DNA from: Sipunculus nudus
Taxonomy: Eukaryota; Annelida; Sipuncula; Golfingiida; Sipunculidae
Length of the DNA stretch: 64,000 bases
Assembly: GCA_026874595.1 (NCBI GenBank)
Contig: CM049320.1
Span: forward strand, 40,070,714 to 40,134,713
Reading direction: 5' to 3'
Every line of letters starts with the position of its first letter. The stretch's first letter is position 1. The position numbers were made by a program, and so were the translations under genes. This document shows, one piece after another, positions 1 through 64,000 of this stretch. Below the pieces are notes generated by a model that ran no database searches, had not been told where the DNA came from, and saw only the letters and a program-made list of their open reading frames with translations.

Positions 1-339
1 ACGGATGCATACTGAATGTAAAATTAAAATACAGATATATCTCATTGATGGCAAATTCTTGAATTAAGTTGAGTATAGGGATACCAATAATTTATAATCC
101 ACGTACTGTTGTCTTTATATAGCCACAGAGAGCTGAATATCTATGATTGTAATATTGCCTGGTATAATGAATAACTTTAATCATAAATCTAAATTGTTTA
201 AAAGCTTTTAAAAAAAACTTTCTTGTCAATATAAACCAAAGATAACCTGAAATCTAAATGTCTAGTGGCATGATGTAATAGATGCTGATAAACTGGTGCC
301 AGGCTAGATGTAACAGCATCACACAGCTAACATATATGG
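1..339. other. AT-rich sequence with nothing recognised
   Basis: I see no exon-like segment, repeat boundary or RNA gene here. The sequence is AT-rich and non-coding in appearance up to the start of the degenerate element at about 340. Confidence 0.5.
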
Positions 340-1395
340 TAAAATGACTCAATTCAATCTCCATAATTCAGCCAAAAATCATTCATGCGGAACCATTAAT
401 GACAATTATTATAAGAATTATTGTAGGAATTATTCTTGTAAAATATTTAACAAACTTGCTTCAGTGGCATCAGTCGAAAAACGTTTCGCAGGTTATAACT
501 CATATAGGACGATACAGCAAACTGGCTAAGTTCAGCTTCCCGTAACTCAGCCAAAAAGCACTGAACCAAAACCATTTGAACATACTTGAATTATCAACAT
601 CTGAGGATAATTAATGTGCGAGATTTAAGAATTTGGCCCAGTGGTTTTTGAGAAGAAGGTCTTTGTAGCCATTGAGCTAAAATCGGCTGTCATGGCATAT
701 CACTAAATTTAGCTTCCCATAACTTAGCCAAAAGTCATTGAAAAGAGACCATTTGAACAAACTTCAGAAAGCACTACCCTGGGATCATTTCTGTGCGATA
801 TTAAACATTTTGGCCATATGGTTTCAGAGAAAAAGTTTTTTGTAGCCCTCAGTGTGATACAGGCACTGACTACCCCGTACAAAAAAAGCCGACGCAGGTG
901 GCGCCACCAATACCTCAATTTCAGATATAACCTATGTGACCAACATTGGCATAAAATTTGGTGATGATAGCTACAGCCGTTTCTGAGATTGAAATTTTAA
1001 TATGCTTTTTTGCACAGTTAACAAAGTTCAACCTCCTGTATCTCGGCCAAAAATCTCTGAACTGGAACCATTCGAACAATTTTGTGAAAGATTGTTCCAG
1101 GGATCATTTCTGTGAAATATTGAACAATTTGGCTGGACAATTTCGGAGAAGAAGATTTTTAAAGTTTTTATAGCTTTTTCCCTATAAAATCTAAGAAAAT
1201 TCAGTTAGAAAAAAATAAACAAAATCCGATATAGTTTTTTGGATGACTGATTATTTGCAAAAAATTTGGTGATGCTAGCTCCTGCCGTATTTGAGATAGC
1301 TATGGTTAACGTACAGACGACGCACGACAGACGACGCGCGACGGACGACGCCGCACCATCGCATAAGCTCACAGGTTCGCTAAAAACTCGTCCCC
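340..1395 (+). mobile_element. Degenerate tandem-unit dispersed element with GACGACG-rich tail
   Basis: The block is made of diverged copies of one unit. Four related starts (about 346, 529, 704 and 1023) read roughly 'caattcaacctcc-taactcagccaaaaatc' followed by 'gaaccattcgaacaa', then 'gggatcatttctgtg' and 'tttggc..gtttcagagaa'. It closes with a run of GACGACGCGCGACGGACGACG-like sequence and 'gcataagctcacaggttcgctaaaaa' near 1310-1388. The palindrome GGTGGCGCCACC at 898-909 is the one that recurs in the 30-34 kb composite. This architecture fits a non-autonomous transposable element. No protein is encoded and the superfamily is not identified. Confidence 0.6.
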
Positions 1396-2212
1396 ACGTC
1401 TGTCAGCGGGAGAACCATAACTTCCGGTAGGGGATTTCCAAACGGCTATAAGTAAAACTCGGAAGTCCGAAGTCGGAAGGAAGGATTTTTTTAAATAAAG
1501 CAATGATCGAAGCATAATTAAAATGCTACTACATCAATGGAAAGTACCATTTTATTTTTATTGATAGAATAAGGTCTTTTCTATCATTATGTTAAAAAAT
1601 CAAAGTTATCCATCCGAAGTTATATACTATTTTTTTGCTCGGAAATGCCCGGTTATGGTCCAAATGCGTAAAACTTGGAAGCCAGTAATGGCTAATGCAC
1701 CGGTCATCATATCGTCAGCAAACGTGTCAAGCATTTTCAGTTTCTTCAATATCACATATTTTTCATAAACTCAATCTGTTTTGTAACATTCATGGTGCTG
1801 TTTTATTATAATTTATAATATTGATATTTTTTTTTCATTGTGTAAAACAAGATTATTTTAACTCATCAATATTTTACGCTGTTACCGTATTTTATGTTGG
1901 TGGAAACATGAAAAAAAAATAAAGGTATTGATAATATTTTATTCACGTTACAAATGTGCCCCTATAAAAATTACCCTGATAATATCATAGAGACTTAAAA
2001 AGAAAATTTGACAGAACCAAAAAAAAGTCCAGTGAATGTTTTTACGAGTTGTTTCGAACAAAATATTTTATTTAATGTATAAATTGAAAAACCTTTTCCT
2101 CTATCATTGACAAAAAAATTTCATCAGGATTATGAATCTCTTAAACTTTTATCTATTATGTAATAATTTTTATGCCAAATTATATGTTATATTTCATGGT
2201 CTGTTGCACACA

Positions 2213-2239
2213 CATATATATATATTATATATATATATT
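2213..2239. repeat. (TA)n microsatellite
   Basis: Short, slightly interrupted TA dinucleotide tract preceded by CACACA. Confidence 0.85.
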
Positions 2240-2617
2240 AAATCACAATGTGATATTTTCCCCATATGTTCCTGCTGTAAATGGAACCTGTTTCAATTCA
2301 TGTTTTGAAATTTTGCCAAAAAAGCATAATATACATGATCCTTTACAATAATTTGTTTGATAATGATTTCATCAGACGGATCCTGCAAAATTAAAAAATA
2401 AACACAAACAATAACAATACCTTGACAGAAAAATATACACAATGCATGTGTAAATAGATATGATGCCGATTGTAACATTTAACAATCATATAAAAAACAA
2501 TAGTTTCTTTTTTGCAGAACGATTCAATATATAATCGATATTTTTTATGCTGTTACGTACAATATTCATCAAATTAATGTTCTGAAAATTTGTTAAACCA
2601 CAGAACACAAACATTTA

Positions 2618-2620
<3 letters not shown>

Positions 2621-2673
<53 letters not shown>
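2621..2673. repeat. (TA)n microsatellite
   Basis: Uninterrupted TA tract of about 53 bp. Confidence 0.95.
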
Positions 2674-2676
<3 letters not shown>

Positions 2677-4167
2677 AAAATACATCAACTAAAAAATCAA
2701 TAAAATATTAAACAAAACATTTTGCATAGCCAAAAAAAGTCCAGTAAATGTTTCAAATAAATTGTTACAGAGCAAATGTTTAGATATAAAAAAATCTGTT
2801 TAATTATAAAACCTGATACCAGCAACTATTAAGTCCGAAGAGAAGGAGGTCCGAAAGCGCACGGTACTACTGAATCGAAAATTCCGACTATAGTTCGTTT
2901 AATTTTGTTTCTGAGGATAAAAATATAAGAATCAAATAAAAATAGTGAGTATACACGGAATAGTCAAAAATTACTATACAGCAAAAGTAGAATGGGAATA
3001 ATTAACATTTGTAATTGAAATATTTATCTTAGCGGTAAATATCTAACTTGATTTATCAAAACGGTTTGGTTCCATTATTGCTTGCATATCATCATTTTTA
3101 TGTGGAATTTCAAGGAATGAATCATATAGATGAGCAACAGGTTCAATAAAAATGCCTTTATCCCGTAGCATCTACAAGACACCATGCAGGTTACCTCTAG
3201 ACAGACTTTTACTTGAAGCCCCAAATGTCTTACGTGTCGATAAAGATTCAATATGGGTTATTTATCAAAGATTTTACATTCAATGATCTCCTCTGTAAAC
3301 AAAATTGTAATTTCTTATCGAGATCCTTGTAATCGCACAGTAATATAAAGTTGAAGGGAGCACATTCTGTTTAGATGCCCTTATCATGCACATATTATAA
3401 CGTTTGAGAGTGAAATCAGTTGCAAACATACTTTAATATATTAATAAATATCCATATATTTGAAGTTGAAATGTGATGTTGAAACATCAGGAGTGAAATT
3501 ATTATAATATAAATATCAAGATTGAAAAAGTTTGAAAGAAAGAGTAAAAAATTTGAAAAAGAATTAATTTTAGTTAAAAAAAATATTTGCTTAAATACAC
3601 AAATCGATCACATGTGTTAGTAAGTTATATATTATCTGGACTGTTGTATCCCTTTTCTAAGATATAAATTTAACATTTTTAAGATATCGATGAACTCTAA
3701 CATATTGAAAGACATTTCGTTTTGTATATGATACATGTATGTTTTTTCCAGCGATGACCTACTGGGATATATTGAATTTTCATATTTGTTCAACGTATGG
3801 AAAATATATTACTGTTTTTATTTTGAAAGACATCGTAATTTATAACTGTATTTTTAATGCCGTGTTAGGGTTTATTATACCATATTTATTATTCAGTGGT
3901 GCTTCCATAGAGGGCGCAAGCCCGTTCAGACTAATATCTCTCATTTAATCGAGTTCTTTTCCCATTTATTCATAATCAATTTCATTTCTTTTCCAGATTA
4001 CTTTTTTTTATTCCCTATAGCAATTTCATTATTATATTTATTACTTTCCAATTCATAAGTTGGTGATTTACTCCACTGAGAGAGCATCCAAATATATACT
4101 AGTATATTGAGAGAGGAAGTCTTTCCGTTATCACACTTTTCTCGGTCAGGACACCGAGGAATCCCTA

Positions 4168-4189
4168 TCCGCCCCCCCCCCCCCCCCCC
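4168..4189. repeat. Poly-C tract
   Basis: Run of about 20 C in otherwise AT-rich sequence. The sequence around it (about 4107-4360) is unusually GC-rich and contains GCTCACTGTGCTCTGCTG-type sequence. I could not tie it to a gene or a known repeat. Confidence 0.85.
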
Positions 4190-4763
4190 ATCGCATTTCC
4201 GTGTGAGACATGCACGGTCTCCCCACAGAGTTCAGCTCGGGGTGGGATCGACCGTGAAAAATCTCAAGGCTCCTCGGCTGACACTCAGACTCGCTCACTG
4301 TGCTCTGCTGTCCGAGCCTGTGCGCTCACAGATCACAAATGTCGGTAAAATGCAAAGATTGTCATAAGACTTAAACATATCAATTATTTTACGAGTACTA
4401 CCTTTAAATACTAGTAGTGACATTTGCAAGTTATAAATGTATAGACGCGCATTTCATCATTGACATTAACATGTTACGAACTTTTTAATAATTTGGACTT
4501 TCCAGTTTATACCGTATTTTATAGAAATATAAATATAAAAGCCCAACAACCTAAAGTTTGTATACATTGTTCAAAAACATGTAGGAGAATAGTTGCGGAA
4601 GAGAAAATCCTCATAATCTTTTGTTAAAGGTGCCTCAAAATGTCCTCTTTACATTGCATATTTTAAAAATTAATCCCATCCCATACCCTCCCCATGTAAA
4701 TATAAATATCTTTCACAAAAACATGGCTCTAGATGGGTTAAAATATATTACGTGAAAATACAC

Positions 4764-4765
<2 letters not shown>

Positions 4766-4819
<54 letters not shown>
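4766..4819. repeat. (TA)n microsatellite
   Basis: Uninterrupted TA tract of about 54 bp inside the region bounded by inverted arms. Confidence 0.95.
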
Positions 4820-4821
<2 letters not shown>

Positions 4822-5225
4822 CGATTATGTATCATGTATTGTATTATACACTAATTAAAAGCAGAATCAAGCATAAGCAATTTTAATATGCATGCAACTA
4901 TAATTATAATGAAACTGCATTTGGGCTGTGGCTCTTAACTGACCACAAGTGAACAAGTGCGTCTCTGTGACTTCCGAGTTATACACATTGGATAAAATCC
5001 CAGCACCTCTGACTGACTTCCGAGATGGCTTTCGAGCACAAAATCTTCCATAACGTTCAGATTAAACAATGGATAACTATTATTCTTCACAGTATGATAA
5101 TAAAGATCTTATTCTATCGGGGAAAAAACAAAAAGGTATTGAAGCGTTAGCATTTTGTATATGCTGTAAACTGCTTTCCTTGGTTTCCGGCTTCCGGCTT
5201 CCGACTTCGAAGTTTACATACACGA

Positions 5226-6040
5226 CGGCGCAATAACCACTTTAGTTTTGAATGAGAAGTACCGCTTCACGTGAATCGGTGCCATAGTGATGAAAGGAGG
5301 TAATGAATGTAATTATTTTGTGTAACAACATTTTTTCTTCGATATTAAGCACATATAATACGAATATATAAGCCTGTAGTGCCAAATAATACCAGACAGG
5401 AAATATTTTGATCCGACCCTTAGAATGGGCGTTCTGTTGTGACTGCCATCATGACTCCAGGCCCTATCAGTTTATTTCCTAAGGCCTGAGTGTCATGTTG
5501 TCATGGCTAGGTAACGAGACACCCCATAAGTGTCAAGCACTATTATCTTTCTTAATTTACACCTCACTCACTGGCTCGGGTACTCGTCCACAGATAACGA
5601 AGTGTTTGTCTTCAGTTGTTACGGAATAGGGTTAAGGAATAAACGTTTATCAAGTGCGTGTCACTCAAGAGTGTCGAAACAGGACAGCTGCAGGCTGTGA
5701 GGGGCCATCAGCAGTCAAATTAAATCTGTTTATCTCTATTTTATGGCCATAAATTTAATTTAAGCTGATCAAAGTTCAAGCCCATACCCAAACCGCATGC
5801 TACAAACTTCATAGAGCATAGCGGTGCAAATGTTTATTGAGCTTGTGCTAGCGCATGATTGTGGGTTCAGGTCTCGCTCATGTTTTCAACGCACCCTCAC
5901 GCTTCATGAACATAATGCGTCTCCCCCCCCCCCCCCCCCAAACTTTCAATATTACTCCAAAGCCTATGTTGTTAGCATATTCAGTATACTTCCTAACAAA
6001 ACCAACCATTAGCGAGAAAAATTGGTTTACACTAATTATA
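5226..6040. other. No gene recognised; one poly-C tract
   Basis: No convincing exon or repeat boundary was found. A run of about 17 C lies at 5923-5939 and creates proline-rich chance open frames on the plus strand. Those frames have no conserved look and no splice context. Confidence 0.5.
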
Positions 6041-6044
6041 TTAG

Positions 6045-6295
6045 TTAACCCCTCTGCAGGGTTGGCACAAGAATCAGACCAACGAGAGAAGATGTTGCAT
6101 TTTTATAAATTTGGAGCTGGATGCATAGTGCGATACCACACTCTCATTCGTCTGCTTTCAATTCTTTGCTCTGTGTCAGCCCTGGTGGTGGGAACCAGAG
6201 AAACTTGCTATTCTGGCAGCGGTTAAAAGGAGATCTGGGAAGACAGGAGTGCATGTATAACCGCTGCGTGAGGGGAGCCAAACGTCACTGAAATC
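6045..6295. mobile_element. Foldback dispersed repeat, copy 1
   Basis: This copy matches the one at 27.63-27.90 kb block by block: 'gaatcagaccaacgagag', 'gtgcgataccacactctc', 'tgctctgtg', 'ccctggtggtg', 'cttgctat', 'cagcggtt' and, downstream, 'tataaccgctgc'. The repeat has inverted symmetry: ACGAGAG faces CTCTCATTCG across a short loop. No protein is encoded. The left arm is poorly preserved here. Confidence 0.65.
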
Positions 6296-6389
6296 ACCCT
6301 ATTAATGGTCGTTTCGGAATGCAGCTACATTGCGTAAAGCGATTTTTATTTGTCGAAAATACAAACGTAGTATGCTGTTAGGTTGAATA

Positions 6390-7095
6390 ACTAATAGCGG
6401 TGTGCCAATTAATCGATTATGTCGATCATTAGCAATTTTCATTCATAATCAATTAAATTGGTTGCAACTTTGTACAATCGAAAAAAGATAAAGAATGAAC
6501 ATGCAAAGAAGCGCTATTATCTAGAACAAAATATACATATCCTCTGAACGTTCTGCAGCAGGAAAGTGTCACCTAAATGGCCATTACCTATACTTCTTTG
6601 TGTCATAAGTGTCCATTTTAAAACCGACCTGCCTGTTGTTAATATTGATACCGGAGATACACCTACCATAAAAAAACATGAATTTAAGTTAGACGGAGTA
6701 TAATACTGACGCACACAGAAATATAGAAGTTAGGTAAACTAGAAGTCTGCATTCACATATTCTGTCCATATTCCCAAATCATTCGTGCATTAACGACCAT
6801 AGATTTGTGACTATTCCTTGGTGGTGTTCCTCAATCAGGATCGTGTGCCGGATCCACACCTAAATTTTATCGATTCTTCACTGGCCCATTCCCGAAATGA
6901 CCTCATAATTTCATGATATTTGGCCCATGATCATTTTATTGTGAACAAGCACACAATCACACACATACCTGAACGGGGATGAACTCATTACCTCCTGGCG
7001 GAGGCAATAATGGATAAATAATCGATCATCGGTCTTTTTTTCTTTCGATCATCGAAAATGATTTTCAATTCCTATCACTAATAACCAGAGATACC
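6390..7095. mobile_element. Probable TCGATTA-type inverted-repeat MITE interrupted by another repeat
   Basis: The left end (about 6398-6450) reads ATTAATCGATTATGTCGATC. The right end (about 7018-7085) contains GATCATCGAAAATGATTTTC and 'caattcctatcac', which read in reverse complement resemble the left end. Between them lies a full copy of the CTCCTGGCGGAGGCAA-terminated dispersed repeat. The simplest reading is an older TIR element split by a later insertion, but the arms are too diverged to be sure. Confidence 0.35.
6747..7013 (+). mobile_element. Dispersed repeat family A, copy 1 (ends CTCCTGGCGGAGGCAA)
   Basis: The order of blocks is shared with copies at 11.4, 15.2, 23.3, 24.1, 47.4 and 61.4 kb: 'tctgcattcac', 'cccatattccca', 'gtgaatattcctt', 'gatccacacc', 'cactggcccattcccgaaatgacct', 'tgtgaacaagcacacaatcacac', and a closing 'gaacggggatgaactcattacctcctggcggaggcaa' (given only in part). 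It encodes no protein. No terminal inverted repeats were recognised, so its class is open. Confidence 0.75.
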
Positions 7096-7106
7096 AGTAT
7101 TGTAAG

Positions 7107-7429
7107 CAGGGGCGTCAATACAGGGGCATCAATATAAGGGCGTCAATACAGGGGCGTCAATACAGGGGCGTCAATACAGGGTTGTCAATACAAAGTGGTA
7201 AATAAAGGGGCGTCAATACAGGGTTGTAAATAAAAGGGCGACAATACAGGGTTGTAAATAAAGGGGCGTCAATTTATGGGCGTCAATGCAGAGGCGTCAA
7301 TACTGGGTTGTCAATCAAGGGGCGTCGATAAAGGGGTGTCGATACAGAGCTGTCAGTAAAGGGGCGTCGATACAGGGGCGTCAATACAGGGGCGTCAATA
7401 CAGGGGCGTCAATACAGGGTATAGGGGTA
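7107..7429. repeat. 14-bp minisatellite (AGGGGCGTCAATAC)
   Basis: About 23 head-to-tail copies of a 14-bp unit. The last copies, at 7376-7427, are perfect, and the left and middle are diverged (TTGTAAATAAAGG variants). Because 14 is not a multiple of 3, the plus-strand open frame through it cycles through three readings every 42 bp. That explains the apparent GASIQG-type protein repeat, and no real protein is implied. Confidence 0.95.
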
Positions 7430-8320
7430 CATATCCTTCCCATTTTTTTAAGGGGGGAGGGGTGGTCAATGTAATTATCCGTCACGCCCTCACCCCGATA
7501 TTCAGGGAATTTATATTGGGAATGAAATATTTTAATAACTAGCTCCACCCGTGGAAAACCACGGCTCTATCTGATGCATATTTTGTAATGAGCTGATAGG
7601 AACTAAACGACGCATAATTTAATCCTAAGGTTTTTGCAGGAACTTTTGCCATGTTTTTCACTTATATGATATGAAGATTACTTATGCGAGAATTCTTCAG
7701 GACCACCCTCCCCCAAAATATCAACAAAAAATATTCTATTCCAGAAATCACACAAACAATTAATTTTGGAAAGAGACGTGAGGCATAAACAGGGTGTACG
7801 AATTTTTAAGTGAAGGTTTTCTCCCCGATAAACAACATAGGTCCGACAGCTTCATTGCTTGGGAAATAGCGTAGATATAGCGATTGTATAAAGCAGCATT
7901 CTACTGTGAAATTATATGACAGATCCTTTGTATTAGTTGAAGCTCAGGCGACATCGTGAAACACTATGTTTTGCCGTGTAGTCAGTTGAAGGTATTGTCT
8001 AAGGCATGTTAACAGACACATGCGTTATTTGTGTACACATGCACATGTCGTTGAAGTCTCTTGTACGCGAAACGTGTAGCTGCCAATGTGAAAAAGGTAG
8101 GACCAGAAAAATATATTCCGACAGTATTAAATTTTTGGTTTAAGTACTGTAAATTGTCATGGAATAAGCAGGTCTGATGCAAAACTGAAAACGCTCCTAG
8201 ATAAAAAGAAAGCAGGCTGATATATTTTAGTGATAGCATATAGCAAAGAAAGCACTTTAGCCTTGGTTCGTTGCATTGTCTTTCAGCAAATTGACGCAAA
8301 TGTAATATACAGATTTTGGT
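7430..8320. other. No gene or repeat recognised
   Basis: The stretch begins with a poly-G/C-flanked segment next to the minisatellite and continues as AT-rich single-copy-looking sequence. A 96-codon minus-strand open frame (8009-8299) has no motif, splice context or composition that supports a gene. Confidence 0.45.
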
Positions 8321-8349
8321 GAAAATTTGTAGAGGGGTACAGTAGAACT

Positions 8350-9790
8350 GTAGAAATCGGAATCACCATAATATATTTTTTTTTCTTGAGTGCCATAATC
8401 ACAATTCCACAAAGGAATAACTATAAGGGGCTATTCCTTTGTCCCCGAGTAGAAGCCGCCCATTCGTATGCAGTTATTCTGCCACTAGCCTGGTGAACCC
8501 GTGTTCCTGATCATGACAATGTTTTACTTGAAACGTGCACGTATGAACTAAAGACTGATTAGTAGATTCTGGTGGGGGTTTAAAAGTCCCCAAGAGATTG
8601 AGAACCCTTTGAAGTGTGTACAAAAAAAAACTTTTTTCAAACATCACATAAATCGGCCAACTAATAAAACCACGGTTATCATGGAAAGATACTCCTGAAT
8701 GTATAAAAAATCAACATACCTCTAACCCCTATAAAACGGTGATCGTGTAAAGGGTCTCAGCTCTTTATGTCCATTCTACGGAAAAGTGCTCCCTATTAAA
8801 AGATTCATGTGGACATGTGTTCCGCGCTTGAATATGACATTTCTACTTACTTTTGACAGATTAATATTCCCTAACAGGCGATATAACGGAAATGGGGGTC
8901 AGTGTGGATTAAAAGTCGCCTCCTGAAAAAAGCGTGAAAGGCGAAAAATGTTTTGCTGAACATTTGTAGAGGGTTAGGGAAAAGACATATCAATAGTCCA
9001 TTTCATTTTGGAGGTTATAAGAATCAACACAATATATATTTTCTTATAAACCATAATGACAAAGGGCCATTACTTTGTCCCCGTGTGGAAGCCACCCATT
9101 CGTGTTTATTTGTTCTGTCAAGGTGGACTCGTGTTACTGGAGCATGACAGTGTTCACACATAAAACGCATACACGTGAATACATGACTGATATTTAAGGA
9201 GATTATGGTGGAGGTCTGTACACCCTGACTACAAATTATGGTTCGTGATCAATTTAAAGATGTACTGGTGATATTGTTTCATGTTTCACCGTCCCTACAG
9301 ACCATGGATCTTAACAAATATATATGACCCCCCCCCCCCCACCCACCCAACCCGAATGATAATTAAGTTGTGGGGCTTCTTTTTGAAAATAAAAACTTCA
9401 GAAAACACATGACTTTGCCTAACTTTTTAACCATGGTTATCATGGAAAGATATTTTTTTGAATGTATAAAAATCAACATACCTGTAACCCATAAAAAAAA
9501 ATTGTTAAACGGTGGTCACATCACTGGTCTCAGTGCCCAGTGCGGACCGAACTGAAATGCCCTCGCATTGAAAGCGGAGTCATGTGGTCTTTGGAGTAAT
9601 CTTTACTTGCTTTTGAGAGAGAAAATCCCTTTAGAGGCGTTACATTGGATATGGGGGATCAATGGGAATTATAGCGGACCCGCGTGACCGCGTATTGCAC
9701 GGAAATGCCTTATGGGCAGGACATGCGCTCTGGTCGTAACAGACCAGTGAAAATCCCCGAGGCGCCTCCTGAAAAAGCGTCACAGGCTTG
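8350..9790 (+). repeat. Diverged tandem duplication
   Basis: Two copies lie head to tail. Matching blocks include 'ctttgtccccg.gt.gaagcc.cccattcg' (8451 and 9073), 'ggttatcatggaaagata' (8676 and 9434), 'gaatgtataaaaa' followed by 'tcaacatacct' (8697 and 9459), and GCGCCTCCTGAAAAAGCGT (about 8919 and 9761). The offset varies from about 620 to 840 bp because of indels. The duplication is old, and no coding sequence is visible in either copy. Confidence 0.75.
9329..9346. repeat. Poly-C tract
   Basis: C-rich homopolymer run lying inside the second duplicated copy. Confidence 0.85.
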
Positions 9791-10139
9791 GAGGACCTTG
9801 CAGCACAAAAGAAATAAGGGCACCTAATGGGGAAATATTAAAATTATTAATTATTCAGGTAAATAGGGCATAATCCCGCAAAATAAAACAAATTTGTCCT
9901 AGAAGAGCGCACCACTGATACGTCTGCCGAATTTGGAGAGCCAAATCAGAACGGAAGCAGGTAAACCGTGGTCTAGAAAAAACTCCGTATTTACTTATAT
10001 TGATTAGAATTAAAGCCTTTTGTTTCTGTGAAATATTATATTTCTACACATGGTTTAGAATTAACATATATTGGAAACATAATACCTTATTTTTAAATAC
10101 ATATATATTGAAATATATTATATATACATATACATACAT

Positions 10140-10146
<7 letters not shown>
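9791..10146. other. No gene or repeat recognised
   Basis: AT-rich sequence leading into a TA microsatellite. The open frames that run through the microsatellite (YIYIYI) are artefacts of the dinucleotide repeat. Confidence 0.5.

Positions 10147-10147
<1 letters not shown>

Positions 10148-10195
<48 letters not shown>
10148..10195. repeat. (TA)n microsatellite
   Basis: TA tract of about 48 bp preceded by (CA)n. Confidence 0.95.
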
Positions 10196-10198
<3 letters not shown>

Positions 10199-11440
10199 GA
10201 AAAACAAGTTGTCCCAACTTTGAACACCCTCCAACGCCTTGTAAGTCTTCACATTTTTGCCTACCAGTCCACTCCATACTGGAGTTCCATCTGTTATTTG
10301 TAGGGTCATATGCCAGCATAGTGAAGCTACTTGCTGCCTCGTACAGGAGATACAGACATACGCCAGTGATGAAGTATACGGAAAGAAAACGCCTTGATCC
10401 GCATGGCCGGATATGAAAACATTAACCTTTTCACGGAAGAAAGAGGACCCAAACCGACCCCATGTGTCAATGTCAGATGTATACACGTACTGGCTTTACA
10501 GAGGTGCGGAAAGGGATGGGATTATATTGACCCCATAAACCTGACAGCTGTCTATAGACCCTGCACTACGAATTGGCCAGATTACATGTGCAGGGGCGTA
10601 TCCACCGGGCTGCAGCATCGGAGCAGCCCTTCTCCCTCCTCCCCATGTCCTATACTTTCCATGTTATTTTAATGGAAAACTTTTCAGACACTAAATATCA
10701 ATTAAGAAAATTATAGTATGAAAGTTATTTTTTAAAATATGAAAAGAAATTAATAGTCATGTTTACATAAATTTTCCTCACTGAACACTTTCAGCTGCAG
10801 GTTTCTGTTTATTTATAGAGAGACTCTTATATATATATATGTAGTAAAAATAACAGAAATCTGTTTTGGACAGCGGTGTGCTGCAACCCCCCCACCCCCC
10901 CAACTTATCCCCGGCAAACCTCCCCCCCCCCTTCCGTTATAAAAGATAAAAAAAAGTGTAAGAACATCTCTGGCACAGATGTCTTCTGTTTCAATTCTTC
11001 ACTACGAAATTTATAAAATTTTACAAAGATTTATTTCCATCTTTGACTACATCATTGTAAATCATAAATGTTATCTCCAGAACTGATATGTTATATCCAG
11101 AACGATTATACATCAAGAAAGACCATACTCATGATGTGTAAAGATATCTAATATAATTGGTGTATCGTCAAAAAAACTGGTTGACATGCCAATGTGGCGA
11201 TGCCTAAATGAGCGACACCTTGTTAGGCGACATCCCTGACTTAAGACAATCCAGTAGGCGATGGTCAGCCCTTCATATACAGATGTATTCAATTTTTATA
11301 AGAAAAGTTACTAAATGTTCCCTTTGTCACTGTATACATAGAAGCCAAACCAGGTTAAGATTCCCGCCTACAAGAATGAAGGAATTGAACAGGATCGCTG
11401 GTGTTTGTGTTTTTGTGACTGGTAGTATCAAACGGACAAG
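10196..11440. other. Unassigned sequence; C-rich tracts, no supported gene
   Basis: A moderately GC-rich segment at 10200-10670 is open in two plus-strand frames (10000-10416 and 10394-10672), but neither has splice signals or recognisable residues. Two poly-C clusters lie at 10886-10902 and 10920-10932. Nothing else was identified. Confidence 0.4.
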
Positions 11441-11770
11441 CTTTATTGCCTCCGCCAGGATGGTATGCGTTGAACCCGTTCTTGTGTTTGATTTGTTTCT
11501 GTTCGTTCACATTATAAATCACAAAATCATGAACGGAATCCTATGAAATTTTCAGGGCAAGGCATTTCAGTTATGGTCCAATAAAGAATCGTTTAGATTT
11601 GGGTGTAGACCTGGGAAACGTAGCAAATGCACGGTCACTTTTTGCACGAATGACCCTGGTAATATGGGCCGAACAAGTGAATGTAAACACTGTTTTGGGA
11701 GTATCCTACAATAGCCCCCCCCCCACATCACACATGGCGGAGGCTTGCATTCATTAATATGCAGATTTCG
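11441..11770 (-). mobile_element. Dispersed repeat family A, copy 2 (minus)
   Basis: Read on the minus strand, this copy ends with the CGGAGGCAATA-type terminus, which appears on the plus strand as 'ttattgcctccgccagga' at 11443. It carries the same ordered blocks, including 'aatcatgaacggaatcc', 'gggtgtagacctggg' and 'gtgaatgtaaacac'. It abuts a CT microsatellite and encodes no protein. Confidence 0.7.
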
Positions 11771-11787
11771 AGTGTAAATATTGGTAC

Positions 11788-11828
11788 TCCCTCTTCTCTC
11801 TCTTTCTCTCTCTTTCTCTCTCTCTCTC

Positions 11829-11889
<61 letters not shown>
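11788..11889. repeat. (CT)n / (TCTG)n microsatellite
   Basis: Mixed tract with CT dinucleotides on both sides of a (TGTC)n core at 11831-11850. The minus-strand RERERE open frames are artefacts of this tract. Confidence 0.95.
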
Positions 11890-11890
<1 letters not shown>

Positions 11891-12864
11891 AGGCACGCGC
11901 CTACACACACACGTGTGGCGGTGTGTGTGTAACAGACCCGTTTAAGTTAATCAACTTTTCCAATAATGGGAGGGTAGGGCGGTTTTGTACAAACCCTTGA
12001 ATGAGCTCCATGCGTGGGCTAACATAAAACAGATGGAGAACAGGTGACCAAATGAATACACCAGAAACCATCACTGGACAGTGATGGATCAATCCTCAGA
12101 CGCCATATACAGTACGCTGTAATTGTGAAGACAGATCATACTTTATCCTGACATATACGGTGATCTCCAAGCTTTCCCTACACCCCACAGACTAAATCAA
12201 AGTCCACATTTCGGGAACGAATTACTGGATGAGGAACCGACTGCATCCAGGGCCTTTTGTTTGAGTTCGTGTAATAATTGGAACAGAGAAAAAAATCAAT
12301 CCTTGAGGCTGGCGCCCATCCTGTATACAGAAGTCATTTTATTCAGATAGTGAAAAGACGCAGTTGTAACAACTAACTACTTGCCTGCATAATTAGTAGC
12401 GCAAGTACTGCCATTTATATACCTTTAATTCGGCCTCACATGGTAAACTTACTTTACGTGGGATTATTACCATTCTTCACACAATAACAGGCCTTCGTCA
12501 GCTGTAGCCGTTACTCCACTACACATGGAAGAACTTTAAATTACTTTGTAATTCCACATTCATTCGTAATTTCTTTTACTGATGTCAGGATAAAATTAAG
12601 CGTCTTGACCTTTGGCCGATCGAAAGTGTGGACTGCGTTTACTTGTAACATAAAATATCCATCCTTTTGTCTGTGCCTTTCGCTCTGTCAGACAGCTGAT
12701 TAATTATATTGCATGGTGTTAGTTCTGATATAGTGCCACCGTTCATTTAAGATTTTTGGATTCATATTAGCGAGGTTAAATTTTCGCGGTTTTCATATTC
12801 CCAGTGTTTCACATTTTCTCAATCTCACCATACATTATAAAACGCATACAATATGATCCCTTAC

Positions 12865-12866
<2 letters not shown>
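11890..12866. other. No gene or repeat recognised
   Basis: Ordinary AT-rich sequence with no exon-like block or recognisable repeat end. Confidence 0.45.

Positions 12867-12867
<1 letters not shown>

Positions 12868-12915
<48 letters not shown>
12868..12915. repeat. (TA)n microsatellite
   Basis: Uninterrupted TA tract of about 48 bp. Confidence 0.95.
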
Positions 12916-12917
<2 letters not shown>

Positions 12918-12918
<1 letters not shown>

Positions 12919-13515
12919 GTTCAAAAGGTTTTCAAACTCGTCCGAATATTTGGTAGGGACAGTGAGGGTTTATAATTTTGAAGGAAAATATGCAACCCTT
13001 CAAAAGTTGGTCATGGTCACCGGATTTCGAACTCGGCCAAGAACTTGGTAGGAACAATTTGTGTAGCAAATATGAGGACAAAGTGTGAAGCGCTTCAAAC
13101 GTTATGGGGTTCACCAGAATTTAACATTTTGGAATTTTTTACCTTGAAGAAATTGGTCAAGGTCACCGGATTTCGAACTCTCTGAGATTTGGCTGTAAAT
13201 ATGCAGCCCTTATCACGTTCACAAGACAATAACTATTATTTGGCTGATTTAACCTTGAAGATTTTGGATCAATTTGTGAAGCCCTTCAAAAGTTATGTGG
13301 TTCACAAGAATTTTACATTTCGGCAGATATGACATTGACGACGAAGGTCAAAGTCACCGGTTTTTGAACTCGTCCGAGATTTTGGTATGATCAATGAGAG
13401 TTAACATATTTTGAGGAGAAATATAGACAGACGACGGTGACGACTGATAACAAAGTCAGACAATGGCACTGAAAACAATATGTCTCCCTTGGAGGGGGGG
13501 GGGGCGAGACATAAC
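12918..13515 (+). mobile_element. Degenerate GGTCAAGGTCACCGG-unit element with GACGACGG tail
   Basis: Several diverged units follow one another. Each has 'ggtca.ggtcaccggattt.gaactc', then 'gag.tttggta' and 'cccttcaaaagttatg.ggttcac' (12920-13410). It ends with 'agacagacgacggtgacgac' near 13426-13445, followed by 'aatatgtctcccttggagg'. This is the same architecture as the blocks at 340, 21.8, 26.1 and 30 kb: tandem internal units and a GACGACGG terminus. It is non-coding. Confidence 0.65.
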
Positions 13516-13945
13516 AAATAGCATGGCATTAGTATTATATACCATACAAGTTAACATGTATGTGTAACTAAATATATCAAATATTGTTATATTACCTGTA
13601 CTAATATGACTATTAACAGTTTTGTTAAAGAATGTTATATAGAAATTCGTAGGGTGACCCATTCAGTTTATTAACAATGTTCATAAAATTGTTTTGAATA
13701 AGTACAGAGAATAATTCAAACCACAAGTGCAATGTGTGCATAGTGTTTTCTAGTTTTCTACACTTAAACTTGTATTCTTAAAGCACAAATGTCAACATGC
13801 ACACCTCGTATAAAGAAGTTAAAATAGATTTATTATTATTATATCAAGGGATCAGAGAACATTGCTTAAGATCTTTTTTAACTTAATAAATATTCTATCT
13901 TACGAAAAGCTTCCGGTAGCAAATTCAATAATTTCGGTGATTTAT
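13516..13945. other. No gene or repeat recognised
   Basis: AT-rich spacer between the degenerate element and the first GGCC-ended MITE. Confidence 0.5.
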
Positions 13946-13946
13946 A

Positions 13947-14240
13947 GGCCAAAAAAATTATGGTTCTCAAGAACTTTTTTCAGGAACCAGTACGGGCGGG
14001 TAATATTTTATTTTAATTTTTTTATGTTTCGATAAAAATGTCATATGACCAGGGAAAGGCATAAAAATAACAGAATTGTTTTGCCAAACAGGCAAAAGCA
14101 CTACAAAACAAAGGAAATCTGATCAAAATTTTATTAATTTTTCTTCTTAAAGGTGAACATAAAAATAAACATTTTTTATGCGGGGGGTAAAAATTGACGC
14201 GGGCGGTGCCTGATAACCAGACCTTTTATTTTCTTTGGCC
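13947..14240. mobile_element. GGCC-ended MITE, copy 1
   Basis: The element starts GGCCAAAAAAATTATGGTTC and ends with a TTCTTTGGCC terminus. Its body aligns block for block with the copy at 14570-14837: 'gggcggg', 'aaaaatgtca', 'caggcaaaagcacta', 'acaaaggaaatctga' and 'aaattgacgcgggcggtgcctga'. Terminal inverted repeats and the absence of coding capacity indicate a miniature DNA transposon. Confidence 0.75.
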
Positions 14241-14569
14241 TTAAGAAAAGTTGTTATAACACCTCTGTGACGGACGTACGAGCTTGTTTATCTACAAGCT
14301 GTTGGTAAACACGGTACATATCATGATGTGTGAAAACAGAAAAAAACATGTATAATCAAAGATGGTTGTATGTGCGGACGTTGAAATTTCACTCTTCGAA
14401 AAACTCGTTTGATTTGCGGCCAGATGTCTGTGTTGAATGTGTTTGGGTTTTTGCTGGCGCCCAACAAGTTAAAAAGACATGGATATTAAATGAACAACTT
14501 CTGTGCGGAGGAATCGGTGTTTTCTTGACTGATTTTATAAGATGTTCAAAGGATTATCTTAAGTCAATA

Positions 14570-14837
14570 GGCCCAAAAAAAGGTTTGGTTCTCAGGCACT
14601 TTTTTTTTAGAAATAAGTGCGGGCGGGCGATTTAAAAATGTCAGATGATCAGAGAAAAACATGATAATATCAGAATGTTTGTTTTGCAAAACGGGTAAAA
14701 GCACTGCATAACAAAGGAAATCTGACAAAAATTGTATTATTTTATCTTCTTGAAAGATGAAAAACAGAATAAACAATTTAGATGTGGGGTTAAAATTGAC
14801 GCGGGCGGTGCCTGAGAACAATACCTTTTTTTAGGCC
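14570..14837. mobile_element. GGCC-ended MITE, copy 2
   Basis: Better-preserved ends than copy 1. The left end is GGCCCAAAAAAAGGTTTGGT then TCTCAGGCAC. The reverse complement of the right end is GGCCTAAAAAAAGGTATTGT then TCTCAGGCAC, so the inverted repeats extend about 30 bp. It is 268 bp long and non-coding. It lies about 620 bp from copy 1 in the same orientation. Confidence 0.8.
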
Positions 14838-15186
14838 CTAGACGTCAGATATAGGCCCCTTTAATTTAACCATATCGGCTTAACCTCCATGCAGAACACT
14901 CCTTGCTCTTACACGTTATACCTTCCTATCAGAAAGACGAACTGAGTAAAAACAAAGTCAGGTAATGTGTACTTTGTCCTTACGTTAAAGGCTGTAAAGC
15001 CTGGGTTAAAAGTTGGGCTACATCTGACTGTCAGATAGAATAAATATAGGCCCTATATATGCTATGGGCAGCTGAATGATCCAATGCTCTGTACATAGCT
15101 TCGGATGACAGGTACACAAAGGTCGCACGTAGGTACACGTTCCCCCCACTATACTAAGATCACAAAGTATTGGAGGCTGGCCCTGG
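14838..15186. other. No gene or repeat recognised
   Basis: Spacer between the second GGCC-ended MITE and a family A repeat. Nothing supports a gene. Confidence 0.5.
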
Positions 15187-15523
15187 GATTTGTACCGTGT
15201 TTGCATTCACTTATTTGGTCAATATTCCCAGGCATTCACTTATTTGGCCAATATTCCCAGGTTCTTTCTTGTATAAGTGACCGTACATTTGTGAATATTC
15301 CTTGATGACGTTCCTGAATCCGTATCATGCGTAAATTCCTCGCCAAAATTTCATCGATTGTTATCATTGGCCATTCCTTAAATACCGTGCAATTTTCATG
15401 AGATTCCGTTCACGCCTGTGAGTTATGTTGTGAATAGGCACACACACACGCCCTCACACACACACAAACACGCACACGAACCTGGATGAACACATAGCCT
15501 GCTAGCGGAGGCAACAATACATG
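15187..15523 (+). mobile_element. Dispersed repeat family A, copy 3
   Basis: Begins 'gtgtttgcattcacttattt' and carries a short internal duplication, since GCATTCACTTATTTGG occurs twice (15202 and 15232). It continues through 'gaatattccttgatgacg' and a CA-rich block (15441-15478), and ends 'ctgctagcggaggcaacaata'. Non-coding. Confidence 0.75.
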
Positions 15524-16470
15524 TTTCGGTCTCGACAATCTAGGAGCCTATAGTATATAAGTGCAGTAACACGGAAGATCACAATTACTTTTATATTTTC
15601 ATTTAAAAAAAAGGTTTTTATATGATTAAGATACAAATGCACCTGCAACATAATATGAAAAGTTTATTTGATTATCTGATACCGGTACTCATTTTTATGA
15701 ATAAACGTAATGATTTATGATTGCCTTTTCCGAAATAATAAATGTTTTAGATGTTCAGTTTAACAAACTATTGGAAAATGTTAAAGTTATTAGTAACAAT
15801 ATGATTTTCTTTGTTTATTTATTAATCCAATCTGATAATTTGGCATTTTGGTATAATAAAATATATCTTTATGATAATAAATAAAAATAAATAAGTACAA
15901 TTTACCTTATATAAAAATATATTATAATAATAGTAATTAATATATATCTATATAATATTCATAATTACATTATAATAAATCAATAATAAGTAAATATAAT
16001 ATAATAATATAGGATGAAAATTAGATCCTACATTTTTAAGCACTAGGAATTAATATTAATATAAATAAATAACATATGAATGTTGTTCTTGAGGGCGTTT
16101 AATACCATTTTAAATGAAGCTGAAGCAACTATTTCATCTCTGTTTTTGCCAATTGAAAGTAGGCATATGGATAGCTCAGGCATTTTTCTGGGTTGAAATA
16201 TAAAGGATTCTGTCTGCCGGGTGACGGCAGTAGAAGATCCTTCTACTTCATCTGTGCACCCGTTGACCTCTCCGCTGATTCATCTTAGTTCAATGACCTG
16301 ACACAGTGTGTGTGGCGGCAGGCTGAAGGTTTTGGTACGTACGTGCTGTCGGATTCAGTTCAGACCTCTCTAAATAATGTAGTTTTGGCGGCTCCGTGCC
16401 GTCCCGCCAGAGTTCTGTGGGATGTGCATAGAATCTCTAGCACCACAAACTACTATCAGAGTGTGTATAT
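15524..16470. other. Very AT-rich sequence, no gene recognised
   Basis: The core (about 15600-16080) is nearly pure A/T with many TAATAATAA-type words and no long open frame. No repeat end was recognised. Confidence 0.55.
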
Positions 16471-16473
16471 GCT

Positions 16474-16745
16474 GGCTTCTGTGGTCTCAGGGTAGAACAC
16501 CGGACTTAAAGTCGGAGGGTCGTGAGGTCAAATCTCAACCGGGGAGCGAATATATTTTCACGGTCGGCAACCACCAGGGTGAGCGCTCTGCAGATTAAAT
16601 GGATAGGCTGTGCCTCATAGCAGTGTATCACTAATAGCGAGTGCGTCCTTTGGGGGGGGGGGGGTTACTCGGTATTATGAATCAGCAATGGTGTTGATTA
16701 CACATCCAGGACCCGCAGGTGCAGCAGACACTGGGTATGGTAGCC
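16474..16745 (+). mobile_element. tRNA-derived SINE, head and body
   Basis: The head at about 16478-16545 looks like a decayed tRNA. It has an A-box-like TGGTCTCAGGGTAGA, an anticodon-arm-like hairpin CCGGACTTAAAGTCGG with TAA in the loop, and a B-box-like GAGGTCAAATCTC. The body that follows ('ttttcacggt', 'gagcgctctgcag', 'gtgtatcact', 'gacccgcaggtgc.gcagacact') matches 49428-49575. I infer a SINE rather than a functional tRNA because the arms are mismatched and the downstream body is repeated. A poly-G run at 16652-16664 interrupts it. Confidence 0.65.
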
Positions 16746-17256
16746 GCTTACATCAACGAAACTTCTTGCAACGTTAACGGACGACTGTTTCGTCGCCTCC
16801 CTGTATATATAGTATATAGAAATAGGTGGTGTTTGACCTCGATAGGATAGTATTTTCCGGAAAAGACTTATCAGTTTCACGGATGGGATGACAATAAAAA
16901 TTCTTCACCATGACAAAAGTATCTTATTTTCAATACAGCTGCAATAAATTGGCAACTGCAAATGCATTTTACTTTAGCTATTGTGTATTTAGGTATAAAA
17001 AAGACACGGGTCGTACAGCTCATAACCGCCATGACAGAAGCAGTTAGAATGTATACGTAGCGGCGACAATGCTTTGTGTACTGGTCCCGTTTTATACAGG
17101 TTATAGACTTAATTATTCAGGGAATTTATGCAATTAGCTAATCATAATATAATTTTGTCTTTAAAATTTAGATACCCAAGTTACTGAGGGATTTTCTCTC
17201 TTTTATAGACACAGATCATACTTAGCTTAGAATCGTACCTAAGTGCATACATGGGT

Positions 17257-17301
17257 GGTGACTAAAATGTACTCTCATATATATTTAACATTTTAGTCAC
17301 C
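17257..17301. other. Perfect 14-bp hairpin
   Basis: GGTGACTAAAATGT at 17257-17270 is followed, after a 17-nt loop, by its exact reverse complement ACATTTTAGTCACC at 17288-17301. It sits just before a SINE-tail fragment. Its function is unknown. It could be a short foldback element or the end of one. Confidence 0.8.
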
Positions 17302-17465
17302 CTTGGTGGCTGTGGGTCTGGATGACACGCACCAGGATACAAATTAATACGATATGAAGCAAGTTCTACCGCCTTGTCTCGTATAGTCCAAACCGAAATG
17401 GAACTCTACAGATGTAAATACTTAGATGAAGCATCAGATAAGAGAGCATAAAAAATAGAGCAATA
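17300..17465 (+). mobile_element. SINE tail fragment
   Basis: 'ccaggata', 'ctaccgccttgtctcg.atagtccaaaccgaaatg.aactct.cagatgta' and 'cagataagagagcataaaaaat' match the 3' part of the copy at 49575-49718. Together with the head and body at 16474-16745, this looks like one SINE interrupted by about 550 bp of other sequence. Two separate fragments are also possible. Confidence 0.6.
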
Positions 17466-17499
17466 TTTATATAACAAGACAAAAACCGCTTAGGTCACA

Positions 17500-18120
17500 C
17501 CTTAAGTGGGTAGCATATCACCCCGATTTTTCAGTTAGAGAAAAATGTGGATTTCGTCGGGCTGATATACGATAGTTTCCGACACGACTTTTACCCCATA
17601 TTGTACATCAGAATCGGCGTCTGTCCATGCTTTCCCATACCAACGAATTTTCGATAAAATCGTACGACATAATCGAGTTTGGAATAGCTACAACATCGGA
17701 TGTATCGGTCATTTTGCTGCTGCCTTTTTGGTCATGAGATGCAACAAAAATGGCGGATGTGAATCTTATATTCTGTTCACAAGGTCCCATGACTGCGCTG
17801 CGAAGAATGAAGAAAGTCGGGTAATTTGCTAAAAAATCGGACCAACATGGCCGACGCAATGTCCATATTATATATGCATGGCCAGACGCTGTTGCACTTT
17901 GCACTAAAAAATCTGCCTATTATGCGCCCGGCTTTGGACGAGGATAATTCAACATGATGGACAGATGCCCTAATAAACGACTGTCTAAAAATGTAGACCT
18001 GTTCCTGTTAATATGTTAGAAAAGGACAGATTATGCATGCTAATGTGGCACAGGGTTAATCAGCCTGCTATGTGTATTAAAATATCTGGGGAAACCTCGT
18101 CATGCCAGGTAAAGCCACTA
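17500..18120. promoter_or_regulatory. Possible regulatory segment with YY1-like words
   Basis: AAAATGGCGG at 17747-17756 matches the YY1 core, and CAACATGGCCG at 17843-17853 is a weaker relative. The segment is less AT-rich than its surroundings. YY1-type sites often sit near transcription starts in animals, but no flanking exon could be shown, so this is inference from motifs only. A 98-codon minus-strand open frame (17608-17904) covers the same stretch without support. Confidence 0.2.
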
Positions 18121-18399
18121 TTCCCCCCGTGCACAGTGGAAAGCTGATTTCATATGGTAAAACGAAAAGAGGCATATATCATTGCCATGAAAAACCTGAT
18201 TTCCTACAGACGGGCGGAAATGTTACCCACCGTGAATGGAAGAGACTTTGATTAACCGATGGAATTATTATTTAAGCAAGTTTAAACGCATATGCACTTA
18301 TTCAGCAGAAGTTTACTTTTGTCAGGATGTCACGTGACTAACATTGATTTAATTACTAATATAGATGTCTGTTATAAAGGCTGCTACTAGCATAGATGC

Positions 18400-18960
18400 A
18401 GAGAGACACGCCCACGCATATAAGCCCGCCCAGACAGAACACACAAGACATTTATTTTCATACCATCAAATCTGTGACAGCTAAGCCTTCATAGACCTTT
18501 ATTCAGCGAGCATTCAGCAGTTAAAAGTTACATATGCAGTGGCTGGCAATAATCTAGAAGTCGTGACGTATCGTTGCGATGTCAGAGGGAACCTATGAGC
18601 GTCCTCACGATTTCCGCCCACACTGCGCAGAATCGTACTTTAAGGAGTGTGACTGGTTAGGGATTGTGGGTAAAGAAATACGTCCCCCACGATGCACTGG
18701 GGCTTCTAGCCTTCACTTCTACACTTCAGCAGTAGTGTAGGTATAATTGTTGTGAAGAGGGTATTGTAGTCCGTTAAAATATTTTGGAGTAGAAATGTTC
18801 AAGGCAAATTACATGAACATGTATTTTTGTTTGTGATGAGGACTTCATAGCATAAGTAATATTTTGTTAGTATGCGCATGTACAACAGAAGGAGTTTCCT
18901 TGAAATGTGACAAACTTTGATTTTGGAGTTAGACAGTTAGGGAAATAGTCCCGGGTGAGT
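18400..18960 (+). promoter_or_regulatory. Possible promoter and noncoding first exon
   Basis: Features in order on the plus strand: TCACGTGA at about 18330, CATATAAG (TATA-like) at 18417-18424, ATTGTGGGTA at 18663-18672, CCCACGATGCACTG at 18686-18699 (one mismatch from the ZNF143/Staf-type core CCCAYAATGCAYYG), and a consensus-like splice donor CCCGG|GTGAGT at 18955. No ATG-led coding segment links them. The arrangement is compatible with a transcription start and a 5' untranslated exon, but each motif could occur by chance. Confidence 0.2.
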
Positions 18961-19105
18961 TGTGAGTAGAAAAGACCTATATATATATATATGACGGAAG
19001 GGTGAGATTTCGCCTTAAACTTTTAGCTCCTAGGTTTAATGCCTAAATATATATCCATGTCCTACCCCAAGCACTCATGTATCTCTCAATCTAATATTTA
19101 AGACT

Positions 19106-19543
19106 TTAACGATACACTATCACGTGACGCGATACGTATCACGAAACTTAACTCACGATACCGTACACGATACGATACACAAAGTAGTATGTGAGTTACC
19201 GAGGTACTGCTCATATCTGTTACTCGTGTTAAATTACGTTTTAAGTCCGACGGTGACTCCTTGGTTCAGGAATAATGATTGTTTAATAGCACCTTAACTG
19301 GGTTTGATTGGGTGGCGGTCAGCCAATCAGATGCCAAATAAATGATTTCTTGCCAAAGATGTTTTGTCTTTAAAGCGTGAGGACGGTTGCTAATATTAAA
19401 CTCTGGAGGTCGCCAGTTAAATGCCAGACTTTTTGTTGGGTGGTCATGTATCGTCCACTTAATTGCTACAGGGATACCTGACGATACCAATACAATATTT
19501 GACTCTTTATCGCGATGTATCCGTGTACCGGTGCATCGTTAAG
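19106..19543. mobile_element. TTAACGATRCAC-ended MITE
   Basis: The left end reads TTAACGATACAC and the right end GTGCATCGTTAA, forming a terminal inverted repeat. Subterminal GACGCGATACGTATC and TCGCGATGTATC blocks are also inverted. The element is about 438 bp, rich in CGATAC words, and non-coding. The open frames on its minus strand have no support. Confidence 0.65.
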
Positions 19544-20520
19544 CTTGCATTCCATTAATACGTACATGTATCCCCGTATGCGGTACGTATATGCAGCAAA
19601 ACTGGGGACACAGTAAAGTCTTATGCAACAGGAATACTCTGTAACTGATGTCAAGGTGTGGAATTCCCCCGTCTGTTACAGTGATCGATCGAAACGTGCT
19701 GCATAACGTTAACGCATATATTTAACTATATATAGTACTATATACGCATACCTATACTGCATTTATATGGATTCCCAAAAAGATAATATAATATGTCCGA
19801 ATCCTAGCTGTAACAGCATACGTAATGTAGACGTACTGCATAAGCACATATGGAATGCCATCTTTACAACCTTACTAATATCAAACGCACAGACCCTGAT
19901 CCTGTTGGCATTTAGGAAAGATTTATAAAGTACGACGTCTGTTTGATGTGACGCATGGACACACTAACTCTTACCGAACTGACTACAAGCTGGGACGTCC
20001 CGGCGATAATCCAATCACTCACGGTACTATACTATGTATACATGGTGGCAAGTCACACAGGGGCGCGGGCTGTACAAAGCATAACAAAAATCGACCCAAA
20101 AATCATTTCTTTATGTCTTAAGCAAAAATTTTATTTTAGACTATCAAGGGGATAATTCTTTTTTTCTGTTTTTTTTTATAACATACATATAAAAATGGAC
20201 ATGAGTTTTATTTATTAGTATATTTCATTGTTGTGTCTTGTATTCTCGGACGTATCGTCATGTCTCAGGCAATTGGTTGAATGTTCACAAATATGCCCAG
20301 ATTTGCCATGCAACAAGACCCATTTGTACTATAACGAGGCCGAAAAGTGGGATATACAGAATATGCGGTAATATATCCTGTTCATATATAATTAACCCCA
20401 GAGAATACTGAGAATATTCTGTACAGTATCCTGCAAAGGATGGATACATCCCACAGTTATTAAAACAATAAATATTGTTATAATGATTGTAATCATGACG
20501 TGGTACAGTGAATTGTAAAA
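19544..20520. other. No gene or repeat recognised
   Basis: AT-rich sequence without exon-like or repeat-like structure. Confidence 0.45.
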
Positions 20521-20526
20521 TATAAT

Positions 20527-20558
20527 TTATATATATGTATATATAAATATATAAATAT

Positions 20559-20629
<71 letters not shown>
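20527..20629. repeat. (TA)n microsatellite
   Basis: Roughly 100 bp of TA with a few AAATATAT interruptions in its left third. This is the longest TA tract in the window. Confidence 0.95.
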
Positions 20630-20631
<2 letters not shown>

Positions 20632-20878
20632 TAACTTAAGCATATTGGTATTATGTGCATAAATCCAGATGATAAATATTCCGCTCAAAGCGCCTGAAAA
20701 GCATAAACAAAAATGCTTAGTACATGCAGTAACAGACATAACAACTCCACATAAAACGTTATATCATATATCCTAAAATTATAATTATAACTTAATAAAT
20801 TACCTAGTGAAGAGAATTATAAAAAATTAAGTTCATTAAAGTTGTACCCTTTAATCTGTCTACTTAAAAACCTCTTTT

Positions 20879-21100
20879 AACAGAAGGGGATCCAGGGGGT
20901 GGGGGGGTGTCAAGGGGGTCCGCATCCCCCCTTTTTCCATCAGAAACAACTTTTTATAAGGACTTCAGACGAAATTATACCGCCTGGACCCCCCCCCCCC
21001 CTTTTTTCAGACCTCAGGACCTTTTTTTTGAGTGTTTTCATTTGTCCTCCTGGGTTGGACCCCTCCCCCCTTTTCCTAAATCCTGGACCCGCCCCTGTTT
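20879..21100. mobile_element. AACAG-ended GGATCCAGG MITE
   Basis: The left end is AACAGAAGGGGATCCAGG, and the reverse complement of the right end is AACAGGGGCGGGTCCAGG. The element is 222 bp and rich in poly-C and poly-G. It is matched by 58492-58681 and, at its ends, by the split element at 37168-38041. The proline-rich plus-strand frames inside it are artefacts of the C tracts. Confidence 0.7.
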
Positions 21101-21232
21101 AACATTGTGTTAACAAAAAGCTGCAATACAGAAGCTGATAAATCATGTTGATAGATTAGCTCTGGGTTCAAGGAAGTGAGGATTTTAATCATTACACACC
21201 AGAGTACGGGGAGTTAGGAACAGCTGGAATGG

Positions 21233-21637
21233 TTAACACAAGAAAGTAGGTGTCATCCAATTGAGGACCTCGTATTTAAGTAACATAGTTTTTAACTTTA
21301 TGCGAGCTGCAACTGGTAGCCAGTGAAACGCTACAAGAACAGGGGGATTAAGTACGTTATGGGAATCAGCATACTTTGCAGGCAGTCTCAAACACCTGAG
21401 ACGTTGGTAAACCCTAGTCCAAAAAAGAGAATTACAAACAGCATCCTCGACAGAATCAAGCTCTGTGCCGGCTGAGATGCGGTGGACCTTGAAATGTATT
21501 TGAGGATGCGTTCGAGATTGTGTAAAGTGAGTAAAAGCAGTTTTACAAATAGAATGGATGTGTGATTTCAGTTCCGTCTGGTAATCAAAAATGAACCAAG
21601 GTTCCATTCTTTTAAAGTCATAGCAATGAGGGTGCAA
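21233..21637 (-). pseudogene. Decayed C-terminal fragment of a non-LTR retrotransposon ORF2
   Basis: On the minus strand a 134-codon open frame ends with a segment reading FHWLPVAARIKLKTMLLKYE. This matches the 'LHWLPV-ARI-FK-LLL-Y-ALN' signature that follows the reverse transcriptase core in Jockey/CR1/Rex-type non-LTR elements. Upstream residues HIHSICKTAF correspond to the usual 'H-S-ICKSAF' block, but the stretch between the two is shorter than in intact elements. The 'LDYCNSLLYG' block and the YADD catalytic centre are not present. The frame ends shortly after NWMTPTFLC. I read it as a 5'-truncated, internally eroded, inactive copy. Confidence 0.6.
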
Positions 21638-21839
21638 CCAATAGCCAAGGAACGATTGTTTTCTCTTTATTGTTGACTGTACTCACTTTTCAGTTTGAGC
21701 TTATTTTTAACATCCATTTCTGAATATCATTTCTTCATGTATAAACTAGACATTTTTGGCATTGGAGATGCCATAGTCTCTCTTGACAAATAAGGCAAAC
21801 CCCCTTCTAAAATAGACCCCCTACTTCTAAAGCATATAT

Positions 21840-22220
21840 TGACACTTGACAAGGCTTGGGCCAACAGGGCCAGGGTCTCAAATGTTTGAACTTGTCCGAC
21901 ATCTTGGTGGAGATTGTTGGGTCAAATATGAAGGAATCAGATTCAGTACTTCAAATGTTATGGGATTAACTAAAATCCTATGTTTCCACGGATGTAAAGG
22001 ACAGATGGTTCCTGTGACGTTGACCTATGACTTGTGACCCCAAAATTGATAGGAATCTTCCTCTATTGGCAGATGAAATATATTTACAAGATAGAAGGTC
22101 TGGAATGAATAGTTTTGCTTAAAATACATCCACAATCTTTTTAAAGATGTGGGTACTGTGACCTTGACCTTCGACCTCATGACCCCAAGACTCTCCAAGA
22201 CAGCACTTGCATATTTTCTC
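21840..22220 (+). mobile_element. Degenerate element with GTGACCTTGACCT units
   Basis: Two diverged units carry GTGACSTTGACCTWTGACYT (about 22014 and 22158), each preceded by 'aggaatc' and 'attttgcttaaaat.catcc' type sequence and followed by 'gtgaccccaa' or 'tgaccccaag'. These are reverse-complement-oriented relatives of the AGGTCAAAGGTCAAGGTCA units at 26.7-26.9 kb. Non-coding. Confidence 0.55.
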
Positions 22221-22574
22221 TTCGTTTCAATATTTCGATTATTTCTATATATGTATACGTTGTTCATATATTCTACTCATACCAAACAGGCTGAAGGCGG
22301 TTTTCAGAGGTACCGGTTAATTTGGAAGCAAATCCGCATAGTCAGGGCTATTCTGAGCTGTCGCGCTTTAAATTCTTGGTAGATGGAAATAATCTGATGA
22401 AATGAATGTCTTAAGATATAGAAGTTATGTGTTTTTATAAATATAAGGTTATTTATTGGTTTATTCAGATATCATATGGTTGCATGCAGTTTACTTACAT
22501 GGTCCATAAATAATGATTTAATTATTGACAATAATTGATAGAAAACTCCTTCCTTAATCGTGTCATTTCTGCCA

Positions 22575-22690
22575 TGTGACATTAAACAGTCTACGACCAG
22601 CGTAGGTAGCGCCAGAGCGCCTTTACATCCTTTAACGAGGACTCCACTGTAAGGCTCTATGAGGAAGCAAATATTTTCTTAACAATTTAA
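22575..22690 (-). repeat. Dispersed repeat B, copy 1 (minus)
   Basis: The reverse complement of this segment carries 'aaatatttgcttcctcatagagcctta', GTCCTCGTTAAAGGATGTAA and AGGCGCTCT. It aligns with the plus-strand segment at 29034-29125. The pair shows a moderately old interspersed repeat. No ends or coding capacity were determined. Confidence 0.6.
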
Positions 22691-23305
22691 ACTCCTCGTG
22701 GCTTCCAGGAACGTTATCACTTAAAATTATTTTCTTTCCAACAACAACAACCATGTGCGAGAAAAAGTCCGTTTTAATCTCTGGCCGAATGAATAAAAGC
22801 ATGGCTCACACGGGTAACTGAACGACAGCCAACGCGATACAAGGAATTACTCTTAACCATGGAAGTGATTTTCAGTTTGGTTTGTGAGTTCACATGTATT
22901 CTTTGGTGTTCATAATGTGAAGTTTTTCGGCTGTATATGCGGTGTCAATCTAACAAGATAGTTGATTGCTGAAATTTATTGTCCCCCCCCCCCCCCCCCC
23001 CATGACTTGTATCTCGACTTAGGTTAGGCTTACCAGTCCAATTTAAATGCCTGCTGGCATTGTATTCACGGCTACTTCCTCAATTTCTCTGAATTAGGTA
23101 CCATTTAAGTTATTTTGCGTGTATAAAGTTCTCAACTTATCCCTTTGTCAAGTCGTCGGCGCTCAGTTCTGGACTTCATGTTCTATAAAGAAAACACGCA
23201 TGTTATCAGCTTTAAAGCTACAAGGGTAATTGAATAACAGTCGATGTTTGTGTAATTGTGGATGTTGAAATAGCGTGATCAGTCATGGCAAATTCGAAAT
23301 TACAT
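22691..23305. other. No gene recognised; one poly-C tract
   Basis: AT-rich sequence apart from a run of about 18 C at 22983-23000. No splice-bounded open frame stands out. Confidence 0.45.
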
Positions 23306-23307
23306 CT

Positions 23308-23546
23308 GAAACTAGAAATATGCATTCTCAGGAATGCAGGCCACCGCACATTTGTGAATATTCTTGGAAGCCCTACCTGGGTCCGGAGTATGTGCAGGAC
23401 CCACACCAAAATCAAGTTGTTTCTTCATTGGCCTATTCCAGAGGTGTCTTGAACATTTTAAGGGATTTCGTTCGTGACTGTGTGAGTTATGTTGTGAACA
23501 AACATACACATGAACACACACACCTTTTTGCGGAGACAATAAACAT
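23308..23546 (+). mobile_element. Dispersed repeat family A, copy 4
   Basis: Shared blocks are 'atgcattctcaggaa', 'gtgaatattcttgga', 'ggacccacaccaaaatcaagtt', 'cattggcctattcc', 'gtgagttatgttgtgaacaaacatacaca' and an eroded end 'ttttgcggagacaataaac'. Open frames on both strands across it are chance. Confidence 0.7.
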
Positions 23547-24120
23547 AAAAATAAGCCTTTATGGCCTTAGTGTCAACATGAGGTTGAATAGCCAGTCCAG
23601 AAAGTGACAGAGTAGAGTGAGAAGTACGTTACCATGATAACGCCCGTCTACAACACATCGAATTACACTTAGAAGAGTATACGCACGACACTGCTCTACA
23701 GAAATTGTGGGTTCAGAAACCATTCCCCCACTATGCCCCGGCGATCCTAATGCACCTGTAGCGTAGATATGCATGTAGAGTGAAGAGCGTAGATATAGAC
23801 CATAAAAATGAATTTTATTTCAAGTGTTTCAAGGCATATTACGTACACATGAATATTGTTTATAATACCTCTAAAAAGTAAGGTGGCATTTGTTTGTTAC
23901 TGATCTGAAATAACAAACAAAACGATATAGATCTTGGGATAAGCATTCGGGAAACATAAGAAGCGGGGAACACAGGGCTAATTTGGAGCATGTCTATTTA
24001 TCCAGACAAGGATCAAATTAATTTTATGTAATATTGCAAACAAACAAACAAACCGACACACGTGAAAATATAACTTCCATGGCAAAGGAAATTAATATAA
24101 CTAATAATATATAAATAATT
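23547..24120. other. No gene or repeat recognised
   Basis: Spacer between two family A repeats. It includes a short (CAAA)n tract near 24040. Confidence 0.5.
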
Positions 24121-24123
24121 AAA

Positions 24124-24412
24124 CTAATTGTACTAGAAATCTGCATTCTTAGGAAAGCAAGCTTGCGTCGTGTTTGCATTCACTTATTCGGCCCATATTC
24201 ACAGGTTCTATGTTTGTAAATATTCATGGATGACGTGCGTGAATCCAGGTCATGTTTCGAATCAACACCAACATCTTATCAGTTCTTCCTTGACCCATTC
24301 CCGAAAAGACCTGAAATTTTATGGGAATCCGTTCCTGATTGCGTTAGTAATGTTTCGAACAATCGCACACGAACGGGAATGAACGCGTATCCTCCTTGTG
24401 TACAACAATGTA
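24124..24412 (+). mobile_element. Dispersed repeat family A, copy 5
   Basis: Runs from 'actagaaatctgcattctta' through 'gtgtttgcattcacttattcggcccatattcacagg', 'tgacccattcccgaaaagacc' and 'aatccgttcctgattgcgtt', to 'gaacgggaatgaacgcgtatcctcc'. It is the most complete left end in the window and is non-coding. Confidence 0.75.
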
Positions 24413-24520
24413 TACGATTTGTATGTCAGCTATACTCGGTTAAAACTCGTAAAGGTTGTGGTTTAAACAAACGGGAAGCGGGGTCAAGAAACTTCCCTTG
24501 AGCTGACAGGTGTTTCCTGA

Positions 24521-24566
24521 GGTAACATGATAACAATGATAACAATGATAACAATGATAACAATCA
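24521..24566. repeat. 9-bp minisatellite (ATAACAATG)
   Basis: Four to five head-to-tail copies of a 9-bp unit. Confidence 0.9.
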
Positions 24567-26090
24567 TGTCAAATTCCTAACTTTACCTTCCTGCTGAAGT
24601 ATGTACAAGGTATATGTTTCTTAGATCAATACAGCTTGCACATATTTAACTGTGACAGATCTTATATCACATACCCTCGTGTAAAACGTCACGTGGGTAT
24701 GCGCTATATGTCCTTGTGGATTAGGAAATTACGCCTTTCAAGGGCGTCATGCATATAGTTTAGGCTGATGATGAATCGTCCATATTTGATTCCTTGGTCT
24801 ATTTTATGTTAAATATTAATATACGTGAATCCAACAGGATAAATAATGTTCTAGCATGCAGCTTGGTATTTCTTAAATTGTTCCTTAATATAAACCAAAA
24901 GCCATTAGATATATTTAAAAAAGCTTGCTAGCAGGATCCATCAAATGTAAAAAAGATTACGTTAAATTTCTACACAGGGCTAGGTCCTTCAGCATGTTTT
25001 GGGAATTTCTGACCACAAACAAACATTCCATCGGTCACATGATTGACAGCCGTGTCATGTAAGGACAGGGTATGCATATGTAAGCATAGAGATGGGACTT
25101 CAACCCTTTGGTTTCTACATTTACATGAATTCTTGTGTGTTAATTCTTTCCTCCCTCGTGGCTTCATGTTTTACCTTATATGTTTTCTGCTATATTAATT
25201 CAATGAGATAGATATTTATTTTGTGTTAATTTTTCCCTCATAGCTTGATGTTAAGATTACCTGCTGTGTACAGCGATATTAAATCCAACAAGATGGATAG
25301 ATACTGCAGTGCAGTTTTCAGTAAGACTGGTGGCACGAGTCAGAATAGGCCCTATTAGTCCGGCAAACATACCTATGGAGTTGTGTATTCACGGTACCCA
25401 CGATCATGAGACCCATCGTGTTTGTACATAATAAAAAAATGTCATAAAAATGCAAATAAATAGCTGCCCTTTAATACTTGAAATGTCTGTCTGTTAACAT
25501 TCTTTGCTTAGTTGCGGAGATACCATTTTAAGGTTATATTTACAAACTATGAGGTAATATAGCTCAGTGATTTGCATAGATACCAAAAAGGTGTTGAGAG
25601 AATACACGTGTCCTGAATGAAGGAAGCATCTATTCTGTATAAACAGGGCGTGTTCTATATCCTTATTTCCCAAGGCGACAGTTTTTTTATGTTTGTTTCT
25701 AGAAGCCATGTCCAATGTTCCTCTTTGTCACTGAGCGTCACTATGTAGTTAAATATGGATTTTACATCATATAAATTCAGCTTTAGTCAATAAAAAAAAA
25801 AAAAAAAAACGAAAGGTCTATGACCTTCTTGTGACACTGTTTGTTGAATAAGAACGGAATTTACTATAAAAATGATGAGTTATTTATTATGCTCTCGTAT
25901 GGTTTCTGTTATTAACTTATTAACGGGGCTAGTTGCTATTACCCATCGTTGAGACATAAGATCGAATCTCTGATTCTTTCGCCGTTTTTTTTTTATCTCA
26001 GCCGACTGGAAGTCAACTGAGGTATAGGAATGGCAGTTTGTCCGTCGACCTTCCGGCAGTCCAGCTGTCCGTTAGCAGGCAGGGCACAAA
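24567..26090. other. No gene recognised; poly-A tract near 25791-25809
   Basis: No exon-like segment was found. A short tRNA-B-box-like word sits at about 25960-25975 (AGATCGAATCTC) but has no A-box partner. The minus-strand frame at 25494-25715 is unsupported. Confidence 0.4.
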
Positions 26091-26104
26091 TTGTAAACAC
26101 TGAC

Positions 26105-26960
26105 CCTAGAAACCTGTAACTTATTATCAAGGAAGTGAATAAAAAATCTCCTTGGAAACCTTAAATAAGGCCACTGTGACCCATGTCCTCCGAGCTATTG
26201 GGCTTTTTAGTGACCCCCCCCCGCCTTCAGAATATTAAAAATTTGATACAAAACATCCAGTATGATGGCAGTATCTTGATAAATAATGCATGGTTTGCCC
26301 TGAATCTAGCCTTGAATATTGACCTTGACTAAAATTGCAGTTCCCGAAAACTGGTGCCGCTACCTGTATTTTCTCTAATTTTTACGATTTTTTTCTGTTT
26401 TTGAGAACGTCTAATGACAGCAATTATGTCAGTTTCTCAGATGTGGTTTCATCTAGTGTCCCGAAACCTGTTGTGTTTATGGATTATGACTGGTTTCTTC
26501 AGTTCCTGAAGACTGTTGGTGCCACCTATATTTTTTCTATTTTAAATGCATTTTATGTGTCCTGAAACCCTTTGTGTTTATTAGGGCCTGTTTGTCTGTC
26601 TTTCTGTATGTCGGTCAAATTTGTTTCCTGATGATAACTCCAGTTTGGATTGACATATCTATTTCAATCTTGACTTATATATGGTCCATCTATCAAGCAA
26701 GAACTCTATTGATTTTTTGGGTCATGAGGTCAAAGGTCAAGGTCACAGGACCAACTTCTTTATAAGTTTACCCAAATCTCCCATCTTCCAGATATTGCTT
26801 ACCTGCCAATATAGTGGAAGAAACTTCCATGTGGACTTAAGGGTCACAAGTTCAAAGGTCAAGGTCACAGGGGCCATCTTCCCACATATTTTTTTCCAGA
26901 TGATAAATCCAGTTTAGGTAGACAGATTGGCTTGATCTCAGGACCCACATTTTAAAAAAG
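26105..26960 (+). mobile_element. Degenerate element with AGGTCAAAGGTCAAGGTCA units
   Basis: At least two well-preserved units carry GTCAAAGGTCAAGGTCACAG or close variants (26724-26746 and about 26850-26870), spaced about 132 bp, with 'cagat.ttgctt' and 'ccagat.at' in between. Further upstream are 'ttcctgaagactgttggtgccacctatattttttct' and a near repeat at 26341-26375. The AGGTCA words form DR1- and DR0-like nuclear-receptor half-site arrays as a by-product of the repeat. Non-coding. Confidence 0.55.
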
Positions 26961-26984
26961 CTCATAATCATATCCTCATAGACA

Positions 26985-27125
26985 AATTCAGCTGAGCGTC
27001 AAGACCTATGGGTCCCTAGTTCTTTGAGGCTCTGGCAAGGTTTGAACCAGGAGCCTTTTCCTCAGAAGTCCAACGCTTCATATATGGAAAATACTCCATG
27101 CATGATCCTGCCATTCACCCCTTGA
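26985..27125 (-). mobile_element. Possible tRNA-like SINE remnant (minus)
   Basis: On the minus strand a B-box-like CCTGGTTCAAACC sits at about 27038-27050, downstream of GTTGGACTTCTGAGGAAAAGG, which resembles an anticodon arm. The 3' flank 'gggacccataggtcttgacgctcagctgaatt' matches the left end of the composite at 29.87 kb. A matching A-box is not clear, so it is either a SINE remnant or chance. Confidence 0.3.
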
Positions 27126-27630
27126 GATCATATAAACTCTGCTCATAAAAAGTAGTGCTTGTCACTGAGATAAGGGTATTAACCCTAACCCCTGAAAGAT
27201 GGCAATTAATCACAGTTTGTTACAAAGGTGGGGCCCCCCAGAACATGCTTAAGATGCTGAATAGGTTCCAGGGATCTGGAAGTGCTCCCCCATCTTAACT
27301 ACGTCCTGTGCCAATAGGCAGCATAAATCATTTTATCTACGGAAACCTAAAATATTCATATGAAATGTTTCATTACAGCAAAAACTTATAGAACTTTGTT
27401 GAATCGCTTGCATGTACAGAATTGTTATGCAAATACTATGTTTTCTGTCTCTCCTCTATATAAGTATATTATATTGGTAAAAAACAAATAAAATAAGTTT
27501 TATTTCTGAAAATCAGGTCGGAGTTCAGCCTTCAATCTTTTAACTTGTTTTTTTTTCTAAGTCGGACGGAAAATCGTTATTATCTGTAAATATAAGCTTT
27601 ATACACTGCAGTCTTCGAGATTTCCTTTCT

Positions 27631-27854
27631 TTTTAACCACTGCTATGTGTAGCAAGATTTTCGCGGTCTCAACACCAGGGCTTGTATAGGGACTAGAATC
27701 AGATCAACGAGAGCAGGTTGTCATGGCTTTCAAACTTGGAGTTTGATGCACATTGCGATACCATGCTCTCGTTGGTCTTATTGCTATTATTTGCTCTGTG
27801 CGGGCCCTGGTGGTGAAAACCGGAGTTTCTTGCTATAGAAAGCAGCGGTTAAAA
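27631..27854. mobile_element. Foldback element, copy 2
   Basis: The whole 224 bp folds on itself. TTTTAACCACTGCT at the left faces AGCAGCGGTTAAAA at the right. Inside are TAGCAAGATTTTCGC against GGAGTTTCTTGCTA, CACCAGGGC against GCCCTGGTG, and CAACGAGAGCA against TGCTCTCGTTG. Arms of about 90 bp are separated by a loop of about 40 nt. It is related to copy 1 at 6045-6295, and the similarity continues past the right arm ('tataaccgctgca'). Non-coding. Confidence 0.75.
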
Positions 27855-28000
27855 TGAAGGAGATTAAGAACGGCTGCAGTGTATAACCGCTGCATGTGTG
27901 AGGAGTGTAGGGTGCTCCTTGCCCGAACTGAATCAAATGCGGCCCCCAAAAAGCGGCTGGTTTTATCTACCTGTAAGTCTGTGGGTGTGACGATGGAACA

Positions 28001-28023
28001 AAAAAAAAAAAAAAAAAAAAAAA
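28001..28023. repeat. Poly-A tract
   Basis: Run of about 23 A. It could be the tail of a retroposed copy on the plus strand, but no upstream body was identified. Confidence 0.85.
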
Positions 28024-28361
28024 CAACCGACTTTTTGTCATGATAGTCTTTAAAATATCATACATAACGACAATGGTAATGCAAGATAAAATCATAAATG
28101 AACAAAATGGCCGGAACACCTGATGATGTGCGTGGTATATCGATAGGTATGAGTCATAGGTATGTGCCGACCGGCGAGACTTAAACGTTATTTGTAGATT
28201 TTTTTTTTCAGACCGATAAAAAATAATCGGGACATGTCCTGAGAGGATTACTGAGGGGACCTGAAATTAGGTCACTGTGACCTATTTGTTCCGTGTTACG
28301 AGGCAAGGACCCAATTTTCTGTACCTCATCAGCTCAGCAATGTTACCATGAGACCAATAAA

Positions 28362-28364
<3 letters not shown>

Positions 28365-28412
<48 letters not shown>
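28365..28412. repeat. (TA)n microsatellite
   Basis: TA tract of about 48 bp, followed by (GT)n and a poly-G run. Confidence 0.95.
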
Positions 28413-28415
<3 letters not shown>

Positions 28416-28419
28416 GTGT

Positions 28420-29030
28420 GTGTGGGGGGGGGGATGCGTGTGAAAGAAAATATATGTGAAAGATGTTTAGTTGAATACTTTGCTAGTAGTACAATAAAGT
28501 TAGCATTAATACACCATTCCCATGTATATCTGGAAATGTCTCTTGCACGATATACGGAATATTATTTTTATAAAATATAAATATTTAAAAATTTCATCTT
28601 CTTGCGAATAGTCTTAAGTGTTACGTCGGACGCTGGTCAGTCCCAAGGCGTCCGTCATGCAGAGGGAAATGGAATTGCCCTCTGTTTGACAGCCAGGCCG
28701 TTTGCTCGGTTGAACAGACCTTTCTTCAGAGAACCTCCTGGTTTGCTATATCCAGAATTGTGAACGGGCGTGGATACAGGAAATTTATATTGGGATTGTA
28801 AGCTTCAACCTGAGTTGCGATACAAGCCATACGGAGGAAAATTGTTGCCGTTGTCTTCCATCACTTACAAACATCAATTTAACAAACATCAAAGACATTT
28901 ACCAATATGCTGGGTTAAACGGAATTTTTTTTTCGCTCATTGTAGGTGTTGTTACAAAGTATACCAAAAAAGTCAACGATTGGTTTCGTCTATGTCAATT
29001 TATTTGTAGGTCATTAGGCGTTGCCAAAAT
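28420..29030. other. No gene or repeat recognised
   Basis: AT-rich apart from a GC-richer patch at 28620-28720 that holds a short inverted pair (GGACGC near CAAGGCGTCC). A 79-codon plus-strand frame at 28770-29009 is unsupported. Confidence 0.4.
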
Positions 29031-29033
29031 GAC

Positions 29034-29125
29034 GAAATATTTGCATCCTCATAGAGTCTTAAAGTGCGTTCCTTGTTGAAGGATGTAAAGGCACTCTTAA
29101 GTAGACAAATGAGCGTTAAAGAATG
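29034..29125 (+). repeat. Dispersed repeat B, copy 2 (plus)
   Basis: 'aatatttgcatcctcatagagtctta', 'gttgaaggatgtaaaggcactctt' and 'tagacaaatgagcg' align with the reverse complement of 22575-22690. A poly-C run (29142-29158) follows. Confidence 0.6.
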
Positions 29126-29179
29126 CAGGCGGTGACCTCGACCCCCCCCCCCCCCCCCCAAGAAGTTTAAAGGTCACTA

Positions 29180-29865
29180 GCTGCAAAACGCCTTTTTGTA
29201 AAAGTCTTGTGCACCTGACTTGCCGCCAGATCTCATTATTGTATTGTCTGGATTATTTTGGCTTGTACCCCATAAGTTTTAAACACGTGGATATAAACAA
29301 AACAAACGGCCTACATGTGTGCTGTGGGACTGGCGTTTTCTGACCTGTTTTATATATGGTTCAAAAATTTATCTTAAGTTAAAATCATTAGGTATCGGAG
29401 TAGGACACTTTAAGGTTGCATACTCTATTTAGGAAAAGCGCGCATGTATTAAGTGCATGTATACTACAAATGGTTTGATATTCGCGTGGTTAATTATTTG
29501 CGATTTTAACATTGCAGTTTTTCGCAAAATCCTATTTTCGCGTTCTCAGTATACATGCAGTTACCTGCACATTACTGTGTATGATTTTTTTTTTATTTTG
29601 GGCCAAACATTTAACAGTGTAACGAGGACCCTAGGAAACATAGAAAGAGTTGAAATTCTTATTTTTATGGACAGATAAAGTTAAATATCTCATTTTATTT
29701 CTGTTATCAATATTTGACTTGCGGATAACATAAAACGGATGTTGTTATGAAGCCAATAATTTATAATACCCGGTAAATTTCCTTTCGTGAATATAGTTCA
29801 TTCGAAACCCTCGTAAATTAGTGTGAGAGGTTGTATACAACATAGGTCAGAAAGTATAACAAGTG
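29180..29865. other. No gene or repeat recognised
   Basis: AT-rich sequence leading up to the left end of the large composite repeat. Confidence 0.45.
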
Positions 29866-30181
29866 ACCCATGGGTCATGACGCTCAGCTGACTGGGAAGA
29901 GATTCGCAAAAGGAAATTTTATCATCAGAATGGTAGTATATACCCATTCAACTGAAGCATCAAACAGATTAACCAACAGGCCAAGATTTAGTCTGTATTT
30001 ATATATCTCAAAAATAGAGAAAAATGTGTAAACTTTTAAAACTAGAATACGGGTAACCGACAAGTGACTACATGTATCTGCCAAAATCGGATAGTGAGGC
30101 ATGGATTGAGTGGCAAGGGGAAATAGAGTGAGGTATGTTGCATATTAGCATGGATGTCTGCAGCCTAAATGTGTATGTAGG

Positions 30182-32460
30182 TTGTGCCACCTACCACAAA
30201 TCCAGAAAGCTGTCCAAGTTGTATACACCTGCAAAATTTTAGGCAGAAAAGTCAAACCACTACATGTATATGAGCGATTTTTGCCCATGGCAGACAAACA
30301 GACAAACACTGTGCAAAAATCTTTGCAGGTAACCCCTCCAGTTTTGTGTATGATAAAGACCTATGTGAGATCTAAACACATGCACAATTTTGGCCCAATC
30401 GGTCAAATGGTTCCTGAGATATGAGCTTGGATGTGTGCAGCGTTAACTAGAATGTAGGTGGCATCTGTCATAAAATCAAGAAAGCTGTCCACGATGTATA
30501 AACCTGCAAAATTTTAGGCAGTTATGTCGAACCACTACAGAGAAATGAGTGATTTTAGGCCACGGCAGACTAACAGACAGACGCTGTGCAAACATTGTTA
30601 CAGGTGGCGCCACCATTTTTTGTGTATGTTACAGAGCTATCAAAGGGCTACATTTGTATAAATTTTATTTCCTGATCGGTCAAACGGTTCCCGAGATATA
30701 AGCTTGGATGTCATCAGCGTGAACGTGAACGTAGGTGGCGCCACCTGTCATAAAATCAAGAAAGCTATCCTGGATGTATACGCATGACGAATTTCAGGTG
30801 AATTAGTCAATTCACTGCAGAGATATGAGTGATTTTAACCCAAGGCAGATGAACAGATGGACACTGTGCAAACATGGTTACAGGTGGCGCCACCATTTTT
30901 TGTGTATGTTATAAAGCAATCCAAGGGCTACATTTGTATCAATTTTATTTCCTGATCGGTCAAACGGTTCCCGAGATATGAGGGTTTATGAGTGGAAATA
31001 GACCCACAAATGGACACTGGACAGAGAGGAAAGGTCAGAGGTCAACGCAAATTGGTTAGGCACCAGTTCACATGTGACCCGATAATAGGTGCAAGTTTGG
31101 GGAAAATCGGTCCATAAGTCTCCGAGGAGCTCTCTGGAAACGAACACCGGCAGAGGAACCCGGTCAAAAACATAATATACGCAAAACTTCGTTTTGGCAG
31201 ATGCAAAAATACAGGTGGCTCCACCAGTCTGCAGAAACTAATAAAAACACTTAATGGTCAATATCCATGCAAAAAATCATGGTGATCTCTGCATTAGTTG
31301 TTCAGATACTTAAGTTTTTGTATCAAATTGTCCATTATTCTGAGGGATACTTCGGAGTCCTATAGCTTGAAGGATATGGGTAACAGAGACCTAATTTCAA
31401 GTTTCCATAGGCACCTTTTATGGGCCTCCTTGCATGACAAGAATGAAGATTCTAGGTCCAGTTGTTGCGATTTGTACCCTGTTGACAGATAACCACATCT
31501 TTAAAGGTCTCAAAAAAAAGAAAAAAATTCGTAAAAATTTGAAAAAAAACTAGAATACGGGTAGTCGACAAGCGGCTATGTGTATCCGCCAAAATCAGAG
31601 AAGGACGGGTGAAGTAAGGCATGGATTGAGTGGCAAGGGGATATAGAGTAACATGTGTTAAATATTAGAATGGATCTCTGCCACATAAACATGATTGTAG
31701 GTGGCGCCACCTGTTATTTGAATGAGAAACTATACAAGATATATACACAAGCATTCTTGTGTATGTTATAAAGCTATCCAAGGGCTACATTTGTGTAAAA
31801 AAATTGTCCTGATTGGTTGAATGAGTCCGGAGATATAAGCATGGATGTCTACAGCGTGAACCTGAATGTAGGTGGCGCCACCTGTCATAAAATCAAGAAA
31901 GCTATGCGGGATGTACAAGCATGCTGAATTTCAGGTAATTTGGTCAAACCACTGCAGAGATATGAGTGATTTCAACCAAAGGTAGACAAACAGATGGACA
32001 CTGTGCAAAAATGGCTGCAGGTGGCGCCACCTTTTGTTGTGTATGTTATAAAGCTATCCCAGGGCTACATTTGTGTAAAATTTTTTTCCGGATCGGTCAA
32101 ACGGTTCCCGAGATATATGGGTTTATGTGTGGAGCATTAACGTGAATGTAGGTGGCGCCACCTGTCATAAAATCGAGAAAGCTATCTAGGATGTATAAGC
32201 ATGCCGAATTTTAGGTGAATTAGTCAAACCAATGCAGAGATATGAGTGATTTTAACCCCAGGCAGATGAACAGATGGACACTGTGCAAACATGGTTGCAG
32301 GTGGCTCCACCTTTTGTTGTGTATGTTATAAAGCTATCCCAGGGCTACATTTGTGTAAAAAATTTTTCCGGATCGGTCAAACGGTTCCAGAGATATAAGG
32401 GTTTATGTGTGGAAACAGACGCACAAACGGACGCTGGGCAGAGACGAAAGGTCAGAGGTC
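30182..32460 (+). repeat. ~281-bp tandem units with paired GGTGGCGCCACC palindromes
   Basis: The palindrome GGTGGCGCCACC, or a one-base variant, occurs at about 30604, 30733, 30885, 31700, 31871, 32022, 32152 and 32302. Spacings of about 130 and 150 bp alternate and sum to ~281 bp. Each unit also has 'gtcataaaatcaagaaagctat', 'gcagagatatgagtgattt', 'gatggacactgtgcaaa', 'gtgtatgttataaagctatcc' and 'cggtcaaacggttcccgagatat'. The unit phase is disturbed around 31000-31650, where a copy of the second family is inserted or recombined. Confidence 0.75.
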
Positions 32461-32562
32461 AAGGTCACTTGGTTAGGCACCAGTTCACATGTGACCCGAT
32501 AATTTGTGTAAGTTTCGGAAAAATCTGTCCAGTAGTCTCAGAGGAGTTCTCCGGAAACGAAC

Positions 32563-32588
32563 GCGGCGGCGGCGGCGGCGGAGGCGGA
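32563..32588. repeat. (GGC)n trinucleotide tract
   Basis: About eight GGC/GGA repeats at the boundary between the two tandem families. They produce a polyglycine or polyproline chance frame. Confidence 0.9.
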
Positions 32589-32639
32589 ACCCGGTCAAAA
32601 ACATAGTATCCGCAAAACTTCGTTTTGGCGGATACAAAT

Positions 32640-34262
32640 AGAGGTGGCACATCCAGTCTGCAGAAACTGATGGAACAGCTCATGATCAATATGTATGCCG
32701 AAAATCATGACCATCAGTGTTGTAGTTATTGAAATACTGCAGTTTTTGTATCAAATTTTCCATTATTCAAGGGGGGGGGGGGGTATTTTGGACCCATACA
32801 GCTTAAAGATATTGGGTAACAGAGACCTAATTTCAAGTTTCCATGGAGACTTTTCATGGGTCTCCCTGTGTGTCAAGAATGGAGATTCTTGGTCCAGTTT
32901 TTATGATTTGTGCCCTGTTAACAGATGTTCATATCTTTAAAGGTCTCAAAAATACCGGAAAATTTCCTAAAAAAAAAACGAACAAATACAGGTGGTGCCA
33001 CCAGTCTGCAGAAACTTATGAAACACTCCATGATCAATATCCATGCAAACAATTATGGTTATCTCTGCATTAGTTGTTCAGATACTTTAGCTTTTGTATC
33101 ATAGTCAAATATTCCATTATTCTGAGCTGTACTTTGGAGTGCCATAGCTCAAAGGATATGGGTAACAGAGACCAAATTTCAGGTTTCCATGGAGACTTAT
33201 CATGGGTCTCCCTGTGTGTCAAGAACGAAGATTCTAGGTCCAGTCGTTACGATTTGTACCCTGTTGACAGATAACTACATCCTTAAAGGTCTCAAAAATG
33301 GAGAAAACAATTCGTGAACATTGAAAAATACAGGTGGCGCCACCAGTCTGCACAAACTGATGAAACATCTCATGATCAATATGTATGTCGTTAATCATGA
33401 CCATCAGTGATGTAGTCAATGAGATATTGAAGTTTTTGTATGAAACTTTTGACTATTCTGGGGGGTAATTTTGGGCCCCATAGCTCGAAGGATATGGGTA
33501 ACAGAGACCTAATTTCTGGTTTCCATGGAGACTTTTCATAGGTCTCTCAGTGTGTCGAAAATGAAGATTCTAGGTGCAGTCGTTACGATTTGTGCCACGC
33601 TAACAGATGACAGCATCCTCAAAGGTCTCAAAAATAGAGGAAAAAATCGTAAAAAATCAAACAGTACAGGTGGCGCCACCAGTCTGCAGGAACTGATAGA
33701 ACATCTCATGATCAATATGTATGCCAAAAATGAAGACCATCAGTGATGTAGTTATTGAGATATTGAAGTTTTTGTATGAAATTTTTTACTATTCTGGGGG
33801 GTACTTTGGGGCCCCATAGCTCGAAGGATATGGGTAACAGAGACCTAATTTCTGGTTTCCAAGGAGATTTTTCATGGACCTCTCAGTGTGTCAAAAATTA
33901 AGATTCTAAGTCCAGTCTTTATGATTTGTGCCTTGTTAACAGATGTTCACATTTTTAAAGGTCTCAAAAATAGAGAAAAAAATTCGTAAAAAATCGAAAA
34001 ATACAGGTGGCGCCACCAGTCTGCAGGAAGTGATGTAACATCTCATGATCAATATGTATGCCAAAAATCATGACCATCAGTCAAGTAGTTAATGAGATAT
34101 TGAAGTTTTTGTATGAAATTTTTGACTTTTCTGGGGGGTACTTTGGGGCCACATAGCTCGAAGGATATGGGTAACAGAGACCTAATTTCTGGTTTCCAAG
34201 GAGATTTTTTATGGACCTCTCAGAATCCCAAGTTACAAGGTTCTAGGTCCAGCGGTTACGAT
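32640..34262 (+). repeat. ~339-bp tandem units with one GGTGGCGCCACC each
   Basis: Unit starts at about 32642, 32990, 33331, 33667 and 34006 (spacings 348, 341, 336 and 339 bp). Each starts with 'aggtggcgccaccagtctgcag', then 'catgatcaatatgtatgcc', 'gagatattgaagtttttgtatgaaa', 'ggggtactttggggccccatagctcgaaggatatgggtaacagagacctaattt', 'tccagtcgttacgatttgtgcc' and 'aaaggtctcaaaaata' (all given in part). The first two units are the most diverged, and the last three are close to each other. Confidence 0.8.
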
Positions 34263-34275
34263 TTGTGCCTGGTTA

Positions 34276-34318
34276 ACGGACGGACAGACGGACAGACGGA
34301 CAGACGGACAGACGGACG
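34276..34318. repeat. (GGACAGAC)n tail
   Basis: Four to five copies of an 8-bp GGACAGAC unit immediately inside the right end of the composite element. Similar GACGACGG runs close the elements at 340-1395 and 12918-13515. Confidence 0.9.
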
Positions 34319-34379
34319 ACGGACAAAGAGTGATCGCTATAGCTCAGATGACTTTCAGTCAGCTGAGCTAAAAAATTAG

Positions 34380-34666
34380 TTGTTTTTGAAAACAGTTGAT
34401 GAAAAACTGCATTCTAATCCTGGTGTATAGATTTTAGTATTAATCATAAGTGACAGGCCTGATAATATATGTTTGGCATCATAGGAGGAGAATCATTGCA
34501 TGTCAGATCTAGGGCAAATTCTGGTTACGTTTGTCATTTCTTATCGGCCACATGATATCTACCGAAGGTTTGTCCGGCCAAAGATCCATGCGCTCCATGG
34601 CTATCTTAGGTTCTATATACAAGCTTATGATTATATACGAGCTTATATATATACAGACATACCATA

Positions 34667-34697
<31 letters not shown>

Positions 34698-35330
34698 ATT
34701 ATACAAATAATATATGCATTTACGTATATATGTAATTAGAACCTGTCTAAAAGACCACTTGTCTAATACAACCACCTGTTTATTAAACCACCCTTGAGTG
34801 AACCGAAAGCATTCATAATGATTATAACTGACCAGTTTATATAACTGACCAGTGGCGTATTAATACCACTTTTTGCCAGTCCCATGGGTGGTCTTTTAAC
34901 ACAGGTTTCACTGTATGTGTGTGTCTTAGTGTGTACATATTTACTGTGTAAGTCGGTGCCAGTATTGTGTTTTTTTTTAGAATGGAGTGAGCAGACAAAT
35001 TTATTACATAATAAACTAGAGACAAGAGCTGCCGAGAGATTGAGTCATTTGAGTCAATGTTTGAGTCGATTTTCTGCATATATTGGGTTCTATGTTTGCA
35101 CTATTACATCTGTGATCAAATTAGTTAAACAGAGATTGCACGTAAAACATTGTGTACGACAAATCAAAGAATCTTTAACTTACCGTCAGTCAGAACTGAT
35201 GATATCACCGTAAACGTTAGCAAGCCGTGCAAAACGGGTTTCTTACTTAACCACATCTTGCGGTCTGCAGGTCGGGCTGATCGATGTCCTGTGTTTCGTA
35301 TTTCACTTAATTAACTCCTGATATAAGCGG
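34380..35330. other. No gene recognised; short (TA)n tract
   Basis: A TA tract lies at 34675-34698. A plus-strand frame of 109 codons (34884-35213) contains RLSHLSQCLSRFSAYIGFYV, but it lacks an acceptor-donor pair and a conserved motif. I leave it out as a gene. Confidence 0.4.
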
Positions 35331-35339
35331 ATAAAATAT

Positions 35340-35560
35340 AGAGCGGACCTTGATATCACGTGACCGAAATAATCACGTGACCAAAATTAATCACGGCAGC
35401 GGTTAACCTGGGGGACGCGGTATATGAACACTTTCTGCTGCGCCTAGTAGAGAATTCTATTTGCTCTATTCTACAGCTAACGCTCAGAACTGTATAGTAA
35501 GTTATCACTGGTGAGTGCTTATAGAGCCTCTTTTATCACGTCCCTACTCAAGCGGCACGG
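35340..35560 (+). promoter_or_regulatory. Possible promoter with two ATCACGTGACC boxes
   Basis: ATCACGTGACC occurs exactly twice, at 35355-35365 and 35372-35382 (offset 17 bp). A half-like ATCACGG follows at about 35389. GGTATATGAAC (TATA-like) lies at 35419-35429. CACGTG flanked by GTC/GAC is the core bound by bHLH-Zip factors of the USF/MITF/TFE type. A GTGAGT donor lies at 35512. Direction and target gene are unknown. The only nearby plus-strand ATG in good context (35693) stops after seven codons. Confidence 0.3.
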
Positions 35561-36320
35561 GGCTCAGCTGAAGATAGTGAGAGATGAAGGAAAGAGCGCC
35601 CAGGGTGTGAAGGGAGTGCTTGCTCCCGTTCCCCGGACAACGCTCCCACATCAAGAGGTCACTAAGTGCTAATAGGGGTCTCGCGTAAATTCATGGCGAA
35701 GATGACATTAATCTTTTGATGTAGTCTCTCCGCGACTGTGCCTTTATCAACCCAAGCATTAACTTCCCTTTGAACACCTTCTTATATTTAAGCTACAGAT
35801 GATATACGCAACAATTCAGGACCACCCTGATCTAGTCAACGTTGCCTCCCAGTGAGGCTTACAAGCGTTTCATATCAAATAGTAGTGTGCAAGCAAGGAC
35901 AGAGATTTTTAAAAAATGATTGAAATAAACAAACGTAGGTCTTTACATGGGTATGTAAACCATTTTTGATAAGTTAAAACAAGATAATGTGCATGTTTCC
36001 AACAAGCCCCACTTGAAGCCATTATTTTGCCTGAAATTTCTGTTTTAGTCACTAGAATGTGCCTAGATGGCACTATTTTAGGGACCAGGCAGTAAATCTT
36101 ATTCTTGGATTTCCATGATGGATAAGCCTGAAACTTACAACTAATCAGAAGGACTTTGAAAACTGGCTGCTCCTGCTTAATATGTTTCAATTTCTTATTT
36201 GACCAAGAGAACAAGTACGGTGTCATAGTTAGGGGTTAGGGCTTTGTTAGCTAGAAGATGTTTGGCAATGTGACAAAAGGAGGGACACTTATTAATATCG
36301 GGCAGGGCACGACCAGAAAA
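35561..36320. other. No gene or repeat recognised
   Basis: A 105-codon minus-strand frame (35909-36226) has no recognisable motif or splice sites. The rest is unassigned. Confidence 0.4.
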
Positions 36321-36324
36321 ATTT

Positions 36325-36450
36325 AACTGTAAAACCGACTCAATCTGTCAACTTTTGTTCCGTTTGAGGGAGCCAGTGCGGGCCGGATTTTGCGGAGACC
36401 TATGACTCGCTCGAGCGCCGACTTCACTTTCAGTCATTCAGTCACCACTA
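36325..36450 (+). repeat. Dispersed repeat C, copy 1
   Basis: 'aactgtaaaaccgactcaatctgtcaa', 'gccagtgcgggccg', 'gagacctatgactcgctcgagcgccgac' and 'ttcagtcattcagt' match 50706-50820. An inverted pair AGAGAGC...GCTCTC and TCTCCGTCTCTGTATACAGAGAGACGGA (given in part) follows at 36451-36495. Confidence 0.7.
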
Positions 36451-36699
36451 GAGAGCTTTCAGTGCTCTCCGTCTCTGTATACAGAGAGACGGATACTGTG
36501 TCTGACTCTGATCCCACCTGACTTCGGTAAACGGATCCTGCACTTACCATTTGTTGAAGTGATGTTCTGAAATACTTAATACCAGTGGCGTCAACTTATC
36601 TTCCAGGGTGGATGACGCACACACACACTCACACACACACACACATATAGATATCGTCTGTATGACACATTTCAAATATATTAGCACCTGTATGACACA

Positions 36700-36703
<4 letters not shown>

Positions 36704-36759
<56 letters not shown>
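36704..36759. repeat. (TA)n microsatellite
   Basis: TA tract of about 56 bp. It is flanked on the left by a short duplication of CTGTATGACACATTT (36657 and 36689). Confidence 0.95.
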
Positions 36760-36762
<3 letters not shown>

Positions 36763-37167
36763 ATTACATTTCAAATATATTGCAATCAAGTTTAAGGTTT
36801 AAGAAAATAAGTTATTTTGTTTCCAGTATATAAGTTAATTCAAAACTAGGTTTAGATATAATATTTCATAGTAAACTCACAAATGTAACCAAAGTCTATA
36901 ATCCTATTTATTAATATTTTTCATTCGCAATATATAAATATTATTCTCTGAAGAGTGGGGGGGGGGGGGTAATTACATTGACCATCCCCCCTTGTAAAGA
37001 AGTGTGGGGGGGGGGATATATGTGTAAGAAGTGATATGCATGATTACATTGTAATATTGAAAATAACAACAAAGCGAAATGAAATTATATCAGAGAAAGC
37101 AAGTAGTTCTTTAATCTCAAATCTGACACCAAGGATTTGAATCAGAGGGCATGAGTCTTCCCTTAGT

Positions 37168-38041
37168 TAAACAAGGGATAGATCCGGGGGTTTAGGGGTC
37201 CCCCTCCGGCTTCAATGTGAGAAAAATAACTTTTTCTCCAGTGTTTTTTTTCACAAGCCCCCCCCCCCCCCTAATTAGGGCCCCGCTTTAAAAAAGCGGT
37301 ACCCTATAGTGATCACCGTGTCCGTCAATCTGTCCGTCCGTCAGTGACGCTTCCTTTCGAGCGGGATATCTCATGCAATAGCAACATGCTTGGGCTTTCT
37401 CAAATTCACAGGAATGATTGGTACCTATATGTGCTCTAGATCTATCGAATAACAGACCTGTCGGAATTCCAATATGGCCATCACAGCACAAACAGTGATT
37501 TTCTTTCGCGCGTTATCTCAACATAACATGCTTGAGCTTTCTCAAATTCACAGGCATGATTGGAACCTATAAGTGCTCTAGACCTATCGAATTACAAATC
37601 TGTCGGAATTCCTATTTAGCCGCCATAGCGCAATCGGTGATCATCTTATGTTTGAACTTTCTCAAAATCACAGGGTTGATTCGTATCTATAACGTACGGC
37701 ACCATCCCCGTCAAATTGCACAACTACCAAAAATCCAATATGGCGGCCAGACCACAATCGAAGATTTTGTATTGCAGACATAATTTCAGACATATCTTCT
37801 TTAATATGTTTTGAACAAGTAGCATTTTTTTCTTCAGGCATATTGATAAAAACCTGTTTCTGTTTGTCATATTTGGAAACTATAAACTTAACTTTTTAGC
37901 CATATGTAATCTAGTCCACCACTACCGGAAATGCGGGGCCCTCTTAAGACCATTGTCCGACCACATCTAGTTGAGTTTATTGGTTGTGAACTTGTATCAG
38001 AGCATGTGTCCCCCTACTCAAAAACCCGGATCCGCCCCCGC
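37168..38041. mobile_element. GGATCCGGG MITE split by a nested element
   Basis: The left end reads GATCCGGGGGTTTAGGGGTC, and the reverse complement of the right end reads GGATCCGGGTTTTTGAG then TAGGGGG. These ends belong to the same family as 20879-21100. The 666-bp element at 37277-37942 sits inside it next to a poly-C run, giving a clear order of insertion. Confidence 0.6.
37277..37942. mobile_element. AGGGCCCCGC-ended element with degenerate tandem units
   Basis: AGGGCCCCGC at 37277-37286 is exactly inverted as GCGGGGCCCT at 37933-37942. Inside are three diverged units spaced about 140-160 bp, each with 'tgggctttctcaaattcacagg.atgattggtacctat', 'ctctagacctatcgaatta' and 'ctgtcggaattccaatatgg' (given in part). 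A GTCCGTCAATCTGTCCGTCCGTCAG tract (given in part) near the left end recalls the GACGGAC tails of other elements here, in inverse. Non-coding. Confidence 0.65.
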
Positions 38042-39865
38042 AATCTTGTTTTGCAATCATGATTCATTGTGCTGGTCAAGCTGGACGCTAGGGGGCACTG
38101 GTTGTTTGCCTGCAGTTTTTTCAGGCACGTAGTCATTGGAAAATACTGATAAGTAAGGCCAATGGAAAGCAATCTTTGAGATCCTAATCTGCAGGGTCTA
38201 CATTCTTAAATCTCTCGTTTCATCTTTGAAACCAGCGCCAACTTAATGTTGACAGGATTAGCTTGTTCTCGCGATATCAGACTGGGTAGAATATTGATTA
38301 AACAGTAGTTTCGTCAGTTTGTAAAAAAAAAAACACATGACATGTATCGTTATATACTTTTTCTGAATTTGGTTTAGAATACACATTTCCTCGAAGTATG
38401 TTAATAAGTACTCAACTCGTTATCGACAATATGATTATTAAGGGTCAGTTATAACAAATCAAAAGAGAATAAAAATTAAAATATATAACAGTTTCCCGCA
38501 GCTGTATCACGAAAAAGGTACCTTTTCTAGAATTCGTGCGCACCGCCCATTTCGGTAATCCGCTGTGTTTGTGAACAGTGATAAACCTTTACAGGTTTTG
38601 TAAAAGCTTCAATCTACATGCCGGGTCTCCGACAAGAATCTCGCTTGTATGGATAAGAACAAAAGTTTACTTTTATTACGTGAAATATAACATATACGAG
38701 TCATACGACCTCTCTTTTCTCGATATAACGGACTAGACTGGTATCCTGCGCTACTGTGACCCGATGTGGCGGGCCTAAATAACGCAGGAACCTGTCTAAT
38801 AACAGAACCGAGTACGCCAACAGCTGTCGCCAGTGTGGTGGAAAAGATTGATCGAAACCCGGGAACTGAAGCCAATAATAAACATGTATATAATTTAATC
38901 AGAACAATATGAGTGTGTGTGCAAAGCTATGCGCGATAAACAAAAAAAAAAATACCAACATTCCCAGCAATAACACCTGGGCCACACCAATATTTGAGGA
39001 AATAAGAATAATTGTCGTTCTAGTTTCTAAGAGGAGAGTTAATGGAAGTTATTAAGTTATGGAGGAGGAAGTGAGGTAATCTGTAAAGAAAACAAAGGAA
39101 TGGGAGAATGCGAGAAAGAGAAAGAGCAAGCAGTACTTTGTTTCAAATAACCGTATCCACGTTTGCTAACGTACAATTATGGGCAATTATTAATGATTAT
39201 TAATTTATTAAAGACTGTTGGACGACTGGTGTGCACTCATATAAGCAGGGATTTATACATATCTATAACCATATATGTACTATAATACACACTCACACTG
39301 ACACACACACAAACACACATATTGTGTGTGTGTGTGTTGGTGTAAGAGAAAAAAACTCCTTTATGAACTGACATCTGTCGTTCAAGAATGTAACTAAAAC
39401 TTTCTGCTAACCATTCCAATTGAAATCGTAAAAATAAAACGTATCATACGCATCAGAATCGATATTTCACCATCCTTACTCTACATATTTTCACGTCGAC
39501 ATGCTATAAAACTCTCATTCAGTCATGCGCTAGTAGTGATGGGCTACAAATTACTCAATAAAAATACAACTCTTAGGGCCGGCTACAGGATTTGAGGATG
39601 GGACGGGGATGGGGATAAGAGATTGGGTCCCCCCCCCCCTCACACTCACATTGTAGATATATTTTGCAAATTTACACTGAAATGTTGCATTCTCGGATTA
39701 TAGTATAAGATGCATCATGATACAAAATCCGGCCCTGTGTTTTTTATTAATATTTACCATATTTCTAGGCCGAAAAGGGGACCTTGTTCCCCCTCATCCA
39801 CCCAAATCAGCCCTTGACTCCTACCGTATATGCATGCAGACACAAACATGCACGCATTACAATTT
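38042..39865. other. Unassigned; one odd minus-strand open frame
   Basis: A minus-strand frame at 38609-38875 has a coding-like amino-acid mix around TTLATAVGVLGSVIRQVPAL and RPATSGHSSAGYQS. A possible TTCAG acceptor precedes it, but no partner exon or family was recognised. A GC-rich patch with C runs lies at 39570-39830, and (CA)n/(GT)n tracts at 39285-39340. Nothing else was identified. Confidence 0.35.
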
Positions 39866-40080
39866 CTAACGTCATGTGTTTTAAACATACAGAGATCTGA
39901 TACACCGTCAAATGTTTAAACATCACAGAGGCCAGATACACCGTCATGTGTCATAAACATCACAGAGGCCAGATACACCGTCATGTGTTTTAAACATTAC
40001 AGAGGCCAGATACACCGTCATGTGTTTTAAACATCGCAGAGGTCAGATACACCGTCATGGGTTTTAAATATCACAGAGGC

Positions 40081-42670
40081 CAGATACACCATCATGTGTT
40101 TTAAACATCACAGAGGCCAGATACACCGTCATGTGTTTTAAACATCGCAGAGGCCAGAAACACCGTCATTTGTATTAAACATCACATAGGCTAGATACAC
40201 CGTCATGTGTTTTAAACATCACAGAGGCCAGATACACCGTCAATTGTTTTAAACATCACAGAGGCCAGATACACCGTCATGTGTTTTAAACATTACAGAG
40301 ACCAGATACACCGTCATGTGTTTTAAACATCACAGAGGCGAGATACACCGTCATGTGTTTAAAACATCACAGAAGCCAGATACACCGTCATGTGTTTTAA
40401 ACATTACAGAGGCCAGATACACCGTCATGTGTTTTAAACATCGCAGAGGTCAGATACACCGTCATGGGTTTTAAATATCACAGAGGCCAGATACACCATC
40501 ATGTGTTTTAAACATCACAGAGGCCAGATACACCGTCATGTGTTTTAAACATCGCAGAGGCCAGAAACACCGTCATTTGTATTAAACATCACATAGGCTA
40601 GATACACCGTCATGTGTTTTAAACATCACAGAGGCCAGATACACCGTCAATTGTTTTAAACATCACAGAGGCCAGATACACCGTCATGTGTTTTAAACAT
40701 TACAGAGACCAGATACACCGTCATCTGTTTTAAACATCACAGAGGCCAGATACACTGTCATGTGTTTTAAACATCACAGAAGCCAGATACACCGTCATGT
40801 GTTTTAAACATTACAAAGGCCAGATACACCGTCATGTGTTTTAAACATCACAGAGGCCAGATAGACCGTCATGTGTTTTAAACATCACAGAGGCCAGATA
40901 CACCGTCATGTGTTTTAAACATCACAGAGGCCAGATACACCGTCATGTGTTTTAAACATCACAGAGGCCAGATACACCGTCATGTGTTTTAAACATCACA
41001 AAGGCCAGAAACACCTTCATTTGTATTAAAAATCACATAGGCTAGATACACCGTCATGTGTCATAAACATCACAGAGGCCAGATACACCGTCATGTGTCA
41101 TAAACATCACAGAGGCCAGATACACCGTCATGTGTCATAAACATCACAGAGGCCAGATATACCGTCATGTGTCATAAACATCACAGAGGCCAGATACACC
41201 GTCATGTGTCATAAACATCACAGAGGCCAGATATACCGTCATGTGTTTTAAACATCAGAGAGGCCAGATACACCGTCATGTGTCATTAACATCACAGAGG
41301 CCAGATACACCGTCATGTGTTTTAAACATCACAGAGGCCAGATACACCGTCATGTGTCATAAACATCACAGAAGCCAGATACACCGTCATGTGTCATAAA
41401 CATCACAGAGGCCTGATACACCGTCATGTGTCATAAACATCACAGAGGCCAGATATACCGTCATGTGTTTTAAACATCACAGAGGCCAGATATACCGTCA
41501 TGTGTTTTAAACATCACAGAGGCCAGATACACGGTCATGTGTTTTAAACATCACAAAGGCCAGATAGACCGTCGAGTGTTTTAAACATCACAAAGGCCAG
41601 ATAGACCGTCATGTGTTTTAAACATCACAGAGGCCAGATACACCGTCATGTGTTTTAAACATCACAGAGGCCAGAAACACCGTCATGTGTTTTAAACATC
41701 ACAGAGGCCAGAAACACCGTCATTTGTATAAAAAATCACATAGGCTAGACACACCGTCATGTGTCATAAACATCACAGAGGCCAGATACACCGTCATGTG
41801 TCATAAACATCACAGAGGCCAGATATACCGTCATGTGTCATAAACATCACAGAGACCAGATACACCGTCATGTGTCATAAACATCACAGAGGCCAGATAT
41901 ACCGTCATGTGTTTTAAACATCACAGAGGCCAGATAAACAGTCATGTGTCATTAAAATCACAGAGGCCAGATACACCGTCATGTGTTTTAAACATCACAG
42001 AGGCCAGATACACCGTCATGTGTCATAAACATCACAGAGGCCAGATATACCGTCATGTGTTTTAAACATCACAGAGGCCAGATATACCGTCATGTGTTTT
42101 AAACATCACAGAGGCCAGATACACCGTCATGTGTTTTAAACATCACAGAGGCCAGATACACCGCCATGTGTCATAAACATCACAAAGGCCAGATATACCG
42201 TAGAGTGTTTTAAACATCACAAAGGCCAGATACACTGTCATGTGTTTTAAACATCACAGAGACCAGATACACCGTCATGTGTCATAAACATCACAGAGGC
42301 CAGATACACCGTCATGTGTTTTAAACATCACAGAGGCCAGATACACCGTCATGTGTCATAAACATCACAGAGGCTAGATACACCGTCATGTGTCATAAAC
42401 ATCACAGAGGCCAGATACATCGTCATGTGTCATAAACATCACAGAGGCCAGATATACCGTCATGTGTTTTAAACATCACAGAGGCCAGATATACCGTCAT
42501 GTGTTTTAAACATCACAGAGGCCAGATACACCGTCATGTGTTTCAAACATCACAGAGGCCAGATACACCGTCATGTGTTTTAAACATTACAGAGGCCAGA
42601 TACACCGTCATGTGTTTTAAACATCACAGAGGCCAGATACACCGTCATGTGTTTTAAACATCACAGAAGC
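40081..42670 (+). repeat. Higher-order repeat unit 1 (70 monomers)
   Basis: Every line compared matches the sequence 2,590 bp downstream with only scattered single-base differences, such as CATCTG at 40724 against CATGTG at 43314, and the order of TTTT/TCAT monomer variants is the same. The correspondence fails before about 40080, which sets the left edge. Confidence 0.85.
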
Positions 42671-45250
42671 CAGATACACCATCATGTGTTTTAAACATCA
42701 CAGAGGCCAGATACACCGTCATGTGTTTTAAACATCGCAGAGGCCAGAAACACCGTCATTTGTATTAAACATCACATAGGCTAGATACACCGTCATGTGT
42801 TTTAAACATCACAGAGGCCAGATACACCGTCAATTGTTTTAAACATCACAGAGGCCAGATACACCGTCATGTGTTTTAAACATTACAGAGACCAGATACA
42901 CCGTCATGTGTTTAAAACATCACAGAGGCCAGATACACCGTCATGTGTTTTAAACATCACAGAAGCCAGATACACCGTCATGTGTTTTAAACATTACAGA
43001 GGCCAGATACACCGTCATGTGTTTTAAACATCGCAGAGGTCAGATACACCGTCATGGGTTTTAAATATCACAGAGGCCAGATACACCATCATGTGTTTTA
43101 AACATCACAGAGGCCAGATACACCGTCATGTGTTTTAAACATCGCAGAGGCCAGAAACACCGTCATTTGTATTAAACATCACATAGGCTAGATACACCGT
43201 CATGTGTTTTAAACATCACAGAGGCCAGATACACCGTCAATTGTTTTAAACATCACAGAGGCCAGATACACCGTCATGTGTTTTAAACATTACAGAGACC
43301 AGATACACCGTCATGTGTTTTAAACATCACAGAGGCCAGATACACCGTCATGTGTTTTAAACATCACAGAAGCCAGATACACCGTCATGTGTTTTAAACA
43401 TTACAAAGGCCAGATACACCGTCATGTGTTTTAAACATCACAGAGGCCAGATAGACCGTCATGTGTTTTAAACATCACAGAGGCCAGATACACCGTCATG
43501 TGTTTTAAACATCACAGAGGCCAGATACACCGTCATGTGTTTTAAACATCACAGAGGCCAGATACACCGTCATGTGTTTTAAACATCACAAAGGCCAGAA
43601 ACACCTTCATTTGTATTAAAAATCACATAGGCTAGATACACCGTCATGTGTCATAAACATCACAGAGGCCAGATACACCGTCATGTGTCATAAACATCAC
43701 AGAGGCCAGATACACCGTCATGTGTCATAAACATCACAGAGGCCAGATATACCGTCATGTGTCATAAACATCACAGAGGCCAGATACACCGTCATGTGTC
43801 ATAAACATCACAGAGGCCAGATATACCGTCATGTGTTTTAAACATCAGAGAGGCCAGATACACCGTTATGTGTCATTAACATCACAGAGGCCAGATACAC
43901 CGTCATGTGTTTTAAACATCACAGAGGCCAGATACACCGTCATGTGTTTTAAACATCACAGAAGCCAGATACACCGTCATGTGTCATAAACATCACAGAG
44001 GCCAGATACACCGTCATGTGTCATAAACATCACAGAGGCCAGATATACCGTCATGTGTTTTAAACATCACAGAGGCCAGATATACCGTCATGTGTTTTAA
44101 ACATCACAGAGGCCAGATACACGGTCATGTGTTTTAAACATCACAAAGGCCAGATAGACCGTCGAGTGTTTTAAACATCACAAAGGCCAGATAGACCGTC
44201 ATGTGTTTTAAACATCACAGAGGCCAGATACACCGTCATGTGTTTTAAACATCACAGAGGCCAGAAACACCGTCATGTGTTTTAAACATCACAGAGGCCA
44301 GAAACACCGACATTTGTATAAAAAATCACATAGGCTAGACACACCGTCATGTGTCATAAACATCACAGAGGCCAGATACACCGTCATGTGTCATAAACAT
44401 CACAGAGGCCAGATATACCGTCATGTGTCATAAACATCACAGAGACCAGATACACCGTCATGTGTCATAAACATCACAGAGGCCAGATATACCGTCATGT
44501 GTTTTAAACATCACAGAGGCCAGATAAACAGTCATGTGTCATTAAAATCACAGAGGCCAGATACACCGTCATGTGTTTTAAACATCACAGAGGCCAGATA
44601 CACCGTCATGTGTCATAAACATCACAGAGGCCAGATATACCGTCATGTGTTTTAAACATCACAGAGGCCAGATATACCGTCATGTGTTTTAAACATCACA
44701 GAGGCCAGATACACCGTCATGTGTTTTAAACATCACAGAGGCCAGATACACCGCCATGTGTCATAAACATCACAAAGGCCAGATATACCGTCGAGTGTTT
44801 TAAACATCACAAAGGCCAGATACACTGTCATGTGTTTTAAACATCACAGAGGCCAGATACACCGTCATGTGTCATAAACATCACAGAGGCCAGATACACC
44901 GTCATGTGTTTTAAACATCACAGAGGCCAGATACACCGTCATGTGTCATAAACATCACAGAGGCTAGATACACCGTCATGTGTCATAAACATCACAGAGG
45001 CCAGATACATCGTCATGTGTCATAAACATCACAGAGGCCAGATATACCGTCATGTGTTTTAAACATCACAGAGGCCAGATATACCGTCATGTGTTTTAAA
45101 CATCACAGAGGCCAGATACACCGTCATGTGTTTCAAACATCACAGAGGCCAGATACACCGTCATGTGTTTTAAACATTACAGAGGCCAGATACACCGTCA
45201 TGTGTTTTAAACATCACAGAGGCCAGATACACCGTCATGTGTTTTAAACA
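42671..45250 (+). repeat. Higher-order repeat unit 2 (70 monomers)
   Basis: Second copy of the 70-monomer block. It stays in register to about 45250 and then breaks: AGAAGCCAGATACACCATC in unit 1 becomes AGAGGCCAGATACACCGTC here, and the array ends within two monomers. Confidence 0.85.
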
Positions 45251-45269
45251 TCACAGAGGCCAGATACAC

Positions 45270-45371
45270 CGTCATGTGTTTCAAACATCACAGAGGCAAG
45301 ATACACCGTATCTGACCTCTGTGATGTTTAAAACACATGAAGGTGTATCTGGCCTTTGTGATGTTTAAACT
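45270..45371. repeat. Palindromic terminus of the satellite
   Basis: The last forward monomer runs straight into about 1.6 monomers in reverse orientation (45309-45371). AAACATCACAGAGGCAAGAT on the left faces ATCTGACCTCTGTGATGTTT on the right, with a centre near 45304. The inverted piece ends at TGATGTTTAAAC, after which unique sequence begins. Confidence 0.9.
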
Positions 45372-46290
45372 CGCGACACACGGAGGCGACAATTGACACT
45401 CAATGTTCCCGTACTTTATTTGAAGAAATGTATTTTTTCATAGGAACGGACATGCCTTCTATTTAATGGTGATATCTCTCCCAGAGTTTCACTTTTGCGT
45501 TTAAGTTTATTTGACAAAATATGTAATGCTGGCAAATTGAAACTGGATCCTTAAGATCATAATGGGCAGTTGGTATACCCATGGAATACATCTATTTCAC
45601 AACATCTTGTTAGGAGATTTCAATGGCCCAGTGTCGTACACAATGAACTACGGTTATACTTAGAGGAAACGCTTTTACACACATTTATGGCAACACCAAG
45701 TTTTATCAGATTATCTATTTTACTCCAGGTATTTAATTTACTGTACTGTACTGTGTATTTTTCCATTAGATAAACCGGCACCAAGGATATTTGTTCAGTG
45801 AATAATTTTGTTTTTACCCGATTAGCTTGCATCGATGATAACTTGATTGTGAATTATTTTGTTTTTACCCTATAAACTTTCTCAATGATAATTATAGTGT
45901 GAATTATTTTCTATTTACTGATAAATTTGTAGTCAATTAGAAAAGCAAAATCCCCATTCTCTCAATGGATCGTCCTGCAACAATAGCGACACCCGTCGGC
46001 GACCTTTGACACTTGAGTGTTCGGTCTTCATTGACAAAAACGATATTTGGTTATATCTCAGATTATTGAATATTAGAAATCTACGTTACCTTTAGCGATG
46101 AGGTCTCTGTCTACGTTTTGTATTTGATTCCACTTTATAGCAGACGATCATTACGTGCAGTGCGCATATGCTCATGGATATGTTAATAAGTTGGCCTCAT
46201 TCAGTGCATGTGCACTATACATGTGCGGGTTTTTCAACCGTTGTAATTCATCTGTTTACGGAATCGACTGATTAAAATTTATTTATACTG
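45372..46290. other. No gene recognised; small tandem triplication
   Basis: The only structure is a set of three ~50-bp units at 45797-45930, described separately. The open frames on both strands at 45570-45832 overlap each other and have no support. Confidence 0.45.
45797..45930. repeat. ~50-bp tandem triplication
   Basis: GTGAATAATTTTGTTTTTAC (45797), GTGAATTATTTTGTTTTTAC (45849) and GTGAATTATTTTCTATTTAC (45899) each begin a unit that continues with AT-rich sequence containing ATGATAA in the first two. Confidence 0.75.
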
Positions 46291-46414
46291 ATGCACCTGG
46301 GACCAAAGCCTTACTTTCACTTTAGTTATAGTATATCAGTCAATGCACTAGCACTGTTTTCCTGTGATAATCAGAACCACATTAAGGACAAGGGAATGGA
46401 TGGTTGCTGTTGTT

Positions 46415-47705
46415 GCCTCCGCCAGGAGGGCATCCGTTCATCCTTGTTCGTGTGTGTGTGTGATTACAGTAAAACGTCGAATATCCGAACATCGTTTATC
46501 CGGAAAATCGTTCATCCGAAATAAAAAAACGGAAAACCGAAATTTTGACCATATATCCGAAATTTGAACATTGACAAAAAAATCCAGAATAAAATGGTGT
46601 AAAAGATCGTCTGTTCGCTAGATCAGCGGTGATACATATTGCCGACTAATTAGTGCACCCGAGCGTAGGCACAGTGAAAACACCGCCTCGCTAGCCGGGG
46701 TTGTCCTCGGCTCGCTTTAATTAGAATGCCCAAGCCGGGGTAATTAATGTGTGCAAACCAAACGTTACAACAGACCAGTACTGAGTGGCCGACCGCAGGT
46801 CGTAGGTGTGATAATCACAACCCCGCCGGACCATGCAGTCCTTGGTTCAGCTTTGATCTGGGTGGATTTAAAGGATAGCTTTGATCTTCGTTCCGGTAGT
46901 CACCCAGGCCTCAAGTACTGCGGTGAGTAGATGTTGTGTTTTTGTGCGTCTCCGATATTTACTGTGTATAAAACTGTGTACATAAACTTGTTTACTTGTG
47001 CATTCAACCGATCCTCTCGCTTGTAATATCAATAAAATACAGTACATGTAAAAAGGTCCCCGTAGTTTAACTATCTGCCGAGAGATGGCAGCACTTTCGA
47101 GGTCATGGCAGGTCATTTCTGTTATCATGGCAGCCACGAGTGACATGATGTAGGTATGATAGCGATTGTTTCAAGTAAAGGGCTATTCACATTATTATAT
47201 TACATGTATTATATAATAATGTTTTCTGTTTGAAACAACTTAAATCGTTCGAAAATGTTACAATATATTGTCACACGCTTATCATGGGCTAGCTCAATCA
47301 GTTTAGATCAGTCAGTAACCGGTAATGTCCCGAACTCGGCGGTAATCACCATGATTCCCAGACAAATTTAATTTGAAATCGTTCATCCGAACGATCATTC
47401 ATCCGAACAAAAAGCTTGTCCCCCGGACTTTCGGATATTCGACGTTCCACTGAATTTACAAAATAACTCGCGCAATCATGAACGGAATCTCAGGAAATTT
47501 TCAGGGCATTTAGGGAATGGTTCGATGAAGAAGCGATAAGATTTTGATGTGGGTCCGGAACATGATCCGGTTTCAGGAACATTATCAAGGAATGCTTAGA
47601 AATTTAAAGTCACTTGAGCAGGGTTTTGGAAGCATCCCACAACAGGGATTCCCCGAATGACGGATGCTTTGAATCCTTAGAATGCAGATTTCTAATTATA
47701 TATTT
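46415..47705 (-). mobile_element. Dispersed repeat family A, copy 6 (minus), interrupted
   Basis: The minus-strand terminus appears as 'tgttgcctccgccaggagg' at 46410-46430 and a GT-rich block. The rest ('aatcatgaacggaatctcagg', 'gatgtgggtccggaacatgatcc', 'gaatgcagatttct') continues at 47466-47705. The 986 bp between are foreign and bear their own terminal inverted repeats. Confidence 0.75.
46467..47452. mobile_element. pogo/Tigger-like non-autonomous element
   Basis: The left end is CAGTAAAACGTCGAATATCC GAA; the reverse complement of the right end is CAGTGGAACGTCGAATATCC GAA. The inverted repeats extend with further ATCCGAA words inside both ends. CAGTRRAACSTCGAWTATCC ends are typical of pogo/Tigger members of the Tc1/mariner superfamily, which duplicate TA. 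Here TA precedes the left end and AA follows the right, as if one copy had mutated. The interior is GC-richer at 46620-46920 and ends in a donor-like GCGGTGAGTAG. No DDE transposase is readable, and the 92-codon minus-strand frame is unsupported. Confidence 0.75.
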
Positions 47706-47737
47706 GGACATATACATACGTGTATAATATTTGGTAT

Positions 47738-47800
47738 ATAGTGAGCGCAAGGTCCCCGGTTCGAACCCACCCGAGCCCAACAGGTGAAATCTCGATTCTT
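47738..47800 (+). mobile_element. tRNA B-box-like SINE fragment
   Basis: GGTCCCCGGTTCGAACCC at 47750-47767 is a full B-box with the T-arm stem on one side. No A-box or acceptor stem is found upstream, so it is a truncated tRNA-derived repeat rather than a tRNA gene. Confidence 0.4.
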
Positions 47801-49400
47801 CATGCAGAGATTCGCTCCAATGTCTAAAAGACAAATCATGACCTCTAAATTAAGCTGCGCGTCGACTTGGTTGGATGTTTGACACGGCCAAAATCATCCC
47901 AAAAGAAATCAGAAAAACTGTGTTCACTTATGCAGTGAAGAGTGCGGTCCGGCGTGCGGCTGCGGATATGTTTTTGCCAACCGGAATATGTAGCTTTAGA
48001 TTATATATACCTGAAACGCAGGCGGAAACGCACAAGTGGACACAATTTATCTGCTTACTTGCCGTGTTGATATATTCCATCGATAAATTCAGGTCACTTC
48101 ATTCCAGCTGTAGAAATTGTGCATCAGAACGTTTTATATATTCCTAGACAGACTTTAAATTTCCCTCCCTCAAATCGCAAATGTTATTCGCGATCTTGGT
48201 ATGTCCCCTTTGTCTTTTCCTATTAATGTCGTGCACCATCGACCGATGTTTTCGTTTTTTTTTTTTTTTTTTTTTTAATCGTTATATCAGCAGCAGTGAT
48301 CATGATTATCCCTTCCTGATGGTACAGCTGGTGAAAAATCGCCGTTTTTGTCAGGCAAAAGATGTAACACTGTACTGTCCAACGCATAAATGAACACACA
48401 CACACACGCGTATATGTGTACAAGAGATGACCTTGCTTTCACACTATACTTCCGAGGACATAGTTCTGCTAGAATTAGCAAGAAGAGCTATTGAGGTCCT
48501 AAACACTCAAAGCACGCATGTTTCCTCGCACACTCATTTTTAAAGAAACGGGCTGGTTAGACGTGAGAACGATGCGTTGACAACCTGCGAGAACTTTCAG
48601 TGTTTTTGTCATGTCTTCGTGTCATATAGAGAGGACCTACTAATCAGCATATCAAGCACACTTGGTTTAAACATATCTATTTTTTAATAGGACTACAAAA
48701 GTAGCCAATCAGGCTTTCCTGTATATATATAAACACAACATTATATAATACGGTACAAGTAAAAGTACAAAAAGTATGTGAAGAAATAATATGTTTAATG
48801 TTGTTATTCTAAGTAAATTCATAATCTTCACCAAAATGAAACAAGACACAAGCAATACGATTAGAAAGAAATCAATGAATAACGTAAAAATATAATGATG
48901 TAACATGCTCTCCCGATACAATAAGTGCGAAGCAAAAAATACAAATGATAAGCATATATTTACATATAATTACACTGGATGGGAAGATTAATTATTTTTA
49001 TCATGTAAAAGTTTTGTGTCTATTATAAACTTAAAACCAAGCTGCTCATAGTTTTTCTTGACAGATCAGAGGGTATACCTATCATGTAGAAAAGAAAAGA
49101 AAATGCATTAGATTTCTTTGTTTCATGTTTACTCCTGAAAACAATGGTAATATAAGGTTCTTATTCTAATTTCTCACGATCTAAATAAGATCTGATACCG
49201 CTAAACAGGTTGGGTAACCAGTTTAAACATATTATCGAGCACCTAGCTTACACACACACACTTTTCTAACCATCTTGAAAAACTTTCAATAGATGGCGCT
49301 GTCACACACAAAACAAATTTCAAGCAAAACGTTCTTTCTGAGAACTTGCAAGAAATTTCCCCGGCATAGTTTCGACTGACTTTCGATAAAACTCGATGAT
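47801..49400. other. No gene recognised; poly-T and very AT-rich sequence
   Basis: A poly-T run lies at 48256-48277 and a short (CA)n tract at about 48397. The plus-strand frame at 47875-48147 and the leucine-rich minus-strand frame at 48709-48921 show no splice context or recognisable family. Confidence 0.4.
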
Positions 49401-49404
49401 CGGC

Positions 49405-49720
49405 CCACCACTAGCCGAGGGGATGAGATTTTCACGGTGAGCACTCCGCAGGCTTAATGGAAAGGCCGTGCACCAAAGCCGTGTATCACTCACAAACGAG
49501 TGGGTCTTTTGGAGGTTCCTCGCTATTATGACCATTACACACCTAGGACCGTAGATGCGGTAGACACCGAGCCTTGGTGACACCAGGATATGAAAAAAAA
49601 TAATATAATAGGAAGCGAGTGCTCCTGCCCTGTCATGTGTAGTCCCAAACCGAAATGTAACTCTGCAGATGTACATAATTAGATCAGAAATTAGATAAGA
49701 GAACATAAAAAAATGGCGGT
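49405..49720 (+). mobile_element. tRNA-derived SINE, body and tail
   Basis: The body (49428-49575) matches 16550-16745, and the tail (49575-49718) matches 17300-17465, ending 'gataagagaacataaaaaaat'. The tRNA-like head is missing or eroded. The A-rich end agrees with retroposition on the plus strand. Confidence 0.65.
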
Positions 49721-50505
49721 TACCTCCACTGAAAAAAAGTTAAAAAGTTATCAGGGCTGAAACCAAGGCTGGTTGAGGTTTCATCGATCCACTGGCTTTA
49801 CTTGAAGCAGGGGTCCTTTCATAAAATTGATGAATTGTGTACAAGTAAACAAGAAATATCGGTGGATTTAGAAGGGTTTAGGGGAGCGCTCCCCTCTATT
49901 TCGACCTAAGAAATCTCGAAAAAGAACAACATACATTTGATTATTCCCCAAAATCTGTCCATGATTTTGCCACTTACACTGTTTTAAACTGGCCCAAGAT
50001 AAGAATCATTTTTTATACATGAAGGTGATGATGGTTAAGAGTTATTAAAGAGAGAGGACCAAAGCGGAGGATAATTTGGCTTCATGTTACACCACTGTCA
50101 CTTTCGTTCACATTTCAATAAGCCAGCTAGGTCTTTCAGTCAACTACATCATCTTTTAAAGAAGTATTCCTCACAAACCATCAGGAAAAAGGATTTTCAA
50201 TTTTGCACATATGACTGTAAACATGTTATTTAAAATTTTTATATATCTTGTTTTATAAAGCAGTTACATTATTTTTTAACAAAGCATCATAGATTAATTT
50301 GTCATTTGATTACGTAAAAATTTAAGAAGTAAAAGAGAAGAAATATATACAAAGTGTGGAGATATTTGTATTCAATTTAAGATGCTGTTATTGCTTGCCA
50401 AAGGCTAAATATATCTCGTTATATTTGTATAAAATGAATAGTTTTCTTAAAATCTTAAAATCTGCAAACCAACAGCTAAACCTTTATTTATATATAGCTG
50501 ATCAT
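49721..50505. other. No gene or repeat recognised
   Basis: AT-rich spacer. A segment near 49860-49910 ('ggtggatttagaagggtttaggggagcgctcccct') recalls the GGATCCAGG MITE ends but is too diverged to call. Confidence 0.45.
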
Positions 50506-50510
50506 ATATA

Positions 50511-50703
50511 GGGGCCTGGACAGCTGAGCGGTTGAACGCCCAGCCTTCTCCGCTGGCGAACCCATGGTCGATCCCAGGGCTGCCATAGGAATGGGTTGTA
50601 GTGGCCCGTCCCAGTTCGGTGGTTCTCTCCGGGTTCTCCGGCTTCCTCCATCATTCTCACTACGATCTTCAACTCAGTGTCTTCTACTTTCGCCTTTAAT
50701 ATC
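50511..50703 (+). mobile_element. tRNA-derived SINE, second family
   Basis: GGGGCCTGGACAGCTGAGCGGTTGAACG begins a tRNA-like head (given in part) with an A-box GCTGAGCGGTTGAACG. An anticodon-arm-like CCAGCC..TCCGCTGG follows, then a B-box TGGTCGATCCCA. The body 'gtggcccgtcccagttcggtggttctctccgggttctccggcttcctcc' (given in part) resembles a SINE body widespread in marine invertebrates. Mismatched arms and the long body argue against a functional tRNA. Confidence 0.7.
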
Positions 50704-50705
50704 AA

Positions 50706-50820
50706 ACTGTAAAAACCGACTCAATCTGTCAAACTTTGTCGTTCCTGATTAAGCCAATGCGGGCCGAATTTTCCCGAGACCTGTGACTGGCTCGAGCGCC
50801 GACTTTCAGTCAGTCAGTGA
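50706..50820 (+). repeat. Dispersed repeat C, copy 2
   Basis: 'aactgtaaaaaccgactcaatctgtcaaa', 'gccaatgcgggccga', 'gagacctgtgactggctcgagcgccgac' and 'tttcagtcagtcagt' match 36325-36450. It directly follows the SINE. Confidence 0.7.
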
Positions 50821-51795
50821 GATCAAATTAAGGATATTCTGAATCAAATAAAGGAAATTCCAATATGCATATATTATCGGGGCTGAAATTCATTTTATTA
50901 TGTATTTCAAAGCTTAATTGAACCAAAGTATTTAGTCAATCATTGGAACTGAATTATATATGGCTGCCATTTTACTTGAGCCTTTCCTTTCAGAGATTGC
51001 AAGGAAGATATCATCTGTTTTTTCTTCACTCATTTTGCACCTATAATACATGATGAAAAAATGCAGAATGCTGTTTAATGGCCAATTTTCTACACATAGA
51101 ATGAAATAGATCTGTGCAATTCAGAAGTAACACATTTTTTAAATTAGCTTGTGAGACTTTTTTTCAATGCATTCGCATCTTCTGGCTACTGCATGTTTTA
51201 CGTGTTACTTATATTATTTATAAAAGGTCAAAAAATAAATCTTGTTTTATAGCAACCTGACCAAACACCAACCCAATCCCGAACCCTTACAAAAAATAGT
51301 CAACCTAAATATTTATTGACAAATTTACGTACAAATACTCGGGAAGCCGTCATGCATCGTTCAACCATTTACATGCCAATAATGAAAATCATGCAGTTTG
51401 AATAAGAAAAAGTAACTGATAACGATATGTGATTTATGATTTTTTTTAAACAGGAAGATATTCTGGCCATGCTGGTCGGCTGTACCTATCCACGGTCCAC
51501 GGGATCCTCTAAAACGCCTAAGGACCCGTAGAACCCTGGCGAATTTTTAAGTTGAATGAAATTTTTAAGTTGAATCAAGTTGAGCAAATGGTAACCAACC
51601 AGGCTTTTTTATACGTCGGAAGAGATCTGGTCCTAAATAATGATATATAAATACATATAAACTCATAAACTCCAATACTTCTCCCTTCCCTATGAGGTGT
51701 ACTTAAGGAGTCTGTCCACATATTGTTTCAGGTTTTCCGTAATATTAGCTAAACAGTTGCTCTATGATTTGAAGAAAATATTTTTAAAAATAAAA
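50821..51795. other. No gene or repeat recognised
   Basis: AT-rich sequence. A short direct duplication of GAATTTTTAAGTTGAAT-like sequence lies at 51540-51580. Confidence 0.45.
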
Positions 51796-51796
51796 T

Positions 51797-51990
51797 AAGG
51801 CTTTTTCTCAGACACTGTGTTTCCAGAAATCTGTGCGGGAGAGGGGATGTTTTACATTTTTATTATGAATTTTCGACAAAATATTTCACATGATCAGGGG
51901 GGCAATATATAGAATAACAGATTCGTTAAAAGTATATCGTAACAAAACAAAATTGTTGGAATTTATTATTTTATTTTATTGAAAGAAAAG
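51797..51990. mobile_element. Partial, diverged relative of the GGCC-ended MITE
   Basis: 'aaggctttttctcagacactgtgtttccagaaatctgtgcggga', 'catgatcaggg', 'aataacaga' and 'ttattattttattttattgaaag' (given in part) follow the same order as in 13947-14240 and 14570-14837. The right terminus is not recognisable. Confidence 0.45.
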
Positions 51991-52268
51991 TTAAAGAAGC
52001 TGGACCTCAAAATGTTCTCTTGATAATTAACATAAAAGAATTGATACGGGAGCAGGCCAAATTGAAGCCCGTGGTACATAAGAAACCGACCATTTTGTTT
52101 GCCATATCTTAGGACGTCATAAGTGATGCAGCAATTATATACGAATGAAAGAAATGAGGCATCGGTATGGCTCTTAAACGACAGTCTCGGTGCTAGGAGT
52201 CGGAGTGTCATTGAAAGATATGAACACAACTGATTATAAATTTTCAATTTTTTTTGTATTGTTATTCC
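51991..52268. other. No gene or repeat recognised
   Basis: Unassigned AT-rich sequence. A minus-strand frame of 93 codons is unsupported. Confidence 0.45.
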
Positions 52269-52269
<1 letters not shown>

Positions 52270-52307
<38 letters not shown>

Positions 52308-52322
52308 AGGGAGAGAGAGAAG
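52270..52322. repeat. (GA)n microsatellite with G run
   Basis: GA dinucleotide tract interrupted by a run of nine G at its centre. Confidence 0.95.
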
Positions 52323-53105
52323 GAATGCCTGTATGCTGCCTTTTTATAAACAATATAAGAAAAAAAGCTCGTAATATTGCTACCCTCCATGCATCCTACT
52401 GCTTCAAGGTTTCAGAAACCCTCCCTCTTGTATTTATATTACCCTAGTTAATTAGGTAATATGCTAATTAGCACCATGCTTTTATGGAATACAAATCAGA
52501 AGTTATCATGTGATATATTTCAATCATCTTCAGGAACATTCTTTTCTATAAGGCTGATGAAGATATTGTCTTTGTATTTGGACAAAACAATCGAATTTTT
52601 AGCCAACTTGGTTCGACCTTGTTATGAAATGGTTGATTCAGATTTTGACAAGGGGACTGATTATATCATTGTCAGAAAACATTTAACCTCCATGGAATAT
52701 GACACATTATCAATGGCATTTGGCCCTTTGAGTTAATACAATAATGTTAGCTTGCTGGATTATAGTCTTTTTATTTATGAAAAATCTGAAACATCCTTTA
52801 AACACTACTTCCGTGTCATTATTGGGGGGGAGGGGGGGGGGGGGGGTTCTTGTCGTATGATTAATATTACTTATAATAAAACTAAACATAATTTTTACCC
52901 AAATTTTTTTCTGGATTTTGCTTAATCAATCTGATAAAAAAGTCACACGGACAATAAAATCATCTGACGATAAAGACCAAATTGAAGTTTTTTTCTTTAA
53001 ACCTGTTATTTATCTATGTCTCTGGACAATGAGTTGATCGCCTCGCTAACGAGATTCCTTCATTTGAAACACTGTTATATTGAAACATCAGAACAGACCT
53101 GCTCT
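52323..53105. other. No supported gene; long poly-G tract
   Basis: A 91-codon plus-strand frame (52461-52736) reads acidic and hydrophobic near ILSLYLDKTIEFLANLVRPC but has no splice sites or known motif. A G-rich tract at 52825-52847 is almost pure G and could form a quadruplex. Confidence 0.4.
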
Positions 53106-53125
53106 TAATGAATATATATACATAT

Positions 53126-53184
<59 letters not shown>
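53106..53184. repeat. (TA)n microsatellite
   Basis: TA tract with three regularly spaced TACATA interruptions at the left. Confidence 0.95.
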
Positions 53185-53186
<2 letters not shown>

Positions 53187-54130
53187 ATTAATACTAAAGC
53201 AAAAACTGGATGCCATTTGTTCAAAGGATTTAATGGGCAGAGAGACAATGCTATGCTTTTAAATTTACACAGATATAAAGCCTGTATAACTGAAAAGAAG
53301 AAAGAAACCTTTGTATAACTGACAAAGCTGGCCTACGGATAAAACATTATTGAATGCGGACCTGTCAAACTTGTCTATTTGTTTTGGCGTTCAGATAGAT
53401 TATAAACATGACTCAGCTTTGGTCTGTCGAGGCAAAAACAGGTGCTTCTTTAATGTGCCCTGACTTTAGCCTAGGTACGTCATACCGTTTTGACGATGTA
53501 TTTTATGAAGCTGACCCAGTTCTCTTAAACGTGAGAGGCCCCTATCCTGACATACAGAAAAAAAAGTAAGGGTTCAATTTTAAACGTTCTGGTTTATGCT
53601 TATACTGTAACATGTTCTTTTGATGTTTAATGGCGTTAAAATGTTCAGAATTGTTACACTCTGTAGAATGAATTACCTCTCTCTGTAAATTATTATTTCT
53701 CATATATGGGGAGATATTTCAATGTAAATGGTTTATGTAATTCCTCTGTAAATAGTATAGGCACCTTTGTTCGCTCGGATATCTCTGAAGCCAGACGGAT
53801 TTTATACCGTTTGCGTGTTTATGAAATGCAGAACATACATGCGTGCAATAAATGAAAAGCCTTTATTTGTAAATGGTTGGACATGGTTTATATATTATAT
53901 ACCAACTACACATGAAAGGATCAATGTATTTTGAAAGTAAAATTCAAATGCCGTAACTCTAAGATACCCAACCCGAGTACGTTTATTATTTGGAACAAAT
54001 AAATGTTTATTAGAAATTCCTAATATTTAGTTAAACGAGGGACATTTCGGAGCCAGGATAAACGATATTTCGGATGAATGTAAGTCGAATATAAAGGATA
54101 TTACAGTAATTGGTTACCAGATTGTTATTG
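53185..54130. other. Upstream flank of the predicted secreted-protein gene
   Basis: No repeat element was recognised. The last ~150 bp would be the promoter region of the gene starting at 54165. No TATA box at a sensible distance is obvious. Confidence 0.4.
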
Positions 54131-54136
54131 GTAAAC

Positions 54137-54163
54137 TACAGCGCCCCCAAGTGCCGCCAGCAA
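54137..54163 (-). promoter_or_regulatory. CTCF-like site just upstream of the start codon
   Basis: The minus strand reads TGGCGGCACTTGGGGGCGCT, with GCACTTGGGGGCGCTG as the core. It agrees with the bilaterian CTCF core (CCACNAGGGGGCGCT) at about 13 of 16 positions, including the whole GGGGGCGCT half. It ends a few bases before the ATG at 54165. Binding is inference from the motif only. Confidence 0.4.
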
Positions 54164-54164
54164 C

Positions 54165-54201
54165 ATGGGTCTTATTCTGGCCTCTCCTACATCAGTGCTC
54201 G
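54165..54201 (+). CDS. Exon 1 of predicted small secreted protein
   Basis: The exon is 37 nt: an ATG in a strong context (AACATGG, A at -3 and G at +4), then MGLILASPTSVL, then one base of the next codon before a consensus donor CG|GTAAGT at 54202. It ends in phase 1, which is the phase needed to enter exon 2 at 61136. Spliced to exon 2, this segment becomes the first half of a signal peptide; alone it is too short to be noticed as an open frame. It is the 5' member of four collinear phase-1-compatible exons. The protein family is not recognised. The main doubt is that a 6.9 kb intron had to be bridged by signal and phase logic alone. Confidence 0.5.
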
Positions 54202-54833
54202 GTAAGTAACCTTTTTCGTCTGTGTAACCCCCGTACAAAACTTGGTTGAGAATTGTTATTTATTATTTCTTATTTATTATTTCTCTCTTCTCTCCGAGTT
54301 TGAGATAGATCTTTGATTATTCAAAACTTACCTTCTTTCAGAAAAATAATAAAAGTTGACAGATTTCCCCATGATATATATTATTTTTACAAAATTTTAC
54401 CGATATCTACATACCCCTATCATCGCTCAATGGCTTGGACGGGAGACTTCCAGTTGATCGCTCAGCCACTATTGACCTCTAATTCCTATATATTTTCATC
54501 AAATTTCAGCTATTTTTTAAGCTAAGCATGCTATGCAGGTACAGTGCAAGCTCTCACATTCGCCAAGGTTGGAAAATATTGTCGGTGTTTGCCAATTGCG
54601 AATAATTGGAGGTTGATCATTGGATTGATAATGGTAGAATTTCTAATTCTCTTATCACTTTCTATCGTTGTTGAGAATATCTGGAGAAGTTGATTTGATC
54701 TGCGATATGCGAGGTTTGGCAAATGAAAGATGTCAAGCTTTATAAAATAGGCTTTTGGTTGGTGATGCATACATAATTATAAAAAAAAAATATGTTACGG
54801 TGCATTTTTGGATATTAACTATCTTCTATATAT

Positions 54834-54964
54834 AGTAAACCCTCGAAATTACAACCAAACGAGGTCTTATATGAAAAATAAAAACTAAACGGGGCCGTGA
54901 AAATGTTGTCGTTATTTTGAGGTGGGGGGGGGGGGGGGAGCGTCCATTAGGCGAGGGTTTATTG
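54834..54964. mobile_element. Small TAAACCCTCG-ended MITE
   Basis: AGTAAACCCTCGAAATTA at the left faces GGCGAGGGTTTATTG at the right, an imperfect terminal inverted repeat of about 15 bp. The element is about 130 bp and contains a poly-G run (54924-54938). The ends resemble pogo/Tigger-derived MITEs. Non-coding. Confidence 0.6.
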
Positions 54965-55895
54965 TAATTATAAATATCCCACTGAAATCAAACACCGATT
55001 TAAAAATATAATTTTAAAAGATATTGCTGTTCGACTCGATATCGGGAAATATGTCTTAAATGGCGTATGGTTTTCTAATGGTCCCCCGGTTCCTCCTACC
55101 AGTTGCACACCACTAACTCAGGTTTGGAAAATCCCTCTTATTGGTCATTATAACCACTAGTAGTACATCAGCCAGAGGGTTCATCGGTACCAAACAGGTG
55201 ACAATTGCTATCAATGTTTTTTTGAAAGGTGTATGTGTGTAGATAATAAAAATGCCTAATAGCAGTATAAAAGTGGTAGCTTTCTGTAAAATATCAGCCT
55301 GTTTTGAAATGTACTTGCACCAAAATTGCAATTTTGCGAGACACAGTTATATATAAATATTATTTAGTTATAACATCTTATATAGTGCCCGTTTTAAAAC
55401 AGGTTTGATGTCAGTTGATAGTAGACATTTATAGCTTTCATCTGGTGTGTCAGTCATTTATATAGCTTTTCAATTTCTAAAGATATGATTACTTTTCTTC
55501 ACCCTGTATTATGGCAATTTGTATAATTTTAGCTAATTTATTAAAAAAAAGGTGTATTTCTGATAAAACCAACCACGACCAGACCGAACGTGGACTTTAT
55601 TAATAAAGTCTGAAGTCTTTTAGCTGAAAAAAAACATGTCTGGCACCCAACTACAATTTGTGGATTTGGGCGCGGTCACAGAAAGGTGTTATTCCGTTCT
55701 TTAATTAGCCGATACATGTCCCATTGCCACCAACTGTCCCCAGAAAAAAAATAATGCCTGGTTGATGTTTTTGAATACATTTGTGTCGCATACCAGCGCA
55801 CTTATTGAATCCTGATTGGTTAATCCTCCCAATTATTCCACGTGTCTGCTATCGGTGGCCGATGTATAGACTAAAACTCGGATGTCGCAAGCCGA

Positions 55896-56141
55896 ATGTC
55901 ACACATGACATGTATGCAGGCACGGGTACTCGGCTCGTTGTTTGAATATATGTTTTTTGCATGTCTCCGGTTGATAAAAAGAAAAGGGCGACAAGTCATT
56001 ATAAGCAGTATATTTCTATTTGTATGGTTTTGTTATATTGGTGCCTTAGTCACTTGTGATATCGTACAAACTAGGCCGCCTTATCTGCACTTCTGGCCAA
56101 ATTCGCTTTCTTACACGAAATATAAAAGAGCATTTGGCTGA
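55896..56141 (+). CDS. Candidate single-exon membrane microprotein (weak)
   Basis: An open frame of 81 codons, or 63 from an internal ATG at 55950. From the internal start it has a short basic N-terminus (LRLIKRKGRQ), one hydrophobic span (VIISSIFLFVWFCYIGALV) and a polar tail with RPPYLHFWPNSLSYTKYK. That is the shape of a type II single-pass membrane protein, such as the N-terminus of a Golgi enzyme. AATAAA lies at 56164, about 23 bp after the stop. CCAAT-like ATTGGTTAAT lies at about 55815. No family was recognised and no splice donor extends it. It may be chance. Confidence 0.22.
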   Translation: MSHMTCMQARVLGSLFEYMFFACLRLIKRKGRQVIISSIFLFVWFCYIGALVTCDIVQTRPPYLHFWPNSLSYTKYKRAFG

Positions 56142-57524
56142 GAGAGGGCTATGCTGTCTGCTGAAATAAATCCATGTAAATGTTTCCAACAAAATTAACA
56201 TATAAAATCAAGACAAGAGCAGTAAATGTACCTAAAACATTTTGCTTGGGTGGCACCATAAATAAATGATAGATATTGCAGTTTGCCTTTCTGTCAGGAC
56301 TAATTGTGACCCAGAGCTGTAAGTAATTCATTCTGAGTTGCCTATGTTTTATACTGTTAACATTTCTGACAGTTGAGAGATTTCTAAATAAATAATTTTT
56401 CCTATAACGGAAAACAGATGTTTATTTGAATCGTTGGGCAAACAGTGATTTAACGAGAATAAATACCAGTTTGCTATATAGCCAGTAAGTGCAATAACTC
56501 ATCCTATTCCGGTTTTTATGTTTATACAAAGTCCAGTAAATTCTAGTGATAAGCCCAAATTAAAAAGAATCAGTTGTTGAAGTTGAACAAATCTAATTTA
56601 ATTCTAATCTGCTTTGACTCAGGAGTTCAGGGATTATGCTTCAAACTAAACCCTAGCAGTCCAGCGTCAACCAACTTTACCGGATTGGAAGACATACATG
56701 GTTCGCCTTGGGCTATGTACTTGCACCAGAGAGTGCCATAAAGATCATTTTGCTTTAATCTTTAAAATGCAATTTTTCACTGAACGGTCAAAGCAACATG
56801 TGTCCCTGTCATTCCCCAGGTTTGAGGGAGATCATGTTAATCACTGACTGTTGTACTGGCCGAACAATTATAATATCGATGGGGTTTATGGTTTTGCCCT
56901 TAAGAGAATATCATCTCTCGCTTATTAGCTTATAATTGTAACTGTTAGATCACAAATTGAAGATACATATTCTAAAACATATTTGTTTTTATATTATTTT
57001 CTTTTATTTAAACATTTCATTAGAAACACACATGATAATAAACATGAAAGAAACTGATTTTTCATTCTCCTGGTGATTTCTATTTTAATTCCTTGCAAGT
57101 GCTAACTTTCTTATGATTTGATTTGGCAAGGTAGCCAGGCTTGAAAAAACTATAAGATATAATAGACTTTTAAAAGCCCCGGTGATAATCCGAAAAGAAA
57201 AAAGGCGAAATGATTTTAATATTCCACTCGGTGTTATCTTTCCAACCATGCAAAACAGATCTCATCAGATTTGATGTTTTTCTGTCAGGAAGCGATTGCA
57301 TATTTATATGATTATGAACTTATTAACTGCTATTGCTTATTTCCCCTTTAAACTAACATTGAATATTACTTAGTTTTATTATTAGTATTATTTGGATGTT
57401 TAAAATACACAAAGGCCTAGTTGTGAAATAATGTAACAAACAATTCTTTAAAGAGTCTTCTATATCTTAAATACATTATAACCTAATTCCTCTTCTGTTG
57501 ATTTTAAACTTTACCAAGTGCCCC

Positions 57525-58400
57525 GCTGGTCATTATGCTCAGCTGAATCTATATTGGTCAGTGATCTAATTCTTATCGACTAAGGAGAGTTTAAGAGAAC
57601 CTGTATACACAACGTCTGAACATCCCAGGTCTAGCGATTACGAATTGTGCCTTGATATATATCACACTGATAACTGCAGTCTGTCGTTCACAAAAAGAAA
57701 AAAAAAAGTCTTACATTTTGCATTGTTCATAATCGCGAATAATGATGGAACAATAGAGAGTGAAACTAGGAAATACCATTTCAGCTCTAGTCATTTATAA
57801 TCGGTAAGCTACATATAGATTAAATTTTCTTACCATTCAGGAAAAAAATGGAAATGTACAGGTTTTGCTCGCAGAAGATAGTTAAACATAAATGGTGCCA
57901 TCTGTAGTTTATATACTCGTAAAAGTCACATGATCAATGTTTGGTAAAGCACATTACAAATCGTATAGGTAAAATAGAAAATGAAATGCAACAATAAGCA
58001 AATATAAGTTTACGCTATCCCTCACATAAAAGATATCTTTTTTTTATTTCCTGACTTGAGTAGGAAGAACTGAAAAAGATCATTTTGACTCAAGTCAACA
58101 TAAGTGGCGATACTTGCAACTTACACTGACATACCAGTCATGGGATCAATATGCTGGGTATTGGTCAAAACATTATGAATACAAACACTTGTGATTAGCA
58201 AAGTTAAAATAGAGTAGAGACAAATCTTATAATATTTCAGCACACCTCATACTTATTTTGTCATCTTATGATCATCTCCAATGAATAAGCCATGAAATGA
58301 AATGAGTTATATTTTTTTGGCTTGCACAAGTTAGGACAGCCTATAGCTTACAAACAAAATACCATTCCAGTGATCAATATTACCATGGATCTTGGAGATG
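57525..58400 (+). mobile_element. Ancient remnants of the 30-34 kb composite family
   Basis: 'atgctcagctgaatctat', 'aacatcccaggtctagcgattacgaattgtgcctt' (57621-57655), 'aatggtgccatctgtagttt' and 'tcacatgatcaatgttt' (57890-57945) follow the order of blocks in the ~339-bp units, at low identity. A second, fainter repeat follows at 58100-58180. They show that this family predates the well-preserved array. Confidence 0.45.
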
Positions 58401-58491
58401 ACAGTTGCGGCAGTTCCTGATATATTCCGTTACCGACATAACGTTATATATGTTGACGTATTCTATATATGGAGTATTTTTCTTAAGGGTG

Positions 58492-58681
58492 AGACAGAAG
58501 CGGGGGGGGGGGGGGGGGAATCCCCCTCTCCAGTCGCCACAACTTTTTTAAAGGTTTCAGACAAAGTTTTGTGTCCTGGAACCACCCTCCCTTTTTTCGG
58601 ACCTGGGGACCTTTTTTACAACTTTACCATCCGTCCTGGAGTGGACCCCTCCATTTTAAATCCTGGATCTGCCTCTGTGAG
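58492..58681. mobile_element. GGATCCAGG-type MITE, diverged copy
   Basis: It shares with 20879-21100 the ordered blocks 'ggtttcagacaaa' / 'cttcagacgaaa', 'cagacctcaggaccttttttt' / 'ggacctggggacctttttt', 'gtcctggagtggacccct' and 'aaatcctggatctgcc'. A run of about 19 G at 58501-58519 has replaced most of the left end. The polyglycine and proline-rich frame across it is an artefact. Confidence 0.65.
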
Positions 58682-59372
58682 GGTATAAGAAAGTTGAACT
58701 GTAGGTAAACACCTATTGATCATAAATTATACATCATTGAAAAGATTATATTGCTTGATAGAAGTTTGGCATATAAAGTTGTATGAAGTAAATTTATATA
58801 ACCACCCCTTTGTCGTTTTTCCTAGGGGTGAGTGTAACTATAAGAATGTATTACTTAAGCAGTATACACCCAGTGGCCATAAATAGTATGACATACTGAA
58901 GCGTATGGTTTAAGCTATCATTTGAGACCAAATTTGACTGGATACGTTTTGCATATTTGGTAGTATGGGGCTTATAACCACTTTTAAGTTGGTGTCCTTG
59001 AGATGAAAAAAATATATACGTCATCCGACATAAAACATCCATTTATTCACTGAAAGCTACCACTTTCATACTGCTATCAGGCATTTTTATTACCTACACA
59101 TGTATACCTATCAAGCACACATGGTGAAAATTTGTCACCAAAATGGTACCGATGATCCAAATTTTGGGGTCTGGCTGAAGTTATATAGTGGTATACCCAC
59201 AATTTAGACTTGCGACCTGTGACATCTGGGTTTTAGTGTGTACATAAATTGACAGCCCCCATAGGCGGTTTCAAGAAACCTGGGAAAATAAACCTGTCAG
59301 GGTTCGGTAAGGGAGCCACAAAGTAATCCGAGGATAGCACCCGCACTGTTATTCATTCACACTTGTCAATAA

Positions 59373-59670
59373 GGAGATGCCCTGCTAGACTTGGCCAAAT
59401 ATTGTGATACCTGTTCCCGCTGACTGAAAAACCGCGTTTTCACGGCTCACAATCGGACCTCCGGTCACGTGGCTTTGTAATGGTAAACATAAACACGTGG
59501 ACTGCGTTTACCAACACGCAGGACCATAAGAATGTGTTTAATAGTCGTATGTGAGGTACTGAGACTGTGTGCTGGGATGGTTTTGCTGGGAATCTTTTTT
59601 ATAAAGCAAAACTGCACTGAAAGTGTGAAAGAATAGGCCTACGATTACGCCTGATTATGTACCGTTGGTA
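59373..59670 (+). repeat. Dispersed repeat D, copy 1
   Basis: It aligns with 60055-60355: 'ggagatgccctg.ctgactt.gcc', 'ccgcgttttcacggct' / 'tcgcgttttgtggct', 'aatcggacctcc.gt.acg', 'tggtaaacataaacacgtgg' / 'tggtaaacaaacacgtgtt', and 'gtgtgctgggatrgttttgct'. It lacks the outer part that copy 2 has. Confidence 0.7.
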
Positions 59671-59845
59671 ATTTTTTTTTTATTTTGAGTAAAAGTTACT
59701 GCAACTGATTTCTGCTGATAGGCTGTATTGTACTATGGATATATCTTGAAAAACTGCATTACTCATTGGCTGGATCTTGGATACATTTAACATCTACATT
59801 TTTCAATTTTACCACACTGTACAGAGTCAGTGGGTGTTTTTGCAT

Positions 59846-60352
59846 TTTAAAGGGGCCCAGTCACCTATAATGCATGTTGAATTAACACGAAACATAGCTT
59901 CTTCCCTTTAAAATAAATTTGCATCTGCCAAGATATTTCCCTTAAACCGTTTGCTTCCTCCTGTTATTGAGTGTTAAAAACAGTGGACCCGGCGCGATCA
60001 CAGGTGTCAAAATAAATACAGCACGTGCTTTGATCAGGCTACAACGTATCAATCAGGAGATGCCCTGACTGACTTAGCCCAAAAATGTAATACATGTTCT
60101 CGCTTGCTGAAACATCGCGTTTTGTGGCTAAAAATCGGACCTCCTGTTACGCCGCCTTGTTATGGTAAACAAACACGTGTTGACTGTGTTTACTAATACG
60201 AAGACACATGATAAGTTGTTTCACAGCTGTATGCGCGGTACTATGACCGTGTGCTGGGATAGTTTTGCTAGAAAACTTTCGCATAAAGTAAAAATGAACT
60301 GATGGTGTAAAATAAAAGGCATGATACTGTTTCTGATTATACCCCTTTAATG
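59846..60352. mobile_element. TTAAAGGGG-ended element containing repeat D copy 2
   Basis: TTTTAAAGGGGCCCAGTCAC at 59846 and ACCCCTTTAATGGG near 60340-60352 form a short inverted terminus (TTAAAGGGG). The interior includes the second repeat D copy. The length (~507 bp) and lack of coding capacity fit a MITE. Copy 1 would be a truncated relative. Confidence 0.5.
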
Positions 60353-61080
60353 GGTAACATCCCTGATTTATGATGTTAAGAAACAAATAAGATAATAATT
60401 GCATAATTGATAAATTGTGAAATAACCAAAGGAATATCTCGAAATGTAGATCAACACACGTGCTAGAGCGCTGATTTCACACACTTTAGAAATCAGAATT
60501 ACCTCTGATTTAGAATCGGTTATAATTACTTGAGACAGGAGTATTGGAACATACCTTTGAGCAAAACCATGCAGAGATAAGCAAACGACTGCGGTCAAAT
60601 CTTTGACCAATATGCATATTCACAGAATTATCTGACTTCTGTTCATATTCCTAATGTTCAATTCGCTATAAGATGTCGGCACCAAGGGGAGCTCTCATTT
60701 AGCAGACAGGAGAGACAATTCGATCATATCTGACTCTTAAGTTAATACCAGACCCCTTATCAGTTAGGGTTAGATATACAGGTGTCCTAGTTTACAGCGA
60801 AATAACACTTTTTTAACTAGGCCCAAATCCTCAAACTCAAGTAAGATCGCGCAATCCATGTAAAATGAATCAATGAGAGAAAGCAACGTTTTTGTACTTT
60901 TCAGCACCATGTATTGAATCATGAAGAGAAGGGTATGTAAAGAGAGTATGACACGGACAGGATGTTAATATGAACTTATTTATTTTACATGGATTGTACG
61001 AATGGTTATTATAACTAATCGCACTCTCCATGGCTCAGATTGTGGCGTTCTGTAGACTGTATAGGTTGAGTATTGTGTTG
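60353..61080 (+). other. Intron 1 sequence with nothing recognised
   Basis: An imperfect inverted pair around CATGTAAAATGA (60857) and TTTTACATGG (60983) is the only structure. The minus-strand frames at 60147-60610 are unsupported. Confidence 0.4.
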
Positions 61081-61135
61081 AGATTTGCACAATATATTTT
61101 CACCGCAAATTGATATATATTTCCGTCTCCTCAAG

Positions 61136-61342
61136 TGATCCTTGGACTAGGCGTAGTTTGTGAGCAGGGTTCAGACAAATCGTGGGCCAAGTCAACTCAC
61201 CAGAGACCGTTAAAGAAAAGCGACCTGCTTTGCTACAACTACTGCACCAGTGGCAAAGTCGCAGTCAACGTCAAGGTTACAATGGTCCGAAGCTGGGACG
61301 AATACACACACAGTACCCTTACCTTTATCAATGAAAGAAAAG
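61136..61342 (+). CDS. Exon 2 of predicted small secreted protein
   Basis: The exon is 207 nt, bounded by a pyrimidine-rich acceptor (TTCCGTCTCCTCAAG at 61121-61135) and a donor AAAAG|GTAAAG. It is visibly GC-richer than its flanks. The first spliced residues, VILGLGVVC, complete a hydrophobic h-region after exon 1's LILASPTSVL, so the pair forms a textbook signal peptide. The mature part is basic, has a close cysteine pair in LLCYNYCTSG, then an alternating beta-strand-like KVAVNVKVTMVRSW and a WDEYTHSTLTF segment. Enters and leaves in phase 1. The other two frames are also open here for part of the length, so frame choice rests on the signal peptide and phase match. Function unknown; a secreted or extracellular protein is inferred. 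Confidence 0.55.
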
Positions 61343-61904
61343 GTAAAGGAATCTAAGCCTCGATCCTCCATGCTTTTGTGGTATATAATCCCAAAACCGT
61401 GTTTGCATTCACTTATTCCGCCCATGCTCCCAGGTTCATTCGAGCATAAGTGACCCTACTTTTGGGAATAATTCCTGAATCCGGATCTATATATCTCCAT
61501 TGGCCCGTTCCTGAAATGCCCTGGAAATTTCCCATGCCCTCCTGGCGTAATTAATTATTATTTAATGTATTAATTTATATTATAAATAAGCTTCATAGTT
61601 AACAAAATGTGATGTAAAACCCATTAATTTTTATTGAATATTAGCTTAACAAGGGGATTATCAAAAGGTCTTTTAAAGACCACCTTTTTCATGCAGCAAT
61701 TATATGAGAGTAGGGTAGAATTGTGAAAATGGAGGAAAATGCTGAATAATGTTAGGTTCTTGTGGAATGTGTATGGCTTATTAAATGTCTTAAATAAAAG
61801 AAATTGATATAAAGAACTAATTCATTTGTAATGACCTGATATGTTTGACTAACAAGGATGAATCACGTGACAAATCGTCTCCATGGATACCACATATTTT
61901 ACAG
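61343..61904 (+). other. Intron 2 of the predicted gene
   Basis: A 562-bp GT-AG interval. It contains a truncated family A repeat and otherwise AT-rich sequence. Confidence 0.4.
61398..61553 (+). mobile_element. Dispersed repeat family A, copy 7 (truncated)
   Basis: 'aaccgtgtttgcattcacttattccgcccatgctcccaggttcattcgagcataagtgaccctac' (given in part), then 'cattggcccgttcctgaaatgccctgg' and 'gccctcctggcg'. The central CA-rich block is deleted, and it stops before the usual GGAGGCAA end. It lies about 55 bp after exon 2. Confidence 0.7.
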
Positions 61905-62003
61905 GTACAGACTCGGTATCAGACACAAACTTTCTGGAAGAAACAAATTCAGACGAGAAAGCTCAGCAATTAATAAAGAAAAGCTCTGCTGACAATGGAC
62001 GAG
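61905..62003 (+). CDS. Exon 3 of predicted small secreted protein
   Basis: The exon is 99 nt between an acceptor ATATTTTACAG and a donor CGAG|GTATCT, symmetric phase 1-1, so it fits directly after exon 2 and could be skipped without changing frame. It encodes an acidic stretch (TDSVSDTNFLEETNSDE) followed by a basic one (KAQQLIKKSS) and an NGR. This low-complexity charged composition suggests a flexible C-terminal region. If the donor were not used, the frame would continue another 57 codons into hydrophobic, AT-rich, non-coding-looking sequence. Confidence 0.45.
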
Positions 62004-62710
62004 GTATCTTAATCTCTTTTGTATATTCTAAAACAGTAATTAGTTCCTTGTACCTAAACTTAACTGGATGTAAATCAGGCTTTAGTTTCAGTACATATTT
62101 GTATTTGAAAATATCATATTTACCGTTTGAATTAAACATGGTTTTATATATAAGAGCTTTTGGGTTTCTACGGTGAATGATTTTGGATATAGAAAAAGAT
62201 CTCGACATAACATCTCGAGATCTCGACATAATATCTCGAGATCTCGACATAGAATATCGCAAAAAATGTTAGGACACCGAAAAAAAGTAAAAAGAGAATT
62301 TATACTCGAGATAAAATTGCACAGAAAAAGAAATATTTTTGAACCCGTTGGCGTTGTACGGACCATTCAATGCTTAATCTACGTAAGTTAAAAAAACAGT
62401 CTGTCAAATAAACATAAACCTTTGAACCGATCCTACCGGGTACAGGTTGTCCCTTTTGTTAATATTCACGTGTTTATAACATGCGTGGGTGGGGTCGCAA
62501 AAGTGGCCGCCGGTCGTAATCGTAATAGGTTGAGTAAAATGTAATCTGAGATAAAGTTATAGTTATAAATAATAGATAGGATGACTAGAGGTAATCTGAG
62601 CTATAGTTATAAGGACTATTACTCAGATTACCGCATTAATTACTTAAAGCAAAGAATGAATGGTTTAAATAATCTCTATCATCTTTCACCATTGGTTCTC
62701 TTTCTGCAAG
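62004..62710 (+). other. Intron 3 of the predicted gene
   Basis: A 707-bp GT-AG interval holding the CTCGAGAT palindrome cluster. A donor-like CTAC|GTAAGT at 62383 could belong to an unrecognised alternative exon. An internal direct repeat of GGTAATCTGAG-type sequence lies at 62540-62640. Confidence 0.3.
62195..62285 (+). repeat. ATCTCGAGAT palindrome cluster, plus
   Basis: AGATCTCGACATAA(C/T)ATCTCG is repeated about 2.5 times with a 22-bp period, generating nested palindromes (ATCTCGAGAT). It is followed by 'aatatcgcaaaa' and 'ttaggacaccg'. Confidence 0.8.
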
Positions 62711-62730
62711 ATGCTCTGCTTTGGTCTTAA
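62711..62730 (+). CDS. Likely terminal coding exon of predicted small secreted protein
   Basis: An excellent polypyrimidine tract and acceptor (TTGGTTCTCTTTCTGCAAG at 62692-62710) opens an exon that, in phase 1 from exon 3, adds DALLWS and stops at TAA (62728-62730). ATTAAA at 62798-62803 is a plausible polyadenylation signal. With it the four exons total 363 nt, giving a 120-residue precursor. An alternative is the phase-1-compatible open segment at 63175-63270, which would extend the protein beyond this window. The 3' end is the weakest part of the model. Confidence 0.35.
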
Positions 62731-62797
62731 AGCTATTATTCACCTGAATGCCTTATTTATAGAATTTATGTGATTCCGGCTTACTTTTCATATACAT

Positions 62798-62803
62798 ATT
62801 AAA
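62798..62803 (+). terminator. Possible polyadenylation signal (ATTAAA)
   Basis: ATTAAA lies 68 bp after the proposed stop codon at 62730. It is a common variant hexamer. Given the AT content, chance occurrence is likely. Confidence 0.25.
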
Positions 62804-62925
62804 GAACCTGCTAAAAAAAGTACTTATAATGCCGTTTTGACTGATTTATAAGTTTTTTATCTATAGGCTATTAGTAAAATAGGTAGTTGGCCTATGTTAA
62901 CATACAGAAAAAAAAACATGTAACC

Positions 62926-62942
62926 GGGGGGGGGGGGGGGGA
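62926..62942. repeat. Poly-G tract
   Basis: Run of about 16 G in AT-rich sequence. Confidence 0.9.
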
Positions 62943-63257
62943 TGAAAGATCCCTAGTTGTTGTTAGTGAGAGCATATGAAACAATGCAATATTTGTTATT
63001 TACAAAACTCTGAATTGTTTGAATTGAAGCCAGATGTCTTTGCTGGAAGTGTTTCGATTACGACCGGCAGCCGTTTGTTAGCCCCCTCTCCCATATTATA
63101 ATCACCTGGATGTAAACATACGGGACCAATTGTACCCCTTTGGATTGGCTCTCTTTTGCTTATTTTTATTAAAGGTTCAAGGGATCGTTTTTATTTGACA
63201 GACGCCAGAGGCCCTTTAACTTTTCTTACATCAGTTAAGCATCTAATAGTTCGTTCA

Positions 63258-63450
63258 ATGCCATCTCGAGGTAATAATATTTCCCGTGATTTTTTTTCTC
63301 GAGATATTGAGTCGAGATATTGACATATTTTCTCGAGATCACGAGATAATCTTTATTTCTGTGTCCTATTGTTTTGCGAGATTGTATCGCGAGATCTCTA
63401 GATATTTTTTTTGAGATCTCAAGATAAAAAAATAATATTCCGTGTCCTAT
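63258..63450 (-). repeat. CTCGAGAT palindrome cluster, minus
   Basis: CTCGAG, TCTCGAGATATTGAGTCGAG, TCTCGAGATCACGAGAT and GCGAGATCTCTAGAT words, with 'gtgtcctattgttttgcgagattg', mirror the cluster at 62195-62285 in reverse complement ('ttaggacaccg' against 'cgtgtcctat'). The two clusters are about 1 kb apart in inverted orientation. Confidence 0.7.
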
Positions 63451-63551
63451 ATTAGCTACCGTACTCATCAGCTGCAAAAGCAAATCTTATTCTACAGTAT
63501 TATCTTTTAATGTCAGAAAATGGGTATCAGAAAGAGTCATAGATTCATATA

Positions 63552-63554
<3 letters not shown>

Positions 63555-63608
<54 letters not shown>
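63555..63608. repeat. (TA)n microsatellite
   Basis: Uninterrupted TA tract of about 54 bp. Confidence 0.95.
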
Positions 63609-63611
<3 letters not shown>

Positions 63612-63660
63612 CTACCACGACTGGTCTCATTAGCATTATCATTTTAATAAAAGCACCTTG

Positions 63661-63690
63661 ATTTGCATTTGCATTTGTATTTGCATATGA
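63661..63690. promoter_or_regulatory. Hexamer-phased ATTTGCAT (octamer) cluster
   Basis: ATTTGCAT occurs at 63661, 63667 and 63679 within a 6-bp-phased ATTTGC repeat. ATTTGCAT is the POU/octamer core. It may be only a hexamer microsatellite. Confidence 0.4.
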
Positions 63691-64000
63691 TGTGTCTCTC
63701 GGTTAGCATTGCCATTGACAATGTTTTTCGTATTTATTATTTAAAAAATATACATTTGTATTTCAATGAACATTTGAATGAGTCGCATTTGAATCCAACC
63801 CTGCATTTAATAAACCTTTTCTTATAACATCTTATAAACCTTGTTTTAAGGTACAATCCATAATATTGCCGACTGTATTATGCCGTCCGTTATCATGTGT
63901 AATACTGTATGCATATGCTTTAGATTTGTTCACATATGGTAGAGATTCTCTCAGAGTAAGAGGGAGTTACTTCAGAATCATATGACTGTTATAAAAAAAT
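63691..64000. other. No gene or repeat recognised
   Basis: AT-rich sequence to the end of the window. Further exons of the predicted gene could lie beyond it. Confidence 0.45.

Follow-up and report, generated by a model that had tools for sequence, protein, structure and literature searches.

The window, that is the whole 64-kb stretch of DNA presented here, holds the first part of a predicted plus-strand gene that extends beyond its end. The numbering of the window was continued past this end along the same contig, and the region analysed amounts to 114 kb. The following features can be differentiated:

54090-54097, plus strand: TATA-box-like TATAAAGG, 75 nt 5' of the start codon (noted after the fact)
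54165-54201, plus strand: exon 1 (37 nt), with the start codon and the first half of the predicted signal peptide; ends in phase 1, GTAAGT donor
61136-61342, plus strand: exon 2 (207 nt), with the second half of the predicted signal peptide, a basic linker and a CxxxC...AVN head; phase 1 on both sides, GTAAAG donor
61905-62003, plus strand: exon 3 (uncertain; 99 nt), a charged linker; symmetric phase 1-1, GTATCT donor
74687-74911 on the window scale (C15:40145400-40145624), plus strand: CTLDa exon, the first half of a C-type lectin-like domain (CTLD); phase 1
77973-78211 on the window scale (C15:40148686-40148924), plus strand: CTLDb exon, the second half of the CTLD and the stop codon

Judged from sequence, exons 1, 2 and possibly 3 very likely form the 5' part of a plus-strand gene for a predicted secreted CTLD protein. 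This predicted gene is about 24 kb long and has four or five coding exons. Its phase-consistent five-exon frame, which like the CTLD can be read directly from the DNA, is open over 807 nt (268 residues, 11 cysteines), with phase 1 at all joints. An earlier sequence-only reading had proposed here a hidden four-exon gene for a small secreted protein of about 120 residues and unknown family. The coordinates, lengths and donors (GTAAGT, GTAAAG and GTATCT) of exons 1-3, and the one CxxxC, are exactly as it described; junctions in phase 1 only were likewise borne out, now with both CTLD exons. On the anatomy of exon 1, the codon use of exon 2 and the front exons of CTLD paralogs, the first part of that hidden gene is probably real and appears to be the front end of a longer CTLD gene. 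Its exon 4, its small size and its lack of a family had to be given up, as the frame runs on into the CTLD of a large family.

The CTLD exons start beyond the window, 12.7 kb downstream of exon 3. Of the 3,988 ORFs in the 114-kb region, the two domain halves are the best two (next best, E=2.5), and their strand and order are those that the gene requires; the CTLDa donor scores 8.6, and AATAAA is found 105 and 179 nt past the stop of the CTLDb exon. The predicted spliced product passes Pfam Lectin_C (PF00059) at residues 154-258 (23.6 bits, cut-off 22.6, E 9.2e-5); the Pfam search of the downstream 50 kb covered the plus strand up to the last 20 kb. Among the PDB entries matched by the CTLD part are codakine, 2vuv (E 5.6e-5), and 6a7s (E 1.6e-7). 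The CTLD family is large in this genome: 954 candidates came up for CTLDa and 488 for CTLDb, 150 of each were scored as matches, and this gene is in both sets. The locus is a new, diverged member of this known, expanded family. In a crude check of which phase the intron following CTLDa takes, 19 of 29 paralogs showed no donor, six had phase 0 and four had phase 1, which does not establish phase conservation among CTLD paralogs.

A CTLD has four core cysteines. In an alignment to three human lectin domains, read by eye, the predicted domain keeps the first and the last, has RNY where EDC would hold the second, and carries the third at a shifted place. Calcium-dependent sugar-binding C-type lectins carry EPN or QPD plus WND. 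Both are absent from the alignment to the three human domains, where GAE and WNP stand at those places, and hence the product is filed as a CTLD protein and not as a canonical lectin.

The 20-nt coding exon 4 with which the sequence-only reading had ended the gene (62711-62803, plus strand) was rejected: the CTLD exons past the window take its place, and it is most likely intron. It is one of 30 phase-1 terminal-exon candidates within 2 kb, of which 19 have a poly(A) signal, and its AAG acceptor scores -0.99, at the bottom of the admitted range (threshold -1).

Short terminal exons followed by a poly(A) signal turn up readily past exon 3 (19/30), which would also suit a locus with two genes, in which the CTLD would have its own signal-peptide exon after exon 3 and exons 1-3 would form a gene of their own for a small secreted orphan. 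This arrangement is improbable. It would agree with the single-domain structure, with or without signal peptide, of most bivalve CTLs reviewed in the available part of PMC12842671, and with the profiles built from paralog front exons, which give exon 2 no significant match and fail to single it out (369th of 4,674; 754th of 5,672). Nevertheless, the phases of exons 1-3 and of the CTLD exons match directly. Furthermore, the interval between exon 3 and the CTLD has 12 first exons (scan of unsplit exons up to 150 nt) able to feed the CTLD directly, and 0/12 gives a hydrophobic N-terminus by the measure applied to exon 1. The head of exon 2 also argues against two genes: its CxxxC-x(3-8)-AVN pattern, unique to it among the 3,988 ORFs of the region, recurs in the fetched loci only in L027, L030, L031, L038, L043 and L044, each time in an exon upstream of a CTLD exon on the same strand, four of these (L027, L030, L031 and L044) being close copies within one C2 cluster. 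Exon 2 is read as the head of a CTLD protein because, in the fetched loci, the pattern stands only just upstream of CTLD exons. By chance, this pattern, which was written after exon 2 had been seen, arises in 17 of 200,000 shuffles, or in 347 of 200,000 when CxxxC is held fixed. CxxxC without AVN is present in five other readable paralog front exons (L041/L012, L042/L017, L057, L059 and L062), found partly through their likeness to exon 2 or to each other. Upstream of L060 and L058, a front exon was looked for and none was recognised; the CTLDa exon was not seen in L058. In all, about a dozen CTLD front exons of this genome were compared.

Slightly less probable still is that exons 1-3 are chance pieces and that only the downstream CTLD part is genic. 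Phase-compatible pieces are indeed common nearby (15 first, 18 symmetric middle and 30 terminal exons), and the 80-codon open frame of exon 2 is not rare in a window where 237 ORFs reach at least 60 aa. Against chance stands, in the first place, exon 1, which is well supported. Its donor is in the top 0.4% of 7,452 GT sites (generic matrix) and the strong Kozak context claimed earlier is present (A at -3, G at +4). Among the 15 phase-compatible first-exon candidates with a donor of at least 1.24 in 21 kb upstream, it is the sole one to combine a donor of at least 4.7 with both Kozak positions; the candidate at 58398-58488 has a slightly higher donor (4.85) but one Kozak position. The combination is absent from two 21-kb control spans (0/24 and 0/22 candidates). 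A hydrophobic stretch, found with 14 of the 15 candidates, is no test of exon 1 because exon 2 supplies it. The joined N-terminus of exons 1 and 2 has a 10-residue hydrophobic mean of 3.19. By eye, some front exons of CTLD paralogs show a signal peptide split in the same way, and others share the motif of exon 2; together with the anatomy of exon 1 and the codon use of exon 2, they favour the predicted signal peptide divided over both exons, as had been proposed. The TATAAAGG motif upstream of the start occurs three times on the plus strand of the window and not on the minus strand.

In the second place, exon 2 reads as coding. Under a codon model trained on the CTLD exons of the genome itself (44 paralog CTLD segments, 2,868 codons), its synonymous codon score puts it in the top 0.8% when set against 4,000 stop-free frames of the same length, or in the top 5.5% with amino-acid choice included; its period-3 signal is in the top 3.8%, and it forms a local GC peak. 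The motif shared with CTLD-paralog front exons speaks against chance too. A generic codon model was of low power and left exon 2 unscored with its true acceptor, which fell below the threshold used. AlphaFold2 gave exon 2 alone a mean pLDDT of 45.8. As regards the good donors and acceptors claimed earlier, the donors stand (exon 2, top 1.3% of 7,452 GT sites with the generic matrix; exon 3, fair, top 5.1%), as does the good acceptor of exon 3 (top 3.6% of 6,447 AG sites). The AAG acceptors of exon 2 (top 33%) and of the rejected exon 4 (top 31%) are, on the contrary, ordinary; that of exon 2 is no better than many AG sites and counts against the gene model.

Of the exons retained, exon 3 has the weakest support and is uncertain. 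Its synonymous codon score stands at 64% (12% with amino-acid choice, same codon model) and its period-3 signal is in the top 17%. The stretch from exon 2 to the CTLD has 18 symmetric candidates, of which five, exon 3 itself among them, score at least as high as exon 3; it ranked 15th of 450 candidates under the generic codon model, which has little power. The earlier suggestion that it could be alternatively spliced is correct as arithmetic, since leaving out 99 nt in phase 1-1 keeps the frame, and it concerns the least secure of the exons kept.

In the PAN/Apple domain, CxxxC has two partner cysteines. Exon 2 is probably a divergent PAN/Apple-like head of a CTLD protein, to go by motif and position. 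It resembles PAN/Apple (PF00024) in having CxxxC followed by AVN, as in the PAN-like front exons of CTLD paralogs, and differs in that the third and fourth cysteines are missing and the profile gives no match. Searches with the head and its surroundings gave the following: (i) in Pfam, no match for exon 2, PF00024 and NTR/C345C (PF01759) included, nor for exons 1-3 and the six frames of 52-64 kb; (ii) in the PDB, three matches to exons 2-3, none credible (best E 0.43); (iii) in the genome, four candidate paralogs of exon 2 scored, none significant (best other E 1.05, chance level); (iv) in Rfam and tRNA scans, no matches; and (v) in a literature search with the peptide, noise only. When four paralog front-exon sequences were compared with Pfam, only the short version of L043 matched PAN_1 (E 0.086, 13.1 bits, below the cut-off of 21.4); the longer L043 version, L044 and L042 did not. 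By eye, exon 2 resembles the starts of the netrin-1 and C3 NTR domains, but the idea that it opens an NTR/C345C (netrin-like) module is very improbable and has no support at sequence level: Pfam gives no match, and when 2,000 shuffles and the other ORFs of at least 40 aa in the window are scored along with it by a profile made from four NTR domains, it comes 131st.

We infer the splicing, secretion, oligomerisation and ligand of the predicted CTLD protein as follows. Exon 1 and the start of exon 2 would supply the signal peptide for export; the rest of exon 2, a short CxxxC-bearing head, which is probably PAN/Apple-like in a diverged form, the later cysteines being absent; exon 3, if used, a charged linker; and the two exons past the window, the CTLD and the stop. 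Cys45 and Cys49 of the head may join subunits into oligomers, and the CTLD may bind its ligand without the usual calcium site. By analogy with reports on bivalve CTLDs, the protein would probably be a recognition protein of mucosal immunity. A bolder version is tentative and rather unlikely: a PAN/Apple-derived head that lost the partners of its CxxxC and became an interchain disulfide clasp, giving the CTLD family a new mode of oligomerisation, with the symmetric exon 3 as an optional linker that sets the spacing between head and CTLD.

The available text of PMC10140915 (Saco et al., 2023) describes bivalve CTLs and CTLDcps that are alike in their single CTLD, hugely expanded family and lineage-specific members, and reports bivalve-only architectures of uncharacterised CTLD proteins. 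In contrast to these, the protein predicted here has a head exon whose cysteine pattern is degenerate, and possibly an extra linker exon; that text names no head like that of exon 2, and in it PAN appears as a whole word only in a reference. A literature search on PAN/Apple plus C-type lectin in bivalves found nothing to the point. Codakine (2vuv) and a GlcNAc-specific lectin (6a7s) match the CTLD by sequence; unlike them, it has no EPN/QPD, and WNP replaces WND. The EPN/QPD motifs are named for C-type lectins in the available part of PMC12842671.

The front exons of fast-diverging genes can go unseen or be mistaken for orphan genes; here, exons of 37 and 207 nt sit 20 and 13 kb from the sole part in which a domain can be recognised. 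Should the head not be a decayed PAN/Apple exon, the locus would simply add to the numerous CTLD genes that this genome has. If it is, one genome would hold heads ranging from fuller to degenerate, which would be useful for the study of how a cysteine framework is lost.

The gene opened by exon 1 most likely encodes not a small orphan but a protein with a C-type lectin-like domain (CTLD) and a diverged head. Its five proposed exons are given below on the scale of the window, beyond which the last two lie:

54165-54201, + strand, exon 1
61136-61342, + strand, exon 2
61905-62003, + strand, exon 3 (uncertain)
74687-74911, + strand, first CTLD exon
77973-78211, + strand, second CTLD exon

Exons 1-3 and their donors were read from the window exactly where the sequence-only reading had placed them, with phase 1 junctions. 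Scored with a generic splice matrix, exons 1 and 2 have strong donors, exon 3 a good acceptor and exon 2 a weak one (AAG/T). Fifteen first-exon candidates in the 21 kb upstream are able to feed exon 2, and exon 1 alone among them combines a donor of at least 4.7 with both Kozak positions (a second one reaches a donor of 4.85 with a single Kozak position). The combination is absent from the 24 and 22 candidates of two equally long control spans. The TATA-box-like string TATAAAGG (54090..54097, + strand), one of three on the + strand of the window and spotted post hoc, lies 75 nt upstream of the start codon. Within intron 1, a segment of about 275 bp is directly duplicated at 76% identity (59366-59638 and 60049-60320). 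Other repeats in the window are (i) a 5.4-kb tandem array of a 37-bp unit at 39870-45309 (about 147 copies, 92% matches); and (ii) three more tandem arrays at 30198-34277, whose units measure about 280, 280 and 336 bp.

The same reading, right for exons 1-3, was wrong in closing the gene with an exon 4 at 62711-62803. Within 2 kb there are 30 phase-compatible terminal-exon candidates, 19 of them also with a poly(A) signal, and therefore the one at 62711 is not singled out. Partly self-complementary repeats rich in TCGAGAT/ATCTCGA flank it (62197-62251 and, by eye, about 63280-63420).

The window (C15:40070714-40134713 of the 1.43-Gb assembly; C15 is its contig) was extended by the next 50 kb downstream to a 114-kb stretch. 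Pfam gave three matches with E of at most 1 on the + strand of the first 30 kb past the window, all of them below cut-off and led by Lectin_C (E 0.042). A lectin profile built from four human domains was run on the 3,988 ORFs of the stretch; its top two are + strand ORFs that cover, in order, the N-terminal and then the C-terminal half of a single domain, and the next has E 2.5. The splice sites of these CTLD exons (tcctctttttag/CA, TCAG/GTGAGT and attctcag/AT) are all in phase 1, compatible with exon 3, or directly with exon 2 should exon 3 be left out. The joined five-exon frame has 807 nt, 268 residues and 11 cysteines, with AATAAA 105 and 179 nt downstream of the stop. The spliced protein scores 23.6 bits for Lectin_C, above the cut-off of 22.6, and the solved lectins that match its CTLD part include codakine (E 5.6e-5) and 6a7s (E 1.6e-7). 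The proposal of a small protein of about 120 residues and unknown family most likely gives way to this longer frame. Exons 1-3 alone do lack a credible match in Pfam or PDB, and it is the downstream CTLD exons that supply a family. An NTR module as the identity of exon 2 was rejected after failing a decoy test.

The CTLD family in this genome is large: first-look candidates number 954 for the first exon and 488 for the second, own gene counted, with 150 scored in each case. Upstream DNA was read for part of the family (1.5 kb at 29 loci, 7.7-10 kb at nine), and short CxxxC exons precede some CTLD exons there. Three lineages, (i) a C2 cluster (L027/L030/L031/L044); (ii) L038 (C7); and (iii) L043 (C16), read CxxxC-x(4-5)-C-x-AVN...C, which is PAN/Apple-like; Pfam on four such or similar front-exon sequences gave one PAN_1 match, below cut-off (E 0.086). 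CxxxC without AVN is found in front exons of five other paralogs (L041/L012, L042/L017, L057, L059, L062), which is not independent evidence because resemblance to exon 2 or to one another helped to pick these exons. By eye, the signal peptide of L042 and L062 is apparently split too, an acceptor lying immediately ahead of the second half; no front exon was recognised upstream of L058 and L060. Three CTLD second-exon copies at C9:36146971, 36156761 and 36166551 (L047, L049, L050; L058), spaced exactly 9,790 bp, apparently form a recent tandem array; its unit showed no CTLD first exon but a number of long open segments of a different kind.

Exon 2 reads CYNYCTSGKVAVN. Its pattern CxxxC-x(3-8)-AVN occurs in one of the 3,988 ORFs of the stretch and, in the six-frame translation of the paralog loci numbered L012 and up (448,036 residues, with overlap between some loci), only in front exons of the three lineages. 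Shuffled exon 2 yields it 17 times in 200,000, or 347 in 200,000 with CxxxC held; the pattern was picked after viewing exon 2, and therefore these counts flatter it. Profiles from paralog front exons miss exon 2 (ranks 369th of 4,674 and 754th of 5,672). Between exon 3 and the CTLD, 12 unsplit first exons of at most 150 nt could feed the CTLD in phase 1, none of which has a hydrophobic stretch (mean at least 2.0) or a donor of at least 4.7 with both Kozak positions.

Coding signal was scored with a codon model trained on 44 paralog CTLD segments (2,868 codons) against 4,000 frames of matching length that lack stops. By synonymous usage, exon 2 falls in the top 0.8%, on a par with the second CTLD exon (1.2%) and ahead of the first one (28%), and exon 3 lies at 64%. 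Once amino-acid choice is counted as well, the values are 5.5% for exon 2, 12% for exon 3, and 7.5% and 3.6% for the first and second CTLD exons. Exon 3 is uncertain, since among the 18 symmetric candidates that lie between exon 2 and the CTLD, 5 (itself counted) score at least as well, as do 1-4 of the 6-10 in each of four control spans. In line with the proposed alternative splicing, leaving it out would keep the product in frame. Another symmetric phase-1 candidate, EDVEENAFVDMERQEPSRQQYLDMNRTTS (71782-71871, outside the window; C15:40142495-40142584), resembles a tyrosine-motif receptor tail.

Aligned with three human lectin domains, the CTLD lacks EPN/QPD, WND and one core cysteine, and therefore calcium-dependent sugar binding is not predicted from its sequence. 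The protein would be exported from the cell, its subunits may be linked via Cys45/Cys49, and its non-canonical CTLD would bind a ligand. One study describes expanded bivalve CTLD repertoires with architectures unique to bivalves, and one such subfamily expressed in mussel mainly in gills and digestive gland (PMC10140915); another describes CTLs as mostly single-domain, some with atypical sugar-site motifs (PMC12842671). The gene is one more, previously undescribed, member of this known expanded CTLD kind.
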